From Haloterrigena sp. KLK7 (GTDB lineage: Archaea; Halobacteriota; Halobacteria; Halobacteriales; Natrialbaceae), in NCBI RefSeq assembly GCF_037914945.1, contig NZ_CP149787.1:3720001-3784000 (forward strand): a stretch of 64,000 nt of DNA, given 5' to 3'. The notes beneath the pieces are model-generated. The model saw only the letters and a list, made by a program, of their open reading frames with translations. It was not told the DNA's origin and did not search any database. Position numbers and translations under genes: made by a program. Positions 1 to 64,000 of the stretch are shown here, in pieces. Each line of letters opens with the position of its first letter. Position 1 is the first letter of the stretch.

Positions 1-580
1 GGCGCTCTCGCACCCGCCCGATTCCGAGGATCGCGATCTCCGGCGGGTTGATGACCGGCGTGAACGAGTCGACGCCGAGGACGCCGAGGTTCGTGACGGT
101 GATCGTCCCGCCGCGGAAGTCCCGCATCGTGTACTCGCCGGACTGAACGGTCTCGGTCAGCCGTCGCCGCTCGGTCGCGATTTCGCCGAGGGACTTCGAG
201 CCGATATCGCGGAGCACCGGCGTCACCAGTCCCGCGTCGATATCGACCGCGACGCCGACGTTGTGCTCCTCGTACAGCCGGTGGGTCCCGTCCTCGAACG
301 TCGCGTTGAACGCGGGATGCTCCTCGAGCGTCGCCGAGAGCGCACACAGCACGGGGTCGACCAGCGAGACGTCCGCCTCGAGGCGGTCGTTCGCCGTCTC
401 GGTCGCCCGAAACAGCGCCTCCGCGTCGACCTCGCGGCTGGCGGTCACGTGGACGGCGTTCCGATAGCTGTCCTGCAGGCGGTTCGCGATCGTCCGTCGC
501 ATCGGGGAGAGCGACCGCTCCTCGCGGACGGTGCGGTCGGTCTCGTCGCTCTCATCTGGCTCGGTATCGTTCGATGACAT
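1..580 (-). CDS. 2-oxoacid dehydrogenase E2 acyltransferase catalytic domain, partial
   Basis: I translated the minus strand from an ATG at 580; the frame stays open to the window edge, so the C-terminus is missing. The protein starts with a short acidic segment, then has the E2 core-domain opening (SPMRRTIANRL, about residues 25-35) and the later hallmarks GVAVDIDAGLVTPVLRD and FRGGTITVTNLG. No lipoyl domain or peripheral-subunit-binding domain precedes the core. The lipoyl domain lies in a separate upstream gene. Known family role: transfer of the acyl group from lipoamide to CoA. The active-site HxxxD motif would lie beyond the window, so catalytic competence cannot be judged. It is the fourth gene of a leftward operon after E1 alpha, E1 beta and lipoyl protein. 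Confidence 0.88.
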   Translation of the reverse strand, partial: MSSNDTEPDESDETDRTVREERSLSPMRRTIANRLQDSYRNAVHVTASREVDAEALFRATETANDRLEADVSLVDPVLCALSATLEEHPAFNATFEDGTHRLYEEHNVGVAVDIDAGLVTPVLRDIGSKSLGEIATERRRLTETVQSGEYTMRDFRGGTITVTNLGVLGVDSFTPVINPPEIAILGIGRVRER

Positions 581-645
581 GGGAATGGAATAATCGATAT
601 CAGTGGCTTCGATGGCCGTTCGAAACGAGGCGAACGCGGGGATCG

Positions 646-909
646 CTACGCCGGGGCGATCCAGGCGAGGACGTCCCCGCGCTCGAACTCGTCGTCTTCC
701 TCGAGGGCGATCTCCTCGAGCGTGCCGTTCGTCGGCGCCGGAACGTCGACGCTGACCTTCTCGACCTGGAACTCACAGAGGTCGTCGCCTTCCTCGACGC
801 TGCTTCCCTCGCTCAGGAACCAGTTGACGACGACGCCCTCGTCCTCGTCGGTGTCCGCCGGCCAGACGTCGCCGGTGTCGACGGCGACGCGATCGTCGTC
901 CGGACTCAT
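646..909 (-). CDS. Free-standing lipoyl-domain carrier protein
   Basis: An 87-residue protein consisting of a single biotinyl/lipoyl domain. The lipoyl-lysine turn is visible as VEKVSVDVPAP near residues 49-59, and the last strand ends DVLAWIAPA. Its start overlaps the stop of E1 beta by 4 bases, which implies translational coupling. In most complexes this domain is fused to the N-terminus of E2; here it is its own gene between E1 beta and E2, and would act as the swinging arm that shuttles the acyl group between E1 and E2. Haloarchaeal complexes with unlinked lipoyl proteins have this layout. A glycine-cleavage H protein is less likely because of the length and neighbours. Confidence 0.88.
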   Translation of the reverse strand: MSPDDDRVAVDTGDVWPADTDEDEGVVVNWFLSEGSSVEEGDDLCEFQVEKVSVDVPAPTNGTLEEIALEEDDEFERGDVLAWIAPA

Positions 910-1952
910 TCGTCACCGTGGGCCGCGCGGATGGCGCCCGTGATGTCCTCGGCGTCCGGAATGACCTCGTTCTCCATCGGCCGGGCGTAGGGAAGCGGAA
1001 CGTCCGGGACGGCGACCCGTTCGACGGCCTCGAGGTCGGCGAGGCCGTCCTCGGCCACCCGCGCGACGATCTCGCCGGTGACGCCGAACGAGCGGTAGTC
1101 CTCGTCGACCACGACGAGGCGGCCGGTCTTCGCCACCGAGTCGCGGACGGTGTCGGCGTCGAGCGGCACGAGCGTCCGGAGGTCGACGACCTCGACGTCG
1201 ATCCCGTCGTCGGCGAGGTCGTCGGCGGCCTCGAGCGCGCGGTGGACGTGCAGGCCGAGCGTGACGACGGTCACGTCCGCCCCCTCGCGCTTGACGTCGG
1301 CGCTGCCGAAGGGGATCGTGTAGTCGTCCTCCGGGACGGGCGTCTTCGGCCCGTCGGGAGCCGGCAGCCAGCCGATACCCATGAGCCGCTTGTGGAACAG
1401 GTAGACGACCGGGTCGTCGTCGCGGACGGCGTTGTGCATCAGCCCCTTCGCGTCGTAGGCGGTCGACGGCACGACGACCTTCATCCCCGGCAGGTGGGCG
1501 AACGTCCCGTAGAGGGTCTGGGAGTGCTGGGCGGCGTCGTTGTACGTGCCGCCGACGGCGGCCGTGAGCACCATCGGTACGCTGACGGAGCCGCCGCTCA
1601 TGTAGGTGTTCTTGGCCATCTGGTTGTAGATCTGGTCCATCCCGACGCCGAAGAAGTCGACGAACATGAGTTCGGCAATCGGTCGCATTCCGGCCTGAGC
1701 CGCCCCCACCGCGGCGCCGATGTACGCCGTCTCGCTGATGGGGACGTCCATGACGCGGTCGCGGCCGAACTCCTCGAGCAGCCCCTCGGTGCTGTCGAAG
1801 ATGCCGCCGTAGTCGGCGACGTCCTCGCCCATGTAGAAGACGTCGTCGTCCGCGCGCATTTCGTGGGCGATCGCCTCGACCATCGCCCGGCTCATGGTCA
1901 GCGATCGATCCGTCTGCCCTCCCTCCGCCGGGTCTTTCTCCTGTTGTGCCAT
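906..1952 (-). CDS. 2-oxoacid (acetoin-type) dehydrogenase E1 beta subunit
   Basis: A 348-residue protein matching the E1 beta family (transketolase pyrimidine domain followed by transketolase C-terminal domain). The cofactor-activating glutamate segment MGEDVADYGGIFDSTEG is visible near residues 41-57, and the C-terminal domain contains VVDLRTLVPLDADTV. With E1 alpha it forms the alpha2beta2 thiamine-diphosphate enzyme that decarboxylates the substrate and acylates the lipoyl domain. Its start overlaps the E1 alpha stop by one base, and its stop overlaps the lipoyl gene. Acetoin, pyruvate and branched-chain E1 enzymes cannot be separated safely on sequence. An in-frame Met at residue 20 (MSRAMVEAI) is an alternative start. 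Confidence 0.9.
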   Translation of the reverse strand: MAQQEKDPAEGGQTDRSLTMSRAMVEAIAHEMRADDDVFYMGEDVADYGGIFDSTEGLLEEFGRDRVMDVPISETAYIGAAVGAAQAGMRPIAELMFVDFFGVGMDQIYNQMAKNTYMSGGSVSVPMVLTAAVGGTYNDAAQHSQTLYGTFAHLPGMKVVVPSTAYDAKGLMHNAVRDDDPVVYLFHKRLMGIGWLPAPDGPKTPVPEDDYTIPFGSADVKREGADVTVVTLGLHVHRALEAADDLADDGIDVEVVDLRTLVPLDADTVRDSVAKTGRLVVVDEDYRSFGVTGEIVARVAEDGLADLEAVERVAVPDVPLPYARPMENEVIPDAEDITGAIRAAHGDE

Positions 1953-2992
1953 CAGTCGTCACCTCCGAGTTCCGCGGCGGTCGGTTCGCTGTCCGTCACG
2001 CCCGACGGCGGGTTCGTGAACACGTCCTCGTGAGCGTCCGCCGGCTCGGGCTCCGGTTGCTCTTTCGCCCACTCGATCGCCTCCTCGACGCGCTCGCGAG
2101 CGCTCGAGCGCAGGCCGGCGATCGTCTCGTTGTCGACGCCGTGGGCGCGGAGATCCGCCTCGAGTCGGTCGATCGAGTCCCGTCCCTCGGCCGCGGTCTT
2201 GTCCTCGTCGGAGCGGTAGGCCTCGGGGTCGCCCATGAAATGGCCCATGCGGCGGTGGACCTGCACCTCGAGCAGCGACGGCCCGTTCCGGTCTCGAGCG
2301 CGACCGATCACCTCTCGCGCGGCCTCGTAGACCGCGACGGCGTCGTCGGCGTCCACGCGAGCGCCCGGGAGGTCGAACCCGTCGGCGCGCTGGGCGCCGT
2401 TCTCGACGTCGGTGACGCGTTCCTTCGGCATGCTGATCGCCCAGTCGTTGTCCTCGACGACGAAGACGACGGGGAGGTCCTGTACGGCCGCGAGGTTGAG
2501 CGACTCGAGGAACGCGCCCTGATCGATCGCGCCCTCGCCGAGGAACGCGACCGCGACGCTGTCGGTGTTGCGCTTCTTCGCGGCCAGTCCGGCGCCGACC
2601 GCGGGCGGACAGCCCTCGGCGATGATTCCGCTGCACGCGAAGTTGACGTCGGGATCGAAGAGGTGCATGTGGCCGCCCTTCCCCTTGCTCAGGCCCGTCT
2701 CGCGGCCGAAGATCTCGGCGGTCATCCGCTTCAGATCGACGCCCTTCGCGATGGCGACGTGGTGAGGGCGGTGCGGGGCCGTGACCGTGTCGTCGTCCCG
2801 CAGCCGCTGGCAGACCCCTGCGCCCGCCGCCTCCTGGCCCGCGGCGAGGTGTAACTCGCCGGGAATCGGCCCGGCGGAGATGTCGAACGCCGGTTGCTTC
2901 CCCTCGAGGTACTCCTCCTGCAGGCGCTCCTCGTAGTGACGCGCCGTCACCATGGCCTCGTACATCTCTTGAAGTTCGGTAACAGGTACCAT
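1952..2992 (-). CDS. 2-oxoacid (acetoin-type) dehydrogenase E1 alpha subunit
   Basis: A 346-residue E1 alpha subunit. The thiamine-diphosphate motif GEGAIDQG...N is at about residues 172-186, and GHMHLFDPDVNFACSGIIAEG and RRMGHFMGDPEAYR resemble acetoin dehydrogenase AcoA more than pyruvate dehydrogenase PdhA. It is the first gene of the leftward four-gene operon. The ATG at 2992 was chosen because a TATA-like element lies about 30 bases upstream, giving an almost leaderless mRNA. The 30-residue C-terminal tail is acidic and low-complexity. The true substrate (acetoin, pyruvate, branched-chain or another 2-oxoacid) is inference; physiological assignment of haloarchaeal complexes by sequence is unreliable. 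Confidence 0.9.
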   Translation of the reverse strand: MVPVTELQEMYEAMVTARHYEERLQEEYLEGKQPAFDISAGPIPGELHLAAGQEAAGAGVCQRLRDDDTVTAPHRPHHVAIAKGVDLKRMTAEIFGRETGLSKGKGGHMHLFDPDVNFACSGIIAEGCPPAVGAGLAAKKRNTDSVAVAFLGEGAIDQGAFLESLNLAAVQDLPVVFVVEDNDWAISMPKERVTDVENGAQRADGFDLPGARVDADDAVAVYEAAREVIGRARDRNGPSLLEVQVHRRMGHFMGDPEAYRSDEDKTAAEGRDSIDRLEADLRAHGVDNETIAGLRSSARERVEEAIEWAKEQPEPEPADAHEDVFTNPPSGVTDSEPTAAELGGDD

Positions 2993-3019
2993 GCTCGGTG
3001 GGTGTGACTACATCGATCG

Positions 3020-3028
3020 ATAAATAGC
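3020..3028 (-). promoter_or_regulatory. TATA box of the 2-oxoacid dehydrogenase operon
   Basis: On the minus strand the sequence gctatttat lies 28-36 bases ahead of the E1 alpha ATG, the spacing expected for an archaeal TATA box with a leaderless or very short leader transcript. Confidence 0.5.
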
Positions 3029-3074
3029 TAGGCACCGGAACGGCGACGCGAGTCCCCTAGAGCGGGACTCGAGG

Positions 3075-3081
3075 CTATATA
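3075..3081 (+). promoter_or_regulatory. TATA box of the universal stress protein gene
   Basis: The sequence ctatata lies 27-33 bases upstream of the ATG at 3108, consistent with leaderless transcription. It is back to back with the promoter of the dehydrogenase operon about 50 bases away. Confidence 0.55.
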
Positions 3082-3107
3082 CGTCCGTATTCCTAACGTC
3101 CGATACC

Positions 3108-3734
3108 ATGTATCAGGACGTGCTCATTCCGACGGACGGGAGCGACGGGACCCGCCAGTCGATCGATCACGGGTTGGCCATCGCGAAGCGGTTCGACGCG
3201 ACGATTCACGCGCTGTCGGTCGTCCCGGAGGGCCCGCTCGGGACGTTGCAGAACGATACGGCGATCACCGCCGCCGACCGCGCCGTCGAGCGCGTCGAGC
3301 GGGAGGCCGCCCGCGAGGACGTCGAGGTCGTGACGGCGGTCGAGCAGGGCGTTCCCCACGAGGAGATCCTCGAGTACGCCGACGAACACGGCGCGGACAT
3401 GATCGTCATGGGGACCCAGGGCCGGACCGGTCTCGACCGCGTACTGATGGGGAGCGTCACCGAGCGCGTCGTCCGGATGGCCGACGTGCCGGTCGTGACC
3501 GTTCGCCTCTCCGAGGACGTCCGGATCGACGACGCCGACGAAGCGGAACGGATCGCCCGCGAGGCGCTCGCCGCCGAGGACGGATCGCTCGACCCGGCAG
3601 CGATCTCCGTCCTCGAGGAACCCCACCGCACGAGCGCCTCCTGGATCGTCCCGCTCGAGACGGCCACCGATACCGTCCACGTCCACGTCGACGCCGTGAC
3701 CGGTGAAGCGCGGACGGCGACGCGATCCGAGTGA
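3108..3734 (+). CDS. Universal stress protein with a C-terminal PepSY-like extension
   Basis: A 208-residue protein. Residues 1-135 form a UspA domain: the N-terminal YQDVLIPTDGSDG strand and the ATP-binding signature G-T-Q-G-R-T-G-L near 102-109 with GS near 115 are visible. Residues about 140-205 are extra: a helix (DEAERIAREALAAEDG) followed by SWIVPLET, HVHVDAVTGEART, which resembles the PepSY fold with its closing 'vda.TGe' strand. Typical USPs stop near 140-150 residues. Role in haloarchaea is a cytoplasmic stress-related nucleotide-binding protein; exact function is unknown. Monocistronic, with its own TATA box. The PepSY assignment is from pattern only. Confidence 0.88.
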   Translation: MYQDVLIPTDGSDGTRQSIDHGLAIAKRFDATIHALSVVPEGPLGTLQNDTAITAADRAVERVEREAAREDVEVVTAVEQGVPHEEILEYADEHGADMIVMGTQGRTGLDRVLMGSVTERVVRMADVPVVTVRLSEDVRIDDADEAERIAREALAAEDGSLDPAAISVLEEPHRTSASWIVPLETATDTVHVHVDAVTGEARTATRSE

Positions 3735-4231
3735 CCGGCCGCGTGGCACTACCGATCGGGCCGAGAGAGCGACGGTGGCGATTCCGCCGCGTTCCGGTTC
3801 GAACCGGTCGACGATTGGCCCGGACCGACGCTCCAGCCGCGTCACACCTACATAGTTTGGCAATGGAGCTATCAGTATCTGGGACGTTCACGCTAATGAC
3901 GAGGGAGGAACACCTAGTCGTTGCCAGTAGGGGGGTTCCGACTCTGAGACAGTTCCCTCGTCTCGGTTATCACCGTTCCACCGTCGGCCTCCACCAGCCG
4001 ACTTTTTCAGGCGCTCGAATCGATACCCGCCGGACCGACAGCGAGTGACGCTCGAGTCGGGTCGGCCGAGCGAGTCTCGCTCGATCGGTCGTAGCCGCGG
4101 CTTTCGTACGTCTCGAGAGGCCGTCGTCCCATTCGTTCCCGGCTCATTCCGAACGCGGCGCAATGTGATGGTCAGCGTGACACTACAAAGCACTTATACT
4201 AGCGATCGAATCCTCCAGACGTCACCCGCCG
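3735..4231. other. Gene-free stretch of about 500 bases
   Basis: I see no convincing gene here. The open frames present are short and lack a promoter or a recognisable product. A TATA-like cttatact at 4191-4198 lies about 35 bases before the HTTM gene and probably serves it. A short perfect palindrome, ggttcgaacc, is near 3798-3807. Confidence 0.5.
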
Positions 4232-5749
4232 ATGAGTTCGTCACAGCAGGCATCGAAATCGACCGATCGACCCCGGACGGCGCTCGAGCGATTCCGCGCG
4301 GTCGCGAGGCCGCGCCTGGGCGTCGATCCGCGAGCGCTCGGCGCGTTTCGAATCGCGCTGGGAGTGCTCTTGCTCGCCGATCTGGCGTTCCTCCGGATGC
4401 CGGGACTGATTCCCTTCTACACCGACGACGGCGTCTTCCCGCGGTCGGCGCTCGCCGACGTCTATCCGACGTTCGCGGCCGCGTCGCTCCACGCGGTGTC
4501 CGGCGCGGCGTGGGTGCAGGGGATGCTGTTCGCGATCGCCGGCGTCGCCGCCGCGTGTCTGCTCGTCGGCTACCGGACGAAGCCCTCGCTGGGGCTCTCG
4601 CTGCTCCTGTCGGCCTCGCTGTTCGCCCGGAACCCGCACGTGGTCAACGGCGGCGACACCATCCTGCTCACGTTCCTGTTTCTGGGCCTGTTCCTGCCCC
4701 TCGACGCGCGCTGGTCGCTCGGCGGCGGTCAGCAGAGCGACGACGCCCGCGGCCGGAATCGACCGGTCTACTCGCTCGGGACGGCGATACTCTGCGTCCA
4801 CTTCGCGACCATCTACGCGGCGAGCGCGGTCCACAAGTACCAGAGCGACGCGTGGCTGTCCGGGACGGCGGTACCTCGAATCTTCCACCTCGAGGAGTAC
4901 ATCGTGCTACTCGGCCCGTCGCTCGCCGAGTTCCGCGCCGTCCTCACCGCGATCAACTGGGTCTGGGTCGCTCTGCTCTCCGTCTCGCCGTTCCTGATTC
5001 TGTACACCGGGCGGCCGCGGGCCGCACTCGCCGCCGCGTTCGGCTGCGCCCACCTCGGGATGGCCGCGACGATGCGCCTGGGCGCGTTCCCGTTCGTCAT
5101 GATCGCCGGCCTGCTCCTGTTCTTCCCGGCGTCGGTCTGGGACCGACTCGAGCGGGCCACAGCAACTGTCGGCCCGGCCCTCCGTCAGCGGCTCCCGTCC
5201 TCGATTCGATCGCATCGAATCGACGGGGTCGGACCGCTGTTGCCCGACTCGAGGCCCCACGTTCCTCGCGTTCGGCGGGGCGTCCGGGTCGGGAGCACCG
5301 CGCTGCTCGTCGGTGTCTTCGTCGCGCTCCTCCTCTGGCAGGCGGCGGGCCTCGGGATCGCCGAGGATTCGACGCCGGATCTGGACGGCGAGCTCTCGGA
5401 GGTGAGCTGGTCGTTCTTCGCGCCGAACCCGCCAGATACCTCGAGCCGGTACGCGATCGAGGCGACCCTCGAGTCCGGCGAGACGATCGACGCGGTCGAC
5501 GGCGGCGAGGTCGCGTTCGACCGTCCGCCGGACGCCGCCGAGACGTACCCGACGACCCTCTGGCACCGATACGGCGTCGATATGCGCTACGCCGGCGAGT
5601 CGCAGTACGAACCGGCGGCGGCGTACGTCTGCGAGGCGGTGGATCGGGACCTCGAGTCGGTGACGATCTATCACGTCGAGCAGCCGGTCGACGCGGACGG
5701 GCCGGTCGGCGATCCGGTCGTGACCGAACGGATCACCAGGGGATGTTAA
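4232..5749 (+). CDS. HTTM-domain (vitamin K-dependent carboxylase-like) membrane protein
   Basis: A 505-residue multi-pass membrane protein. After a basic N-terminal segment the sequence has the HTTM-family layout: RALGAFRIALGVLLLADL, LIPFYTDDGVFPR, then further hydrophobic segments, with the family-typical NGGDTILLTFLFLGLFLPLD near residue 150. About eight membrane segments are apparent; residues about 380-505 form a soluble, probably external domain (SWSFFAPNPP onward). HTTM stands for horizontally transferred transmembrane domain; the family shares its membrane core with vitamin K gamma-carboxylase, but activity in haloarchaea is unknown. Monocistronic; the start follows a TATA-like element at about -35. 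Confidence 0.8.
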   Translation: MSSSQQASKSTDRPRTALERFRAVARPRLGVDPRALGAFRIALGVLLLADLAFLRMPGLIPFYTDDGVFPRSALADVYPTFAAASLHAVSGAAWVQGMLFAIAGVAAACLLVGYRTKPSLGLSLLLSASLFARNPHVVNGGDTILLTFLFLGLFLPLDARWSLGGGQQSDDARGRNRPVYSLGTAILCVHFATIYAASAVHKYQSDAWLSGTAVPRIFHLEEYIVLLGPSLAEFRAVLTAINWVWVALLSVSPFLILYTGRPRAALAAAFGCAHLGMAATMRLGAFPFVMIAGLLLFFPASVWDRLERATATVGPALRQRLPSSIRSHRIDGVGPLLPDSRPHVPRVRRGVRVGSTALLVGVFVALLLWQAAGLGIAEDSTPDLDGELSEVSWSFFAPNPPDTSSRYAIEATLESGETIDAVDGGEVAFDRPPDAAETYPTTLWHRYGVDMRYAGESQYEPAAAYVCEAVDRDLESVTIYHVEQPVDADGPVGDPVVTERITRGC

Positions 5750-5756
5750 CGGGAAT

Positions 5757-5994
5757 ACTCCATTTCCTTTCAAGAGAGTCCGGTCGAACCACTCAGTCAC
5801 TCCGTGTGCGATCGCCACGACGGAGATCGAGTTGACCGAGAAGAGATCCTCGAAGATATCTAGGTCGGAGATGACGTCGATCCTAAACACCCGCGGAGGG
5901 CGTAGCAGTTGGCTGCTAATCGACTCCTCGAGTTCGGTGTCAGCCCGCACAGGGGCGACAACGCACTCGATATCGGCACCGATGATAGCCAGTA
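5757..5994 (-). pseudogene. Possible gene remnant, unrecognised protein
   Basis: Between two rightward genes the minus strand stays open with codons ending mainly in G or C and a non-shadow-like peptide containing ADIECVVAPVRADTELEE, RVFRIDVISDLDIFEDLF and IAHGVTEWFDRTLLKGNG. No clear start codon, ribosome binding site or promoter was found, and I do not recognise the protein. It could be the degraded end of a lost gene. Support is limited to composition and the absence of stops in a non-coding gap. Confidence 0.22.
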
Positions 5995-6026
5995 ATCTTA
6001 TCGTGAAACCATCCAATTTTGCTGAT

Positions 6027-7082
6027 ATGAATCGACGAACGGTGCTCCTTGCGAGCGGTGTCACACTCTCGACTGCGCTGGCCGGCTGTTCTGGTGATAC
6101 GGACGAAAACAGTGACGGAAACGGGACTGGGAACGGCAACGAAACAGAACCTGAAAACGGAACCGAAAACAGCACCGAAAGCGAGACTGCAAATAGCGAC
6201 GAAGACGGCGAGGAAGAATCAGGGAACGAAGACGTCGACGACGTCGAGGCGGTCGTCGGCTCACTCGTTGAGGGCGAGAACATCCATCTCGTCGTCGAAG
6301 ATACTGAGACCACTACCCAGATCGGGGATTTTCAAGAAGCCGACAGCGGTACCGAATACCTTATCGCCACGCTCGCGATGAAGAACGTCTCAGAGGACTT
6401 CATCAACGTCTCCCAACTGCTCCAGACGTCCGTTCGCGACGACGAGGGGTATTCGTACACACAGTCGCTCGCCGTCACCGATCAGCCATCGTTCGATGGC
6501 GGTCAGTTCGTCCCCGGCGAAGTCGAACGCGGTACGATCGTCTTCGAACTGCCCCAGGATGCGACCGGGCGAACCCTCGAGTTCGATTTCGACGTCGACC
6601 TCATCGGAGGGGTCAATCGCGCCGAGATCGACCTCGAGGACGAGACTGGCGTTCATACTCTCGAACAGGATCTCGCGATCGACGTCCACGATGTCGGTGA
6701 GACGGTCGGCTTCAGCGATGTCTCGGTAACGGTCAACGGGGTCGAGTTCGAAAGCGAACTCGGTCGCTATACCCAACCTGACGAAGGCAACGAGTACGCG
6801 ATCGTCGATATTTCTATTGAGAACAACTCAGGTGAAGAACAGTCCGTCTCGACCATGCTGCAGATGCTCGTCAAAGACGGCGCGGGCTGGAGCTATCAGG
6901 AGGATCTGATGGCGGCCTCGCAACTGGATCGAGCGTTTGACGAGGGCTTGCCGCTCTCGGACGGGGAGACGCGGCGCGGCCAGCTCGCCTACGAGGTCGA
7001 ACAGGGCCTGCACTCGCTCTACTGGGTGTTCGAATTCTCCCTTTGGACCGAGGGCGATAAGACGTTTTGGCGACTTCGCTGA
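6027..7082 (+). CDS. Secreted lipoprotein with two DUF4352-like domains
   Basis: A 351-residue lipoprotein. I chose the ATG at 6027 over an upstream frame extension because it yields a twin-arginine lipoprotein signal (NRRTVLLASGVTLSTALAGC, lipobox Cys near residue 20) and follows a TATA-like cttatcg at about -28. A Thr/Asn/Asp/Glu/Gly-rich linker (about 21-75) leads into two related beta-rich segments (about 85-190 and 215-350), each with YLIATLAMKNVSED / YAIVDISIENNSGEE type strands typical of DUF4352 or telokin-like domains. It is likely exported by Tat and lipid-anchored outside the cell. Function is unknown. GC is lower than in neighbouring genes. Confidence 0.78.
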   Translation: MNRRTVLLASGVTLSTALAGCSGDTDENSDGNGTGNGNETEPENGTENSTESETANSDEDGEEESGNEDVDDVEAVVGSLVEGENIHLVVEDTETTTQIGDFQEADSGTEYLIATLAMKNVSEDFINVSQLLQTSVRDDEGYSYTQSLAVTDQPSFDGGQFVPGEVERGTIVFELPQDATGRTLEFDFDVDLIGGVNRAEIDLEDETGVHTLEQDLAIDVHDVGETVGFSDVSVTVNGVEFESELGRYTQPDEGNEYAIVDISIENNSGEEQSVSTMLQMLVKDGAGWSYQEDLMAASQLDRAFDEGLPLSDGETRRGQLAYEVEQGLHSLYWVFEFSLWTEGDKTFWRLR

Positions 7083-7249
7083 AGAAGATCGTCGTGTGTC
7101 TCCGCTGGTTCATACGCTTCGGGCTCGACATCGTCCGGATCGAACGTCCGCCCGCAGAGGGTCGTGTACGTGATCCCGGACTCGAGGTGGCAGCCGTTAC
7201 CGTCGGCGGCGATCAGAACGTACTGCCGTACTGAGTCACGCCGCGACAC
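7019..7249 (-). CDS. Small hypothetical protein, convergent with the lipoprotein gene
   Basis: A 76-residue frame on the minus strand. Its N-terminal half (QYVLIAADGNGCHLESGITYTTLCGRTFDPDDVEPEAY) looks like haloarchaeal small proteins that carry a TLCGR segment, sometimes with a second CxxC. The last about 20 residues overlap the 3' end of the lipoprotein gene on the other strand and read as antisense, so the natural end may have been lost. No promoter was identified. It may be a real short gene or a truncated remnant. Confidence 0.38.
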   Translation of the reverse strand: MSRRDSVRQYVLIAADGNGCHLESGITYTTLCGRTFDPDDVEPEAYEPAETHDDLLQRSRQNVLSPSVQRENSNTQ

Positions 7250-7359
7250 CTCCGTTAGAGCCGGCTGAGGGGTTTTGAACCTCGGTTCGGACTACCGGAA
7301 ACGGTGGTGTTTCCAGTGGGTTCGATACCAGTTGGTAGCGGAGTTGAACTACGGATCCA

Positions 7360-7433
7360 AGCCAGGGCGGGGATTTGAACCCCGGGAGTCTCGATTACAA
7401 GTCGAGTGCATGAACCACCCATGCTCCCCTGGC
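7360..7433 (-). tRNA. tRNA-Thr (anticodon UGU)
   Basis: Reverse complement folds as a canonical 74-base tRNA: 7-bp acceptor GCCAGGG/CCCTGGC, D arm GCAT...ATGC, anticodon stem CTCGA/TCGAG with loop CTTGTAA (anticodon TGT), T arm CGGGG-TTCAAAT-CCCCG, and discriminator U. No intron. CCA is not encoded. Confidence 0.95.
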
Positions 7434-7444
7434 GCAGTTTCGGG

Positions 7445-7972
7445 TTAGCCGTCCTCCTTTGAAGGTGTATCGTTTTCCGAGCGGTCGTCCTCGACCTCGA
7501 GGTCGCGCTCCATCGCGACCCGATAGGTCTCGTACCCCTTCCGCTCGTAGAACCGGCGGGCGGCCTCGTTGCGGGCCATCACCTCGAGCACCACGACTTC
7601 GGCGCCCTGGGCTTCGAGTTCGTCCTCGGCGGCCTCGAGCAGCGCCGTTCCGAGTCCCTGCCCGCGGGATCCGGGAGCGACGTAGATGTTCGAGAGCAGG
7701 CCGCGGGTGGCGTCGAGCTCGAGCGAGCCGCGCTCGAGGGAGAACGAGGCGAAGCCGACGACGGTCTCGCCGTCGCGGGCGACGAGCAGGCCGTCGTTGA
7801 CCTGGTGGGCCGCGAGCGTGTCCCGCATCGTCTCCCGGTTGGCGTCGGCGTGGACGTAGGAGTCGTGTCGGCGCTGGTCTCGAGCCAGCCGGACCCACAG
7901 GTCCGCGACCGCCTCGACGTCGTCGGCGGTGGCGCGTTCAATCGTCGGCCGGCTGTTGTCGTTTGGGACCAT
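7445..7972 (-). CDS. GNAT-family N-acetyltransferase
   Basis: A 175-residue protein with the GNAT fold. The acetyl-CoA binding motif A is visible as IYVAPGSRGQGLGTALLEAAEDE (about residues 92-114; R/Q-x-x-G-x-G/A), followed by VVLEVMARNEAARRFYERKGYE. The substrate cannot be told from sequence; ribosomal-protein, small-molecule or toxin-type acetylation are all possible. Its start overlaps the 3' end of phosphoglycerate kinase by 35 bases on the same strand, so the two are probably co-transcribed. The C-terminal 20 residues are acidic. Confidence 0.85.
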   Translation of the reverse strand: MVPNDNSRPTIERATADDVEAVADLWVRLARDQRRHDSYVHADANRETMRDTLAAHQVNDGLLVARDGETVVGFASFSLERGSLELDATRGLLSNIYVAPGSRGQGLGTALLEAAEDELEAQGAEVVVLEVMARNEAARRFYERKGYETYRVAMERDLEVEDDRSENDTPSKEDG

Positions 7973-9164
7973 CCTCGAGTGCGGTCACGGCGGGCAGCGG
8001 TTCCGCGGTGAGCATCCGCAGGGCGGCGCCGCCGCCGGTGCTCACGTGGGTGAAGCCGTCGACGCCGAGGCTTCGCAGCGCGGAGGCGGTGTCGCCGCCG
8101 CCGACGATGCTCATCTCGACGTCGGTCGCGGCGCCGTAGAGCTGCCGGGTGCCCGTCGCGAAGGCCTCGTCCTCGAAGACGCCGGCGGGGCCGTTGAGGA
8201 TGACCGTGCCCGCGTCCTCGAGCAGGCGTTCGTAGTAGGCCAGCGTCGAGCTGCCGATGTCCTTGGCGGCCTCCTCGTCGCCCGGCGGGAGGGCGTTGAC
8301 GCCGAGTTCGTGGCGCTCGCCGTCGCGCTCGACGGCGACGTCCCGTGGGAGCGCGATGCTGTCGCCGTAGGCGTCGAGCAGGTCGGCGGCGCGGTCGATC
8401 TCATCCCAGTAACCCTGATCGTAGATGAAGTCGGAGCTGGCGTCGCCCACGTCGACGCCGTCGGCGATGAGGAAGACGTTGCCGACGACGCCCGCGGTGA
8501 GGACGTGATCGGCCAGCCCCTTCTCGAGGACGGACCAGGCGACGTCGATCGAGTCCGGGACCTTCGCTCCGCCGAGGACGTAGATGCGCGGTTCGGGGGT
8601 CTCCTCGATCGTCCCGAGGACGTCGAGTTCCGACTCCATCACGCGGCCGGCGTAGCCGGGCAGGACGGTCGGGAAGCCGACCAGCGAGGGCTGGGAGCGG
8701 TGGGCCGCGGCGAAGGCGTCGTTGACGTAGACGTCCAGCGCCGGCGCCAGTCCCTCCACGAGGTGGGTCTCGGCGGCGCGCTCGGGGTCGAACTCCATGT
8801 ACTCCTCGCTGTAGAAGCGCGTGTTCTCGAGGACGACGCAGTCGCCGTTCTCGAGGCTCCGGACGGCTTCGCAGGCGGCGTCGCTGAACGTCGCGTCCAC
8901 GTGGCCGACGGGCCGCTCGAGCAGTTCAGAGAGCCGCTCGGCGTGGGACTCGAGGGAGACGAAGTCGTCACCGCCGGGTCGGCCCTGGTGGGCGAGGACG
9001 GCGACCCGGCCGCCTCGCTCGAGCAGTTCCGAGAGGGTGTCCACGTGGGCACGCAGTCGGGCGTCGTCGGCGAGGGTACCGTCGTCGCCGATCGGGCTGT
9101 TGATGTCCACGCGGACGCCGACGGTGGTCCCTTCGACGTCGAGGTCGTCGAGGGTATCGATCAT
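7938..9164 (-). CDS. pgk: Phosphoglycerate kinase
   Basis: About 408 residues, the usual length for an archaeal phosphoglycerate kinase, which interconverts 1,3-bisphosphoglycerate plus ADP and 3-phosphoglycerate plus ATP in glycolysis and gluconeogenesis. Visible signatures: GVRVDINSP at the N-terminus, AHQGRPGGDDFVSL, ENTRFYSEE, YVLGGAKVPDS, NGPAGVFEDEAFATGT, and the C-terminal nucleotide loop GGGDTASAL...HVSTGGGAALRML. Two in-frame starts exist, ATG at 9179 and ATG at 9164; I used the second because it gives the family-like MIDTLDDLDVEGTTVGVRVD, but the first is possible. The downstream acetyltransferase overlaps its end. Confidence 0.96.
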   Translation of the reverse strand: MIDTLDDLDVEGTTVGVRVDINSPIGDDGTLADDARLRAHVDTLSELLERGGRVAVLAHQGRPGGDDFVSLESHAERLSELLERPVGHVDATFSDAACEAVRSLENGDCVVLENTRFYSEEYMEFDPERAAETHLVEGLAPALDVYVNDAFAAAHRSQPSLVGFPTVLPGYAGRVMESELDVLGTIEETPEPRIYVLGGAKVPDSIDVAWSVLEKGLADHVLTAGVVGNVFLIADGVDVGDASSDFIYDQGYWDEIDRAADLLDAYGDSIALPRDVAVERDGERHELGVNALPPGDEEAAKDIGSSTLAYYERLLEDAGTVILNGPAGVFEDEAFATGTRQLYGAATDVEMSIVGGGDTASALRSLGVDGFTHVSTGGGAALRMLTAEPLPAVTALEDGPKRQQPADD

Positions 9165-9299
9165 TATCCATGGGTGCACCGCGGCACCCGAAAGGTCTTT
9201 CTATCGGAGAAATCGCTGTCGGTGACCGTTGTCACGCCACCGCTTGACACGCAGCGGTCGCGTCCGCTCGGGCGACGCGGACCGCCGGCGACTCGGCGG

Positions 9300-9920
9300 T
9301 CACACCGTGCGACAGTCCGCACAGACGAGTTGGCCGTTGGCGTCCCACAGCGCGTCCGCGAGCGAGCCGCAGGCCTCGCAGACGCCCTGGGTCGTGTACT
9401 CGTCGCCGCCGTTGGCCAGCGCCCGCGAGTCGAGGCTCTCGCCGGACGGCTGGGACTGGGCGGCGCGCTCGTCCGACGGCTGGGACGCCTCGAGTCCGGC
9501 GCCGGCGTCGGCCGTCCGCGGCGACGTCATCGTGGCCTGGAACGAGCCCGCGGCGGCGATGACGTCGCGCTGAGTGACCAGCCCTACCACGCCGTCGTCG
9601 TCTTCGACCACGACGTTGCGGATGTTCTCGCGGGCCATCGCGTTGGCGGCGTCGGTGAGCGACCGGTCCGGTCCGAACGTGATGACCGGCGAACTCATGA
9701 CGTCGCCGACGGTCGTCTCGGACGCGTCGCGGTCGTCGGTGACGACGCCGAGGACGTCCCACTCGGTCATGATTCCGACCGGTTCCGTTCCGCGGACGAC
9801 GAGGACGCAACTCGAGCGCTCCTCGCGCATGAGTTCGACGGCGCCGCGAACCGTGTCCGACTCGCTGACGCCGACGTAGTCGTTCGTCAGGACCTCTCTG
9901 ACCGACAGTTCCGATTCCAT
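9300..9920 (-). CDS. Paired CBS-domain protein with C-terminal zinc ribbon
   Basis: A 206-residue cytoplasmic protein. Residues about 5-125 hold two CBS motifs (VREVLTNDYVGVSESDTVRGAVELM and VGDVMSSPVITFGPDRSLTDAANAM, each followed by the valine-rich strand VVEDDDGVVGLVTQRDVI type). After a Ser/Gln-rich linker the C-terminus has a CEACGS...CADC zinc ribbon. CBS pairs bind adenosyl nucleotides; the ribbon suggests interaction with nucleic acid or protein. The ATG at 9920 was preferred over 9941 because a TATA-like gcttttagc lies about 28 bases upstream. Transcribed alone, between phosphoglycerate kinase and GTP cyclohydrolase III genes. Partner is unknown. Confidence 0.85.
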   Translation of the reverse strand: MESELSVREVLTNDYVGVSESDTVRGAVELMREERSSCVLVVRGTEPVGIMTEWDVLGVVTDDRDASETTVGDVMSSPVITFGPDRSLTDAANAMARENIRNVVVEDDDGVVGLVTQRDVIAAAGSFQATMTSPRTADAGAGLEASQPSDERAAQSQPSGESLDSRALANGGDEYTTQGVCEACGSLADALWDANGQLVCADCRTV

Positions 9921-10090
9921 GTGTGAAAGATAACCACACACCGGCTAAAAGCTACTCCCGCCACTCTTAAGCGAATCGGGGTCGAAGTTTCGTGACTCGG
10001 CTTCTCGACGGCTCTACGCGGGAAACTGTTCACCGCGCTGGCTGACGGTCCCACGGACGGTCGGAACGGCTCTTTCGACGCTCGAACCGC

Positions 10091-10852
10091 TCACCACTCG
10101 AGTTCGACGCGGGTTCCGTTGGCCCGACACTCCTCGAGGGCGTGTTTCGCGGCGAAGCCGGCGTCGTGGGCGCACTCGCCGCGGCCGACGCCGACCTGCA
10201 GTTCGACGTCGACGGCCTCCTCGACGTGGCCGATCGCCTCCTCGTAGTCGGCTCGGTCGAGGTCGGGGCAGGCGACGATGATGTTGTCCCCGCCGACGAA
10301 AAAGGAGAGTCCGTCGTGGGCGTAGCGCATGTGCCGCATCAGCTCGGCGTACCCCTGTTCGATCTCGATGAACGTGTCGAAGGCGTTGAGTTCGTCGGTG
10401 TAGGTGCCGGTCGCGTTGATGACGTCGAAGTGGGCGATCTGGACGTCCTCTTCGGTTCGGTCGGCGGTGCCGACGGCCCGGCCCTCGAGGCACTCGCGCC
10501 GGTCCTCGTCCTGGGCGCTGCCGGCCTCCTGGACGTGCGCGGTCGCGTCCGCCAGTGCCTGCACGGGGCTGGCATCGGTCGCGACGCCGAGGCTGAGCGT
10601 CACGGGATAGCGGTTGCCGACGGACTCCTGGAGGAGCGCGTGATCCTCGAGATCGAGGCCGTTCGTGACGGCGATCATGTTGTCGAAGCGCGTGAAGAAG
10701 GTGTAGCCGCCGCGGTTACCGACGAACTGGGAGATGTCGGCGTAGAGCCGGGACTGCATCGTCTGGAGGTCGGCCTCCCGACGGGGCTCCGGCGTGACCG
10801 TCCACGGCCCGTAGTTGTCGATCTGAACGAGCGTAACCTGCGTATTAGTCAC
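10091..10852 (-). CDS. gch3: GTP cyclohydrolase III (archaeal, FAPy-GMP forming)
   Basis: A 253-residue protein matching archaeal GTP cyclohydrolase III (ArfA / GCH III), which opens GTP to a formamidopyrimidine monophosphate, the first step toward riboflavin and the deazaflavin F420 in archaea. Signatures include the N-terminal TLVQIDNYGPWTVTPEPRREADLQ, GYTFFTRFDNMIAVTNG, and the second half HDGLSFFVGGDNIIVACP, showing the two nucleotidyl-cyclase-like repeats of this family. The start is GTG at 10852, supported by the conserved N-terminus; a TATA-like cttatac lies about 34 bases upstream. Stands alone between a CBS-protein gene and a DUF5785 gene, all leftward. Confidence 0.95.
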   Translation of the reverse strand: MTNTQVTLVQIDNYGPWTVTPEPRREADLQTMQSRLYADISQFVGNRGGYTFFTRFDNMIAVTNGLDLEDHALLQESVGNRYPVTLSLGVATDASPVQALADATAHVQEAGSAQDEDRRECLEGRAVGTADRTEEDVQIAHFDVINATGTYTDELNAFDTFIEIEQGYAELMRHMRYAHDGLSFFVGGDNIIVACPDLDRADYEEAIGHVEEAVDVELQVGVGRGECAHDAGFAAKHALEECRANGTRVELEW

Positions 10853-10967
10853 GGTAGCAGAGGGTTTCGAACGCCGTCGTATAAGTGATACGTAATCCAG
10901 ATGTGAGATGGGATCCGCGAACGGCGTCCTCAGGCTGGTCTCGAGTCGAGAGACGATCGCGTCCGCT

Positions 10968-11294
10968 TCAGGCGTGTTTCCGCTCGGGGTCCTTGCCCTG
11001 CGGGTGGTACTCCCAGAAGTCGCCGGCGCGCATGGCGTTGCCGACGGCCTTGTGCATGTCGAGGATCGTCTCGAAGTGATCGGGTTCGACGTACTCGAAG
11101 ATCTCGCGCATCGGGACGACGCGCTTGTAGTTGATCCGGATCGGGTAATCGCCGTACTCCGCGACGAACTCGTCGCGCTCCATCGGGAAGTCCTCCTCCT
11201 CGTCGACCTTGTCCGCGATGATCCGCATGTCGTACTTGCGCATCCCCTCGCTGCCCTCCTCGCCGTCTGGATCGACGGGCCAATCGTTGCTCAT
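10968..11294 (-). CDS. DUF5785 family protein
   Basis: A 108-residue acidic soluble protein beginning MSNDWPVDPDGEEGSEGMRKY, the hallmark of the haloarchaeal DUF5785 family. Residues 55-95 (YPIRINYKRVVPMREIFEYVE...FWEY) are the conserved core. The internal ATG at 11294 is the natural start; the upstream extension is not family-like. Function is unknown. No operon partner is evident; GTP cyclohydrolase III follows after about 115 bases on the same strand. Confidence 0.85.
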   Translation of the reverse strand: MSNDWPVDPDGEEGSEGMRKYDMRIIADKVDEEEDFPMERDEFVAEYGDYPIRINYKRVVPMREIFEYVEPDHFETILDMHKAVGNAMRAGDFWEYHPQGKDPERKHA

Positions 11295-11326
11295 ACTCCG
11301 ACGTGTGCAGGGGTCCCGCAAAAGGG

Positions 11327-11515
11327 TTACTCTCTTCGGGCGACAGACAGTGACACTGCCGTCGGCGTCACCTGGCTCTGCGGACCGTTCGGCGCACCGA
11401 TGGCAGACACCGGCGAGTCGACGCTACCGATGATGGGGTCCATCCGATTGTGTGACACCATCTCGAGTCCGGCGACGCATGACTGCGGTCCGTGAGCTGC
11501 CAGAGGTTGATCCAC
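11327..11515 (-). CDS. Possible small protein, unrecognised
   Basis: A GTG-started 62-residue frame (containing LAAHGPQSCVAGLEMV and IIGSVDSPVSAIGAPNG) with haloarchaeal-type codons. It lies just downstream of a strong TATA sequence on the minus strand (ggtatataaataag region, 11531-11544) and ends 33 bases before DUF5785. The TATA-to-GTG spacing is slightly short (about 23). I do not recognise the product. It may instead be an untranslated leader of the DUF5785 gene. Confidence 0.25.
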   Translation of the reverse strand: MDQPLAAHGPQSCVAGLEMVSHNRMDPIIGSVDSPVSAIGAPNGPQSQVTPTAVSLSVARRE

Positions 11516-11654
11516 CGACAGTAGTACGGTGGTATATAAATAAGACCGCAATTTGATATAAACTATAAGAGGGAACCGTATCAGTACCGTTACAGTGTAA
11601 ACGAATCCGAACAGGACATCAGTTCGTTCGGAAACGAAACCGGCTGATGATCGC
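11516..11654. promoter_or_regulatory. AT-rich promoter-like gap downstream of the CoA transferase
   Basis: Positions 11520-11600 are far more AT-rich than the surroundings and contain two TATA-like stretches (tatataaata at 11533-11542 and gatataaactata near 11555-11567). No gene starts on the plus strand here. It most likely holds the promoter for the leftward small frame and DUF5785. Confidence 0.4.
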
Positions 11655-12827
11655 TCAGTCGTCGGCCGTCTTCTCCGCCCGCTCACCCAGAATCTCCTCG
11701 CGGTGTTCGTCCAACAGCGGCGCGCGACCGCGAGGCTTGGGCTCGGTCTCGCTCATCTTGATCGGGTTGCCCGCGATCTCGACCTCGGTGCCCGAGCCGG
11801 GCTGTTCGACGGGCACGAGCATGTCACGCGCGTGGACGTGCGGGTCGTCGAAGATCTCCTCGGTGGTCTGGACCTTGGCGGCCGGGACGCGGCCCTCGAG
11901 TTTGCTCACGAGTTCGTCGTTGGACTGCGCTCTGGTCCAGTCGGCGATCTCCTCGCGGAGCGTCTCGCGGTGCTCGAGTCGTTCCACGGTCGTCGGGTAC
12001 GCCTCGGCCAACTCCTCGCGGCCCATCACGTCGCAGAGCTCGGCCCAGTGGTTGTCGTTGAACGCGGCGATGACGGCGTAGCCGTCGTCGGTCTCGAAGG
12101 CGTTGTAGGGGAAGAGCGTGGGGTGGGAGTTGCCCCGTCGAGTCGGCGCCTCGCCCGTGTACGACTGCTGGTAGATCGCGCGCTCGGTGAAGCTGAGCAT
12201 CGAGTCGTACATGGCGGTGTCGACGTACTGGCCCTCGCCGGTCTGTTCGCGGTGGTTCACGGCGGCGAGGATGCCGATGCAGTTCAGCGTCGCGGTGAAG
12301 AGGTCGCCGACGCCGGGGCCGGTCTTCGTCGGCGGGCCGTCGGGCTGGCCGGTGGTCTCCATGACGCCGCCCAGCGCCTGCGCGATGAGATCGAAGGAGG
12401 GCTGGCCCTGCCGCTCCGTCTCACCGGTCCGCGGGTCGCCGAAGCCGCGGATCGAGGAGTAGATGAGGTCGTCGTTGTACTCTCTGAGCGTCTCGTAGCC
12501 CAGATCGTACTTCTCCATCGTCCCCGAGCGGTAGTTCTCGACGACGATGTCGGCCTCTTCGACCAGCGAGAGGAAGTCCGCGCGGTCGCCCTCGTCGCCG
12601 AGGTCCAGCTCGAGGCTCTTCTTGCCGCGGTTGACGCTCTGGAAGTAGCCGCCGTAGGCCTCCGCCTCGGGGTCGTCGACGAACGGCGGATTCGAGCGGA
12701 TCATGTCGCCGCCCGGCCGCTCGATTTTGACGACGTCCGCGCCCATGTCCGCGAGCAACATCGTACAGTACGGCCCGGCCAGCACCTGGGTCAGATCGAG
12801 CACGCGCAGATTCGAAAGCGCTCCCAT
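11655..12827 (-). CDS. mct: CaiB/BaiF family CoA transferase, probable succinyl-CoA:mesaconate CoA transferase
   Basis: A 390-residue class III CoA transferase. Family signatures: LRVLDLTQVLAGPYCTMLLADMGADVVKIERPGGD at the N-terminus, NRGKKSLELDLGDEGDRADFLSLVEEADIVVENYRSGTM, and LIYSSIRGFGD. The Asp that carries the acyl intermediate in this family would be near residue 170 (GVGDLFTATLNCIGILAAV). Context supplies the substrate: it is divergently paired with the methylaspartate-cycle operon, where a CoA transferase activates mesaconate with succinyl-CoA. This assignment is inference from neighbours; general family activity is well supported. The intergenic region carries two overlapping palindromes. 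Confidence 0.82.
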   Translation of the reverse strand: MGALSNLRVLDLTQVLAGPYCTMLLADMGADVVKIERPGGDMIRSNPPFVDDPEAEAYGGYFQSVNRGKKSLELDLGDEGDRADFLSLVEEADIVVENYRSGTMEKYDLGYETLREYNDDLIYSSIRGFGDPRTGETERQGQPSFDLIAQALGGVMETTGQPDGPPTKTGPGVGDLFTATLNCIGILAAVNHREQTGEGQYVDTAMYDSMLSFTERAIYQQSYTGEAPTRRGNSHPTLFPYNAFETDDGYAVIAAFNDNHWAELCDVMGREELAEAYPTTVERLEHRETLREEIADWTRAQSNDELVSKLEGRVPAAKVQTTEEIFDDPHVHARDMLVPVEQPGSGTEVEIAGNPIKMSETEPKPRGRAPLLDEHREEILGERAEKTADD

Positions 12828-12863
12828 ATACCGCTCCCTTTTTCAGGCCGGCACCTAAACCTT

Positions 12864-12882
12864 ATTATCGATAATGTACATT
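12864..12882. promoter_or_regulatory. Overlapping palindromes in the divergent mct / mamA promoter region
   Basis: Two perfect palindromes share three bases: attatcgataat (12864-12875) and aatgtacatt (12873-12882). They lie 37-55 bases upstream of the CoA transferase start and about 65-80 bases ahead of the mamA TATA box. Position and symmetry suggest an operator that could control both directions. A bound regulator is not identified in the window. Confidence 0.45.
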
Positions 12883-12945
12883 GTGACATCGTCCCATAGG
12901 GACGCTATTAGGACGGTTAAGGTGTATTATCATGGAAGATCATTA

Positions 12946-12954
12946 ACTTTATAG
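12946..12954 (+). promoter_or_regulatory. TATA box of the methylaspartate-cycle operon
   Basis: The sequence actttatag is centred about 31 bases upstream of the mamA ATG at 12981, giving a leader of only a few bases. Confidence 0.55.
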
Positions 12955-12980
12955 TGCGGTTCCTCATGGTTCTGCATACG

Positions 12981-13421
12981 ATGTCCCAAACGGTCGTCCT
13001 CGGCGTGATCGGCTCCGACGCTCACGTCGTTGGAATCACCATCCTCGAACAGGCCTTCAGCGCAGCGGGCTTCGACGTGATCAACCTCGGCGTCCAGACC
13101 TCCCAGGAGGAGTTCGCCGAGGCCGCCGTAGCACACGACGCTGAGGCCGTACTGGTCTCCTCGCTCTACGGCCACGCCGAGCAGGACTGCCAGGGGTTCC
13201 ACGAGGTCCTCGAGGACGCCGGGGTCGACGCCGTCACCTACATCGGCGGCAACCTCGCCGTCGGCCAGGACGAGTTCGAGCGGACCCGGCGGACGTTCCG
13301 GGCGCTCGGCTTCGACCGCGTCTTCGACTCCGAGACCGATCCCGAAGACGCGATCGAGGCGTTGCGAGAGGACCTGCAGATCAGACCGACCGAGTCTGAA
13401 CGCGCGACGATCAGTTCCTAG
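12981..13421 (+). CDS. mamA: Glutamate mutase (methylaspartate mutase) S subunit
   Basis: A 146-residue cobalamin-binding subunit. The B12 motif DxHxxG is seen as SDAHVVG at residues 14-20 or so, with the later VSSLYGHAEQDC and YIGGNLAVG loops that bind the nucleotide tail. It pairs with the E subunit to interconvert glutamate and 3-methylaspartate by a radical mechanism. The internal ATG at 12981 gives the family N-terminus (MSQTVVLGVIGSDAHVVG) and fits the TATA box. It ends directly before the E subunit gene. First gene of a rightward five-gene set that makes up most of the methylaspartate cycle for acetyl-CoA assimilation in haloarchaea. Confidence 0.94.
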   Translation: MSQTVVLGVIGSDAHVVGITILEQAFSAAGFDVINLGVQTSQEEFAEAAVAHDAEAVLVSSLYGHAEQDCQGFHEVLEDAGVDAVTYIGGNLAVGQDEFERTRRTFRALGFDRVFDSETDPEDAIEALREDLQIRPTESERATISS

Positions 13422-14861
13422 ATGATACGAGACGAACGCATTCCGGCCGACGAGCTACGGCGTATCGACGAGGAAATCCGATCGAACTGGCCGACGGGCG
13501 AAGACGTCGACTTCGAGGACGCCATCGCCTACCACGAGTCGCTGCCCGACAGCAAGCGATTCGCGGACGTCCTCGAGTCGGCCGACAAACCGCTCCTCCA
13601 ACCTCGAGCCGGCGTGCCCCGGCTCGACGACCAGATCGAACTCCTCGAGTACCTCCACCGGGAGGGGCAGGCGGACCTCCTGCCGACCACGATCGACTCG
13701 TACACGCGCGACAACGAGTACGAGAAGGCCCAGCAGGGCTTGGAGAAGGCCCGCGAGACGGGCGACGACACGCTGAACGGGTTCCCGGCGGTCAATCACG
13801 GCGTCGACGGCTGCCGCGAGTTGATCGATTCGATCGACGCCCCGATCGAGGTCCGCCACGGGACGCCCGACGCCCGTCTGCTGGCCGCGATTACCTTCGC
13901 CGGCGGCTTCCAGAGCTTCGAGGGCGGGCCGATCTCCTACAACATCCCCTACACGAAACGCCACGGGCTCGAGGAGACCATCGAGAAGTGGCAGTTCGTC
14001 GACCGACTCGCGGGCGCCTACACCGAGCGCGGTGTGCGGATCAACCGCGAGCCGTTCGGCCCGCTGACGGGCACCCTCGTCCCGCCGTCGATCGCCATCG
14101 CGATCATGATCGTCGAGGGCCAGCTGGCCGCCACCCAGGGCGTGCGTTCGATCACGCTCGGCTACGGACAGGTCGGCAACGTCGTCCAGGACGTCGCCGC
14201 CCTGAACGCCCTCAAGAAACTGGGCACCGAGTACCTCCCCGACGAGGTCGTCGTCACGACGGTCTTCCACGAGTGGATGGGCGGCTTCCCGCCGGACGAG
14301 GCCCGCGCCAACGGCGTGATCGGTCTCGGCGGGATGACCGCCGCCATCGCTCAGCCGGACAAGGTCATCACCAAGTCCCCACAGGAGTTCCAGGGCGTGC
14401 CGACCAAGGAGGCCAACTCGGCCGGTCTTCGCACCACGCGGCAGGTCATCGACATGGCGATCGAGCAGCAGATCGACATCGACGGCATCGAGGAGGAACA
14501 GGACTTGATCGAGCGCGAGACGCGGTGTCTGATGGACACCATCTTCGAGCACGGGGACGGCGACGTCGTCCAGGGCACGATCAAGGCCTTCGACTCGGGG
14601 GCGCTGGACGTCCCCTTCGCGCCCAGCGACAGCGCGCAGGGCGCCGTCCTCCCGGCGCGGGACGACGACGGTCGCGTCCGCATCTTCGAGTGGGCCGACC
14701 TCGAGATGGACGACGATATCAAGGAGATCCACAAGGCGCGGCTCTCGCGCCGGGCCGATACCGAGGGCCGCAAGCAGTCGTTTCGCATGGTCGCGGACGA
14801 CGTCGACGCGATCAGCGACGGCAAGCTCATCGGCCGACCGCAGTCAACGGGTGACGTCTAA
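13422..14861 (+). CDS. mamB: Glutamate mutase (methylaspartate mutase) E subunit
   Basis: A 479-residue catalytic subunit, the usual length of the GlmE family. Signatures: LLQPRAGVPRLDDQIELLEYL, GFPAVNHGVDGCRELID, EVRHGTPDARLLAAITFAGGFQSFEGGPISYNIPYTK split across residues 145-185, and the TIM-barrel segment TLGYGQVGNVVQDVAAL. It holds the glutamate substrate while the S subunit brings cobalamin. Its ATG follows the S subunit stop with no gap, so equal expression by coupling is likely. Followed at once by methylaspartate ammonia-lyase. Confidence 0.95.
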   Translation: MIRDERIPADELRRIDEEIRSNWPTGEDVDFEDAIAYHESLPDSKRFADVLESADKPLLQPRAGVPRLDDQIELLEYLHREGQADLLPTTIDSYTRDNEYEKAQQGLEKARETGDDTLNGFPAVNHGVDGCRELIDSIDAPIEVRHGTPDARLLAAITFAGGFQSFEGGPISYNIPYTKRHGLEETIEKWQFVDRLAGAYTERGVRINREPFGPLTGTLVPPSIAIAIMIVEGQLAATQGVRSITLGYGQVGNVVQDVAALNALKKLGTEYLPDEVVVTTVFHEWMGGFPPDEARANGVIGLGGMTAAIAQPDKVITKSPQEFQGVPTKEANSAGLRTTRQVIDMAIEQQIDIDGIEEEQDLIERETRCLMDTIFEHGDGDVVQGTIKAFDSGALDVPFAPSDSAQGAVLPARDDDGRVRIFEWADLEMDDDIKEIHKARLSRRADTEGRKQSFRMVADDVDAISDGKLIGRPQSTGDV

Positions 14862-14862
14862 C

Positions 14863-16149
14863 ATGGAAATCACAGGCATTCACGCGACGCCCGGTTATTC
14901 CGGGTTCTTCTTCGACGACCAGCGCGCGATCAAACGGGGCGCACAGCAGGACGGGTTCACCTACGAGGGCGAGCCCGTCACCGACGGCTTCGACGAGATC
15001 CGCCAGGCCGGCGAGACGATCATCGTCGACGTCGAACTCGCCGACGGCACCGTGGTGCGGGGCGACTGCGCCGCGGTCCAGTATTCCGGCGCCGGCGGGC
15101 GCGATCCGCTCTTTCAGGCCGACGAGTACGCCCCCGTCGTCTCCGGCCCCGTCGCCGACGAACTCGAGGGGCGGGACGCCACCGAGTTCCTCGAGAACGC
15201 GGAGACGCTCGAGGAGATGCACGTGGCAGGCGATCGGCTCCACACGGCGATCCGATACGGCGTCTCGCAGGCCCTGCTGTCCGCGGCCGCCGAAGCACAA
15301 CACACCACGCGCACGGACGTCATGGCCGACGCCTTGGGCACCGAGCCCGCGACGGAGCCGGTGCCCGTCTTCGGTCAGTCCGGCGACGACCGCTACACCA
15401 ACACGGAGAAGATGTTCGTCAAGGGCGTCCCCGTGCTCCCCCACGCGCTCATCAACAGCGTCGAGAAGATCGGCGAGCACGGCGAGACGCTCCTCGAGTA
15501 CGTCGAGTGGCTCACCGAGCGCTCGCAGGAACTCGGCCCCGACGGCTACGAGCCCCGGTTCCATATCGACGTCTACGGCATGATCGGAGAGATCTTCGGC
15601 GCGCCCTACGACCGCGACGAGGTCGTCGACTACTTCGCCGACCTCGAGGACGCCGCGGCACCGTACCCGATCCAGATCGAGGGGCCGATGGACGTCGGCG
15701 ACCGGGAAGACCAGATCGAGGCGATGGTCGAGCTCCGCGAGGGGCTCGCCGACGCCGGCGTCGGGGTCGATATCGTCGCCGACGAGTGGTGTAACACCTT
15801 CGAGGACGTGCGGGCGTTCGTCGACGCCGAGGCCGCGGACCTCGTGCAGGTCAAGACCCCTGACCTCGGCGGCGTCCACCGCAGCGGGCAGGCGGTCCGC
15901 TACTGCGAGGGGACCGAGACCCGCGCCTACCTCGGGGGCACCTGCAACGAGACGGAGACCTCTGCCCGCGCCTGCGCCCACGTCGCGCTCGCGACGAACG
16001 CCGCGCAGGTGCTGGCCAAGCCCGGGATGGGCTTCGACGAGGGGTACATGATCGTCGAGAACGAGATGCGACGGACGATCGCGCGACGGAACCGCCGACA
16101 GCGGCGACGAACCGAGAGCGAGACCGACGAGGTGACTGCGGATGACTGA
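14863..16149 (+). CDS. mal: Methylaspartate ammonia-lyase
   Basis: A 428-residue enzyme of the enolase superfamily that removes ammonia from 3-methylaspartate to give mesaconate. Visible: N-terminal HATPGYSGFFFDDQRAIKRGAQQDGF, the catalytic lysine segment VKGVPVLPHALINSVEKIG (about 186-204), metal ligands within the FHIDVYGMIGEIFG and IQIEGPMDVGDREDQIE strands, and LVQVKTPDLGGVHRSGQAV near the end, with YLGGTCNETETSARACAHVAL. The ATG at 14863 is one base after the mamB stop. The tail after residue 405 is basic then acidic. The stop overlaps the next gene by 8 bases. Confidence 0.95.
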   Translation: MEITGIHATPGYSGFFFDDQRAIKRGAQQDGFTYEGEPVTDGFDEIRQAGETIIVDVELADGTVVRGDCAAVQYSGAGGRDPLFQADEYAPVVSGPVADELEGRDATEFLENAETLEEMHVAGDRLHTAIRYGVSQALLSAAAEAQHTTRTDVMADALGTEPATEPVPVFGQSGDDRYTNTEKMFVKGVPVLPHALINSVEKIGEHGETLLEYVEWLTERSQELGPDGYEPRFHIDVYGMIGEIFGAPYDRDEVVDYFADLEDAAAPYPIQIEGPMDVGDREDQIEAMVELREGLADAGVGVDIVADEWCNTFEDVRAFVDAEAADLVQVKTPDLGGVHRSGQAVRYCEGTETRAYLGGTCNETETSARACAHVALATNAAQVLAKPGMGFDEGYMIVENEMRRTIARRNRRQRRRTESETDEVTADD

Positions 16150-17209
16150 GTGGACCGATCCCGACGCGTTCGCGCAGGCACTCGAGCGAGCCGACACGAA
16201 GGAGAAGGGGAACTGCTTCGAGGACTTCGCGGAGGGGGACGTCATCGAACACGACCCCGGCCTCACTTTGACCGAGTGGGGGAACCAGCAGTGGATGAGC
16301 CAGACGCTCAACCACGACCCGGCCTACTGGCGGACCGACGCCGCCGCGGACCGCGGCTTCGACGAGCCGCCGATCCACCCGGACTACCTCACCGCCGCGA
16401 CGCTGGGCATCACCGTCGAGGACCTCAGCGAGAAGGGCGGCTACTTCCTCGGGCGGACCGACGTCCGGTTCCCCGGGACGCCCGTCTACGCGGGCGCCGA
16501 ACTCCACGTCGAGAGCGAGGTCGTCGATACCGCGACCTCGAGTTCCCGACCGGAGTACGGCATCGTCTCCTGGCGCACCCGCGGGACGGACGCCGAGACC
16601 GGCGAGGTGCTCTGCTCCTACGAGCGGACGAACATGATTCCGCGCCGGGAACCCGTCGCGACCGACGGGAGCGGGGCTGCAACAACGGAAGCGGACGGCG
16701 ACGACGAGCCCGATCTCCCCGAGGCGTTCGTCACTCCCGCGGGCGGCTACTTCGAGGACTTCGTCGCGGCCCTCGAGGAGGCCGACGCCGAGAACGCGGC
16801 GGTCGCCTACCGCCACGAGCGGGGCCGTACGCAGGACGACGTCACCGTCGCCTCGCTGCCGCTGGCGACCCTCAACACGGCCAAACAGCACCACAACGTC
16901 GACGTGATGAGCGACTCGCCGTCGGGCGACATCGTCACCTACGGCGACGTCACCCGCTCGACCGCGCTGGGCCACGCCCGCTCGGACGAAGAGACCTGGC
17001 GCGAGGTCGGCTTCGACGACGAGTCGTTCCACACGTTCGTCGCGGCGGGCGACACCGTCTACGCCTTTACGCGCGTGCTCGAGGCCGAAACTGACGCCTC
17101 GAGCGACGAGGCGGGGACCGTCCGATTCGAGCACATCGCCTTCAATCAGGACGACGAGCCCGTCTACTCCGGGACGCGAACCGCGGAGATTCGGAAACGC
17201 CCCAGCTAA
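16142..17209 (+). CDS. mch: Mesaconyl-CoA hydratase
   Basis: A 355-residue double-hotdog (MaoC-like) hydratase. Each half has a hotdog-type core: FEDFAEGDVIEHDPGLTLTEWGNQQWMSQTLNHDPAYW in the N-terminal half and YFEDFVAALEEA...SDSPSGDIVTYGDVTRSTALGHARSDEE in the second. It hydrates mesaconyl-C1-CoA to beta-methylmalyl-CoA in the methylaspartate cycle. A disordered acidic linker (about residues 175-195) joins the halves. Overlaps methylaspartate ammonia-lyase by 8 bases. Assignment to mesaconyl-CoA rather than another enoyl-CoA rests on cluster context plus family resemblance. Confidence 0.9.
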   Translation: MTEWTDPDAFAQALERADTKEKGNCFEDFAEGDVIEHDPGLTLTEWGNQQWMSQTLNHDPAYWRTDAAADRGFDEPPIHPDYLTAATLGITVEDLSEKGGYFLGRTDVRFPGTPVYAGAELHVESEVVDTATSSSRPEYGIVSWRTRGTDAETGEVLCSYERTNMIPRREPVATDGSGAATTEADGDDEPDLPEAFVTPAGGYFEDFVAALEEADAENAAVAYRHERGRTQDDVTVASLPLATLNTAKQHHNVDVMSDSPSGDIVTYGDVTRSTALGHARSDEETWREVGFDDESFHTFVAAGDTVYAFTRVLEAETDASSDEAGTVRFEHIAFNQDDEPVYSGTRTAEIRKRPS

Positions 17210-17301
17210 CCGGACCGAACGGCCGTACCGACCGCTGACCACCGCTGATCGCCGCTGACGACCACAGATCCGGCTTCAGAGACAGATCCGAACTCAGACA
17301 C

Positions 17302-18345
17302 ATGACCGACGACATCCGACTCTGCCGAACCTTCCAGACCGCACCGGCCGCCGTTCCGAAAGACGACTCGGCGAAGTACCTCGTCTCCGCGCTCACCGCG
17401 GAGGGATTCCAGGCGCCCGACTGGCTCGTCCCCGACATGGAGGACGGCACCGCGCCGAACATGAAGGCGGAGGGGCTCGAGAACACCATCGAGACGGTTC
17501 CGGAACACGACTTCCCCGGTGAGATCTGGCCCCGCGTCGAGTGGAGCTACGAGGACGAGGAGTACCGGGAGAAGGGACGCGACCAGATCGACCGCCTCGT
17601 CGGCGAGATCGGCGACGAGATCGACGGCGTCGTCGTCCCCAAGGTCGGCCGTCTCGAGGACGTCCGGCGCGCCGCCGAGGTCGTCGCCGAGGCCGAGGCC
17701 GAACACGGCCACGACGACGGCTCGATCGGCCTCTCGATCATCGTCGAGACCGGTCGCGCTCGCTCCGACCTGCGCGAGATCGCCGAGTTCGGCGAGGATT
17801 CCCGGCTGACCGGGCTGGTCTTCGGTCCCGTCGACTACACCGCCGAACTCGGCGGCCGCGACTTAGGTGACGGCCGCCCGCGCTGGGACGGCCTGCTCGA
17901 GGCGCTGTCCAACGAGGCCAGCGCCGCCGGCCTCGTCTCGATCGGCGGCCCCTTCGACGACCTGTTCAAGGAGCGTGCCGGCTTGACCTACTACAACGCG
18001 GACGAGTACGCCGATCAGGTCGAACACGAGGCCCGCCTCGGCCTCGACGGCTCCTGGTCGCTCTATCCCAAACAGACGATCCAGGCCAACACGATCCATA
18101 TGCCCACGCCCGAGGAGCTCGAGCGCGACGTGAGCAAGATCGAGCGGTTCAACGAGGCCAAACGCGAGGGCACCGGCGCGGTCACGCTCGACGGCCAGAT
18201 GGTCGACGAGGCCACCTTCAAGAACTTCCGCAACACGGTCCAGCAGGTCCGCGCGATCGACGAGATACGCCCGGGCCAGACCGAGGAGTACTACGACGAC
18301 GACCTCCTCGAGCGCGCTCGCGACCTCGAACTCTCCTATCAGTAG
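17302..18345 (+). CDS. citE: Beta-methylmalyl-CoA lyase (CitE-like CoA ester lyase)
   Basis: A 347-residue HpcH/HpaI aldolase/citrate-lyase-beta-type enzyme. Typical features: WLVPDMEDGTAPNMKAEGLENTI (metal-binding acidic turn), GVVVPKVGRLEDVRRAAEVV, LSIIVETGRARSDLREIAEFG, and LVFGPVDYTAELGG. In the cycle it cleaves beta-methylmalyl-CoA to glyoxylate and propionyl-CoA. Haloarchaea also carry a related CitE homologue acting as malyl-CoA thioesterase, so that activity is the main alternative; position beside mesaconyl-CoA hydratase favours the lyase. A 92-base gap separates it from mch. Confidence 0.9.
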   Translation: MTDDIRLCRTFQTAPAAVPKDDSAKYLVSALTAEGFQAPDWLVPDMEDGTAPNMKAEGLENTIETVPEHDFPGEIWPRVEWSYEDEEYREKGRDQIDRLVGEIGDEIDGVVVPKVGRLEDVRRAAEVVAEAEAEHGHDDGSIGLSIIVETGRARSDLREIAEFGEDSRLTGLVFGPVDYTAELGGRDLGDGRPRWDGLLEALSNEASAAGLVSIGGPFDDLFKERAGLTYYNADEYADQVEHEARLGLDGSWSLYPKQTIQANTIHMPTPEELERDVSKIERFNEAKREGTGAVTLDGQMVDEATFKNFRNTVQQVRAIDEIRPGQTEEYYDDDLLERARDLELSYQ

Positions 18346-18433
18346 GCGGCGATCGCGATCGTCGGATTCGGTTTTCGTAGTGGGCCAGATCCTCGCCGCG
18401 GTAGCGGTGGCAACGTCCCGGTCGGGGACGCCC

Positions 18434-19795
18434 CTAATCGGTCGACTCCTCCGCGCTCGATTCTTCCGTCTTCGACTCCTCTGCACGCGGGTTCTCGCGA
18501 ACGACGAGCGACGCGATTCGAGCCCCCTCGACGTCGGCGACCTCGAATGCGTACCCGTCGACCTCGACGTGGTCACCGACCTCGGGGGCCCGGCCCAGCC
18601 GATCCAGCACGAGGCCGCCGACGGTTCCGAACTCGTCGGACTCGAAGTCGGCACCGAGTCGCTCGTTGACGTCCGAGACGGTGACGGCGCCGTCGACGAC
18701 GTAGGAACCGTCGTCGCGCCGGTCGATCGAGGGCTCGTCTGCGTCGAACCCGTCGCGGAGGTCGCCGACGATCTCCTCGACGAGGTCCTCGACCGTGACG
18801 ATCCCCTCGAAGACGCCCCACTCGTCGATCACCGCGGCCATCTGGGCACGGTCGCCCTGGAACTGTTCCAAGAGGTCGGTGACGGGCGTCGTCTCCGGCA
18901 CGACGGGCATCTCGCGGGTGACCTCGCCGACGGTCACGCGCTCGAGGTCGCCCTCGGACTCGCCGGCTCGCAGCACGTCCTTGGCGTCGACGAAGCCGAC
19001 CACCTGATCGTCCGCATCGGGATCGAGCACCGGATAGCGAGTGTGTCCCTCCTCGAGGATCAGCGTGCGAAGGTCAGAGAGCGGAAGGTCGTCGGTGATC
19101 GTCACGGCGTCGGGCCGGGGCACCATCACCTGCTGAACGGTCGTGTCGTCGAGTTCGAAGACCTGTTCGATCATCTCGACCTCCTCCGCGTCGATCTGGC
19201 CCTCGCTCCCGGACCTGCTCAGGACGGTCAGGATCTCCTCCTCGGTGAGCGTCTCGTCGGTCTCCGAGGCCGGCGGAATCCCGATCAGTCGCGTGAAGGC
19301 GTTGGCCGTCCCGTTGAAGACGATGATCCCGGGGAGGAAGGTGTAGTAGAAGAACTTCATCAGCGGCGAGACCAGCAGTGCGACGCGTTCGGCCTGGGCG
19401 ATCGAAATCGTCTTCGGCGCGAGTTCGCCGAAGACGACGTGCAAGAACGTGATGAAGCTGAATCCGATGATGAAGGCGACGAGGTGGAGCAGGCTCGCCG
19501 GGAGAATCGGCGCGAGCACCGGCTCGAGCAGGGCCGCCACGGCCGGTTCGCCCAGCCACCCCAGCCCCAGCGAGGCGAGGGTGATTCCCAGTTGGGTGGT
19601 CGCGAGGTAGTCGTCTAAGTTGTCGACGGCCTCCTGCAGGAGCGTCGCCCCGGTCTTCCCCTCCGCGACCGCCTGTTCGACGGCCGACGAGCGAACGCGG
19701 ACGTAGGCGAACTCCGCGGCGACGAAGAAGCCGTTCAGGGCGACCAGCACGAACGCCCCGAACAGCCGCGCGAGGTCGGCGACGAGGTCTACCAT
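18434..19795 (-). CDS. CNNM/CorC-type membrane protein (DUF21, two CBS, CorC_HlyC)
   Basis: A 453-residue protein with the family order: DUF21 membrane domain of about four segments (residues 1-190; FGAFVLVALNGFFVAAEFAYVRVRSSAVEQ at the N-terminus), a CBS pair (about 210-335; VMVPRPDAVTITDDLPLSDL and VGEVTREMPVVPETTPVTDLL), and a C-terminal CorC_HlyC domain (about 355-435; YVVDGAVTVSDVNERLG). Members take part in Mg2+ or Na+ transport. The ATG at 19795 was chosen over the longer frame because it places the first membrane helix at the N-terminus. The tail is Glu/Ser-rich. It may have a long leader, described separately. Confidence 0.9.
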   Translation of the reverse strand: MVDLVADLARLFGAFVLVALNGFFVAAEFAYVRVRSSAVEQAVAEGKTGATLLQEAVDNLDDYLATTQLGITLASLGLGWLGEPAVAALLEPVLAPILPASLLHLVAFIIGFSFITFLHVVFGELAPKTISIAQAERVALLVSPLMKFFYYTFLPGIIVFNGTANAFTRLIGIPPASETDETLTEEEILTVLSRSGSEGQIDAEEVEMIEQVFELDDTTVQQVMVPRPDAVTITDDLPLSDLRTLILEEGHTRYPVLDPDADDQVVGFVDAKDVLRAGESEGDLERVTVGEVTREMPVVPETTPVTDLLEQFQGDRAQMAAVIDEWGVFEGIVTVEDLVEEIVGDLRDGFDADEPSIDRRDDGSYVVDGAVTVSDVNERLGADFESDEFGTVGGLVLDRLGRAPEVGDHVEVDGYAFEVADVEGARIASLVVRENPRAEESKTEESSAEESTD

Positions 19796-20158
19796 GGCCG
19801 GTCGTTCCTCCGGACTCGAGCGGTGCCTCGAGTCGACTCGCTTCTCGACGTCGATTCCACGCTCGGCGCTGGCGTCGCGCTCGAGGACGGGGACGTCCGC
19901 ACAGCGTCCCCGTGAGCGGACGACCGACCGTCGCCCGCGTTCACAGTGACGGCATCCATCATACTCCCCAGTCGTCACGCCGGCCCTATAGTTACGTGGG
20001 CGACAGATGCAACGAGGCGAATCCATCGGCCGACGAATCGCTCGAGGTCGGCGTCACCGTCGCGGGCGACGGAAGGGAGACGAGCGGGAGGGCCCGCACG
20101 GACGGACCGCCGTCCCGCTGGGGATGACGTCACCAGTTTCCGGTGACGGTGCCGCCGG
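19796..20158. other. Gene-free stretch with a possible structured leader of the CNNM gene
   Basis: No coding sequence is supported. A hairpin with arms ggggacg and cgtcccc spans 19889-19911. A TATA-like element on the minus strand lies near 19987-19996 (tataggg), which would give the leftward CNNM gene a leader of roughly 160-170 bases, unusual for a haloarchaeon. It is uncertain that this promoter is used. Confidence 0.35.
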
Positions 20159-21250
20159 TCACTCGGCGAGGACCGCGCTCGCGAGGTCGGGAAATATTCG
20201 ATCGGCGAAGTGGACCGCCAGCACCACGACGATCGGGCCGAGGAAGAGCCCGTACCAACCGAACGCGAGCGTCCCGAGGAAGTAACCCAGCAGGACCAGT
20301 CCCATGTGGACGCCGCTGCGCGCCGAGAGCAGCGACCGCGCGAAGAAGTCGGGGATCGTGTCCACGACGGTAAACGAGAGGACGAAGAACGCGATCGGCT
20401 GCCACAGCGGCGTCGCCGTCGCGAGCGCGAGACCGAGGAGGTACAGGCCGTACGGGACGTAGACGATCTTCATGCCGACCGCGGGAATCAGCGTCCCGAT
20501 GCCGATCAGGACGGCGAGCAACACCGGCGTGGCGACGACCGGCCCACCCGAGGCGACCAGGTTCAGACCCAGAAAGGTGACGGCGGCGATAGCGGCTGCC
20601 ACGCCGACGATCGCGAGGTTACTGACGAAGATCGTCTCGAGGTCGTCGTCGACCCCGTCGAGAAACGAGACGACCTGCTCGTCGCCGTCGACGCTTCGGA
20701 CGAACCACCGTCGGAGCGTCCCGTCGTCGCGCAGCAGGTAAAAGAGGAACGTGAGCATGAGGAAGAACCGCGCGAGCACCGAGAAGACGAACCCCGCGAC
20801 CGTCGAGAGCCGCCCGAGGAGCCCGGGAAGGCCGCCGCGGAGTATCGAGGTGATCGATCGGCCCGGAGCGGAGGTGAGCCGTCGCCGGAGTCGGTCCAGG
20901 TTCCGCTCTCGAGCGATCGAGAGGTACGGCTGGAGAGCCGACCGATAGGCCTCGAGGTCGCTCGCGGCGAGGAACTGATCGAGTTCCCGCAGGGCCACGA
21001 CTCCCGCGTAGCCGACGACGGCGAACATGGGGACGACGACGGCCAGGATCGTGACCGTCGCCGTCACGTTCGGATGGTCGAGGCGGCGATCGAGCAGGCG
21101 GTAGAGCGGCCGCGTGGCGTAGTAGAGAAAGATCGCGAACAGGAGCGTTCCGACGTAGGCGTAGAGGGCGACGCCGATCGCGAGGGCGATGACCAGACCG
21201 AGACTCGCCCAGACGACGCGGCGGCCGTCCCACCCGCGGAACGCGCACAT
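20159..21250 (-). CDS. AI-2E family transporter (permease PerM/TqsA type)
   Basis: A 363-residue membrane protein with about seven to eight membrane segments and the long amphipathic middle region typical of the AI-2E family (formerly UPF0118): VVALRELDQFLAASDLEAYRSALQPYLSIARERN. The C-terminal block LLGYFLGTLAFGWYGLFLGPIVVVLAVHFADRI is the conserved family end (GP...). Some members export autoinducer-2 or act as Na+(Li+)/H+ antiporters; substrate here is unknown. Leftward, about 100 bases downstream of the ZIP-like gene and possibly co-transcribed with it. Confidence 0.88.
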   Translation of the reverse strand: MCAFRGWDGRRVVWASLGLVIALAIGVALYAYVGTLLFAIFLYYATRPLYRLLDRRLDHPNVTATVTILAVVVPMFAVVGYAGVVALRELDQFLAASDLEAYRSALQPYLSIARERNLDRLRRRLTSAPGRSITSILRGGLPGLLGRLSTVAGFVFSVLARFFLMLTFLFYLLRDDGTLRRWFVRSVDGDEQVVSFLDGVDDDLETIFVSNLAIVGVAAAIAAVTFLGLNLVASGGPVVATPVLLAVLIGIGTLIPAVGMKIVYVPYGLYLLGLALATATPLWQPIAFFVLSFTVVDTIPDFFARSLLSARSGVHMGLVLLGYFLGTLAFGWYGLFLGPIVVVLAVHFADRIFPDLASAVLAE

Positions 21251-21353
21251 AGTTCCTCCTCATCGGCGCGTGTCAAAAACGGTGGGCGCGCGACTGCACG
21301 CGGTCTCGGGCGCACCCGCCGCGGGCGTGACCGCGAGTCGGTCGGCCCTCGAC

Positions 21354-22265
21354 TCACGCGGCGAGCAACAGGAGGGAGTAGCCCGCCGCACCGACGACGA
21401 ACGATCCGAACCGGCTCCGCCGCTCCGACGGGAGCTCTTCCTTGATCACGTTGAGGACGATGCCGCCGCCGAGGAAGGCCAACAGGAGCGCGAGGACGAA
21501 CTCGCTGACGGGCGTCGCGTAGCCGACGGTGACGCCGAGGAGCACCGCCGCCGCGAGCAGCCACCGGCCGTACCGGTGGTAGATCCGGCCGTGGTGTTCG
21601 CGGAGCCCGAAGTCGTTCACGACGAAGTGCAGCGCCATCGCGACGACGAAGAACGCCAGGCTCGTGACGCCGGGCTCCTCGCGATGGACGAGGAGATAGC
21701 CGACGAGGGCGTTGTAGGCGGCGAACGATCCCGCGTGGACCCAGAAGACGCCGTCCGGCGTCCGCTCGGGCTCGCCGCCGTCGGTGTCCGTTTCAGCCAC
21801 GTTTCCGCCGTCGGTGTCCGTTTCAGCCACGGTTCCGCCATTGGCTTCCGTTCCAGCCACGTCTCCGCCGTCGGCCTCCGTTCCGATCATGGCGAAGCGC
21901 TCGAGGCCGTAGAAGGCGACGAACCCCGCGAGCGTCACGAGGTAGATGTGGCGGTCGACGGTAGCGAGGACGGTCCCGCTCTCGTCGATCGCCGCCGCGG
22001 CGGCCCCGACCTCGGGCAGGAGGTGGACGAAGACGTACGCGACCGAGACGCCCCCGGCCATCGACAGCCACCGACTGCGCGGGATCGCCTCGAGGAATCG
22101 GAGCCGACCGGCGAACACGTGGACCAGCGCGAGTCCGATCGCGAACGCCGCGGTGAGCGCATCGACGAGGCCGAACGCGGTACTCGAGATCGAGCGAGCG
22201 ACGATCGGCGGTCCGCAGACGCCGATCGCCGACGGCGGGACCGCGGTCGCGAACCACAGTTCCAT
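21354..22265 (-). CDS. Multi-pass membrane protein with a ZIP-like C-terminal half
   Basis: A 303-residue protein with seven or eight predicted membrane segments. The C-terminal half (VAMALHFVVNDFGLREHHGRIYHRYGRW, then ALLLAFLGGGIVLNVIKEELPSERRSRF) resembles ZIP metal transporters and their bimetal-binding helices, but the classical H-N-x-x-D motif is not complete (HFVVND is the nearest). A hydrophilic loop after the fourth helix (about residues 125-160) is built of four 10-residue repeats. The ATG at 22265 was chosen because the longer frame is basic and non-membrane. Metal transport is inference. Confidence 0.7.
   Translation of the reverse strand: MELWFATAVPPSAIGVCGPPIVARSISSTAFGLVDALTAAFAIGLALVHVFAGRLRFLEAIPRSRWLSMAGGVSVAYVFVHLLPEVGAAAAAIDESGTVLATVDRHIYLVTLAGFVAFYGLERFAMIGTEADGGDVAGTEANGGTVAETDTDGGNVAETDTDGGEPERTPDGVFWVHAGSFAAYNALVGYLLVHREEPGVTSLAFFVVAMALHFVVNDFGLREHHGRIYHRYGRWLLAAAVLLGVTVGYATPVSEFVLALLLAFLGGGIVLNVIKEELPSERRSRFGSFVVGAAGYSLLLLAA
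21776..21890 (-). repeat. Four tandem 30-base repeats inside the ZIP-like gene
   Basis: Four in-frame 30-base units encode 10-residue repeats of the type VAETDTDGGN (variants TEADGGDVAG and TEANGGTVAE). Two adjacent units are almost identical at DNA level, a configuration prone to slippage, so copy number could vary between strains. Confidence 0.7.
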
Positions 22266-22464
22266 ACGGACCGTTCGGCCGGGACCGCCTTCGGTTCGCT
22301 GCAAGCGAATCGCTCGAGCGGCGAAGCGAGCGTTTTTCGCCGCTCGAACGGTCACGCGTGCCGACAGATACCGCGATCGACGCCCATATCCTTCTACCAG
22401 GTTCGACGGGTTCGGAGCGCTAGCCGGTCGCGTTCGGAGACCAGTCGGAGTCAGCGGTCGACGC

Positions 22465-23541
22465 TCAGTCGTCGCTCCCCGACGGCCACTCGCGACCGCT
22501 CGCCTCGATGACGGCGCGCAGCTGCCGGCGGCGCTCGTCGAGGTCCGCGAGCGCGTCGGCGAACTCCGCGTCGGAGACCGTGGGAACGCCCGCCTCGCGG
22601 AGGTGATCGAGATCCGGTGCCGGTGGCACCTGGTCGGCCGGCTCGATCGTGTCGGTGTACGCGTTGAGGTAGCTCTCGGCGTTCGAGCGCGCACTCGCGA
22701 TGAGCGCGTCGTTAGGTCGGTGTTCCTCGGGAACCCCGAACCGCAGGAGCGTCAGCGCCTCGTCGAAGACGACGACCGCTCTGGCCGAGGAGTCGAGCAG
22801 TTCGTCGCTGTGGTAGTAGTGGAGGATCGGATGGATCTTGTGCTGGGCCCCGAGGTCACTGAGCTCGGCCGAGAGCGTGTCGAGGAGGTGGTCGAACTGG
22901 TCGAAGTCCTCGCCGTTCCAGCCGGTCGTGACGAACGTCTCGCCCCGTTTACCGATCCCCAGGACGCTGTTCGCGTACGATCGACGGCCGGTGACGCCGT
23001 CGAGCACCGAGATCACGTACGACACGCCCAGCGTGACGAACAACATCCCGCTGGCCGTCGTCAGAGCGGCGGCGACTTGCCACAGGCTGGAGCCGGGGTA
23101 GAAGTCCCCGTTCCCCATCGTGAACATGGTCTGTGCGACGAAGTAGAACCGCCCGATCCACGTGACGGGTCCCGTCGGGCGGGAGTGAACGAGAGCGTCC
23201 TCGCTGCCGGCGAAGACGAGCGTCCAGCCGAGCCAGATGAGTCCGACCCACACGAGGAGGTTCAACGCGAGGATGAGCGGCCCGCCGATCGAAAGTCCCT
23301 GGTCGCGCTCGTCGCCGAGAGTGCGGAGCCGGTGCCACGCGCTGATCATTAACCGCGACGAGAGCGGTCCCGCACCCTTGTCGTCCCAGAGGATCGTCCA
23401 GAACAGGTCGACGATCGCGACGGAGAGACAGCCGATTCCGACCGCGAGAGACAGGAGCCGTACCGGCCCGGTCGATGAGAGGCTCTCGACGGCACCGGCG
23501 GTGACGTTGAGAAGGCCGAACCTGACCATCTCGATACACAT
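22465..23541 (-). CDS. Ion channel family protein (K+-channel-like pore)
   Basis: A 358-residue protein. Three or four N-terminal membrane helices include a re-entrant pore loop ending in TMGNGDFYPG (about residue 155), which aligns with the TVGYGD selectivity filter of K+ channels, followed by the inner helix WQVAAALTTASGMLFVTLGVSYVISVL. Residues about 200-358 are a cytoplasmic, mostly helical domain not recognised as RCK. The Y-to-N change in the filter makes ion selectivity uncertain. The start at 23541 was chosen because a TATA-like ttttcatac lies about 28 bases upstream. Divergent from the FNT transporter gene. Confidence 0.75.
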   Translation of the reverse strand: MCIEMVRFGLLNVTAGAVESLSSTGPVRLLSLAVGIGCLSVAIVDLFWTILWDDKGAGPLSSRLMISAWHRLRTLGDERDQGLSIGGPLILALNLLVWVGLIWLGWTLVFAGSEDALVHSRPTGPVTWIGRFYFVAQTMFTMGNGDFYPGSSLWQVAAALTTASGMLFVTLGVSYVISVLDGVTGRRSYANSVLGIGKRGETFVTTGWNGEDFDQFDHLLDTLSAELSDLGAQHKIHPILHYYHSDELLDSSARAVVVFDEALTLLRFGVPEEHRPNDALIASARSNAESYLNAYTDTIEPADQVPPAPDLDHLREAGVPTVSDAEFADALADLDERRRQLRAVIEASGREWPSGSDD

Positions 23542-23717
23542 ACGAGAGTGGCTCGGAAAACGCTGCGGTATGAAAACCGAAACGCGCCCCGAAGGCGTCT
23601 GGAACGCGGACCGGCGGCTTCCATCGTCACGACGTCCAGACTGACTCGGTATCTGAGAGATCTCCGAAAGCGCAGGCACACCCTATTTCACCTGTCAAGT
23701 AGGACGATTGTCAGCCC

Positions 23718-24506
23718 ATGTCCGTCGCTCCCGATCCCCCCGAAATCTTCGACCGCGCGGCCGAAGAGGGGGAACGACGCCTCGATCAGTCGTGGCTCGA
23801 GTTGATTTCGACCAGTTTCATCGCCGGGTTCACGATCGTCTTCGGCCTCGCGGCGCTCGGCATCGTCCACGCGGTCCTCGAGCCGCGGATCGGTGACGCC
23901 GCCAAACTCCCGGGATCGCTCGCGTTCGGCTTCGGCCTCGTAATGCTGGTCGTCGGTCGGTCGGAACTGTTCAACGAGAACTTCTTCGATCCGGTCGCGA
24001 CGGCGATCGAACGAGACGACTCGTGGCTGATCGGCCCGCTGCTCCGCCTGTGGTCCGTCACGTTCGCGTTCAACCTCGTCGGCGGTGCCCTCATGGTGCT
24101 CGTGCTGTCGGTTCCCGGCGCGCTCCCTGATGGAACGGACCATGCGCTGGTGACGGTCGCCGAGGAGATCGTCCATCGGGAGCCGACGGGGGTATTCGCG
24201 GACGCTATCGCGGGCGGTGCGCTCGTAGCGTTGCTCTCCCACCTCCTCGAGGCCGTCGATGGCGTCGGCGGTCGGATCGCCATGGCGTACATCGTCGGCA
24301 TCCTGCTAGCGCTCGGCCCCTTCGATCACGTCATCGTTACCGTTCTCCACGTCTTCTTCGGGATGGCGTTCGGTGCCGATATCAGCGTCGGTGCGCTGGG
24401 GACGACGACCGCCGTCGTGACGGCCGGGAACGTCGTCGGCGGACTCGGCCTGGTCACGTTCAGTCACATCGCGCAGGTCGAAGGAGCGCGCTCGTCCGGC
24501 GACTGA
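23718..24506 (+). CDS. Formate/nitrite transporter (FNT) family protein
   Basis: A 262-residue, six-helix membrane protein of the FNT family. Family-like features: FGLAALGIVHAVLEPRIGDAAKLPGSLAFGFGLVMLVVGRSELFNENFFDPVA spread over residues 43-96 (the helix break and the N-E-N motif of the pore) and the C-terminal ALGTTTAVVTAGNVVGGLGLVTFSH, the 'N..GN..GG' region. Transported anion could be formate, nitrite, hydrosulfide or another small monovalent ion. Transcribed alone; divergent from the ion-channel gene, so the two may respond to a common condition. Confidence 0.85.
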   Translation: MSVAPDPPEIFDRAAEEGERRLDQSWLELISTSFIAGFTIVFGLAALGIVHAVLEPRIGDAAKLPGSLAFGFGLVMLVVGRSELFNENFFDPVATAIERDDSWLIGPLLRLWSVTFAFNLVGGALMVLVLSVPGALPDGTDHALVTVAEEIVHREPTGVFADAIAGGALVALLSHLLEAVDGVGGRIAMAYIVGILLALGPFDHVIVTVLHVFFGMAFGADISVGALGTTTAVVTAGNVVGGLGLVTFSHIAQVEGARSSGD

Positions 24507-24610
24507 CCGCCGGTGACCGACGCGGCGACGTTCGTCGACCGGATCGAACCGTCGCCGCCCGGCCGAGTCCGGCCGAGCGTACTTGAGCGTCGATCCCGTT
24601 CGATACCGGC

Positions 24611-25546
24611 GTGACCAATCGTGGCGGGGCTCCGACGGACGGAGCGGCCGAACGCACGCGTCGTCTCGTTCTCAACCCGACGAGCGGTGAGGCCGATCAC
24701 GCGGAGCGAGTGCGACGACTCGCCGCCGAGCACGGCTTTTCGGTCGTCGAGACCGAGCGGGCCGGCCACGGAGCCGAGCTCGCGGCGACAGCGGCGGCCG
24801 ACGGCGTCGACCTCCTCGCGGCCTGTGGCGGTGACGGGACCGTCCACGAGGTCGTCCAGGGACTCGTCGCGGCCGACGCGCTCGAGGACGTGACCCTCTC
24901 GGTGATCCCGGCGGGCACGGCCAACATCTACGCGTCGGGGCTGGGAATCGAAAGCGTCGACGACGGCTTCGCGGCGGCCCGACGGGGCGCCACGAGGCGG
25001 CTGGATCTGGGCGTTGCCGACGGCGAACCGTTCGTGCTGTCGGCGATCGCGGGGCTGCTGGCGTCGGCGAGCACGGCCACTTCCGCGCAGCTCAAAGAGC
25101 GGATCGGCACCCTCGCGTTCGTGGTCGAGGGCATCCGGACCGCGCGGGAGTTCGACGGCCTCGAGGTCGCGGTCGACGCCGTCGCCGGCGACGAGGAGTA
25201 CGTCTGGGAGGGGGAGGCGCTCTGCCTGCTCGTCGGCGCCCTTCGAGGGTTCACCGGCCCGGACGAGCCGTCGAACGCCGAAACCGGACGGCTCGAGGTG
25301 ACGGTCGTCGACCGGCTACCGCCGACGGACGCGATCGCCGAAGCCGTCGAACAGCGACTCTTCGATCGAGAGACGCCCCACGTCACGACGATCGAGGCGT
25401 CCGAACTCGAGATCGTCGCCCTCGAGGACGACCCGGTTCGGTTCAGTCTGGACGGGGAGCGCCGGGAGTACGACCGCGTCGAGATCGGCGTTCGACCGCG
25501 GGCGCTCCGCGTCTGCGTGGGCGAGGCGTACGCCTCGAGCCCGTGA
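24611..25546 (+). CDS. YegS/DgkB-type diacylglycerol (lipid) kinase
   Basis: A 311-residue lipid kinase. N-terminal LVLNPTSGEADHAERV and the nucleotide-binding loop ACGGDGTVHEVVQGL (about residues 75-89) and PAGTANIYASGLG are the diacylglycerol-kinase catalytic signatures. The C-terminal half shows the beta-sandwich of the YegS family (PVRFSLDGERREYDRVEIGVRPRALRV near the end). Likely phosphorylates a membrane lipid, possibly an archaeol derivative. The start is GTG at 24611; a start further down is not supported since the first strand begins at residue 18. Confidence 0.88.
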   Translation: MTNRGGAPTDGAAERTRRLVLNPTSGEADHAERVRRLAAEHGFSVVETERAGHGAELAATAAADGVDLLAACGGDGTVHEVVQGLVAADALEDVTLSVIPAGTANIYASGLGIESVDDGFAAARRGATRRLDLGVADGEPFVLSAIAGLLASASTATSAQLKERIGTLAFVVEGIRTAREFDGLEVAVDAVAGDEEYVWEGEALCLLVGALRGFTGPDEPSNAETGRLEVTVVDRLPPTDAIAEAVEQRLFDRETPHVTTIEASELEIVALEDDPVRFSLDGERREYDRVEIGVRPRALRVCVGEAYASSP

Positions 25547-25561
25547 CCGGTCCGAACGGCG

Positions 25562-25897
25562 TCACGTCCCCCATTGGCTCCACGCGAACACCGCGACGAG
25601 GAGCGCCCCGAGCGCGATGAACACGATCCAGTTGCCGAAGGGGCCCGGCACCTCGACGAGTCCCGACGCCTGCAGCAATCCGAACCCGAGCAGAAGGACT
25701 CCCAGAATCGAAATGACGCCGATGGCCACCATCTCCTTGGCCATCCAGTAGCTCTCTTGGGCCTCTTGCTCCTCGTCCCGAGTCGGTTCGTCGATCGCTT
25801 CCCCGTCGGGTTCGTTCCCGAGGAGTCTGGCGTCCTCGTTGATCTCTTCTTGGTCAGTTCCGGGCGTGTCCGGTCCGGAGTCGTCGGCGTCGCTCAT
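25562..25897 (-). CDS. Small membrane protein, two helices, unrecognised
   Basis: A 111-residue protein: residues 1-50 are acidic and disordered (Asp/Glu-rich), then two hydrophobic helices (IGVISILGVLLLGFGLLQASG and WIVFIALGALLVAVFAW) end the chain. The ATG at 25897 gives the natural acidic start; the longer frame upstream looks non-coding. Convergent with the lipid kinase gene, 15 bases apart. No functional family is recognised. Confidence 0.68.
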   Translation of the reverse strand: MSDADDSGPDTPGTDQEEINEDARLLGNEPDGEAIDEPTRDEEQEAQESYWMAKEMVAIGVISILGVLLLGFGLLQASGLVEVPGPFGNWIVFIALGALLVAVFAWSQWGT

Positions 25898-26230
25898 TGA
25901 GGACCGTTCACATCGAACACTGGTGTGCGTTCCACCTGCGAGTACAGGCGACGAACCGACGCCAGTCGGATCCGAGTCTGATTCGTCTTCCGGCGCGTCG
26001 GTCACTCGAGGCGCACCTCGCTTCGCTCACGGCTTCGCCGTTCGCTATTCCGTGGTGCTACGCGCCACGCTTCGCTCGTCGTATGATACTCGCGAGAAGA
26101 CGGTGGGGATGGGATTCGAACCACGGTCGTTCCGCTCACTCCGTTCGCTTCACTCCCTGATTCGAATCCCACCGTGTCGTTTCCGCTCGAGAGACTCCTC
26201 ACTACGTTCGTCGTATTCTCTCGCGGAAAA
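25898..26230. other. Gene-free stretch with a tRNA-Ser 3'-end relic
   Basis: Contains short inverted and direct repeats of the ttcgctc/gagcgaa type common in haloarchaeal gaps (26030-26100). A second copy of the tRNA-Ser 3' end lies at 26100-26122, and an inverted partial copy (ttcgaatcccaccg) at 26161-26174. No gene is supported. Confidence 0.6.
26100..26122. repeat. Direct repeat of the tRNA-Ser 3' end (possible attachment-site scar)
   Basis: A 23-base sequence identical to 26230-26252, which is the T arm and acceptor end of tRNA-Ser. The similarity extends weakly for about 25 more bases on the left side of each copy. A duplicated tRNA 3' end is what site-specific integration of an archaeal plasmid or virus leaves. 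Only about 107 bases separate the copies, so any element has been lost. Confidence 0.6.
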
Positions 26231-26313
26231 CGGTGGGGATGGGATTCGAACCCATGAGGCTAGAAGCCACCTGCTCTCAAGGCAGGCGCGTTGGGCCGCT
26301 TCGCTACCCCACC
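26231..26313 (-). tRNA. tRNA-Ser (anticodon UGA)
   Basis: Reverse complement gives a class II tRNA of 83 bases: acceptor GGTGGGG/CCCCACC, D arm GCG...CGC, anticodon stem CCTGC/GCAGG with loop CTTGAGA (anticodon TGA), a long variable arm (TGGCTTCTAGCCTC), T arm ATGGG-TTCGAAT-CCCAT, discriminator G. CCA is not encoded. Confidence 0.95.
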
Positions 26314-26353
26314 GCATCGCCACCTTCTCCGTACGTTCAAAAAGTACTATCGG

Positions 26354-27133
26354 TTACGATCGCTCGAGCGAGCCGTCGTCTCCGATCGCCAGTCCCAGTT
26401 CGTCGACGACCGCGGCCGTCGCCTCGCTGCCCGGTTGGTCCGCGAGGCGTCGCGCCTCGAGCAGCGCGATCGTCGAGCGCAGGCCCGCGGGCGTTCCGAC
26501 GGTCGGGAGCATGGGAGCGAACCCGACGCCGAGGTCCGCGTCCGTCGCTCGAGCGGCCAGCGTGCTCACCTCGGGCGTCGCGTACGCGTCGGTGAAGTCG
26601 ATCGCCTCCCGGAAGCCGGTGAGGTAGGTCCGACCCTCGGCGGACGGGCCGAGGACGACCTCGTGGCGCCGGACCGACATCGCCGCGCCGTCGATCTCGG
26701 TGCGCCGAACCAGCGGGACCGTCGGCTCGAGGACGCCGACGCTGTCGGCCCCCTCGCGCTCGAGGAGGTGGGTGACGGTGTTGCCGATTCGCGCGGCGCG
26801 ACTCGAGCCGACCTGTCGTTCGAATCGGACGCCCTCGTCGCGGTCGCCGTCGCCGGCGATGGCGTCCTCCCCGAGCGCGTCGATGACGAGCGCGCGGACC
26901 TCGGCTTCGGGGTCAGTGTCGGTATCGTCGGTGACGAACTCGTCGGGAAGCGTCTCCGCGTCGCGGTAGTTGACCAGCAGGTCGCCGCCGCTCTCGGCGA
27001 CGGCCCAGCAGACGTCGGCGACGGCGGCCTCGTAGAGCGCGACGGCGTCGGCGGCCGACAGCGGCGTTTCGTCGACGAGCGACGACAGGACGAGTCCCTC
27101 CCGGGGCGGATCGACCGGAACGACGACGATCAT
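26354..27133 (-). CDS. DUF2064-like (nucleotidyltransferase-fold) protein
   Basis: A 259-residue cytoplasmic protein starting MIVVVPVDPPREGLVLSSLVDETPLSAADAVALYEAAVADVCWAV, the layout of DUF2064 / TIGR04282 proteins, which have a GT-A-like fold related to CofC and MobA. The later segment VGVLEPTVPLVRRTEIDGAA would be the region that in related enzymes binds metal, but no clear DxD is present. Function is unknown; a sugar or nucleotide transferase role is inference only. Divergent from the small membrane protein gene that follows on the plus strand. Confidence 0.6.
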   Translation of the reverse strand: MIVVVPVDPPREGLVLSSLVDETPLSAADAVALYEAAVADVCWAVAESGGDLLVNYRDAETLPDEFVTDDTDTDPEAEVRALVIDALGEDAIAGDGDRDEGVRFERQVGSSRAARIGNTVTHLLEREGADSVGVLEPTVPLVRRTEIDGAAMSVRRHEVVLGPSAEGRTYLTGFREAIDFTDAYATPEVSTLAARATDADLGVGFAPMLPTVGTPAGLRSTIALLEARRLADQPGSEATAAVVDELGLAIGDDGSLERS

Positions 27134-27213
27134 ACGTGGCTCTCCGCGGACGCGACCCTTGAACGCGGCGCTTTCGGCGGCATCGCCGACGCCGTTCGCA
27201 CCGCCGGCGGACG

Positions 27214-27220
27214 AATTATA
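27214..27220 (+). promoter_or_regulatory. TATA box of the small membrane protein gene
   Basis: aattata centred 28 bases before the ATG at 27245, implying a leaderless transcript and supporting the reality of that short gene. Confidence 0.55.
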
Positions 27221-27244
27221 GTGGTGGACCGACAGCTATCGGCC

Positions 27245-27481
27245 ATGGAAGAGCAAACGCTCCCGCGATCGATTCCCGGGTCGGTCGGCTTACTCGGCGT
27301 CCTGACGGTCGTCCTGCTGGCGGCGCTCGGCGCCTGGAGTTTCGTCGACAGCAATCTGATCGGGTCCGGCGACTACCTCGCACCGATTCTCGGAATGCTC
27401 GCCGTCGTGGTCGTCGCGGTCGGCGCGCTGGCCGTTCTCGGTGCGCGATCCCGCGAGTGGCTCGCCAACCCCTACTGGTGA
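27245..27481 (+). CDS. Small membrane protein, two helices, unrecognised
   Basis: A 78-residue protein with two hydrophobic helices (VGLLGVLTVVLLAALGAWSFV and YLAPILGMLAVVVVAVGALAVLG) and short polar ends. The start was chosen because a TATA box lies exactly 28 bases upstream; the open frame continues further upstream but is antisense to the preceding gene. It resembles many small haloarchaeal membrane proteins; no function can be given. Confidence 0.68.
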   Translation: MEEQTLPRSIPGSVGLLGVLTVVLLAALGAWSFVDSNLIGSGDYLAPILGMLAVVVVAVGALAVLGARSREWLANPYW

Positions 27482-27493
27482 CCCGTCGGTCGC

Positions 27494-28156
27494 TTACCGC
27501 TCGCGTCGCCCCTTCGTCTGCCGGTAGTCCGACGCCATCAGGTCGACGAACTCCTCGAGCCACGCCTGCGTTTGCGCGTCGGACTGCTCGCGGGGGTCGA
27601 CCATCGGAACGAGTTCGAACCCGCGACCGCGGATCCGCCGCGCGTGATCGTCGGGCAGCGCGAGGTCGTCGGCCGGCGTCGTCGTGTACTCCACGCCGAG
27701 CTCCCGCAGGGGTCGCTCGCCGACGGGAACGAGGATCTCGGGGTTGATCATCCGGATCTCGGCGTTGAGGTAGGGATCGCAGTTGGCGATCTCCTCGTCG
27801 GTCGGTCGCCGATCGGGGTCGCGACAGCGCGTGAGGTTCGTCAGGTAGACGTTCTCGAGGACCGGCTCGTCCGCCGGCGACGTCGCGTCGCAGAGCCCGA
27901 GGCGCTCGAGCATCCGACGGAGCGTCGTTTCGGACTCGGTGCCGTCGGCCGCGGTCCCGTCTTCCGTCTCCGCGGCGAAGGGGACGCCGATCGCGTCCGC
28001 GCTCGCGGTCGGGCGCTCGCCGACGAACAGGAAGTCCGCGTCGACGTCGCCGTAGCCGTGGACGACCTGCGTGCGCGTCTCACAGAGCGCCGGACAGTTC
28101 CGACACTCCTCGTCCATGCCGAACGGGTTCGCTCGAGACTGTTGATTCGCGTCCAC
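27494..28156 (-). CDS. Uracil-DNA glycosylase family protein (4Fe-4S type)
   Basis: A 220-residue protein. Four cysteines arranged CRNC near residue 18-21 and later C...C in NLTRCRDPDRRPTDEEIANC match the iron-sulfur ligands of family 4/5 uracil-DNA glycosylases. DFLFVGERPTASADAIGVPF corresponds to the substrate-binding motif 1 (GE.P...D..G.PF), though the first catalytic position is GERPT rather than GEAPG. It would remove uracil from DNA or be a non-catalytic relative. I chose the GTG at 28156 because it gives the family start DANQQSRANPFGM and has a TATA-like tttttagg 26 bases upstream. Confidence 0.8.
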   Translation of the reverse strand: MDANQQSRANPFGMDEECRNCPALCETRTQVVHGYGDVDADFLFVGERPTASADAIGVPFAAETEDGTAADGTESETTLRRMLERLGLCDATSPADEPVLENVYLTNLTRCRDPDRRPTDEEIANCDPYLNAEIRMINPEILVPVGERPLRELGVEYTTTPADDLALPDDHARRIRGRGFELVPMVDPREQSDAQTQAWLEEFVDLMASDYRQTKGRRER

Positions 28157-28277
28157 ACTCGAGTCTCGAGGGAGGAACCTAAAAACGACGCGGCTGCTGC
28201 GGTCCGCCGTCGACGAACGTCGCCGGAAAAACGAGACCGGTCGCGGCGGCGATTCCGGCGCGCTCGGCTGCGGTCGA

Positions 28278-29285
28278 CTACGCCTGGGACTGGGCGGCCT
28301 GAATCCAGTCGGCCGCGCGGGCTTGCGAGATCTCCGCGGCCTCTGCGACGGTGGTCGCTTCCGTTCTGGCGAGGTCGGCGATGGTCTCGATGCCCGCCTC
28401 GGCGAGACGGTCGGCGTAGGTCTGGCCGACGCCCTCGAGAGACTGCAGGTTCTGTTCCTCAGCGTTGTCGCCCCGTTCGGTCGCGGTTTCGATCGCGTCC
28501 GTCGTCTCGACCGCGAGGTCCTCGGTCGCTTCGGCGGCCTCACCGACCAGGTCCTGTGCGCTCTGCTGGCTCGTCCGGGCGACCGACTCGGTGGACTCCT
28601 GGGCCGTCTGTGCGACCGCTTCGGTCGACTGCTGGACGGTGTCGGCGACGTCTTCGGTCTGCTGCTGGACCGTCTCGGCGGCCTCCTCGGCGCGGCGGAC
28701 GCCCTCGATCGTCTGCTCTTCGGTCTCCTGCTGGGCCTCGAGCATCGACTGCGTCGAGTCGGCGAGCACCTGCTGTTGCTGCTCGCTCAGTTCGCCGACC
28801 GCCTCGAGGAAGCCGTCCTCGAACTCCTCCCAGGCCTCGTCCTGGGTGCGCTCGAACTCGTCGAATCCGTCGTTGACGGCCGAACGAACGTTGAACTCGT
28901 CGCCGTCCATGACGGACTCGAGGGCGTCGAACTGCGCGTGAAGCATCCGCTGGACGAGGTCGGCGTGCTGCTCGAACCCCTCGTTGAACGCCTGCTTGGT
29001 CTGTGCCGTCCCCTCTTCGAACCCGTCGTCGACGGTCGATCGGACGTCGTACGCGTCCTCGTCGACGGCGTCCTCGAGGGCCTCGAGCTGAGCGTCGAGG
29101 AACCGGCGGGCGAGTTCGGTGCTCTGCCGCTGGGCGCTTCGCTGTGCCGCGAGGCCGTTGCGCAGGAACGACTCCATCGCGTTCTCCTGGAACTCGATTC
29201 CCTGCTCGAACAGCTGTTGGCTCTGTCTGATCGACTGGCGCTGCAGTTCGAACGTGGCTTCGATCGGTGTGGTGGCGTCGGTCAT
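28278..29285 (-). CDS. Coiled-coil protein with 11-residue repeats and C-terminal helix-hairpin-helix domain
   Basis: A 335-residue, Gln/Glu/Ala-rich, almost entirely helical protein. Residues 15-60 form an amphipathic start (ELQRQSIRQSQQLFEQGIEFQ); residues 62-91 and 114-143 are a diverged tandem repeat (16 of 30 positions identical); residues 202-267 hold six consecutive 11-residue units such as VADTVQQSTEA and VAQTAQESTES; residues 280-332 form a helix-hairpin-helix domain (SLEGVGQTYADRLAEAGIETIADLA). The N-terminal part recalls phasins that coat polyhydroxyalkanoate granules; the 11-mers recall lipid-surface-binding helices. Start at 29285, with a TATA-like cttatcc about 34 bases upstream. 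Function is not established. Confidence 0.75.
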   Translation of the reverse strand: MTDATTPIEATFELQRQSIRQSQQLFEQGIEFQENAMESFLRNGLAAQRSAQRQSTELARRFLDAQLEALEDAVDEDAYDVRSTVDDGFEEGTAQTKQAFNEGFEQHADLVQRMLHAQFDALESVMDGDEFNVRSAVNDGFDEFERTQDEAWEEFEDGFLEAVGELSEQQQQVLADSTQSMLEAQQETEEQTIEGVRRAEEAAETVQQQTEDVADTVQQSTEAVAQTAQESTESVARTSQQSAQDLVGEAAEATEDLAVETTDAIETATERGDNAEEQNLQSLEGVGQTYADRLAEAGIETIADLARTEATTVAEAAEISQARAADWIQAAQSQA

Positions 29286-29522
29286 CGCTATCTCTATCGA
29301 CAACGGCCAACGGGATAAGTGACACCCCTAAATGGTTTTAGACGACATCTGATACCACAGAATGGCACAACGTATCGCCACAGCTACAGCTAGCGGTTTT
29401 CCGTGGGGGTGTCAACGATAGTATGGGAAGCCCGATATCTGCGAGTAGGACAGGCGTCTCCGAATCATCGCTCACGCGTGACGAACCCGGCGACCGTTCG
29501 AGTACTGCGCCTCGGCGGCCGT

Positions 29523-29795
29523 TCAGCGACCGAGACCGCCGCGCTCGGTGACCTCGAGGATGAACTTGACGTTGCGAACGATTTCCTCCGGAGTGGTCTC
29601 CTCGTCGGGATCGTAGAGGTCGCTGGTCCGGTAGAGGATGTTGGCGAGCTGTTTGCTCTCGCTGGTCTCGCCCCGGACGTCGTCGGCCACGTCGCGCAGC
29701 GCCGCGACCCGTTCGGGATCGGGTTCGAACTCGGGGTCGTCTGCGGCGTCCGCGTCCGATCCGTCCGTCGAGTCGGCGTTGCCGTCCGCCGTCAT
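29523..29795 (-). CDS. Conserved small acidic protein downstream of mrp
   Basis: A 90-residue soluble protein: an Asp-rich disordered N-terminus (1-28), then a helical core RVAALRDVADDVRGETSESKQLANILYRTSDLYDPDEETTPEEIVRNVKFILEVTERGG. Its start overlaps the stop of the Mrp-type ATPase by 4 bases, so the two are translationally coupled and probably act together or share regulation. No named domain is recognised. Confidence 0.8.
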   Translation of the reverse strand: MTADGNADSTDGSDADAADDPEFEPDPERVAALRDVADDVRGETSESKQLANILYRTSDLYDPDEETTPEEIVRNVKFILEVTERGGLGR

Positions 29796-30868
29796 CGATC
29801 GGTCGATGCTGCCTCGTTCCGTCTGGTCTGTGAGACGCCGCGCCGGTGGACGATCCCGGTGTTGTTCGCGACGTTCTCGGTGATCGTCCGGAAGGCGTCG
29901 CCCGTGGCGCTCTCGTCCTCGAGGACGGTCGGTTTCCCGCCGTCGCCGCCCTCGCGGACGGCCGGATCGAGCGGAATCGAGCCCAGGAACGGCATCTCGT
30001 GTTCGTCGGCGAACTCTCGGCCGCCGCCGGAGCCGAAGATGTCGTGTTCGCCGCCGCAGTCGGGACAGGAGAACGTCGACATGTTCTCGGCGATACCGAG
30101 CACGACGGTGTCGTGTTTGGCGAACATCTCGAGGCCCTTGCGGGCGTCGTCCAGCGCGACGTCCTGGGGCGTCGTGACGATCACCGCGCCGGTGACGGGC
30201 ATCGTCTGGAGCATCGTCAGCTGGGTGTCGCCGGTCCCCGGCGGGAGGTCGATGACGAGGTAATCGAGGTGCCCCCACTCGACGTCCTCCGTCAACTGGG
30301 TGATGACCTTGTGGACCATCGGTCCGCGCCAGATGACGGGGTCGTCCTCGCCGGTGAGGAAGGCCATGCTCATCAGCTTCACGCCGTACTTCTCCGGCGG
30401 CACGAGCGTCTCGTCCTCGGTGGCCATCGGCGGCTCGTCGGCGTCGACCATCCGCGGCACGTTCGGCCCGTAGACGTCGGCGTCGAACAACCCGACAGAG
30501 GCGCCCAGTCTCGAGAGACCGGCCGCGAGGTTGACGGCGACCGTCGACTTGCCGACGCCGCCCTTCCCGGAGGCGACGGCGATGACGTTCTTGACGCCCG
30601 GCAGCACCTGGTCCTCGTTGGCGACGTCGTCGCGGTCGGGAACGCTCGCCGAGAGGTCCGGCTCGAGCCCCTCCTCGACGAGCAGTTCGCGCACCTCGCC
30701 GGCGATATCGGTCTCGGTGGGGGAGTAGGGCGCCCCCAGCGCGAGATCGATAGCGACCTGCTCGCCGTCGACACTGATGTCGTTGACGAGTCCGAGCGAG
30801 ACGATATCGTCGCCGAGTTCCGGATCCTCGACCGTCCGGAGGCGGTCGCGAACGGCAGCTTCGTCCAT
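29792..30868 (-). CDS. Mrp/NBP35-type ATP-binding iron-sulfur carrier
   Basis: A 358-residue P-loop protein of the Mrp/Nbp35 (ApbC) family. Residues 1-80 form an MIP18/DUF59 domain (RDRLRTVEDPELGDDIVSLGLV). The deviant Walker A GKGGVGKSTVAVNLA is near residue 101. The C-terminal FSCPDCGGEHDIFGSGGG CxxC pair would bridge a 4Fe-4S cluster in a homodimer. Known role of the family: scaffold or carrier for cluster delivery to apo-proteins in the cytoplasm. Overlaps the downstream small acidic protein. The sequence after residue 320 is Arg-rich. Confidence 0.92.
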   Translation of the reverse strand: MDEAAVRDRLRTVEDPELGDDIVSLGLVNDISVDGEQVAIDLALGAPYSPTETDIAGEVRELLVEEGLEPDLSASVPDRDDVANEDQVLPGVKNVIAVASGKGGVGKSTVAVNLAAGLSRLGASVGLFDADVYGPNVPRMVDADEPPMATEDETLVPPEKYGVKLMSMAFLTGEDDPVIWRGPMVHKVITQLTEDVEWGHLDYLVIDLPPGTGDTQLTMLQTMPVTGAVIVTTPQDVALDDARKGLEMFAKHDTVVLGIAENMSTFSCPDCGGEHDIFGSGGGREFADEHEMPFLGSIPLDPAVREGGDGGKPTVLEDESATGDAFRTITENVANNTGIVHRRGVSQTRRNEAASTDR

Positions 30869-31133
30869 GTCACTAGCTACTTCCGGGCGTCGAAAAGGGT
30901 TGTGTTCCCACCTTTTTTCTTCGGGTTCTCCCTCTCGAGGCTCGGTCGAACCGCTCGAACAAATCTGTCTGGCGAGAGCGAAGCTCTCGCTGACCGTTGC
31001 TCACTTCGTTCGCAAAGAGACCAAAAAAGCCGCTCGCTCACTTCGTTCGCTCGCGGGTGCAACACTTGCGATTTCACGCATCATCGCCTCCTTACGCATC
31101 GAAATTGAATCACGGCCCGCCGTCGGTCGACCG
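30869..31133. repeat. Gene-free stretch with hairpins and ttcgttcgc repeats
   Basis: A perfect hairpin gcgagagc-gaa-gctctcgc spans 30972-30990. The sequence gctcacttcgttcgc occurs twice, near 31007 and 31039, and the second copy is flanked by gctcg/cgagc arms. On the minus strand a T-run (cttttttgg) follows the second repeat. No gene is supported; the T-run could end transcription from the SMR gene to the right. Confidence 0.5.
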
Positions 31134-31454
31134 TCAGTGGCCGCCGGTGAGATGGAGCCCGACGATTCCGACGACGATCACGCTGAGGAACACGAGTCGA
31201 GCCGACGACGCGGGTTCGTCGAAGAGGGCGATTCCGAGCGTCGCGGTTCCGACGGCGCCGATTCCCGTCCAGACCGCGTACGCGGTTCCCACCGGGAGAT
31301 CCCGGACCGCCACTGCCAACAGCCCCATGCTGATGACGAGGGAGACGACGGTAGCGAGCGTCGGGAGCGGTCTCGAGAGCCCGTCGGAGTACTCGAGTCC
31401 GATCGCCCAGCCGACTTCGAACAGTCCCGCGAGTACCAGCAGATACCACGACAT
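31134..31454 (-). CDS. SMR-family multidrug/guanidinium exporter
   Basis: A 106-residue four-helix protein of the small multidrug resistance family. The functional glutamate is in helix 1 (LAGLFEVGWAIGLEYS, Glu about 13), and the family signature GTAYAVWTGIGAVGTATLGIALFDEP is intact. The GLFEVGWAIGL pattern leans to the SugE/Gdx (guanidinium exporter) branch over EmrE. Acts as an antiparallel dimer, H+-coupled. The ATG at 31454 gives the proper start of helix 1. Single gene. Confidence 0.92.
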   Translation of the reverse strand: MSWYLLVLAGLFEVGWAIGLEYSDGLSRPLPTLATVVSLVISMGLLAVAVRDLPVGTAYAVWTGIGAVGTATLGIALFDEPASSARLVFLSVIVVGIVGLHLTGGH

Positions 31455-31543
31455 ACTCGGTACGGGATCCGAACCGCGGGTATAGGCACCTGTCGTTTTC
31501 ACTGCGGTCTGGACTGGTCCGCAGGTCGATCAGCGAGCCCGCA

Positions 31544-31867
31544 TCAGGCGTTGAAATCGAACCGCGGCCCGCCGTAGGTCGGCGGATCCGGCTCGAGTTC
31601 GACCCCCCGCTCGTACCGGACGAAGTTCAGGTAAAAGGGACGGCCACAGCCCTCGACCGGCTCGCCCTCGAGGTCGGTGACGGGACCGTCCTCGCCGCAG
31701 AGAAATTCGATCCCGTCGGCCGACTCGCGGTCCGGATCGTCCGGGTCGGCGTACTCCCACCCCGGCTGGGGGCTCTTCGTGACCGACCGGTCCGCCAGGT
31801 CCGGCGGCCGCTCGAGGCTGACGACGGCGTTGCAGTGGGGACAGGTGTAGCGAACGGTGACGGTCAT
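31544..31867 (-). CDS. Zinc-ribbon protein, unrecognised
   Basis: A 107-residue soluble protein. The N-terminus has YTCPHCNAVVSLERPPDL, a CxxC knuckle, and later CGEDGPVTDLEGEPVEGCGRPFYL with two more cysteines that could complete a zinc site. It ends GGPRFDFNA. The ATG at 31867 starts just before the first knuckle; upstream sequence belongs to a dispersed repeat. I do not know its function. Confidence 0.7.
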   Translation of the reverse strand: MTVTVRYTCPHCNAVVSLERPPDLADRSVTKSPQPGWEYADPDDPDRESADGIEFLCGEDGPVTDLEGEPVEGCGRPFYLNFVRYERGVELEPDPPTYGGPRFDFNA

Positions 31868-31927
31868 CGAGGGACGATAGGAGACTCGAGGACGTAAGTC
31901 TGCGGTCACAGACGACCCGTTCTCCGT

Positions 31928-32060
31928 TGCGGTGGCGCGCGCCGAGCCGCGAGGAGCGGACAGCGACTCGCGGCCCAACTCGCGTGAGGGATGAGTGAGC
32001 GAGTGTACGAGCGAGCGAATCGGCTGGGGAGGGCGTGGAAATCCCCGTTGCCACGATAGG
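31928..32060 (-). repeat. Dispersed repeat, copy 1
   Basis: Read on the minus strand it begins ctatcgtggcaacgggga, continues ccctccccagccgattcgct and ctcgctcactcatccctc, and ends gcgcgcgccaccgca. The same ordered blocks occur in copy 2 at 55394-55585 on the plus strand. Open frames inside it (MATGISTPSPADSLA type) look like by-products of the repeat rather than genes. Confidence 0.75.
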
Positions 32061-32169
32061 AGAGGCGACTCGAGGACGGCGGAGCCGACTCGAGTCGTCG
32101 AACGTCGTTTGATACGCGTCTGTAGATCGGTCCCGAACCGTTTACCCATCCACAGGCCCAGAATCGCCC

Positions 32170-32502
32170 ATGGCCGAGACCGAGTTCGATCCCGAGAAGT
32201 TCGAGGACAAGTACGTCCACTACTTCGAAGAGCTGCAGGAGGCCTACTCGAACGCCTACAACCAGCTCCACGGCCGGTACGACTCCGCGATCCTCAAGGC
32301 GATCGACCGGAACGTCCTGAGCGAGAGCGAACCGTTCTACGAAGGCGATGGAGAATTCCGCGTCGACCTCCCCGAGGAACGAGTCGAGGAGGTCCGCGCC
32401 GCCGTCGGTGACCCCGACCAGTTCGATACCGTCCTCGAGGAACTCGTCGACCGGATCGAAACCGAACTACGGCGCATCTTCGGGTTCGAATCGGCCGACT
32501 GA
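32170..32502 (+). CDS. DUF5783 family protein
   Basis: A 110-residue acidic protein with the haloarchaeal DUF5783 pattern FDPEKFEDKYVHYFEELQEAYSNAYNQLH at its start, followed by YDSAILKAIDRNVLSESEPFYEGDG. Soluble, helical, of unknown function. It sits 62 bases ahead of the eIF2B-like gene on the same strand and could be co-transcribed. Confidence 0.85.
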   Translation: MAETEFDPEKFEDKYVHYFEELQEAYSNAYNQLHGRYDSAILKAIDRNVLSESEPFYEGDGEFRVDLPEERVEEVRAAVGDPDQFDTVLEELVDRIETELRRIFGFESAD

Positions 32503-32564
32503 GCCCGAACGCGTTCGCTACCGACACCCGAACACCTTTCTCCCTGACGGGAATTCGTGCAGGT

Positions 32565-33416
32565 ATGATCGACGAGACGGTCGAGGAGATTCAGGAGATG
32601 CAGACCCACAGCTCCTCGGTGGTGGCCGTCCGCGCCACGCGCGCCCTCGAGGAGTTGCTCGAGCGGGAGTTCGCCACCGTCGACGAGTACACGCGCGCCC
32701 TCGAGCGCAACGGCTCGGTGCTCCGGCGGGCGAACCCCTCCCACGCCTCGCTGCAGAACGCGGTCCGTGAGGTCGTCGACGACGTCACCGACGCCGATCC
32801 GGAGAGCGTCGAGGCGGCGAAAGAGTACACCCGGGACAAGATCGACGCGGTCGTCTCGCGGGTCGAGTCGGGGAAGGACCTCGCGGCGGAGAACGCCGCC
32901 GACCTCCTCGAGGACGGCGCGACGCTGCTGACCCACGATTACTCGTCGACGGTGCTGGAGGCCCTCGAGCGGGCGACCGACGCGGGAAAGAGCTTCGAGG
33001 TCTACGTCACCGAAGCCCGGCCCCGATACATCGGCCGCAAGACGGCGCGGGCGCTGTCGGACCTCGATGGCGTCGAGACGACGCTGATCACCGACAGCGC
33101 CCACGGGGTCTACCTCGAGGACTGTGACCGCGTCGTCGTCGGCATGGACTGCATCGTCGAGGACACGCTGTACAACCGCGTCGGCACGTTCCCGATCGCG
33201 TCGACGGCCGCACGGCTGGACGTCCCCGTCACCGTCCTCGGCTCGGCGTCGAAGATCGTCAGCGAGGGGTTCGTCTTCGAAAACGAGTTCCGGCCGGGCA
33301 GCGAGGTGATGCCGGAACCCGCGGAGGGCTTCGCCGTCGAAAACCCCAATTACGACGCGACGCCGATCGAACTGCTCGAGAGCGTCGTCACCGACGAGGG
33401 ACGACAGACGTTCTAG
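32565..33416 (+). CDS. eIF2B-alpha/beta/delta-like protein (ribose-1,5-bisphosphate isomerase-type family)
   Basis: A 283-residue member of the IF-2B family. Conserved features: LRRANPSHASLQNAV, ATLLTHDYSSTVLEAL, FEVYVTEARPRYIGRKTARAL, VVVGMDCIVEDTLYNRVGTFPIASTA and VLGSASKIVSEGFVFENE. Relatives act as ribose-1,5-bisphosphate isomerase in the AMP/pentose pathway, methylthioribose-1-phosphate isomerase, or regulatory eIF2B-like subunits. The isomerase-type GMDCIVEDT is retained (Asp in this segment is catalytic in isomerases), but without a full alignment I leave the specific reaction open. Confidence 0.82.
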   Translation: MIDETVEEIQEMQTHSSSVVAVRATRALEELLEREFATVDEYTRALERNGSVLRRANPSHASLQNAVREVVDDVTDADPESVEAAKEYTRDKIDAVVSRVESGKDLAAENAADLLEDGATLLTHDYSSTVLEALERATDAGKSFEVYVTEARPRYIGRKTARALSDLDGVETTLITDSAHGVYLEDCDRVVVGMDCIVEDTLYNRVGTFPIASTAARLDVPVTVLGSASKIVSEGFVFENEFRPGSEVMPEPAEGFAVENPNYDATPIELLESVVTDEGRQTF

Positions 33417-33452
33417 CCCAGTGGCGGCCGCTTGAACGGGATTCGCCCGAAT

Positions 33453-34175
33453 TCACTCGCGTTCGCCGAACGTCCGCGGCGCGCCCTCCGTCGGCGTCGC
33501 CCAGTCGACGGCGTTGCGCAGCACTCGCCGCACGTCCTCGTTCTCGTAGATCGGGTACTCCTCGTGGCCCGGCCGAAAGTAGAAGATCCGGCCGCTGCCC
33601 CGCCGGTAGCAACAGCCGCTGCGGAACACCTCGCCGCCCTCGAACCAGCTGGTGAACACCAGCCGGTCGGGCTCGGGAACGTCGAACGGCTCGCCGTACA
33701 TCTCCGTCCGCGGGAGTTCGATCGATTCGTCCAGCCCGTCGGCGATCGGGTGTCCGGGGTCGACGACCCAGAGCCGTTCCGTCGCGCCGTCCTCGCGGTA
33801 CTGCAGGCTACAGGTCGTGCCCATGAGGCGCTTGAAGACCTTCGAGTAGTGGCCCGAGTGGAGGACGATCAGGCCCATCCCCTCGAGGACGCGCTGCTGA
33901 ACGCGGTCGACGACGTCCGCCGAGACCTCGTCGTGGGCCTCGTGGCCCCACCACAGCAGGACGTCGGTCTCCTCGAGGACTGCCGCGGGAAGGCCGTGTT
34001 CCGGCTCGTCTAACGTCGCGGTACGGATCTCGTGAGCGGGCGTCTCGTCCCGGTCGGCGCCGCCGGCGTCCAGCGCCTCGGCGAGCGTCGCGTGGATCCC
34101 GTCCGGATAGACGGCCGCGACGTCGTCGTCTTCGCGCTCGTGACGGAACTCGTTCCAGATCGTAACGTCGGCCAT
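33453..34175 (-). CDS. ThuA-domain protein (trehalose utilisation family)
   Basis: A 240-residue ThuA-like protein with a glutamine-amidotransferase-like fold. It begins [33 protein letters not shown] and contains [51 protein letters not shown] (residues about 75-125), then [23 protein letters not shown], the ThuA consensus. Members take part in sugar metabolism; enzymatic role is unclear. A TATA-like element sits about 26 bases before the ATG. It is divergent from a Gfo/Idh/MocA oxidoreductase, a frequent partner of ThuA proteins. Confidence 0.92.
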
Positions 34176-34307
34176 CGAGCGGCCATCGTCGCGGACGCCC
34201 TTAGCTGGGGCGATACCGAGCGACGACACTCTGGTTTACGTATGAATTACACCGATCCCGTCCCGTCGATACGGACAGTAATTGTGTAATTCTGGGTGAA
34301 AGACAGC

Positions 34308-34328
34308 CCGATTGTACAGATTAATCGG
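34308..34328. promoter_or_regulatory. Inverted repeat between ThuA and oxidoreductase genes
   Basis: ccgatt and aatcgg arms of 6 bases separated by 9 bases, in the 279-base divergent gap. A possible operator serving either gene; no regulator is adjacent. Confidence 0.3.
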
Positions 34329-34454
34329 TCACAACCCTTATTTCGATCGCCGACCGCTTCTCTCTATGGACTGGGACCGCACACAAACGTCATCGAAATC
34401 GCCCGTTTCGGCTATCGTCTCCTCCCGAAGTATTCCGCAATCGGAGGTTTCGCG

Positions 34455-35579
34455 ATGATCGGCGACGGCCTCGGTATCGGGATCGTCGGCCTGGGCGGCA
34501 TGGGCCACCTCCACGCGCGCAGCGTCTCCGACCTCGGCGCCGACGTCGTCGCCGGCACCGACCTCGTCGAGGCGCAGCGACGACGGTTCGCCGACGAGTT
34601 CGGCGCGCGAACCTACGAGACCCACGAGGAGATGGTCGTCGAAGACGACGTCGACGCCGTTATCGTGACGACGCCCAACCGGTTCCACGAACCGATCGCC
34701 GTCGACGCCCTCGAGGCCGGCTGTCACGTGTTAGTCGAGAAGCCGCTGGCCCACACCTTAGAGAGCGCCGAGCGGATCGCCCGCACCGCCGCGCGCGCGG
34801 ACGGAATCTGCATGGTCGGCTTCCACAACCGCCACGCCGCCTCGATGGCCATGTTCGACGAACAGCACGCTCGCGGCCGGTTCGGCGACCTCACCCACGT
34901 CGAGGCCAACTACGTCCGCCGGCGGGGCGTCCCCGGCCCCGGCTCGTGGTTCACCGACCCCGAACTCGCCGGCGGCGGCGCCCTGCTCGACATCGGCGTC
35001 CACGCGCTCGATCTCGCCCTCTACACGCTCGACTTCCCGGAGATCACGGAGGTCTCCGGCGTCGCCCGGACGACGTTCGGCACCGACGCGGAGTACGCCG
35101 ACCCCGACGGGTTCGGCGACAACTGGGACGCCGAGGCCGAGACCTACGAGGTCGACGACTCCGTCAGCGCGTTCGTCCGCACGGCCGAAGGCCAGACGAT
35201 CTCGCTGGAGGCCGCGTGGGCGACCAATCGCGAGGAGAGCATGGACTTCCGCGTGCGCGGCACCGAGGCCGGCGCGCAGTTCGACATCGGTGACACCAGT
35301 CTCGACATCCTCGAGGCGGGCACCGCGGGCGTCGATCACTACGCCGACGTGACGATGACCGGCGACGAGTCGGTGACCGGCTACACCCAGCAGGACGCGC
35401 AGTTCCTCGAGGCGATCGCCCTGGGCGCGACGCCCGAGACGAACACGGTCGAGGAGGCCCTGACCGTCCAGCGCGTCATCGACGCGATCTACCGCTCGAG
35501 CGAGACGGGACGTGCGACCGAACTCGCCGAACCGGCGGTCTCGGAGTTCCAGCTCGAGCAGGCGACGCGACTCGAGTAG
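34455..35579 (+). CDS. Gfo/Idh/MocA-family NAD(P)-dependent oxidoreductase
   Basis: A 374-residue sugar dehydrogenase-like protein. N-terminal Rossmann motif IGIVGLGGMGHLHARSV (GxGxxG), then VIVTTPNRFHEPIAVDALEAGCHVLVEKPLAHTL with the family EKP lysine, and the catalytic-domain segment AGGGALLDIGVHALDLALYTL (D-x-x-x-H). Substrate is likely a sugar or inositol; not determinable. The start at 34455 begins just before the Rossmann fold; an upstream in-frame ATG at 34296 would add 53 non-conserved residues. Divergent from the ThuA gene, suggesting a joint role in carbohydrate use. Confidence 0.92.
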   Translation: MIGDGLGIGIVGLGGMGHLHARSVSDLGADVVAGTDLVEAQRRRFADEFGARTYETHEEMVVEDDVDAVIVTTPNRFHEPIAVDALEAGCHVLVEKPLAHTLESAERIARTAARADGICMVGFHNRHAASMAMFDEQHARGRFGDLTHVEANYVRRRGVPGPGSWFTDPELAGGGALLDIGVHALDLALYTLDFPEITEVSGVARTTFGTDAEYADPDGFGDNWDAEAETYEVDDSVSAFVRTAEGQTISLEAAWATNREESMDFRVRGTEAGAQFDIGDTSLDILEAGTAGVDHYADVTMTGDESVTGYTQQDAQFLEAIALGATPETNTVEEALTVQRVIDAIYRSSETGRATELAEPAVSEFQLEQATRLE

Positions 35580-35817
35580 CTGCGTTCTTCTCTCTTCTCC
35601 GACGTGTTTCGAACCGACTACTGGCGTTTCTATCGGGCTCTATAAGAATCGGCAGACCTCTTCGTCTAAGACTGTCTGCGAAGAGATACTTGATCAGTCC
35701 GTTTTCATGGCAACGACGGAGACGCGACTGTGAGTTTTCCAGTCGCGTCTCCGTATTATAAAATAATAGGAAGTAGATAGAAAAATATAATTCGTTCCAG
35801 TTGGTTGGTTTCACTGC
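35580..35817. other. Gap with two hairpins
   Basis: Contains a smaller hairpin (ctcttcg/cgaagag, about 35659-35687) and the long perfect hairpin at 35716-35754, followed by an AT-rich tract (attataaaataata) that may act as the promoter of the next gene. Confidence 0.5.
35716..35754 (+). terminator. Perfect 15-bp hairpin
   Basis: acggagacgcgactg, a 9-base loop, and the exact complement. Archaea normally end transcription at T-runs without such hairpins, so this may be a processing signal, a terminator of the oxidoreductase gene, or the remains of a mobile element end. Confidence 0.4.
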
Positions 35818-36261
35818 ATGCAGCGGCGAGCACTACTCAAAACGGCCGGCGCGTCACTCGTCGCCGGAGCAGCGATTACCGGAACGACGGCGGCTAGCGA
35901 CGACGATCCGCAAACAGTCTCCTTCGAGTACATCAGTGCCGAAGACGCGGGCGTGGGCCCGGACGAGTATCGCGTCGAATCGGCCGGCGACCACATCGTC
36001 GTAATCACAGGATCTGTAGAGGTACCGTCAGTAAATTGTCACAGACCCGAAGTCGCCGGTGTCGAGTCGACCGCAGACGAGGATGTCGTGCAGCTGAAAC
36101 TAGTTAGTCCCAATACTGTCTGTTTACCGGCTTTTAGCACCGTCGGGTTCCGCATCGAACTCGAGCACGTCGACGATCCCCGTGATGTCGGTCTCGAGGT
36201 CGTTAATACGGACGAGGCGCCCGGTAACTACTCCAAAACGCTCACGCGCGTCGACGAGTGA
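35818..36261 (+). CDS. Secreted protein with Tat signal, unrecognised
   Basis: A 147-residue protein with a twin-arginine signal (MQRRALLKTAGASLVAGAAITGTTAAS, residues 1-27; cleavage probably after A-S-A type region near 26). The mature part is predicted to be a beta-sandwich (VSFEYISAEDAG, YRVESAGDHIVVITGSVEV, VGFRIELEHVDD). Two cysteines (CHRPEVAGVES and TVCLPAF) could form a disulfide. Codon use is a little less GC-rich than in neighbouring genes. Follows an AT-rich tract and a strong hairpin. No family is recognised. Confidence 0.7.
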   Translation: MQRRALLKTAGASLVAGAAITGTTAASDDDPQTVSFEYISAEDAGVGPDEYRVESAGDHIVVITGSVEVPSVNCHRPEVAGVESTADEDVVQLKLVSPNTVCLPAFSTVGFRIELEHVDDPRDVGLEVVNTDEAPGNYSKTLTRVDE

Positions 36262-36468
36262 GGGCGGCTTGCGGCGACGATCGCGTTCGAATCGAACTCG
36301 AGTACGAGGCAGACGACCGGTCGGAAACCGGGTCGTCTCAACGGCGATTCGCCGTCAGACTCTCGAGTTCCGACGGTGAATCGAGATGGCGATCTCTCGT
36401 GTCTCGGAAGAGGACCTGGCGGCCGCTGACCGTGTCTGATCGAACAGCGAGAAAAGCGGCGAGCCGAC

Positions 36469-37200
36469 TTACAGCACTTCGTCGAAGTCGTGGTGGCCGT
36501 GGATGTCGACGCCCTCGTCGGTGATCTCACAGAGGAAGACGCCGTTACCGGAGCCGGTGTCGCGCTCGACGGCGGACTTGATGCCGTGGGCCGCGACCGA
36601 GACGGCCTCCTCGTTGGACATGTCCTCCTCGTAGGCCTGCTCGAGGTGACCGTAGGCGAGTTGCATCCCGGAGCCGGTGACGGTGTAGTCGTCCTCCATG
36701 ACGCCGCCGGCGGGGTCGATGCTGTAGACGTGGCTGCCCTCCTCGTCGACGCCGCCCAGAATCGGGTGGATGGCGAAGAACGGGCCGCCGCGGGCGAAGT
36801 TGCCCGCCAGCGTCGCGAGCGCGTCGATGCTCATCTCTTCGCCGCGTCGGGACTCGTAGAGGTTGACCTCGGCGCGGAGACTCGAGATGAACGACTGAGC
36901 GCCGCCGACCGAGCCGACGAGCGTTAACGCGGCGGTCGGGTGGATCTGCTCGACCTTCTGGACGTTCTTGTTCGAGACGAACCGGCCGCCGAGGCTGGCG
37001 CGCATGTCCGTCGCGATGACGACGCCGTCGGCCGTCGAGATGCCGATGGTCGTCGTCCCGGTCTTGTTGACGTTCTCGAGGTCGGCCCGCGTCAGGTCGT
37101 TCTGGGGCATCGACCCGATTTCGGGCTCGTAGGGGTTCGGATCGTCGGCCAACTGGTCGACGGTACGGGAGAAGTCCGAATTATGCTGAGGTGCTCGCAT
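36469..37200 (-). CDS. psmB: Proteasome beta subunit
   Basis: A 243-residue 20S proteasome beta subunit. A 48-residue propeptide ends at Lys-Thr-Gly; autocleavage before Thr49 exposes the catalytic N-terminal threonine (TTTIGIST). GGRFVSNKNVQKVEQIHPTAALTLVGSVGGAQS and the conserved catalytic Lys/Asp region ATDMRA are present. It forms the inner rings of the 20S core with alpha subunits for ATP-dependent proteolysis with PAN. The ATG at 37200 was chosen because a TATA element lies 28 bases upstream; the longer frame adds 15 non-conserved residues. Confidence 0.96.
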   Translation of the reverse strand: MRAPQHNSDFSRTVDQLADDPNPYEPEIGSMPQNDLTRADLENVNKTGTTTIGISTADGVVIATDMRASLGGRFVSNKNVQKVEQIHPTAALTLVGSVGGAQSFISSLRAEVNLYESRRGEEMSIDALATLAGNFARGGPFFAIHPILGGVDEEGSHVYSIDPAGGVMEDDYTVTGSGMQLAYGHLEQAYEEDMSNEEAVSVAAHGIKSAVERDTGSGNGVFLCEITDEGVDIHGHHDFDEVL

Positions 37201-37223
37201 TGACGAAACGTTACGGCCGGCAC

Positions 37224-37233
37224 GGTATAAAAC
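37224..37233 (-). promoter_or_regulatory. TATA box of psmB
   Basis: On the minus strand gttttatacc is centred 28 bases before the psmB start, giving a leaderless transcript. Confidence 0.6.
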
Positions 37234-37333
37234 ACCGGCGGTCACCTCGGGGGTTTCCGCTTTCCGGACCGGCGGCTCTCGAGGCGAGCGTCGACAGAAA
37301 CGGCGGTTTCGGCGTCGGTCCGGACGGATTCGT

Positions 37334-37510
37334 TTACTCCTCGTGTTGCTTGGCCTCGAGGGCGTCCTCGACGTTCGCGAGGACGCGGTGGATCGGTAGC
37401 GTGACGCCGGCCTGGCGGGCGGCGATCGCGAGGGGCATCGCGACGATGCCGGTCAGGATGCACAGTTGGTACAGGGCGAACAGGGTCGCGTGGTACACGC
37501 GGGATATCAT
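37334..37510 (-). CDS. Small conserved-looking membrane-associated protein (58 aa)
   Basis: A short gene found by reading the minus strand: ATG at 37510, stop at 37334. The peptide begins MISRVYHATLFALYQLCIL, followed by TGIVAMPLAIAARQAGVTLP and ends IHRVLANVEDALEAKQHEE. One hydrophobic helix (residues 8-33) precedes an amphipathic C-terminus. Its codons are of haloarchaeal type, and a strong TATA (atatataaac, 37539-37549) lies about 35 bases upstream. The pattern LYQLCIL...G.A..P.A..ARQ.GV.LP.HR recalls small proteins I have seen in other haloarchaea, but no function is known. Confidence 0.7.
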   Translation of the reverse strand: MISRVYHATLFALYQLCILTGIVAMPLAIAARQAGVTLPIHRVLANVEDALEAKQHEE

Positions 37511-37881
37511 CGACGTTCAGCCATGGCCAGACGATGGGCATATATAAACTTTCTCGTAATTCGTTGACTATAACGATCGATAGGTAGGATCTAGGTCGAC
37601 GCAGTCGTGCGATTCAACTGTAGTTGTATTACGAACCACTCGAGGCGCACTCGGATCGATGTACGACTATCCAGACGGCAATTGACCCGCTCAATTCTCG
37701 TAACTTATGGGAACGATTCGGCTCACGTGCGCACCCGGTGCGCGCCGGTCGCGTCGCAGTTGAGACGCGCCGACCGCGGATCTCGTCGCGAGTCCGATCG
37801 AGAACGATGCGGGCTCGAGAACGCGGTCGTTTGCCGGCGACGAACCGCAAGACAGGAAACCCCCCGGAACGACCACGAGGT
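37511..37881. other. Gene-free stretch of about 370 bases
   Basis: Beyond the TATA of the 58-residue gene at its left end, I see nothing coding. Composition is moderately AT-rich from 37520 to 37720 and returns to GC-rich before DUF555. The frame that extends upstream from DUF555 does not look coding. Confidence 0.45.
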
Positions 37882-38235
37882 ATGGGCAATTATCTCGTCG
37901 CGATGGAAGCCGCATGGCTCGTTCGTGACGTCGAGGAGATCGACGACGCGATTGGCGTCGCCGTCAGCGAAGCCGGGAAACGACTGAACAGCGAGGACAT
38001 GGACTACGTCGAGGTCGAGGTCGGCGCGACGGGCTGTCCCGCCTGCGGCGAACCCTTCGACTCGGCCTTCATCGCGGCCGACACCGCGCTCGTGGGGCTG
38101 GCCCTCGAGATGGAAGTGTACAACGCCGACAGCGAGGAACACGCCTCCCGAATCGCCAAGAGCGAGGTCGGCGGCGCGCTGCGGGACGTTCCCCTCTCGG
38201 TCGTCGACATCATCGAGACGGAAGAAGAGGACTGA
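37882..38235 (+). CDS. DUF555 / UPF0212 family protein
   Basis: A 117-residue archaeal protein of the DUF555 family: MGNYLVAMEAAWLVRDVEEIDDAIGVAVSEAGKRLN opens the chain, the CPACGEPFDSAFIAADTALVGLALEMEVYNADSEEHASRIAKSEVG block is the family core with one CxxC. Conserved across euryarchaea; function not established. The ATG at 37882 gives the family-typical start. Confidence 0.9.
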   Translation: MGNYLVAMEAAWLVRDVEEIDDAIGVAVSEAGKRLNSEDMDYVEVEVGATGCPACGEPFDSAFIAADTALVGLALEMEVYNADSEEHASRIAKSEVGGALRDVPLSVVDIIETEEED

Positions 38236-38331
38236 TCTCGCGTCGATCGCCGACCGACGGCGTCGACCGACCGTCGCGGACGGTGTCAGCCGACCCAAAG
38301 TATTTTTGATAACCCGCAGTTATTGATCCGT

Positions 38332-38871
38332 ATGGAACTACCGACGCCCGCGGATCTGCGCCAGCGCCGTACCGAACTCGGGCTGACCCAGAGCGAACTC
38401 GCGGAGACGGCCGACGTCTCACAGCCCCTGATCGCCCGGATCGAGGGCGGGGACGTCGACCCGCGGCTCTCGACGCTGCGGCGCATCGTCAACGCCCTCG
38501 AGAAGGCCGAGAGCGACGTCGTCCGCGCCGAGGACCTGATGAACGAGGCCGTCGTCAACGTTTCTCCCGACGACGCCGTCAAAGAGGCCGCTCGGAAAAT
38601 GGAGGAGGAAGCCTACTCCCAGCTCGCCGTCATTCAGGACGGCATTCCGGTGGGCTCGATCAGCCAGAGCGACCTCGTCCACCTCGATTCGGAGGCCCGC
38701 GACGAACCCGTCGAGGAGCACATGAGCGAGAGCTTTCCGACGGTGTCGAAGGACGCGACGTTAGACGAGATCAGCAACCTGCTCGAGCACTACAAGGCCG
38801 TGATGATCACCGAGGCCGGCGAGACGGTCGGGATCATCACCGAAGCGGACATCGCCTCGCGGTTCTCCTAG
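38332..38871 (+). CDS. XRE-type transcriptional regulator with two CBS domains
   Basis: A 179-residue protein: residues 6-60 are a helix-turn-helix of the Cro/cI class (LRQRRTELGLTQSELAETADVSQPLIARIEGGDVDPRLSTLRRIVNAL) and residues 65-178 hold a CBS pair (AVVNVSPDDAVKEAARKM; SFPTVSKDATLDEISNLL, each with the following VGSISQSDLV / VGIITEADIA strand). The CBS pair may sense an adenosyl ligand and tune DNA binding. The ATG at 38332 is preferred over 38323. Found in many archaea; target genes unknown. Convergent with urtE. Confidence 0.9.
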   Translation: MELPTPADLRQRRTELGLTQSELAETADVSQPLIARIEGGDVDPRLSTLRRIVNALEKAESDVVRAEDLMNEAVVNVSPDDAVKEAARKMEEEAYSQLAVIQDGIPVGSISQSDLVHLDSEARDEPVEEHMSESFPTVSKDATLDEISNLLEHYKAVMITEAGETVGIITEADIASRFS

Positions 38872-38923
38872 TCGGTCGGTCCTCGAATCGGCGGCTCCCC
38901 TCGTCGGTCCTCGAGCCCGCAGA

Positions 38924-39622
38924 TCACACCGCCAGATACTCCGTCACCGCGTCCCGCGACTGGAGGCGGTCGCGACCGAGCTCGTCGACGATCTCCCCCT
39001 TGTCGATGGCGTAGCAGCGTTCCGCGAGGTTCTGGACGACGTGGAGGTTCTGTTCGACGAAGCAGATCGTCGTCCCGAGTTCCTCGTTGACGCTCCGCAG
39101 GTCTCGCGTGATGTCCTGGACGATCGAGGGCTGGACGCCCTCAGAGGGTTCGTCCAGCAGCAGGAGGTCGGGGTTGCCGATCAGCGCGCGACCGATAGCG
39201 AGCATCTGCTGTTGGCCGCCGCTCATCGTCCCCGCCTCCTGACCGCGCCGTTCCTCGAGGATCGGGAAGTAATCGTAGACGGCCTCGTACTGCAACCGGT
39301 CGTCGCCCGCGTTGATCGTCTCGCCCATCCGCAGGTTCTCCTCGACGGTCAACTCGGGGAAGACGTCCCGGCCCTGCGGAATGTAGCCCATCCCGCGACG
39401 GGCGCGGACGTCGGCCGGTTCGTCGGTGACGTCCTCGCCGTCGAACTCGATCCGGCCCTCGTCGGCCTCGAGCAGACCCATGACGGCCTTGATTAGCGTC
39501 GTCTTGCCGACGCCGTTTTTCCCCATGATACCGACGATCTCTCCCTCGTCGACGCTGACGTCGACGCCGCGGAGGATCGGTGTCTTGCCGTATGACGCGG
39601 ATAGATTGGTGATATCGAGCAT
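38924..39622 (-). CDS. urtE: Urea-type ABC transporter ATPase UrtE (LivF-like)
   Basis: A 232-residue ABC ATPase. Walker A GKNGVGKTTLIKAV at about 35-48, signature TMSGGQQQMLAIGRAL, Walker B LLLLDEPSEGVQPSI, H-loop region FVEQNL. The S-E-G-V-Q-P segment is typical of the UrtE/LivF subfamily. Last gene of the leftward urtABCDE operon; start overlaps the urtD stop by one base. The transporter is of the branched-chain amino-acid/urea class, and urea is inferred from the adjacent urease operon. Confidence 0.9.
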   Translation of the reverse strand: MLDITNLSASYGKTPILRGVDVSVDEGEIVGIMGKNGVGKTTLIKAVMGLLEADEGRIEFDGEDVTDEPADVRARRGMGYIPQGRDVFPELTVEENLRMGETINAGDDRLQYEAVYDYFPILEERRGQEAGTMSGGQQQMLAIGRALIGNPDLLLLDEPSEGVQPSIVQDITRDLRSVNEELGTTICFVEQNLHVVQNLAERCYAIDKGEIVDELGRDRLQSRDAVTEYLAV

Positions 39623-40401
39623 TAGTCGTCCTCTCCGAGGTAGATCCGCTTGACTTCGGGATCGCTCGTGACCGCCTCGATGGAGCCCTCCCTGAAGATC
39701 GAGCCCTGATCGAGGACGGTGACGCGATCCGCGATCGATTCGACGAAGTCGATGTCGTGTTCGATGACGATCAACGCGACGCCGTCGTCGTCCGAAATCT
39801 CCCGCAGGAGGTCGGCGATCTCCGCGGTCTCCTCGACCGAGAGCCCGGCGACGGGTTCGTCCAGCAACATCAGTTTCGGCTCGAGCGCCATCGCCATCCC
39901 GATCTCGAGTCGCTGCTGTTGGCCGTGCGAGAGGTCGGACGCGACGGTCCCGCGCTCGGCGAGCAGATCGAACCGGTCGAGGATCTCGGTCGTTCGTTCC
40001 TCGAACTCGTCGCTGTCGGCGACCTGCTGGAGCGGAATCCGCAGGTTCCCCGCGACGGTCAGCCCCTCGTAGATGCTCGGAACCTGGAACTTCATGCTGA
40101 TGCCGCGGTTGACCCGCTCGTGGGACGGCAGCTCGGTGATCTCGTGGCCGTCGTAGTAGATCTCCCCGGCGGTGGGCTCGAGCTGGCCCGTCAACAGGTT
40201 GAGGAAGGTGCTCTTCCCCGCGCCGTTGGGACCGATGAGACAGCGCAGTTCCCCCTCCTCTACGGCGAAGTCGACGTCGTCGGTCGCGGTGAGCCCGCCG
40301 AACTCCTTGCGCAGGTCCCGCATCTGCAGGATCCGCGAGGAACCCTCACCGGTCTCGTCGACGGCCTGCGTCGTCATGACGGTCGGGTCGCTAGCGCCCA
40401 T
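39622..40401 (-). CDS. urtD: Urea-type ABC transporter ATPase UrtD (LivG-like)
   Basis: A 259-residue ABC ATPase. Walker A GPNGAGKSTFLNLL near residue 56, signature DLSHGQQQRLEIGMAMAL, Walker B LMLLDEPVAGLSVEETAEIADLL, then VIEHDIDF. The SHGQQQ and AGLS variants fit UrtD. The ATG at 40401 gives a 20-residue acidic start before the ATPase; the longer frame is antisense-like. One-base overlap with urtC stop on one side and with urtE on the other. Energises uptake with UrtE. Confidence 0.9.
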   Translation of the reverse strand: MGASDPTVMTTQAVDETGEGSSRILQMRDLRKEFGGLTATDDVDFAVEEGELRCLIGPNGAGKSTFLNLLTGQLEPTAGEIYYDGHEITELPSHERVNRGISMKFQVPSIYEGLTVAGNLRIPLQQVADSDEFEERTTEILDRFDLLAERGTVASDLSHGQQQRLEIGMAMALEPKLMLLDEPVAGLSVEETAEIADLLREISDDDGVALIVIEHDIDFVESIADRVTVLDQGSIFREGSIEAVTSDPEVKRIYLGEDD

Positions 40402-41507
40402 CAGTCGCTCACCTCCTCGGTCCCGGCCGGGGTATCCGCCGGCGTCGGCTCGGACGAGCGGTAGTCGACGATCGCGTCGCGGAGCCGCGGCGCGACCCCC
40501 TCGGGCATCACGAGGACGACGAACACCAGCAGCGAGCCGATGATCACCAGTGCCCACTCACTGCCCGACAATGCGAGCTGGTAGTCGACGAACTGGATCG
40601 CGAGCGCGGCGCCGACGGTGCCGATCAGCGAGGTCCGACCGCCGACGCTGGCCCAGACGACCGGCAGGGCGGCGGCGGTGATGCCGAACACGCTCGGATC
40701 GATGTAGTTGTTCTGCGTCGTGAACAGGACGCCGCTGAGGCCGGCGATCGCGCCGCCGAGCGTGAAGACGGCGAACTTGATGAACGTCGTGTTATAGCCG
40801 AACATCTCGGTCCGGCTCTCGTCCTCGCGAGTCGCGACCATCGCGTACCCGAACTGGCTGTTGACCAGCGCGCGCAGTCCGAGGTAGGTCGCCACGAGCG
40901 CGCCCAGCGTCACGTAGTAGTGGGCGACGATCCCGACCTCGAAACCGGTCGAGCCGATCCCGACGGCGAGGTCGGGGACGCCGCTCATGCCGTTGAAGCC
41001 GCCGAGGCGGGCGTCGCCGATCGCCCACTCGCCGCCGGCGGTCTGGCCCATGAACGTGTAGAGGACCAGGGCGACGACCAGCGTCATGATCGTCACGTAG
41101 ACGTCCCGGACGCCGCCGTAGAACATGAAGTAGCCCAGCGCGGCGGCGAAGGCCGTCGAGGCGGCGACGCCCGCCAGCAGGCCAAGCGTCGCGCCGGCCG
41201 GCGTCGGCACGTTGATCGCGACGACGCCGAACGCGTAGCCGGCGACGCCGAAGAAGGCCACCTGCCCGAAGCTGAGGATGCCGCAGTAGCCCCAGATGAA
41301 CGCGAGGCTCACCCCGAGCAGGGCGTAGGCGAGGAACACGGCGCCGATCTCGGCGGCGTAGTAGCCGAAGAGGACCGGCAGCGCCGCGAGGACGGCCACG
41401 GCGACGGCGAAGCCGAGCCAGAACCCCGGCGTGTTGCCCATCGTGTTCGGCCCCTCGAACGGCCGACGGAGCCCGGCCAGGGGTCCGTCGCTCGAGTCGA
41501 CGCTCAT
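40401..41507 (-). CDS. urtC: Urea-type ABC transporter permease UrtC (LivM-like)
   Basis: A 368-residue membrane protein with about ten helices. The LivM-like EAA loop is seen in the region LAFIWGYCGILSFGQVAFFGVAGYAFGV (conserved GQ-A-FFG) and MVATREDESRTEMFGYNTTFIKFAVFTLGGAIAGLSGVLFT. N-terminal tail is soluble, C-terminal tail (SEPTPADTPAGTEEVSD) cytoplasmic. It overlaps urtB at ATGA (41504-41507). Forms the channel together with UrtB. Confidence 0.92.
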   Translation of the reverse strand: MSVDSSDGPLAGLRRPFEGPNTMGNTPGFWLGFAVAVAVLAALPVLFGYYAAEIGAVFLAYALLGVSLAFIWGYCGILSFGQVAFFGVAGYAFGVVAINVPTPAGATLGLLAGVAASTAFAAALGYFMFYGGVRDVYVTIMTLVVALVLYTFMGQTAGGEWAIGDARLGGFNGMSGVPDLAVGIGSTGFEVGIVAHYYVTLGALVATYLGLRALVNSQFGYAMVATREDESRTEMFGYNTTFIKFAVFTLGGAIAGLSGVLFTTQNNYIDPSVFGITAAALPVVWASVGGRTSLIGTVGAALAIQFVDYQLALSGSEWALVIIGSLLVFVVLVMPEGVAPRLRDAIVDYRSSEPTPADTPAGTEEVSD

Positions 41508-42385
41508 TCGCTCTCACCTCCTCGCTCGCGGAGGTCCTCGAGCAGGCCGGTGATCCCGTCGGGCAAGAGGCGGATGGCGACGATGGCGGCGACCAGCATC
41601 GCGACCTGTCCCATGAAGGTCCCGGCGAGGTTCGTGACCGCGGCGTTGACCGCACCGAGGAAGCCACTGGCCAGCACCGTGCCGACGAGGACCGAGGCGC
41701 CGCCGACGACGACGGCGACGAACGACTCGACGAGGAAGCTGGTCCCGTACTCGGGCGTGACGGTCATCACGGGCGCGTACAGCGCGCCGGCCAGGCCGGC
41801 CAGCCCGGAGCCGATGGCGAACGTCGCCATGTACATCCGGTCGGTGTCGACGCCCATGCTGCGGGCGGTCTCCTCGTCTTGCATCGTCGCGCGTGCGCGG
41901 ACGCCGAAGTCCGTCCACATGAACAGCGCGTACAGCCCGGCGAGCACGCCGACCGCGACGACCGCGAGTACGAGGTAGTAGACGGGGCCGTCGACGACCG
42001 GGAGCTGCCCGAACGGGATGCCAACGCCGGGCGCGGTGTTGCCGAAGGCGATCCGGGTGAGCTGAATCATCACGAGGCTGATCCCCCACGTGACGACCAT
42101 CGAATCGAGCAGTCGGCCGTAGAGCCGACGGATGATCAACCGCTCGAGGACGAGCCCGAAGATGGCCGTCACGACGACGCCGACGGCCATCGCGACCGCC
42201 AGCGGCAGTCCCGCGGCGACGGCGAAGGCGGTCGCGTAGGCGCCGACGAGGATGAACTCGCCGTGGGCGAGGTTGATGATCCCCATCATGCCGAAGATCA
42301 CCGCCAATCCCACCGTCGCGAGGACGATGAAGGCGAAGATCTCGACGAACTCGAAGCCGAGGTTCAGGAGTTCCGGTGCCGCCAT
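41504..42385 (-). CDS. urtB: Urea-type ABC transporter permease UrtB (LivH-like)
   Basis: A 293-residue permease with about eight helices. Typical stretches: VIFGMMGIINLAHGEFILVGAYATAFA (the N-L-A-H-G-E signature of LivH/UrtB) and DFGVRARATMQDEETARSMGVDTDRMYMATFAIGSGLAGLAGALYAP (EAA-type loop), ending LLPDGITGLLEDLRERGGES. Starts two bases after the urtA stop region (42388 vs 42385), tightly coupled. Confidence 0.92.
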   Translation of the reverse strand: MAAPELLNLGFEFVEIFAFIVLATVGLAVIFGMMGIINLAHGEFILVGAYATAFAVAAGLPLAVAMAVGVVVTAIFGLVLERLIIRRLYGRLLDSMVVTWGISLVMIQLTRIAFGNTAPGVGIPFGQLPVVDGPVYYLVLAVVAVGVLAGLYALFMWTDFGVRARATMQDEETARSMGVDTDRMYMATFAIGSGLAGLAGALYAPVMTVTPEYGTSFLVESFVAVVVGGASVLVGTVLASGFLGAVNAAVTNLAGTFMGQVAMLVAAIVAIRLLPDGITGLLEDLRERGGESE

Positions 42386-42387
42386 GG

Positions 42388-43656
42388 TCAGACCTCCTCG
42401 TAGTATTCGGCCGGTTCGTACTGGGTCTGTTCGGCTTCGCTCGTGAGATCACAGCCGACGTCGTGCAGGAACGACGGTTCGATCGTCCGCTCGTCATCGA
42501 ACGTGATCTCGTGGTTCTCATCGGCGTGTGCGACTCGCATGTTGTGTTCGACGTGGTGGGTCGCCGGATCGAGCGTCACGTCGCCCTCCGGCGCTTCGAC
42601 TTCGATTCCGCTCTCGAGTTCCTCGATCACTGCCTCCTGATCGAACGTCCCCGCGCGTTCGACCGCCTCCTTGTACAGGTAGACCGAGAAGTAGTTGTTC
42701 TGGGCCTCCTGGTTGATGTACTCGGCGTCGTCCCAGCGGTCGTAGTAGCGCTCGACGAACGCCTCGTTGCGCTCGGTCGGCAGCTCCTCCATGTAGCTGA
42801 CGCCGGCGTAGACGTCCTTCAGCGCGGGCGGATCGATCCGCAGGTGTTCGCGCTCCTGGGCCATGTTCGTCGACGTGCCGATCGGGATGTTCGTGAGCCC
42901 GCTGGCCAGCCGCTGCTCGTAGAACGAGGAGTGGTCCTGGCCGACGAGCATCGACATCACGAAGTCGGGGTCGGCCGCCTGAATGTCGTTGATCGTCGAG
43001 CCGAACTGCGACTCGTCCAGCGGAATGTACTCCTCGCCGACGACCTCGGCGCCGTGTTCCTCGGCGATGATCTTCACCCAGTCGCCCGACAGCTGCCCGA
43101 AGTTGTAGTCGGCGGCGATCGTGTAGATCTCGTCGCCGTACTCCTCGATCATGTAGGGGACGACCGCACCGAGCTGCTGGCGGGCCGTCGCGCCCAGCGG
43201 GAAGACGGTCTTATCGCAGACACCGCCCTCGTACTGGGTCGTATAGAAGTACAGCTGTTCGTGTTCGTTGACGATCGGCCGGATCGCCTCTCGGGTCGCG
43301 CTCGAGTAGCCGGCCCACATGACGTCGACGTCCTCCCGGTAGATCGCGTACCGGGTGAGGTCCTGATAGCGCATGTTGTCCGACTGCGGGTCGGGGGCGA
43401 AGACGTCGACCTCCTCCCCGAGGATTCCGCCGTCGCGGTTGATCTCCTCGATGGCCAGTTTCGTCGTGCGGTACTTGGCCGTCCCCGTCAGCGCGAACGT
43501 TCCGGAGCGATCCTCGAGGATGCCGACCGTCGGGCCGCTCGAGTCGTCGCCGAGGCCGACGACGCCGCCCTCCGCGACGCAGCCGGCGAGTCCGGCGAGG
43601 ACGCTCGCGGAGCCCCCGGCGAGGACGTCGCGTCGGGAGCACCGACGGCCGGTCAC
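42388..43656 (-). CDS. urtA: Urea-type ABC transporter substrate-binding lipoprotein UrtA
   Basis: A 422-residue periplasmic-type binding protein with a twin-arginine lipobox signal (RRDVLAGGSASVLAGLAGC, Cys about 26), so it is exported folded by Tat and lipid-anchored. The mature part shows UrtA-type features: VGILEDRSGTFALTGTAKYRTTKLAIEEINRDGGILG, then DVMWAGYSSATREAIRPIVNEHEQLYFYTTQYEGG and ADYNFGQLSGDWVKIIAEEHGAEVVGEEYIPLDESQF. The start is GTG at 43656, whose first bases overlap the stop of a 17-codon leader ORF. Amide (urea) specificity is inference from homology and from the adjacent urease genes. Confidence 0.9.
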   Translation of the reverse strand: MTGRRCSRRDVLAGGSASVLAGLAGCVAEGGVVGLGDDSSGPTVGILEDRSGTFALTGTAKYRTTKLAIEEINRDGGILGEEVDVFAPDPQSDNMRYQDLTRYAIYREDVDVMWAGYSSATREAIRPIVNEHEQLYFYTTQYEGGVCDKTVFPLGATARQQLGAVVPYMIEEYGDEIYTIAADYNFGQLSGDWVKIIAEEHGAEVVGEEYIPLDESQFGSTINDIQAADPDFVMSMLVGQDHSSFYEQRLASGLTNIPIGTSTNMAQEREHLRIDPPALKDVYAGVSYMEELPTERNEAFVERYYDRWDDAEYINQEAQNNYFSVYLYKEAVERAGTFDQEAVIEELESGIEVEAPEGDVTLDPATHHVEHNMRVAHADENHEITFDDERTIEPSFLHDVGCDLTSEAEQTQYEPAEYYEEV

Positions 43657-43706
43657 GCGCGATCACCGGCGCCGGTCGCACCCGTCGGATCAGTCGGCGC
43701 GCTCAT
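43653..43706 (-). CDS. Short leader ORF upstream of urtA
   Basis: ATG at 43706 reads MSAPTDPTGATGAGDRA then TGA, whose TGA overlaps the GTG start of urtA in the sequence GTGA (43653-43656). This would couple urtA translation to ribosomes ending the leader. The upstream TATA region near 43819-43827 gives a leader of about 90 bases. No translation evidence; the peptide is not recognised. Confidence 0.4.
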   Translation of the reverse strand: MSAPTDPTGATGAGDRA

Positions 43707-43818
43707 CTCAGTTGTCCCCCGTCGACCGTCGGTGGCATTCCTTCTCCCTTCCCGAACATATCTCGACTGATAGGCCACGATTGTCCGATCATATCACTGA
43801 ATGCTTGAAAATAGACCA

Positions 43819-43827
43819 GGTATAAAA
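43819..43827 (-). promoter_or_regulatory. TATA box of the urt operon (bidirectional sequence)
   Basis: On the minus strand ttttatacc lies about 115 bases upstream of the leader ORF ATG at 43706. Its complement tataaaagg also reads as a TATA box on the plus strand. Spacing implies a leader of roughly 90 bases for urtA. Confidence 0.4.
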
Positions 43828-44656
43828 GGGTTATCTCAAGGGTGTACAATCGCTATGGTGGTATTTGGAACTGGCTAAACGTCCGCAATGGGACAGTATC
43901 CCCTAGTATTCCAGACGAATATCCGGTTCGGTCCGAATATAGCTGCAAACGTTCGGCGAATAGGCTGGATATCGCCGTCGCGACCCGATCGTCCCTATCT
44001 CGACGATCGTCAAATTATACTCGATCGACCGTAGGAAGCCGCTAGCGTCCGTAATTCGACGAAAATCCGATAGGACCGGTACTTTTCACTGACTAGTAGT
44101 ATTCCGCCTAACTGTCGGTACGCTCCCGCTCCTCGGCTTCTACGACCTGATTTATCGAACGTTCACGTTCGAGAGGAGATCGAACGAACGGGTCCGACTC
44201 GAGATTCGGTTGACGAACCGAAGTCGATAGCGATCGTATTCGATGAATGGTCAGTAGATTCGATCCACGGCGCCGTGTCGTCCATCTGTGATCGACGAGA
44301 CCGTTCTAGGACGATGGTGTTGTACCGGGGCTCCAGTCACCGTATTATTCTGTCGGGTTGTCAAATTCGCCGAATCCGGGCGAACGTCGCCGCGTGAGCC
44401 GGTTCGATCGGCCGTTCGGGACTCGAGGGCGGTGATCCGCACCGATAGCGACCGCACCCCGATATCGCAGGCGGCGGAACGGATCGCGCGCGGTAGCCGG
44501 CGCTGACGGCGGGAGTCGGGCCGGTCGGCGAACGAAGTGGCAAACGAACGCCCAATCCTAATATATCCTTTATGAGTGAATATTTGGGGAAAGGAGGAGT
44601 TAGCCTATCGTGGTAGAATATCGGAATCAGATGGGCAAGTATTGTTGTTCCCGAAG

Positions 44657-44663
44657 CTATTTA
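44657..44663 (+). promoter_or_regulatory. TATA box of the urease operon
   Basis: ctattta is centred 33 bases before the leader ORF ATG at 44693 and 86 bases before the ureB ATG. Confidence 0.42.
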
Positions 44664-44692
44664 CGTCGTTCGTCCGCCTATCTCGCGCCGTG

Positions 44693-44749
44693 ATGAACTA
44701 TCGTTTTCGTCCATCTGGCGGCATGACGGCCGGCGTGATCGGCCGATGA
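44693..44749 (+). CDS. Short leader ORF upstream of ureB
   Basis: ATG at 44693 reads [18 protein letters not shown] then TGA. The stop overlaps the ureB start (ATGA, 44746-44749), so translation of ureB would be coupled to it. The urtA gene on the opposite side of the gap has the same arrangement with an unrelated peptide. No translation evidence exists here. Confidence 0.4.
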
Positions 44750-45152
44750 GCGGATTCGTTCCGGGCGAGCTGCGCCCGGCCGAGGAACCGGTACGGATCA
44801 ACGAGGGTCGCGAGACCGCGACGGTGACCGTCGAGAACACCGGCGACCGGCCCGTACAGGTCGGTTCGCACTTTCACTTCTTCGAGGTCAACCCCGGGCT
44901 CGCGTTCGATCGTGAAACCGCCTACGGGATGCGACTCGACATTCCGGCGGGAACCGCGATCCGGTTCGAACCCGGCTGCGAGCGCGAGGTCGATCTCGTC
45001 GCCATCGGCGGCGACCGCACCGTCTACGGGATGGGCGGGCTGGTCGAGGGCGACCTCGACGACGACGAGATCGAAGCGCGGGCCCTAGAGCGCGCTCGAG
45101 AGCGAGGCTACATCTCGGAGACGACCGACGGCGACGCGACGGAGGGCGACGA

Positions 45153-45156
<4 letters not shown>
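44746..45156 (+). CDS. ureB: Urease beta subunit
   Basis: A 136-residue structural subunit of urease. The core [74 protein letters not shown] is the UreB consensus. It forms the (alpha-beta-gamma) trimer around the nickel-bearing alpha chain. A C-terminal acidic tail of about 30 residues is a halophile-like addition. First structural gene of the operon in the order B-C-A, with accessory genes G-D-E-F following; the end overlaps ureC by 4 bases. Confidence 0.96.
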
Positions 45157-46859
<1,703 letters not shown>

Positions 46860-46946
46860 TATGATCTCCGACACGACAGCCACGACGCCCGCGACGACGG
46901 TATCGCCGACGGAACCAGCCTCGAGTCCCCCGACGGAGGTGAGCCG

Positions 46947-47324
46947 ATGGGAATGAACCTCTCGCCGAAGGAGATGGAGCGGCTCACGGTGTTCATGGCC
47001 GCGGAACTCGCCCGGCGACGCAAGGACCGCGGCGTGAAGCTCAACCACCCGGAGACGGTCGCCTACATCTCCGACTGGGCCTGCGAGGCCGCCCGCGAGG
47101 GCAAGTCCGTCTCGCAGATCCGTTCGGAGGCGACCCAGCTGCTCACCCGCGAGGACGTGATGGAGGGCGTCCCCGAGATGGTCGACATGATCCAGATCGA
47201 ACCCGTCTTCCCCGACGGCACCAAGCTCGTGACGATCCACGACCCGATCCGGGCCGACGGCCCCGAGCAACTCGAGACGGTCGATCCGAGTCCGGACGAG
47301 GACCTCGAGGGGGAGGTCGAATAA
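46947..47324 (+). CDS. ureA: Urease gamma subunit
   Basis: A 125-residue urease gamma subunit: [51 protein letters not shown] is the family core. A second ATG two codons in is an alternative start. An 87-base gap separates it from ureC, carrying only a small Thr/Pro-rich frame (46861 onward) that I do not count as a gene. The stop overlaps ureG by one base. Confidence 0.95.
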
Positions 47325-47944
47325 TGGGGTACCGAGACGTCGCCAAGGTCGGTCTCGGCGGCCCCGTCGGCTCCGGGAAGACGGCGCTGGTCAAGCGACT
47401 CGTGCCGGAACTGGTCGAGCGCGACTACAAGGTCGGCGTCATCGCCAACGACATCATGACTCAGGAGGACGCCGACGTCTTCCGGGAGTCGTTCGCCGAC
47501 CTGCTGCCCGCGGACCTCGTCGAGGGGGTCGAAACGGGCGCCTGTCCGCACACCGGCATCCGCGAGGACCCCTCGATGAACCTCGCGGCCGTCGACGAGT
47601 TCACCGAGCGCCATCCCGAACTGGACGTCGTCCTGATCGAGAGCGGCGGCGACAACCTCGCCGCCACCTTCAACCCCGAACTGGCCGACTACTTCCTGTT
47701 CGTCATTAGCGTCGCGGAGGGCGAAGACATCCCGCGCAAGCGCGGGCCCGGCGTCACGCAGGCCGACCTGCTGGTCGTCAACAAGACCGACCTCGCGCCC
47801 CACGTCGACGCCGACCTGAACGTGATCGAGGACGATGCCGACGCGGTTCGGGGCGACGATCCGTTCGTCTTCACCAACTGCAAGGACGGTGAGGGGATCG
47901 ACGCGGTGCTCGAGCACGTCGAGCGGGAGGTGCTGTTCGCGTGA
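47324..47944 (+). CDS. ureG: Urease accessory GTPase UreG
   Basis: A 206-residue GTPase of the SIMIBI class. P-loop [14 protein letters not shown] (residues 14-27), then [30 protein letters not shown] with the metal-binding CPH motif, [13 protein letters not shown] and [13 protein letters not shown]. It supplies GTP-driven nickel delivery to urease with UreE, UreF and UreD. Overlaps ureA by one base and ureD by 4. Confidence 0.96.
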
Positions 47945-48951
47945 GCGCGGAGCGCTCGGACGCGGCGACCGACGGTGACGACGGGGGGCGACTCCCGCCG
48001 GCTTTCGAGGGCTACGCAGACGAACCGCTCGCACAGGCCCCCGCCGCCGGCCCGGGCAAGAACGGCCTGCTCGAGGCGACGTTCGCCCGGCGGGGCGACG
48101 GCCCGACCCGGATGATCCGCGACCGCGTGAAGGTACCCTACCATCTGACCGGTACCCTCGAGACCGATCCGGCGCCGGGACTGACGACCCTCGTCGCGCA
48201 GGAGCCCACCGGCGGCGTGGCGCAGGGCGACCGACACCGGCTGCGGATCGAGACCCGCGAGGGGGCGCGCGCACACGTGACGACGCAGAGCGCGACGAAG
48301 GTCCACAGCATGGACGCCAACTACGCCCACCTCGACGCCTCGCTCCGGGCGCAGTCGGGGAGCTACCTCGAGTATATGCCGGGTCCGACGATCGTCAACG
48401 AGGACGCGCGCTGTCTCCAGACGATCGACGTCGACCTCGCCGACGACGCCTGCGTCGTCGTCGCGGACGTGCTCGTCCCGGACGGCCTGACCGACCACGA
48501 GCCGTTCGGATTCGATCACTACCACGCGCGCGTCGAGGCCGAACGCGACGGCCGACTGGTCTGTGCCGACGCCGTCGACCTGCGGCCGGACGAGCGCGAT
48601 CCGCGCGACCCCGCCAGCGTCGGCGAGCACGGCGTCGTCGGGTCGCTGTACGTCTTCGCGCCCGCCTCGAGCGCCGAGATAGCGGGAGCGGCGGAGACAC
48701 CAGAGACGGTCGATTCGGAGACCGACGAGGAACCGGTCACCCTCGAGTCGCTAATCGAGGGGATCCACGATCGGCTCTCGAACCACGACGATACCGAAGC
48801 GGGCGTCTCCACGCTCCCGCACGAGGCCGGCGCGATCGTCCGCATTCTCGGCGACCGCGAGGCCGACGTGACCGAGACGCTGCGGGCCGCGTGGGACGAA
48901 ACCAGACGGCAGCTACTGGGGGTCGGCGCACCCGCCGACCGGCGATACTGA
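47941..48951 (+). CDS. ureD: Urease accessory protein UreD
   Basis: A 336-residue UreD (UreH) homologue, somewhat long for the family because of an acidic start and a linker. Core: [43 protein letters not shown]-type [47 protein letters not shown]. It acts as scaffold on the apo-urease together with UreF and UreG. Start is GTG at 47941. The stop overlaps the ureE ATG (TGATG). Confidence 0.9.
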
Positions 48952-49604
48952 TGGAGCGCATCGACGGCGTCGTCGGCAACGTCCACGCCGACGACGAACT
49001 GGCCGCGTTACGGGCGGCACACGACGAGCGCGGGACCCTCGAGCGCGTCGTCATCGACGCGGACGACCGCCGGCGCTCGCGGTTCCGCGCGACGACCGAC
49101 GCCGGGACGGACGTCGGCGTTATCGTCGACAAGGCCGCGGTCTCGGCCGGCGACGTGCTGCTGGTCGAGGACGACCGGATGATCGTCGTCGCCTTCGAAC
49201 CGCGGGACGCGCTGGCCGTCTCGCTGCCCGACGCGACCGACGAGGCGCTCGCGGCCGCGGTCGAACTCGGCCACCGCATCGGCAACCAGCACTGGGATCT
49301 GGCGGTCGAGGACGGCGTCGCCTACGTCCCGCTCGAGGCCGACCGCCACATCGTCGAGCGCGTCGTCGCCGATATCGTCCCGGGCTCGGAGGTCCGGGAG
49401 ACGACCGTCGATGCGGACCTGTTCGTGACGGATATCGACGACGCCGGCGCTCACGACGTCGATCACGAGCACAGTCATCAGGGGGATCGCGATCACGGCC
49501 ACTCCCACGAACGCGGCGAGCACGCTCACGGGCACGACGGACGCGGCCACGAACACGCCGACCACAGCCGCGACCACTCCCACGAACACGACCATGACCA
49601 CTGA
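48951..49604 (+). CDS. ureE: Urease accessory nickel chaperone UreE
   Basis: A 217-residue UreE. The N-terminal peptide-binding domain (1-75) and metal-binding domain (about 80-145; LGHRIGNQHWDLAVEDGVAYVPLEADRHIVERV) are visible. Residues about 160-217 form a histidine-rich tail (HDVDHEHSHQGDRDHGHSHERGEHAH type), which binds nickel in chaperones of this kind. Nickel is passed to UreG-UreF-UreD on the apo-enzyme. ATG at 48951 overlaps the ureD stop; the 3' end overlaps ureF by 11 bases. Confidence 0.92.
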   Translation: MERIDGVVGNVHADDELAALRAAHDERGTLERVVIDADDRRRSRFRATTDAGTDVGVIVDKAAVSAGDVLLVEDDRMIVVAFEPRDALAVSLPDATDEALAAAVELGHRIGNQHWDLAVEDGVAYVPLEADRHIVERVVADIVPGSEVRETTVDADLFVTDIDDAGAHDVDHEHSHQGDRDHGHSHERGEHAHGHDGRGHEHADHSRDHSHEHDHDH

Positions 49605-50391
49605 CTGGAATACGGATCCGGAACCATCGGACCCGAACGCGAACTCAGACGGAACACCGGACTCGAGCGCGTTCCTCTCGGCCCTTCGGCTCTCGGACTC
49701 GTTCCTGCCGGTCGGCGGGTACACGGCCTCCTACGGCCTCGAGCAGTACATAAACGAGGACCGGATCGAGGACGGCGACGACCTGCGGGCGCTGATCGCG
49801 GCCTACCTTCGCCGCGTGGTCGGCCCCTGCGAGACCGTCGCGCTGGCCAACGCCCACGCGGCGAGCGCGGCGGGGGAGCTCGAGGCGCTGCTGGCGGTCG
49901 ACGAGCGACTCCACGCGGTGACGATGCCTCGAGAGTTCCGCGAGAGTTCGACGAAGGCCGGGGCGAAGCTCTGTGAGCTACTGGCCGAGACCGATACCGA
50001 CGATGTCGACGCCGAGAGTTCCGACGGAAGCGATGCCGACGGAACCGACCTCGAGACGGCCTTCGCCGACGCCGTCGCGGCCGACGAGACGCCGGGCCAC
50101 TACCCGGTCGCGTTCGGCGTCGTCGCGCAGGCGCGGGGGCTCTCGCGACGCGAGGCCTGCCTGGCCCACGCCCACTCGTTCGTGACGGGGTTGCTGGGCG
50201 CGGCCCAGCGGCTCGGTCGGTTCGGCCATACGGAGATCCAGTCGGTGCTCGCGGACCTCGAGTCGGTGATCGCCGCGGTCTGTGAGCGCCACGTCGACGA
50301 CGAGCCGGCGGCGATGGTTTCGTTCGCGCCGCTGGCCGAGATCATGGGGATGCGCCACGAGCGCGCGGGCCGGCGGCTGTTCATGAGCTGA
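49594..50391 (+). CDS. ureF: Urease accessory protein UreF
   Basis: A 265-residue helical UreF: SALRLSDSFLPVGGYTASYGLEQYINE near residue 28-54 is the family opening, with later HYPVAFGVVAQARGLSRREACLAHAHSFVTGLLGAAQRLGRFGHTEIQ. An acidic insertion of about 30 residues (TDTDDVDAESSDGSDADG) is a haloarchaeal addition. Works as a GTPase-activating partner for UreG. Overlaps ureE by 11 bases; last gene of the operon. Confidence 0.93.
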   Translation: MTTDWNTDPEPSDPNANSDGTPDSSAFLSALRLSDSFLPVGGYTASYGLEQYINEDRIEDGDDLRALIAAYLRRVVGPCETVALANAHAASAAGELEALLAVDERLHAVTMPREFRESSTKAGAKLCELLAETDTDDVDAESSDGSDADGTDLETAFADAVAADETPGHYPVAFGVVAQARGLSRREACLAHAHSFVTGLLGAAQRLGRFGHTEIQSVLADLESVIAAVCERHVDDEPAAMVSFAPLAEIMGMRHERAGRRLFMS

Positions 50392-50491
50392 CGGGCCCAC
50401 CGGCGGCGATCATTCCGGAGGGGATATAAACTGCCGAAGTGCTGAGAGAAACTGCTATTCTCGTCCGCTATTTAATTCACCTTCCGTCACC

Positions 50492-51586
50492 ATGAAGGTA
50501 GTATACATCAGCGCGTCGAATCCGATCAGTTCGATCGGCGGCGCGGCGAACACGGCCGACAAGTGGATCGACGAACTCCGCCAGCGAGGCGTCGAGATCG
50601 ACGTCATCTGCCGCGGCGAATCGGACGCCTCGCGCGTCGAGGACGGCATCGAGATCACGGAACTGTCCGGCTTCGAGCCGCGGGACGAGATCGCGGCACA
50701 GCTAGCGGGTTCGGCGTACGATGTCGCGCTCGTGCAGGACCTCTGGGCGGACATCGCGCTCGAGGCGGCCGAGGAGCACGACGTCCCGACCGTGCTCTCG
50801 TTGACGACGACCCACGCGACGGACGAGGTCGTCGCCGAACTCTCGCCGACGCGGTTCGTCGCGAACTCGCGGTACACCCAGCAGTGGATCACGAGCGTCT
50901 GGGGGCGCGACTCGACGCTCGTCTATCCGCACATCGACTTCGACTTTTACACCGCGCCGGAGGGACCGTCGGATCGGATCTCGATGATCAATCCGATCGA
51001 CATGAAGGGCGGGCACACCTTCCGGGCGGTCGCCGAGCGGTTCCCCGACCGGGACTTCCTGGCGAAGGGCGGCTGGTACAGTTTCCGAAACGACGACTTC
51101 AGCTGGGACGCCGAGGCCCTCCACATTCAGGGCAGCACGTTCCACGGCGCCCCACCCGACGTTCCCGAGGCGGAGATCGTAGAGCAAGGCCCGACCGACG
51201 TCTCCTTCGACGACCTCGAGAACGTCGCGTTCACGAGCGAGCCGGGGATTCTGGACGTCTACGCGAAGACGGGCGTGCTGCTGGTGCCGTCCGTCTGGGC
51301 GGAGGCGTTCGGCCGCGTCGTCCTCGAGGCGATGTGGAACCGGATTCCGGTCGTCGCGAGCCACCACGGCGGACTGCCGGAGGCCTGCGGCGGCGCGGGC
51401 CTGCTCGTCGACGAGTTCACCGATCCGGACGCCTGGGTCGAAACGCTCGAGAAACTCGACGATCCGGACGTCTACGAGGGGTTCGCCGAGCGGGGGCGCG
51501 AGCGCGCCGAAGAGTACAGAGACCGACTCCCCGAGCAGATCGACGCGCTGGAGACCGCGTTGGCAGAGGCGTCGGCCGAGGGATAG
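50492..51586 (+). CDS. Glycosyltransferase family 4-like protein
   Basis: A 364-residue GT-B fold protein. The N-terminal domain starts MKVVYISASNPISSIGGAANTADKWIDELRQRG; the C-terminal domain has the retaining GT4 segment VPSVWAEAFGRVVLEAMWNRIPVVASHHGGLPEACGGAGLLVDEF (EX7E-like: E...E). It likely transfers a sugar to a lipid, protein or polysaccharide acceptor; not resolvable. The gap ahead has gatataaac at 50423-50431 and a TATA-like ctatttaa closer to the start. Stands alone downstream of ureF. The regulator to the right is convergent with it. Confidence 0.88.
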   Translation: MKVVYISASNPISSIGGAANTADKWIDELRQRGVEIDVICRGESDASRVEDGIEITELSGFEPRDEIAAQLAGSAYDVALVQDLWADIALEAAEEHDVPTVLSLTTTHATDEVVAELSPTRFVANSRYTQQWITSVWGRDSTLVYPHIDFDFYTAPEGPSDRISMINPIDMKGGHTFRAVAERFPDRDFLAKGGWYSFRNDDFSWDAEALHIQGSTFHGAPPDVPEAEIVEQGPTDVSFDDLENVAFTSEPGILDVYAKTGVLLVPSVWAEAFGRVVLEAMWNRIPVVASHHGGLPEACGGAGLLVDEFTDPDAWVETLEKLDDPDVYEGFAERGRERAEEYRDRLPEQIDALETALAEASAEG

Positions 51587-51611
51587 CGAAAGAAGCGACT
51601 CGAGTCGGGAC

Positions 51612-52025
51612 TCAGTTTCGGTCGGGTCGCGGCGCGTTCTCGTACGTGACCATCTTCTCGGATTTATCGGAAATCGTTCCGTAGATCCGCTCGAGCGTCT
51701 CCTCGGCCTGCAGCAGGTTGTGTCGCTCGAGGAACGCTCGGCCCTCGTCGGTCAGACCGTAGAACTTCCAGGGGTAACCCTGCCGGCGCTCGTCGTCGGG
51801 CAGCGCGACCTCCTCGACGATCCCGGCGTCGATCAGCTTCTGGACGTGTTTGTAGACGGTCGCGTCGCTGACGCTGGGGTTCAGCTCCTCGAGTTCGTAC
51901 ATCGAGGGCAGCCCCTCGGGGTGTTGCAGGATGTTGGCGACGATCGCGAACCGGGTCTCCTGGGTGACGAAGTGAAGGAGTTCGCGCCCCGCTGCCCCGT
52001 CGGCCGCGCCCACGTCGGTACTCAT
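51612..52025 (-). CDS. Winged-helix transcriptional regulator
   Basis: A 137-residue protein with a winged-helix domain (residues 15-95: ELLHFVTQETRFAIVANILQHPEGLPSMYELEELNPSVSDATVYKHVQKLIDAGIVEEV, then a GYPWKFYGLTDEGRAFLERHNLL wing and dimer helix). It belongs to the ArsR/PadR-like archaeal regulators. The ATG at 52025 is used; upstream of it lies a dense array of GTAAA palindromes, consistent with autoregulation. The next gene to the right is divergent. Effector unknown. Confidence 0.85.
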   Translation of the reverse strand: MSTDVGAADGAAGRELLHFVTQETRFAIVANILQHPEGLPSMYELEELNPSVSDATVYKHVQKLIDAGIVEEVALPDDERRQGYPWKFYGLTDEGRAFLERHNLLQAEETLERIYGTISDKSEKMVTYENAPRPDRN

Positions 52026-52053
52026 GCGAGGCCCTACGGATCCCTCCACCAAG

Positions 52054-52101
52054 TAGTTTACCCTGGAGTAAACTACTCTGGGGTAATTTACCCACGGGTA
52101 A
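52054..52101. promoter_or_regulatory. Array of palindromes with ttaccc / gggtaa half-sites
   Basis: Within 48 bases there are three consecutive perfect palindromic units: tagtttac-(6)-gtaaacta (52054-52075), gggtaa-t-ttaccc (52081-52093) and ttaccc-ac-gggtaa (52088-52101). The units overlap. They sit just upstream of the winged-helix gene and about 80-125 bases ahead of the divergent hypothetical gene, the place of an operator. Confidence 0.6.
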
Positions 52102-52178
52102 TCTCTAGTGGCCGGCCGCGTTTCGGAAACGGAAACCGTGGAGCAAACCCTATTGTCGTCTCCTTTGAACCGTGGGGT

Positions 52179-52748
52179 ATGACCGACGAGTCGCCGCCAG
52201 TTCCCGAGGCAGTGCTCACGAGCGCGACGGAGCGACTCGAGGCCGAGGACCGCTCGCTCGCGGACAACGAGGAACTGCTCCGCGCGCTGAGCGATCTGAC
52301 GCCGATCTACGAGACCGAGCGCTCGTATTTCGTCCTCGGGAACTACGATCCCGGACCGATGGGCCGGCTGGATCTCGTCGTCGACCGCCTCAACCGGCGC
52401 GACGACGCCTACGCGTTCCTCATGAGCGACGTCCGCGGCGACTGGGAGAACGGCATCGCGAAGTTCTGCCTGATCGCGGACCTCGTGAGCCACGTCGTCG
52501 GCGTCGCCGAGAAAGAGCCCAGCGGCTTCCTCGTCGAACAGGGGCTGCTCGCGGGCACCGAGGAGTACTTCGAGAAGACCCACGTCCTGAAGCGGGCGTA
52601 CCCCGACGCCGACGAGGACCACCCGTACGGCTGGATGGAGGACGGCGTCTTCGAGTTGTTCGAGTCCGAGGGACGGCTCTACGAGTGGCGGACCGAGGAT
52701 GAACTGCGCGAGGTCATCGCGGAAATTCCGTCATCTACCCACGGCTAA
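52179..52748 (+). CDS. Hypothetical protein, 3' end abutting a TnpB element
   Basis: A 189-residue acidic soluble protein that I do not recognise. Visible segments: LADNEELLRALSDLTPIYETERSYFVLGNYDPG, DAYAFLMSDVRGDWENGIAKFCLIADLVSHVVGVAEKEP and HPYGWMEDGVFELFESEGRLYEWRTEDELREVIAEIP. Its last residues (SSTHG) are coded by the end hairpin of the TnpB element, so the natural C-terminus may be missing. Divergent from the winged-helix regulator gene, which has operator-like palindromes between them, so it may be a target of it. Confidence 0.68.
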   Translation: MTDESPPVPEAVLTSATERLEAEDRSLADNEELLRALSDLTPIYETERSYFVLGNYDPGPMGRLDLVVDRLNRRDDAYAFLMSDVRGDWENGIAKFCLIADLVSHVVGVAEKEPSGFLVEQGLLAGTEEYFEKTHVLKRAYPDADEDHPYGWMEDGVFELFESEGRLYEWRTEDELREVIAEIPSSTHG

Positions 52749-53985
52749 AGCCGTGGGCTTGAGCGTGGGACTCCCCTTCTGCCGACACGGTGTCGTAGGC
52801 GGTGTAATCGCCGTTCAGGGTCACTGTCCCGCTCTTGAGGGCGAGATGACCGTCGCCCAACCCCGAGGGGCGTTTGCCCTCGGGTAAAGAGAGTAGTCGC
52901 TTCCCGATGTTCTTGGAAGCGTTGTAGTCGCCGTCTCCCTCGTATCCGCACTCGTTGCACTCGAACCACCCATCCGAATTCCGGTTCGTGCTTGATTGAT
53001 GGCCGCACTTCGAGCAGGTCTGCGAGGAGAACGCGGGGTTCACGCTCTCGACGCGAATCCCGTACTCGGTGGCTTTCCACTGAATCATCTCCTGTAACTC
53101 GCGGAACGCCCATTGGTGCATCTGGCGTTTCAGTTGGTCGTCGGAGGCGTCCATCCGCTCGCGGATGTGGGTCAAGTCTTCGACGGCGATGTGCGAGCAG
53201 TCGTAGTGGCGGGCTTCTTCCACAATGCGTCGAGAAATGGTATGCAGGCGATCCAAGACGAAGCGGTTTTCTCGCCCCGACAGTCGCGCTAACGCCTGCT
53301 TCGCGGAGCGAGTGCCTTTGTCTTGGAGGCTCCGACGCACGCGGAAGTAGTGGTTCTGCCCCCACAGTAATTCACCGCCGTCGTAGAACGACCCCGTGCT
53401 GGTCACGGCGACGTTCTTCAGATTCAGGTCAACGCCGAGAACGCGGTCGCCCTCACGCTCCTCGACTTCTTTCTGAATGACGATGTGGAGGTAGAAGTCG
53501 TCCTCTTGTTCGTCGTAGTGGAGCGTCCCCATTCGTTTCTCGTAGTCGTCGTCATCGAGGTAGTCGGCCTGATATTCACCAATGTCGAAGTCGACCTCGA
53601 CGCGGGACTCGACAGTTGAGAGGGTCGCGCTCCTCTCGTTGATCGTCAGGGTGCGTTTATCGTAGACGACGGTGGGCTGGTCGAACGTCGGGACTGGACG
53701 ACTGTTGCCCTTCTTCCAGTCGGCGACCGTGGATTTCATCATTTCAACTGCCTTCGAATAGGCGCGAACACAGAGGTTTGCGGGAAGGGCAGTCACGTCA
53801 CGGAGATCGTGGTAGACTTTATCGTGGATGTTCGTCTTCGCAGTGATGAGGTAGCCGTCGTCGTTGCGACCGTTCTCGATGCTATAATTGACGGCAGTAT
53901 TGAATTGCTCGATGGTCTGGTGGAGGTGGTCTCGTCGCTCGTCGGGCACGTCGAGTTTGACCCGAACGGCACGTTGCACCTCCAT
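52735..53985 (-). CDS. tnpB: RNA-guided endonuclease TnpB (IS1341-type)
   Basis: A 416-residue TnpB. RuvC-like catalytic residues Asp186 (GVDLN), Glu269 (AVEDL) and Asp353 (DGDYNASKN) are all present, and a zinc finger C-S-K-C (324-327)/C-N-E-C (343-346) is intact, so the nuclease looks functional. TnpB proteins are guided by an RNA made from the element's right end and help the element persist. The gene has its own promoter (tatataaac near 54012-54020). Its last codons lie inside the right-end hairpin. Confidence 0.95.
   Translation of the reverse strand: MEVQRAVRVKLDVPDERRDHLHQTIEQFNTAVNYSIENGRNDDGYLITAKTNIHDKVYHDLRDVTALPANLCVRAYSKAVEMMKSTVADWKKGNSRPVPTFDQPTVVYDKRTLTINERSATLSTVESRVEVDFDIGEYQADYLDDDDYEKRMGTLHYDEQEDDFYLHIVIQKEVEEREGDRVLGVDLNLKNVAVTSTGSFYDGGELLWGQNHYFRVRRSLQDKGTRSAKQALARLSGRENRFVLDRLHTISRRIVEEARHYDCSHIAVEDLTHIRERMDASDDQLKRQMHQWAFRELQEMIQWKATEYGIRVESVNPAFSSQTCSKCGHQSSTNRNSDGWFECNECGYEGDGDYNASKNIGKRLLSLPEGKRPSGLGDGHLALKSGTVTLNGDYTAYDTVSAEGESHAQAHGFSRG
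52738..52757 (-). ncRNA. Right-end hairpin of the TnpB element (probable guide-RNA scaffold)
   Basis: Perfect stem cccacggc / gccgtggg with loop taaa, lying at the 3' end of tnpB. In TnpB elements this region is transcribed as the reRNA/omegaRNA whose 3' flank gives the guide. The RNA borders were not determined. Confidence 0.5.
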
Positions 53986-54011
53986 GACGTATTCACATAT
54001 GGACTAGCCGT

Positions 54012-54020
54012 TTATATATG
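54012..54020 (-). promoter_or_regulatory. TATA box of tnpB
   Basis: On the minus strand the sequence tatataaac is centred about 31 bases upstream of the tnpB ATG. Confidence 0.5.
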
Positions 54021-54087
54021 AAACGATTATTTCGGGAGTCGGCTCTACTGGTATCGGTGGTCTGTAACATAGAATTTACGAGCTCCC

Positions 54088-54107
54088 TCCAATCCTAAAG
54101 GGATGGG
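54088..54107 (-). repeat. Relic of an IS605-type right-end hairpin
   Basis: tccaatcc-taaa-ggGatggg forms a hairpin (arms 54088-54095 and 54100-54107) of the same shape as the right end at 52738-52757: loop taaa and trailing ctt. It lies about 70 bases from the left end of the intact element, with no tnpB of its own. Likely a remnant of another element. Confidence 0.4.
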
Positions 54108-54212
54108 CTTCCGCCTGTACTGCTGTGATCGACGTCAAGGAGTACCGCATCTGACGGCCGATACGATCAAGCCGCACTGAGTCAAACTCCGATCGACGTC
54201 TCGCTCGAGAAC

Positions 54213-55187
54213 TCAGCTGTGGCCCGACACCGGCACCGGCTCGTAGGGCTCCTCGAGGTAGGCCATATCCGACGCCGACAGCGAGATCTCGAGCGCCTCG
54301 ACGGCCTGCTCTAGGTGTTCGACGCTGGTCGTCCCGACGATCGGGGCGTCGACCCAGTCCTTGTGCAGCAGCCACGCCAGCGAGATCTGGGCCATCGTCG
54401 CGCCCTTGTCGGCGGCGATCTCGGCGACGCGCTCGTTGATCTCCCGCCCGCCGCCCTCGCGGTAGGGGTGGTCGTACAGGTGTTCCTCCGTCTCGCCGCG
54501 GGTCGTCGCGTCGATCTCCTCGTGCGGGCGCGTGAGGTAACCCCGCGCCAGCGGCGACCACGGGACGACGCCGACGTCCTCCTTCTCGCAGAGGGGTAAC
54601 ATCTCCCGCTCTTCCTCGCGGTAGACGAGGTTGTAGTGGTTCTGCATCGTGACGAACCGCTCGAGCCCCAGCCGGTCGCTCGTCTGCAGCGACTCGGCGA
54701 ACTGGTGGGCCCACATCGACGAGGCGCCGACGTACCGGACGTGCCCCCGTCGAACCGCGTCGTCGAGCGCCCGCAGGGTCGTCTCGATCGGCGTGGCGTC
54801 GTCCCAGCGGTGGATCTGGTAGAGATCGATCGTGTCCATCCCCAGCCGTTCGCGGCTCGCCTCGAGTTCCTGCTCGATCGCCTTCCGGGAGAGTCCGCCC
54901 GAGTTCGGGTCGTCGTCGCGCATCTGGAAGTAGCCCTTCGTCGCGACGACCGACTCCTCCCGGTGGCCCTCGAGGGCCTCGCCCAGAATCCGTTCGGACT
55001 CGCCTCGTGAGTACATGTTCGCGGTGTCGAAGAAGTTGATCCCGAGGTCGATCGCCCGCTCGATGATCGCTTTACTCTCCTCGTCTTCGAGGACCCACTC
55101 GCGCCAGTCGCTCGAGCCGAAGCTCATACACCCCAGACAGAGGCGACTGACTTCCATGCCGGTCGAACCGAGCGTCGTGTACTCCAT
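54213..55187 (-). CDS. Aldo/keto reductase
   Basis: A 324-residue (beta/alpha)8 oxidoreductase. Catalytic tetrad pieces are visible: Asp/Tyr in DLGINFFDTANMYSRGESERILGEAL (residues 47-72), Lys in VVATKGYF (about 83), His in YQIHRWDDATPIE. NADPH-binding residues near the C-terminus (PIVGTTSVEHLEQAVEALE) are also family-like. Substrate unknown. The ATG at 55187 gives the family start MEYTTLGSTGMEVSRLCLG. A longer frame upstream lies in the gap with the repeat and is not supported. Confidence 0.93.
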   Translation of the reverse strand: MEYTTLGSTGMEVSRLCLGCMSFGSSDWREWVLEDEESKAIIERAIDLGINFFDTANMYSRGESERILGEALEGHREESVVATKGYFQMRDDDPNSGGLSRKAIEQELEASRERLGMDTIDLYQIHRWDDATPIETTLRALDDAVRRGHVRYVGASSMWAHQFAESLQTSDRLGLERFVTMQNHYNLVYREEEREMLPLCEKEDVGVVPWSPLARGYLTRPHEEIDATTRGETEEHLYDHPYREGGGREINERVAEIAADKGATMAQISLAWLLHKDWVDAPIVGTTSVEHLEQAVEALEISLSASDMAYLEEPYEPVPVSGHS

Positions 55188-55661
55188 ACCGGTGGGACGG
55201 ACGCCGTCGAAAAAACAGTACGTGCCGGGGCAACCGCTATGCGAACCGACTGTCGTCTCGAGCGAGAGATGAGACACTCGTTGTTTTGTAGTGCGATCGC
55301 GCCGAACGTCGGGTCTCACTTCGACCCGAACGACATGCAACGGCGGCGCTTGAGCACGATGAGTCCGCTATTGAAGGGATAGCGTTCACACTACTATCGT
55401 GGCAACGGGAATCGCCACTCCCTCCCCAGCCGATTCGCTCGTTCCCTCCGTCTGCTCACGGACGCGAAGCGTCCGTTCGCACGGTACGCGGAACCTCCGG
55501 TTCCGCGCCAGTCACTCGCTCATCCCTCGCACGATATCGTCTCGCGCTTCGCTCCGCTCATCGCGAGACAGCGCGCGCCACCGCACGCTATCGCCCTGCT
55601 GAACGATCGACGACCGGTCGATACGGCCGTCATAGAGCGCTGAAAAGGAGTATTCCGGCCG
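55188..55661. other. Gene-free stretch containing a dispersed repeat
   Basis: Apart from the repeat at 55394-55585, I see nothing coding. Several small hairpins lie in the repeat region: acggacgc-gaa-gcgtccgt (55456-55474), gcggaacc-tcc-ggttccgc (55485-55503) and gtctcgcg/cgcgagac (about 55539-55569). Confidence 0.5.
55394..55585 (+). repeat. Dispersed repeat, copy 2
   Basis: Starts ctatcgtggcaacgggaa, then ccctccccagccgattcgct, cactcgctcatccctcgc, and ends gcgcgcgccaccgca. Copy 1 lies at 31928-32060 in the opposite orientation. Copy 2 has about 60 extra bases in the middle, which include the hairpins with gaa and tcc loops. Confidence 0.75.
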
Positions 55662-56819
55662 TTACAGGGAGTCGCTGTTGAGCCGCTCGATACCGGTCCT
55701 GACTCCGAGGTAGCCGCCGACCGCGAGCAGACAGTAGGTCGCGAGCGACAGCCACGTCGTCGCCGTGGCGCTGCCGATGGCGAACTTGGCGACGGTGTTG
55801 GCCGGGTGCTCGGGGAGCAGCGTGGCCAGGACCAGCGCGCCGACGATCCCGCCGGAGTAGGCCAGTTGCGCCTGTCGCCTGTCGGGGGCGACGAGCGCGA
55901 TGCCGGCCCCCGCCGCGGTGACGGCGAGCGCCAGCGCCGCGACCAGGACGACCAACGCCGTCGGCGCGGCGATCGCGGTCCCGTTGGCCGCGAGCAGGGC
56001 GAGCCAGGCGACCGCCTGAATCGGCGCCAGCGCGGCGATCGTCAGGAGCTTCGCGTCGGCCACGTCCACGAGCGAGAGCGGACTGACTCGGAGCAACTCC
56101 AGCGTCCCCCGGGAGCGCTCCTCGATCAGCGAATCGACGACGATCGAGCCGCTGATGAACACCGGCAGGAACAGCAACAGCGGGACGAGGATCGTGTAGG
56201 TGAACTCGAGGTACGGACTCGCCCCGACCTCATCGGGGACATCGAGCGGCGGCGCCTCCAAGGCGTCGGCGTTGGCGAGTCGCTCCTCGTGCTCGAGGGT
56301 CTCGAGCAGCTCCTGGAGCTGGCTGATCAGCAGGGTCGTCTCCAGCCCCCCGTCGGGAACGGTCGCGTCGACGACCAATCGTCCGTCCGCGGTTCTGCTC
56401 ACCTCGAGGACGGCCGCGACCTGCCCCTCGTCGAAGGCCGAGAGCGCGTCGGCCCTGGACTGAGCGATCGTCGGCTCGAGCCCGTCCTGTTCGCCGGCGA
56501 GACTGCTGAGTCGCTCGACGTCCGCCTCGTTTGCACCGGTGATGGCGACCCGGTTGCCGTAGCCGTCGACGGAGCCCGGATCGTACAGCGAGACGAGCCC
56601 GACGACCAGAAACGAGGAGAAGGCCGCGATAACGAGCTGGATCGCCAGCGCGAGCACGATCGTCTTCTCGGAGCGGAGCGAGCCGAGTTCGCGGCGGGCG
56701 AGGGCCCAGCGCGGGCCGAACGGCAGTCCGAATCGGGAATCAGCGTCGTCGGCCGGTTTCGGCGGATTCGGTCCGCGTCGAATCGGCGTCGACTCGTCGC
56801 TCGAGCGATCACGCGACAA
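55662..56819 (-). CDS. ABC-2 type exporter permease (second permease)
   Basis: A 385-residue ABC-2 membrane protein: one N-terminal helix (TIVLALAIQLVIAAFSSFLVVGLVSL, about residues 53-78), a large extracytoplasmic domain (about 80-205), then five helices. The cytoplasmic coupling segment ERSRGTLELLRVSPLSLVDVADAKLLT is typical of NatB/CcmB-like ABC-2 permeases. It is the last gene of an operon with an ATPase (58749-59792) and a permease-protease fusion (56809-58752); the fusion and this gene overlap by 11 bases, so the three would assemble as one exporter. Confidence 0.88.
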   Translation of the reverse strand: MSRDRSSDESTPIRRGPNPPKPADDADSRFGLPFGPRWALARRELGSLRSEKTIVLALAIQLVIAAFSSFLVVGLVSLYDPGSVDGYGNRVAITGANEADVERLSSLAGEQDGLEPTIAQSRADALSAFDEGQVAAVLEVSRTADGRLVVDATVPDGGLETTLLISQLQELLETLEHEERLANADALEAPPLDVPDEVGASPYLEFTYTILVPLLLFLPVFISGSIVVDSLIEERSRGTLELLRVSPLSLVDVADAKLLTIAALAPIQAVAWLALLAANGTAIAAPTALVVLVAALALAVTAAGAGIALVAPDRRQAQLAYSGGIVGALVLATLLPEHPANTVAKFAIGSATATTWLSLATYCLLAVGGYLGVRTGIERLNSDSL

Positions 56820-58748
56820 GGGCGATCACCCCCAGGTTGTAGCCCGCGTGAACGAGCGTCGCGAGCAGGAACCCCACCGAGTACGCGTTCGGTCCGCGGC
56901 TCGCGCCGATCGCCGATATCATCGCCGTCGCGACGTGCAAGACCAGCGGCGCGAGGAAGACTGCTGCGAGCACGAGCGGGCCGCCCGAGGGGTCGGGACC
57001 GAACGCGGCGGCGCCGACGGTCAGCTCGGGGAGGCCGACGAACTGGACGACGTGCGTGAGCTTCTCGCCGACGAAGAAGCCGGCGCCGGAGCAGACGCCG
57101 AGGACGGCGGCGACGCGCGGAGAGGCCTCGAACCGCGAGCGGACGAAGCCGGCGTAGACGTGGACGCTCTTCGCGACCTCCTCGATTGCCGCCGCGAGGA
57201 CGACGATGGAAACCGTGGCGACGACGGGATACTGTTCGGCGACGGCGAACAGGAGGGCGACGACGAGCAACTGGCCGGCGAAGACGAAGGGGATGAACAG
57301 GATCGTCAGAACGGCGACGCTCCGGTAGCCGTGCAGTCGGCTCGCGATCGCGTCGAGCACCTTCGCCGGGAGCGCCTTCTGGGCGAACATGTCCTCCTCG
57401 CGGTAGACGCCGATTCCGAGCAGGAAACAGACCGCGGCGCCGCAGTAGAACGGCGCGGTCGAGAAGACGTACTCCCCGAGCGTGACCGACTCGCCCTGCA
57501 GATCCGTCACGATCAGCGTCAGCGGCGAGATCAGCGCGATCGGGTTCACGTCGGTGAACACCGCCGGGATAAACGTGTACGTCGTCAGGAAGACGCTGAT
57601 CGTGACCGTCACGAAGGTGAGCTCCTTGTACGAGCGGGCGAGCATCGCGCCGGCGAACGTCGCCGCGAGGAACAGCAGCGCGATCGGAATCGCCGCGGCG
57701 ACCGAGAGGGGACCGCCGCGGACCGCGACGGTGATCCCGACCGCGACGGCGATCAGCCCCAGCAGGTACGGCAGCGTCTTTCCGGCGACGATCTCGCGTC
57801 TCGAGGACGGCGAGACCAACAGTAGTTCGCCGCGGCGTTTGACCCGCTCGTCCATGATCGTGCTCCCGTAGGCCTGAATGACGAAGTTCATCGGGACGAC
57901 GAAGAGGAACGCCAACAGGAGCGACTGGAAGGGAAACGGCGGCGAGATCGATCCCGGCGGTCCGGACGTCCCGTCGACTGCGCCGTTGGCGCCGCCGATG
58001 TTCGGCACCTGCAGTCGACCGTCTCCGCCGTTATCGGCCGCATCGCTCTGCCCGCCGCCGTCGGTGTCCCCGCTGGAATCGCCGTCGCTACTGGAACCGT
58101 CGCCGCTCGAGCCCTCCCCGTCAGAGCCGTTACCGTTCGAGCCCTCGCTACCGGACCCGTCAGTCGTTCCGGTTCCGGTCCCGTCGTCCGAGCCGTCAGT
58201 CGACGCCCCGTCGCTCCCGTCGCCCTCGGTCGATCCGTCGAAATCGCGCTCCTGGTAGTCGAGTTCGACGTGGACCGGGTAGGCCGCCGTCTCGTTGTCC
58301 TCCCGGCGCAAGCGATCCTCGTTGTACGAATCGATCGCATCGATGAACGCGTCGTGGGCGGCCTCCCCGTGAGGGCCGTAGTGGACGATCTCGCCGTTCC
58401 GCGTCAGTACCACGTCGGCGTTGGCGTCGTCGCCGTTCTCGATCACGAGCTCGTCGAGGGAGATGGGTCTGAACGCCTCGCTCTCGACGGCGACGTCGTG
58501 GTACCGACTGTCCTCGTCGACCGCGACGACGTAGATCTCGTCCTCGAGGCCGAGTCCCTCGCCGGCGGCCGAAAGGCCGACGACGCCGACGACGAGCACC
58601 AGCGCCGCCAGCACGAGCACCGCCTTCCGATCGACGGTGCCCGCGCTCCGGGAAATCTCCCAGCGGGAGATCCGCGCCGTCCGCGCCAGCGTTCCGCGGA
58701 GTCGGCGACGCCGCGAGCGCCGATCCGGATCGTCGTCGGGCTCGTCGC

Positions 58749-58752
<4 letters not shown>
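56809..58752 (-). CDS. ABC-2 exporter permease fused to a PrsW-like intramembrane protease
   Basis: A 647-residue fusion. Residues 1-455 are an ABC-2 permease: helix 44-62, a large external domain (70-270) ending in a Ser/Gly/Asp/Thr-rich linker (172-245), five more helices, and the coupling loop DERVKRRGELLLVSPSSRREIVAGKTLPYL. Residues 475-647 add about five helices with the PrsW/CPBP-type residues Glu524-Glu525-x-x-Lys528 (AAIEEVAKS), Glu563 (GFFVGEKLTH), His606 (LHVATA) and His635 (VHAGYN). PrsW proteases cleave membrane proteins such as anti-sigma factors. Overlaps the ATPase gene by 4 bases and the next permease by 11. Known role of the fused form: none I can name. Confidence 0.88.
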
Positions 58753-59792
<1,040 letters not shown>

Positions 59793-59889
59793 TCGTTACC
59801 CGAGGGAGGGAGCCACCTCAGTAAAGTCTAGTGGCCCCTGAATGTCCCGGGCAAACCCCATTGGCGAGGCCGCCGTAGCGACGCGTACG

Positions 59890-60324
59890 ATGACTCGTCT
59901 CCGACGGACGCGAACGCCCGACGGCCGGCGGCTCGAGGTCTCGCACGTCGTCGACGCGGCCCCGGACGAGGCGTGGGAGCTGCTCGTCGACACCGCCCGG
60001 TGGCCGGAGTGGTCGCCCATCGTCAACGGCGTCGAGGCGACCGAGCGTCGGATCCGGTTGGACACGAGCGGCCGGCTTCGGGTCCCCGGCGCGTGGGTCC
60101 CGTTTCGCGTCACGGCGTACGTCCCCGCGGAACGGCGCTGGAGCTGGCGCGTCCTCGGGCTGCCGGGCGCCGGCCACCGCGTCGACGACCTCGGCGCGAA
60201 CCGCTGTCGGATCGCCTTCGAACTTCCCCCGACCGCGACCGGCTACGCGCCCGTCTGTCTGCGCGCGCTCGAGCGACTCGAGGAATTGCTCGAGGCGGAC
60301 GGGACCGAAGCGCGGGCCGACTGA
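59890..60324 (+). CDS. SRPBCC-family (START-like) protein
   Basis: A 144-residue helix-grip protein: LEVSHVVDAAPDEAWELLVDTARWPEWSPIVNGVEATERRIRLDTSGRLRVPGAWVPFRVTAYVPAERRWSW spans residues 13-85 and is the SRPBCC start (polyketide cyclase/dehydrase). It would bind a small hydrophobic ligand; no catalytic residues can be assigned. An upstream in-frame ATG at 59842 is possible and would add 16 residues; 59890 is preferred because it follows directly with the domain. Divergent from the ABC operon. Confidence 0.82.
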   Translation: MTRLRRTRTPDGRRLEVSHVVDAAPDEAWELLVDTARWPEWSPIVNGVEATERRIRLDTSGRLRVPGAWVPFRVTAYVPAERRWSWRVLGLPGAGHRVDDLGANRCRIAFELPPTATGYAPVCLRALERLEELLEADGTEARAD

Positions 60325-60410
60325 CTGATCCGTTCGGTCGCGAGGAATCACAGTGCGTGTTCGGTAGCCGGACACTCGTGTAGACCTCGCGATGAGTGGC
60401 AGTGAGGTAG

Positions 60411-62501
60411 TTACGCTGTCGCGCCCGTGTCCGTTTTCTCCGTCACATACCACAACCGTGGGGCTCCTGAGAACTGGAGATACAACGCGTGAAGCTGGAT
60501 GAACCAGCCGAACACGATCCACAGGTAGGCGTATCCGATGACCTGCACCACCCGTTTCGGCGTTGAAGGGAGCGGGATCTTCGGATCGCGAAGGGCCGCG
60601 TACCCGAACGAGACGGCTCGTGCGGGAAGGAGGACTACCGCGAGGATAATCGCTACGTACGTCGGGAATGGGGGAGCGAGTCCCAGATACCACAGGATCA
60701 TGATTACCGGGAACATCGTGGACAATGGGGCGCTCACAGACGTGAACAACAGCCATTCGATTCCGAGTGTCCGTTTGAATCCCAACTTCCGGCGCGACTC
60801 CAGAATGTCTCCGAAGTGGCGTACTGCCGCTTGGGCCCAACCCCGTGCCCAGCGGATGCGTTGGCGCACCAGGGCGTGAAGGGTTGCGGGGTGATATTCC
60901 CACCCCACCATCTCGGAGTCGTATTCGACGATCCAATCGGTCTCAGTATACATGCGGAGCGTGAAATCGATGTCTTCCGTCAATGCGTCGGGATCCCATC
61001 CACCTGCTTCCGGTGGAACTTCACGCCGAAACATCGCTATAGATCCCCCGAAATGACCGGCCCCGAACACGTCATCAACGAACGGGTGGTCAACCCACGT
61101 ACTGTGCTGTCGCTCGATACTCACAAACCGTGAAAAGGCGTCAGCGTCTGGATGGGTCGCTGCTTTCCGACCCTGTACCATACCTACCTCCGGACGTTCA
61201 CGGAGCGTCTGTAACCCTCGTGCAACGGTCTCGGACTCGATTCGTTCGTCAGCGTCCAAGATGAACGCGTATTCCGTGTCGATGTGCTCCCACGCTTGAT
61301 TCAAATCGCCAGCTTTGGATCCGGACGTACCCTCGACCACGCGGACGTGATCGCGCTCGTCCGCGAACTCCCGTGCGATTTCGACGGTACCGTCGTCGGA
61401 CTTCGCCGCCGGAACGATGACGAACGGAACGCGTCGCCCGAGCGCTTCGATATTGTGAGAGAGGCTCTCCGGCAGAACGTTCGCTTCGAACGCTGCGACG
61501 ACGATTATCGTCACGGATGCGTTATCCTCCAACGGCGGTGGTGAGTCCCCGTCCCGCCCTTTCCGGCGATGTGCGTGAACGACCTGCGAGTATTCGATCA
61601 TCGCAGCGATAGCGATCCAAACGAGGAACATCCCGATAACCACGTAGAACGCCCACGTGGACAGGAGGATAATCGCGAGCATCAGGACGTTCAACAGCAT
61701 AATGACGGTTGCTCCGTGCTGGAGCACAGTAGCGAACGTCCCGGTGAACGACTCGACGATATTCGGTGGCGACGGAGGGAGCGAGAGAACGGCGAGACTC
61801 AGTACGACGGTCGCGCCCGTCACCGTCACCGCCAGCCCCTCACCAGTCGGAGACTGAATCACTTCATCGGACGGAACGGTGAAACCCACTACGGCGACGC
61901 TAAATAATCCGCACAGGAGTATCAGCAGCAGTGCCGCTTCCCAAGGGGTCATCGTATCCGAGTCGGCCGGGACGTCATCCGCGAGTTGCCGCATCCAAAA
62001 CGCGTGGAGGATGAGGGACGCGAATCCCGTGGAGTAGACGACTAACGCAACTCCCGGGTCGAAGGGACCGAGCCAATCGAGCACCAGTGCGGATCCCGTA
62101 AGCATCGCTCCGTGGCCTAGAAGCGGCAGCCGCCACGTCTGTTGGGTCGTGTCCGGCGGACGAACGTCCAAAATGAGCAGCAGCGCTTGAAGACTCGTGG
62201 CCAATGCGACGGCCCGTAACTCCGTCGAGACGCGTGGAGGTGCGAAATTGGAGCCGACTACCCCTGCGACGAGCAGTACCACTAGTCCGACGACGAAGAC
62301 GGGGGTACCGCCCAACGGCTCCATCTCGTCTTCCCGAATTCGCACGTCGACGGAGAGAAGGGACAGGACGACGAGCGCGATCGCGCCGATAAACAGGAAT
62401 CCCTCTTCGCTCGGCAACCACTCGACCCCCACACTGACGACTCCGAATAGCGCTAGCCCCGTCGCGATATACCAGACGCGTTCTCGGAGGTGTGAAACCA
62501 C
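60411..62501 (-). CDS. Family 2 glycosyltransferase, processive type, with extra N-terminal membrane domain
   Basis: A 696-residue membrane enzyme. Residues 1-310 are about eight helices not typical of GT2; residues 330-560 are the GT-A catalytic domain with SVTIIVVAAFE, DAD-E (FILDADERIES), the acceptor-base TEDIDFTLRMYTETDW, and the QxxRW-like RQRIRWARGW; residues 570-690 add four helices. This order is shared with cellulose/hyaluronan-synthase-like enzymes, implying synthesis and export of a beta-linked polysaccharide from a UDP-sugar. The start is GTG at 62501. The gene has lower GC than neighbours and abuts AT-rich DNA. Confidence 0.85.
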   Translation of the reverse strand: MVSHLRERVWYIATGLALFGVVSVGVEWLPSEEGFLFIGAIALVVLSLLSVDVRIREDEMEPLGGTPVFVVGLVVLLVAGVVGSNFAPPRVSTELRAVALATSLQALLLILDVRPPDTTQQTWRLPLLGHGAMLTGSALVLDWLGPFDPGVALVVYSTGFASLILHAFWMRQLADDVPADSDTMTPWEAALLLILLCGLFSVAVVGFTVPSDEVIQSPTGEGLAVTVTGATVVLSLAVLSLPPSPPNIVESFTGTFATVLQHGATVIMLLNVLMLAIILLSTWAFYVVIGMFLVWIAIAAMIEYSQVVHAHRRKGRDGDSPPPLEDNASVTIIVVAAFEANVLPESLSHNIEALGRRVPFVIVPAAKSDDGTVEIAREFADERDHVRVVEGTSGSKAGDLNQAWEHIDTEYAFILDADERIESETVARGLQTLRERPEVGMVQGRKAATHPDADAFSRFVSIERQHSTWVDHPFVDDVFGAGHFGGSIAMFRREVPPEAGGWDPDALTEDIDFTLRMYTETDWIVEYDSEMVGWEYHPATLHALVRQRIRWARGWAQAAVRHFGDILESRRKLGFKRTLGIEWLLFTSVSAPLSTMFPVIMILWYLGLAPPFPTYVAIILAVVLLPARAVSFGYAALRDPKIPLPSTPKRVVQVIGYAYLWIVFGWFIQLHALYLQFSGAPRLWYVTEKTDTGATA

Positions 62502-63116
62502 TAGCGATATTCTAATACCTACTTAAAAAAATCTCGAGGTTGCAATATCAACTTTCATTCATATTTTGGTACTGGTAACTAACTGATGAGACAATAGTAT
62601 CGGTTATAAGTAGATAGATACTGGGAGACGTGGTTTTACGGCATATTCATCGAGTTCTGTGTCGGCCATTACCGAATTATTATCATTCTATTGTTTTGAT
62701 GGCGGCTATCACAGTAGCATTCATTTATATGTAATCAGATAAAATATATTTATAAAATTATATTTTTCGAACGGCGCTTCAGTAGTTGGGGGAGACAATC
62801 CGTTCGAGAGACGCGATCACTATCGGCCGGACCAGCTACGCTCAGTTCGCATGTCCGGTTACTGATGAGTCACCGCCGACTCGTTCACCGACCCCCACTA
62901 CGGGACTCGAGTTCGAACCAGCCGTTCGTCCGCGCGGATGAACTCTCCGAACGCGCGGCTTCGGATCCCGACTCGGGCGTTACCGTTTCTCACCGCTGGT
63001 GCGGATGCTTCGGACCGTCATTCGCGTTCTGTGATCGCAGTACCGAAGCTACTGGTGTCGTGTTAGCTGGTTCGCATCCGAACTGCTAAAACGGTTCGCG
63101 TCGTAGGTCGAGTCGA
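62502..63116. other. AT-rich gene-free stretch of about 600 bases
   Basis: Positions 62520-62780 are markedly AT-rich (for example aaaatatatttataaaatta near 62743-62762). I see no gene there. The right third (62790-63116) returns to higher GC and holds an unsupported 74-codon frame (62865-63089). A TATA-like ctaaaac lies about 30 bases ahead of the HxlR gene. Confidence 0.5.
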
Positions 63117-63461
63117 ATGTCATCGCCCCAGACGGAACCCCGCGAGCGAAACGACGATGCCTGCCCCGTTATCGCTTCCCTCGAGCAGATCGGCTCCCAG
63201 TGGCGGCTGGCGGTCCTCCACGAACTCCTGTCCGGCGAGCAGCGCTTCAACGAACTCAAGCGCTCGACCGGCGCGAACGCCCGCACCCTCTCGCGCGTGC
63301 TCGACGACTTAGGCGAGATGGGATTCGTCGAACGCCGCCTCGAGGAGGACGCCCCGATCGCGACCTACTACAGCCTCACCGACAAGGGCGAGTCCCTCGA
63401 GCCGGTCTTCGACGAGATCGAGTGCTGGGCCGGCTCGTGGCTCGAGGAGTGCGACGCCTAG
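63117..63461 (+). CDS. HxlR-family transcriptional regulator
   Basis: A 114-residue winged-helix regulator of the HxlR (MarR-related) class. The hallmark CPVIASLEQIGSQWRLAVLHELLSGEQRFNELKRSTGANARTLSRVLDDLGEMGFVERR occupies residues 16-75, with the N-terminal cysteine that in some relatives is a redox/electrophile sensor (Cys16). It likely acts as a dimer. The next gene to the right is a pirin preceded by a palindrome, a typical HxlR target arrangement; pirin regulation by this protein is inference. Confidence 0.93.
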   Translation: MSSPQTEPRERNDDACPVIASLEQIGSQWRLAVLHELLSGEQRFNELKRSTGANARTLSRVLDDLGEMGFVERRLEEDAPIATYYSLTDKGESLEPVFDEIECWAGSWLEECDA

Positions 63462-63535
63462 GGTCGGCGCCTCGAGCGAGAACGCTGCTTTCATCTTCGA
63501 ATCGCGATCGCAGCGCAGCGCCTTCTCCGACAGGT

Positions 63536-63551
63536 TTTACCGGACGGTAAA
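63536..63551. promoter_or_regulatory. Palindrome ahead of the pirin gene
   Basis: tttacc-ggac-ggtaaa is a perfect inverted repeat 13-28 bases ahead of the pirin ATG at 63564, overlapping the expected TATA position. It resembles the ttaccc/gggtaa elements at 52054-52101. A likely operator for the HxlR protein encoded just upstream, by position only. Confidence 0.55.
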
Positions 63552-63563
63552 CGAAGAGAGAGC

Positions 63564-64000
63564 ATGGTCTCATCCGAGTCCCGCGGGACTCCCGACGGTC
63601 CGGTTTCCGGTGAAACCGTGCGACACGGGACGGGCGTGAATTCGAACCGCGCGTTTCCGACGAACAGCTATCCGACCAATCTGGACCCGTTCGTGTTGTT
63701 CGAGCGCTTCTATATCGATCCCGACGAGGGATTTCCGATGCATCCCCACCGCGGGTTCGAGATCGTCTCCTACATGCTCGAGGGCGGGATGGAACACGAG
63801 GACTCGCTCGGCGTTACGAACACCGCGTACGAGAACGACGCGATGCGGATCACGGCGGGTTCGGGGATTCGTCACTCCGAATTTCCCGCAGACGGAGGGG
63901 GCTGTAGCGGCCTCCAGCTCTGGGTGAACCTTCCGCGAGACGAGAAGGAGACCGAGCCGGACTACGAGGACGCGACGGCCGACGACCTCCCGACCGAGGA
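63564..64000 (+). CDS. Pirin family protein, partial
   Basis: The frame opens with ATG at 63564 and runs to the window edge (145 residues visible). Features of the pirin N-terminal cupin: DPFVLFERFYIDPDEGFPMHPHRGFEIVSYMLEGGMEHEDSLG with iron-binding His residues in HPHRGFE and HEDS, then ITAGSGIRHSEFP and LQLWVNLP. Pirins are Fe-dependent, some act as quercetinase or redox regulators. The C-terminal half is outside the window. Preceded by a palindrome, probably controlled by the upstream HxlR regulator. Confidence 0.93.
   Translation, partial: MVSSESRGTPDGPVSGETVRHGTGVNSNRAFPTNSYPTNLDPFVLFERFYIDPDEGFPMHPHRGFEIVSYMLEGGMEHEDSLGVTNTAYENDAMRITAGSGIRHSEFPADGGGCSGLQLWVNLPRDEKETEPDYEDATADDLPTE

Follow-up and report, generated by a model that had tools for sequence, protein, structure and literature searches.

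The three-gene cluster

The window analysed here, a 64,000-nucleotide stretch of DNA from Haloterrigena sp. KLK7, carries three adjacent genes on the minus strand, the middle one of which encodes an ABC-2 permease and a PrsW-type domain in a single chain. The genes and the features of the permease half are as follows.

58749-59792, minus strand: ABC ATPase, 347 aa, with a DrrA1-3_C domain (Pfam and motif reading)
56809-58752, minus strand: fusion gene, ABC-2 permease with a C-terminal PrsW-type protease domain, 647 aa, GTG start
55662-56819, minus strand: second ABC-2 permease, 385 aa (ABC2_membrane_3, 56.9 bits)
57388-58752, minus strand: ABC-2 permease half of the fusion, residues 1-455 (TM1, external domain, TM2-TM6)
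58273-58536, minus strand: small alpha/beta external domain, residues 73-160, between TM1 and TM2 (model, pLDDT about 75-88)
57937-58251, minus strand: Ser/Gly/Asp-rich disordered linker, residues 168-272, in the external domain (pLDDT <50, composition)

The position, strand and length of the fusion gene were verified on the sequence, as were the residues singled out in a preliminary description of it (Glu524, Glu525, Lys528, Glu563, His606 and His635). That description had also placed the ATPase and second permease genes on either side with overlaps; the ATPase frame overlaps the start of the fusion gene by 4 bases, and the frame of the second permease overlaps its end by 11 bases. This overlapping layout suggests that the three genes form one transcript with coupled translation. 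The single chain reported earlier is a true fusion. It is one open frame in all 30 aligned relatives and in nearly all listed matches from 212 Halobacteria genomes, which rules out a frameshift or an assembly artefact.

The ATPase motifs expected of an ABC-2 (type V) exporter are intact (Walker A GPNGAGKT, signature MSKGM, Walker B VLIFDEP, and switch His in SAHN), and the second permease exceeds the Pfam cut-off for its permease profile. When the whole chain was searched, the fused permease scored 24.2 bits against ABC2_membrane_2, just under the cut-off of 27.2. In the full-length model, TM1 spans residues 42-64 and TM2-TM6 reach residue 449; with this model, Foldseek returned weak fold matches of the permease half to NosY and ABCA1. 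The external domain contains the long Ser/Gly/Asp linker noticed before, and the length of this linker varies among relatives in an alignment of 30.

By sequence, the closest solved relatives of the ATPase are ABCA lipid exporters and NosF; no solved structure was matched by the second permease. The cluster resembles ABCA, DrrAB, and NosFY in having an ATPase with a DrrA-type C-terminal domain and ABC-2 permeases, and the fused permease shares with these exporters an external domain after TM1. Many exporters of the ABCA/NosF type handle membrane-embedded or membrane-associated substrates. We know of no ABCA, DrrAB, or NosFY exporter that has a protease domain.

A PrsW-type domain at the C terminus of the permease

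The C-terminal block of the fusion and its conserved residues map as follows.

56809-57345, minus strand: PrsW-type protease domain, residues 470-647 plus stop, five helices (PF13367, 26.7 bits)
57169-57183, minus strand: motif 1, EExxK (Glu524, Glu525, Lys528), invariant in 107/107
57061-57069, minus strand: motif 2, GEK (Glu563, Lys564), both charged residues invariant in 107/107
56935-56937, minus strand: motif 3, His606, invariant in 107/107
56836-56850, minus strand: motif 4, HxxYN (His635, Asn639), His invariant, position 639 always Asn or Asp

The PrsW domain was not listed in a profile search with the whole chain and scored only when searched alone: residues 465-647 matched PF13367 (PrsW) with 26.9 bits, above the Pfam cut-off of 23.5. 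The preliminary description had made its PrsW assignment depend on such a profile match, and a match was found. Scores are low throughout the fused group, in which 15 of 40 domains reach an E value of 0.01; many relatives pass the cut-off, but some do not, and fused domains score 20-39 bits, compared with 130-160 for separate haloarchaeal PrsW proteins. In a profile comparison, alignment of the fused domain with a profile of 24 separate haloarchaeal PrsW proteins gave an hhalign probability of 95 (E value of 4e-8). The alignment pairs the two EExxK motifs, sets the Glu in GEK against that in GFATIEN and His606 against the His in GPGHVIYSA, and brings HxxYN together with IHATYN. EExxK, a Glu on the next helix, a His, and HxxxD/N follow one another on successive helices, in agreement with the published description of the PrsW motifs (PMC4602095). 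By these comparisons, the C-terminal block is a PrsW-type protease domain. Its four motifs match those of PrsW (PF13367, MEROPS M82), including the separate haloarchaeal proteins, in both order and register; it differs from them in being distant, in its fusion to an ABC permease, in its shorter five-helix core, and in having GEK rather than IEN as motif 2. The protease profile matched no solved structure by sequence.

The full-length model places five hydrophobic helices at residues 476-505 (kinked), 509-537, 545-572, 591-618, and 621-646. Each of the last four helices carries one of the four motifs. An AlphaFold model of the domain alone had a pLDDT of 90.1 and a pTM of 0.86. Its best PDB fold matches in Foldseek, individually weak, include APH-1 of gamma-secretase (TM score of 0.49), which we take as a hint only because the E value is about 1; a relationship between APH-1 and PrsW has been stated in the literature (PMC4602095). 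For the protease half, Foldseek with the full-length model gave nothing informative, and the domain model had no match in a viral structure library. Whether the motif residues would meet in the membrane, the other condition named in the preliminary description, was approached indirectly, through the motif register shared with PrsW, the confident domain model, and the weak APH-1 hint.

Conservation of the motif residues was examined first in 30 aligned relatives and then in 107 fused proteins, 20 of them from other classes of the phylum. The residues are kept in every one, including relatives at only about 25-30% identity. Among 40 domains ranging down to 23% identity, eight columns are invariant, namely, the six residues named earlier together with one Lys and one Pro. 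The chance that six named positions out of 178 would all fall among the eight invariant ones is near 1e-9, a figure that takes no account of the fact that charged residues in membrane helices tend to be conserved in any case. Given this invariance, chance occurrence of the motif residues is rejected. The domain is very probably a built-in protease under selection for catalysis.

Distribution, linkage, and history

Among 292 Halobacteria genomes, the protease domain was found in 212, with an open frame that could hold the whole fusion in nearly all matches listed, and the second permease was found in 216, matching the presence of the fusion. All three genes are kept together in 30 of 30 close relatives. 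The fusion also has a length of about 520-640 aa in other classes of the phylum, where it is directly followed by the second permease in each of the 20 loci fetched; the ATPase lies nearby in 17 of these, mostly in the opposite orientation and starting beside the fusion, and was not found by the locus search in the remaining 3. The earlier proposal that the protease is a built-in part of the exporter is supported by these data, since the genes co-occur and stay linked where gene order differs. The trio is missing from about a quarter of Halobacteria and is therefore not essential.

In a tree, a branch with full support divides all the fused domains from the separate PrsW proteins; this is compatible with one old fusion, though several rows are long-branched. 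A separate, high-scoring PrsW is present in nearly every Halobacteria genome sampled, so the fused domain represents a second, distinct PrsW family in these cells. The Haloterrigena genome itself has such a protein (G000:C1:2034347-2034922, L031; 146.7 bits). A 573-aa open frame elsewhere in the genome with a CPBP match was considered as a second fusion and rejected, as the protein in it is an ordinary CPBP-type membrane protein no longer than 387 aa. A divergent branch outside Halobacteria (L163-L166, L168, L172) has proteins of about 527-614 aa with a shortened loop before the His606 helix and retains all motif residues.

One genome (G128) has a good match to the second permease and none to the protease. 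Its locus retains the ATPase and the first two-thirds of the fusion, and after the truncated fusion the second permease resumes from residue 82 in another frame (L208, about 4567-6683). This is apparently a decayed copy in which a single deletion removed the whole protease domain together with the start of the second permease, which was thereby damaged. In a search of plasmid records, only a Haladaptatus plasmid matched. The orthologue there is annotated "ABC transporter permease subunit" without reference to a protease, so that the protease half has been overlooked in that record.

Clustering of neighbours across 100 loci gave no fourth conserved gene; thus, no substrate is encoded beside the trio in a conserved way, and the suggestion that a lipoprotein or sortase-like substrate gene would lie nearby was not supported. 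The commonest neighbour, an HxlR-type regulator gene upstream on the other strand, occurs in 39 haloarchaeal loci and none elsewhere. It and an aldo/keto reductase gene were rejected as linked partners and attributed to local synteny within Halobacteria. In the window, the HxlR-type regulator gene (63117-63461, plus strand) is followed by a pirin gene (63564-63998, plus strand). Also upstream of the trio is a gene for a 696-aa glycosyltransferase of family 2 whose two ends contain hydrophobic stretches (60411-62501, minus strand), and a TnpB-like protein of 416 aa with OrfB_IS605 and Cas12f1-like TNB domains is encoded at 52735-53985 (minus strand). A reading of the cluster as a defence system was discarded, as PADLOC had no hit for either permease and gave the ATPase only generic matches.

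Proposed role and alternatives

We interpret the three genes as an ABC exporter of the ABCA/DrrA/NosFY type in which one permease chain carries a probably active PrsW-type intramembrane protease. The fusion suggests a machine in which proteins or peptides embedded in the membrane are cut and the pieces then pumped out. Processing of membrane-embedded peptides or anchors in this manner is the most likely role, to which we assign a probability of roughly one-half. The protease half would receive a substrate embedded in the membrane and cleave it there; candidate substrates are leftover signal peptides, lipoprotein leaders, and membrane-protein anchors. Driven by ATP, the two permease chains would then pull the hydrophobic product from the bilayer and release it outside, or clear it. 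Here, we infer the proteolytic activity, the coupling, the direction, and the substrate.

This proposal draws on an analogy with Firmicutes. In Staphylococcus aureus, the production and release of peptides derived from lipoprotein leaders require both Eep and EcsAB (PMC7157817), and in Bacillus subtilis, loss of EcsAB blocks intramembrane proteolysis, with EcsAB possibly cleaning the membrane of peptides (PMC2996298). As proposed for the haloarchaeal cluster, an ABC transporter and an intramembrane protease act in one pathway (EcsAB or PptAB with Eep or RasP; PMC7157817, PMC2996298), but there they are separate proteins and the protease is a site-2 metalloprotease. The parallel is functional only. 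The pump and the PrsW domain could also share a substrate path, such that extraction gates or powers cleavage, in an ATP-coupled intramembrane protease inherited since an early ancestor of the phylum; we regard this as speculative and rather less than probable.

Alternatively, the exporter might serve as a sensor or gate, moving a lipid or drug, and its transport state might switch the PrsW domain to cut a membrane-bound regulator, on the model of PrsW cutting the anti-sigma factor RsiW in Bacillus. The founder of the PrsW family is indeed a site-1 signalling protease (PMC4602095, PMC9263693). The HxlR-type regulator upstream of the haloarchaeal loci would fit such a scheme, but outside Halobacteria the trio has neither a conserved regulator nor a conserved membrane-bound partner. 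In addition, the sigma/anti-sigma system in which PrsW works in Bacillus is, to our knowledge, absent from archaea. We consider a signalling role of this kind unlikely.

Quality control of membrane proteins, in which the ABC motor would extract or unwind damaged proteins and feed them to the fused protease, appears more doubtful again. The union of motor and protease in one chain and the housekeeping-like pattern of the trio, which is widespread, old, and without a linked substrate, are what such a function would lead one to expect; however, the ATPase resembles exporters of lipids and small molecules, not unfoldases, and about a quarter of Halobacteria do without the trio. The alternative least compatible with the invariant residues, and a quite improbable one, is that the PrsW-like domain is no longer a protease and serves the exporter as a membrane scaffold or in substrate binding, much as APH-1 does in gamma-secretase: the weak Foldseek similarity to this nonproteolytic superfamily member and the GEK of motif 2 in place of IEN point that way, but the catalytic-type Glu, Lys, and His residues are all invariant across the phylum, even in far relatives, and a pure scaffold would not need them.

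The interest of the cluster rests on its deep conservation and on a plausible, proposed coupling of ATP-driven extraction to intramembrane cleavage. The action of intramembrane proteases leaves behind hydrophobic fragments that stay in the bilayer, and little is understood about their clearance or export. In Firmicutes, protease and ABC transporter are separate proteins linked by genetics, whereas here they are one polypeptide; as this polypeptide is conserved across much of the phylum, the coupling should be directly testable in the genetically tractable genus Haloferax, several species of which carry it.

We found no paper on a PrsW-ABC fusion in archaea in the open-access literature, within which the archaeal PrsW-type fusion appears undescribed. 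Fusion of an ABC permease to a protease is already a recognised kind, since NCBIfam names one in NF041647, a profile of 636 positions with the permease first and a CPBP-clan protease at the C terminus of one chain. The window fusion gives no match to NF041647, and only the second permease matches it, weakly (23.4 bits against a cut-off of 435), by resemblance to the permease half of the profile. The two fusions may be independent, because the protease is of the CPBP type in NF041647 and of the PrsW type here. The myxosortase MrtX (CPBP) is likewise a prokaryotic intramembrane protease of the wider superfamily and processes surface proteins at their membrane anchor (PMC11980579); it differs in being a separate 239-aa protein without fusion to an ABC permease.
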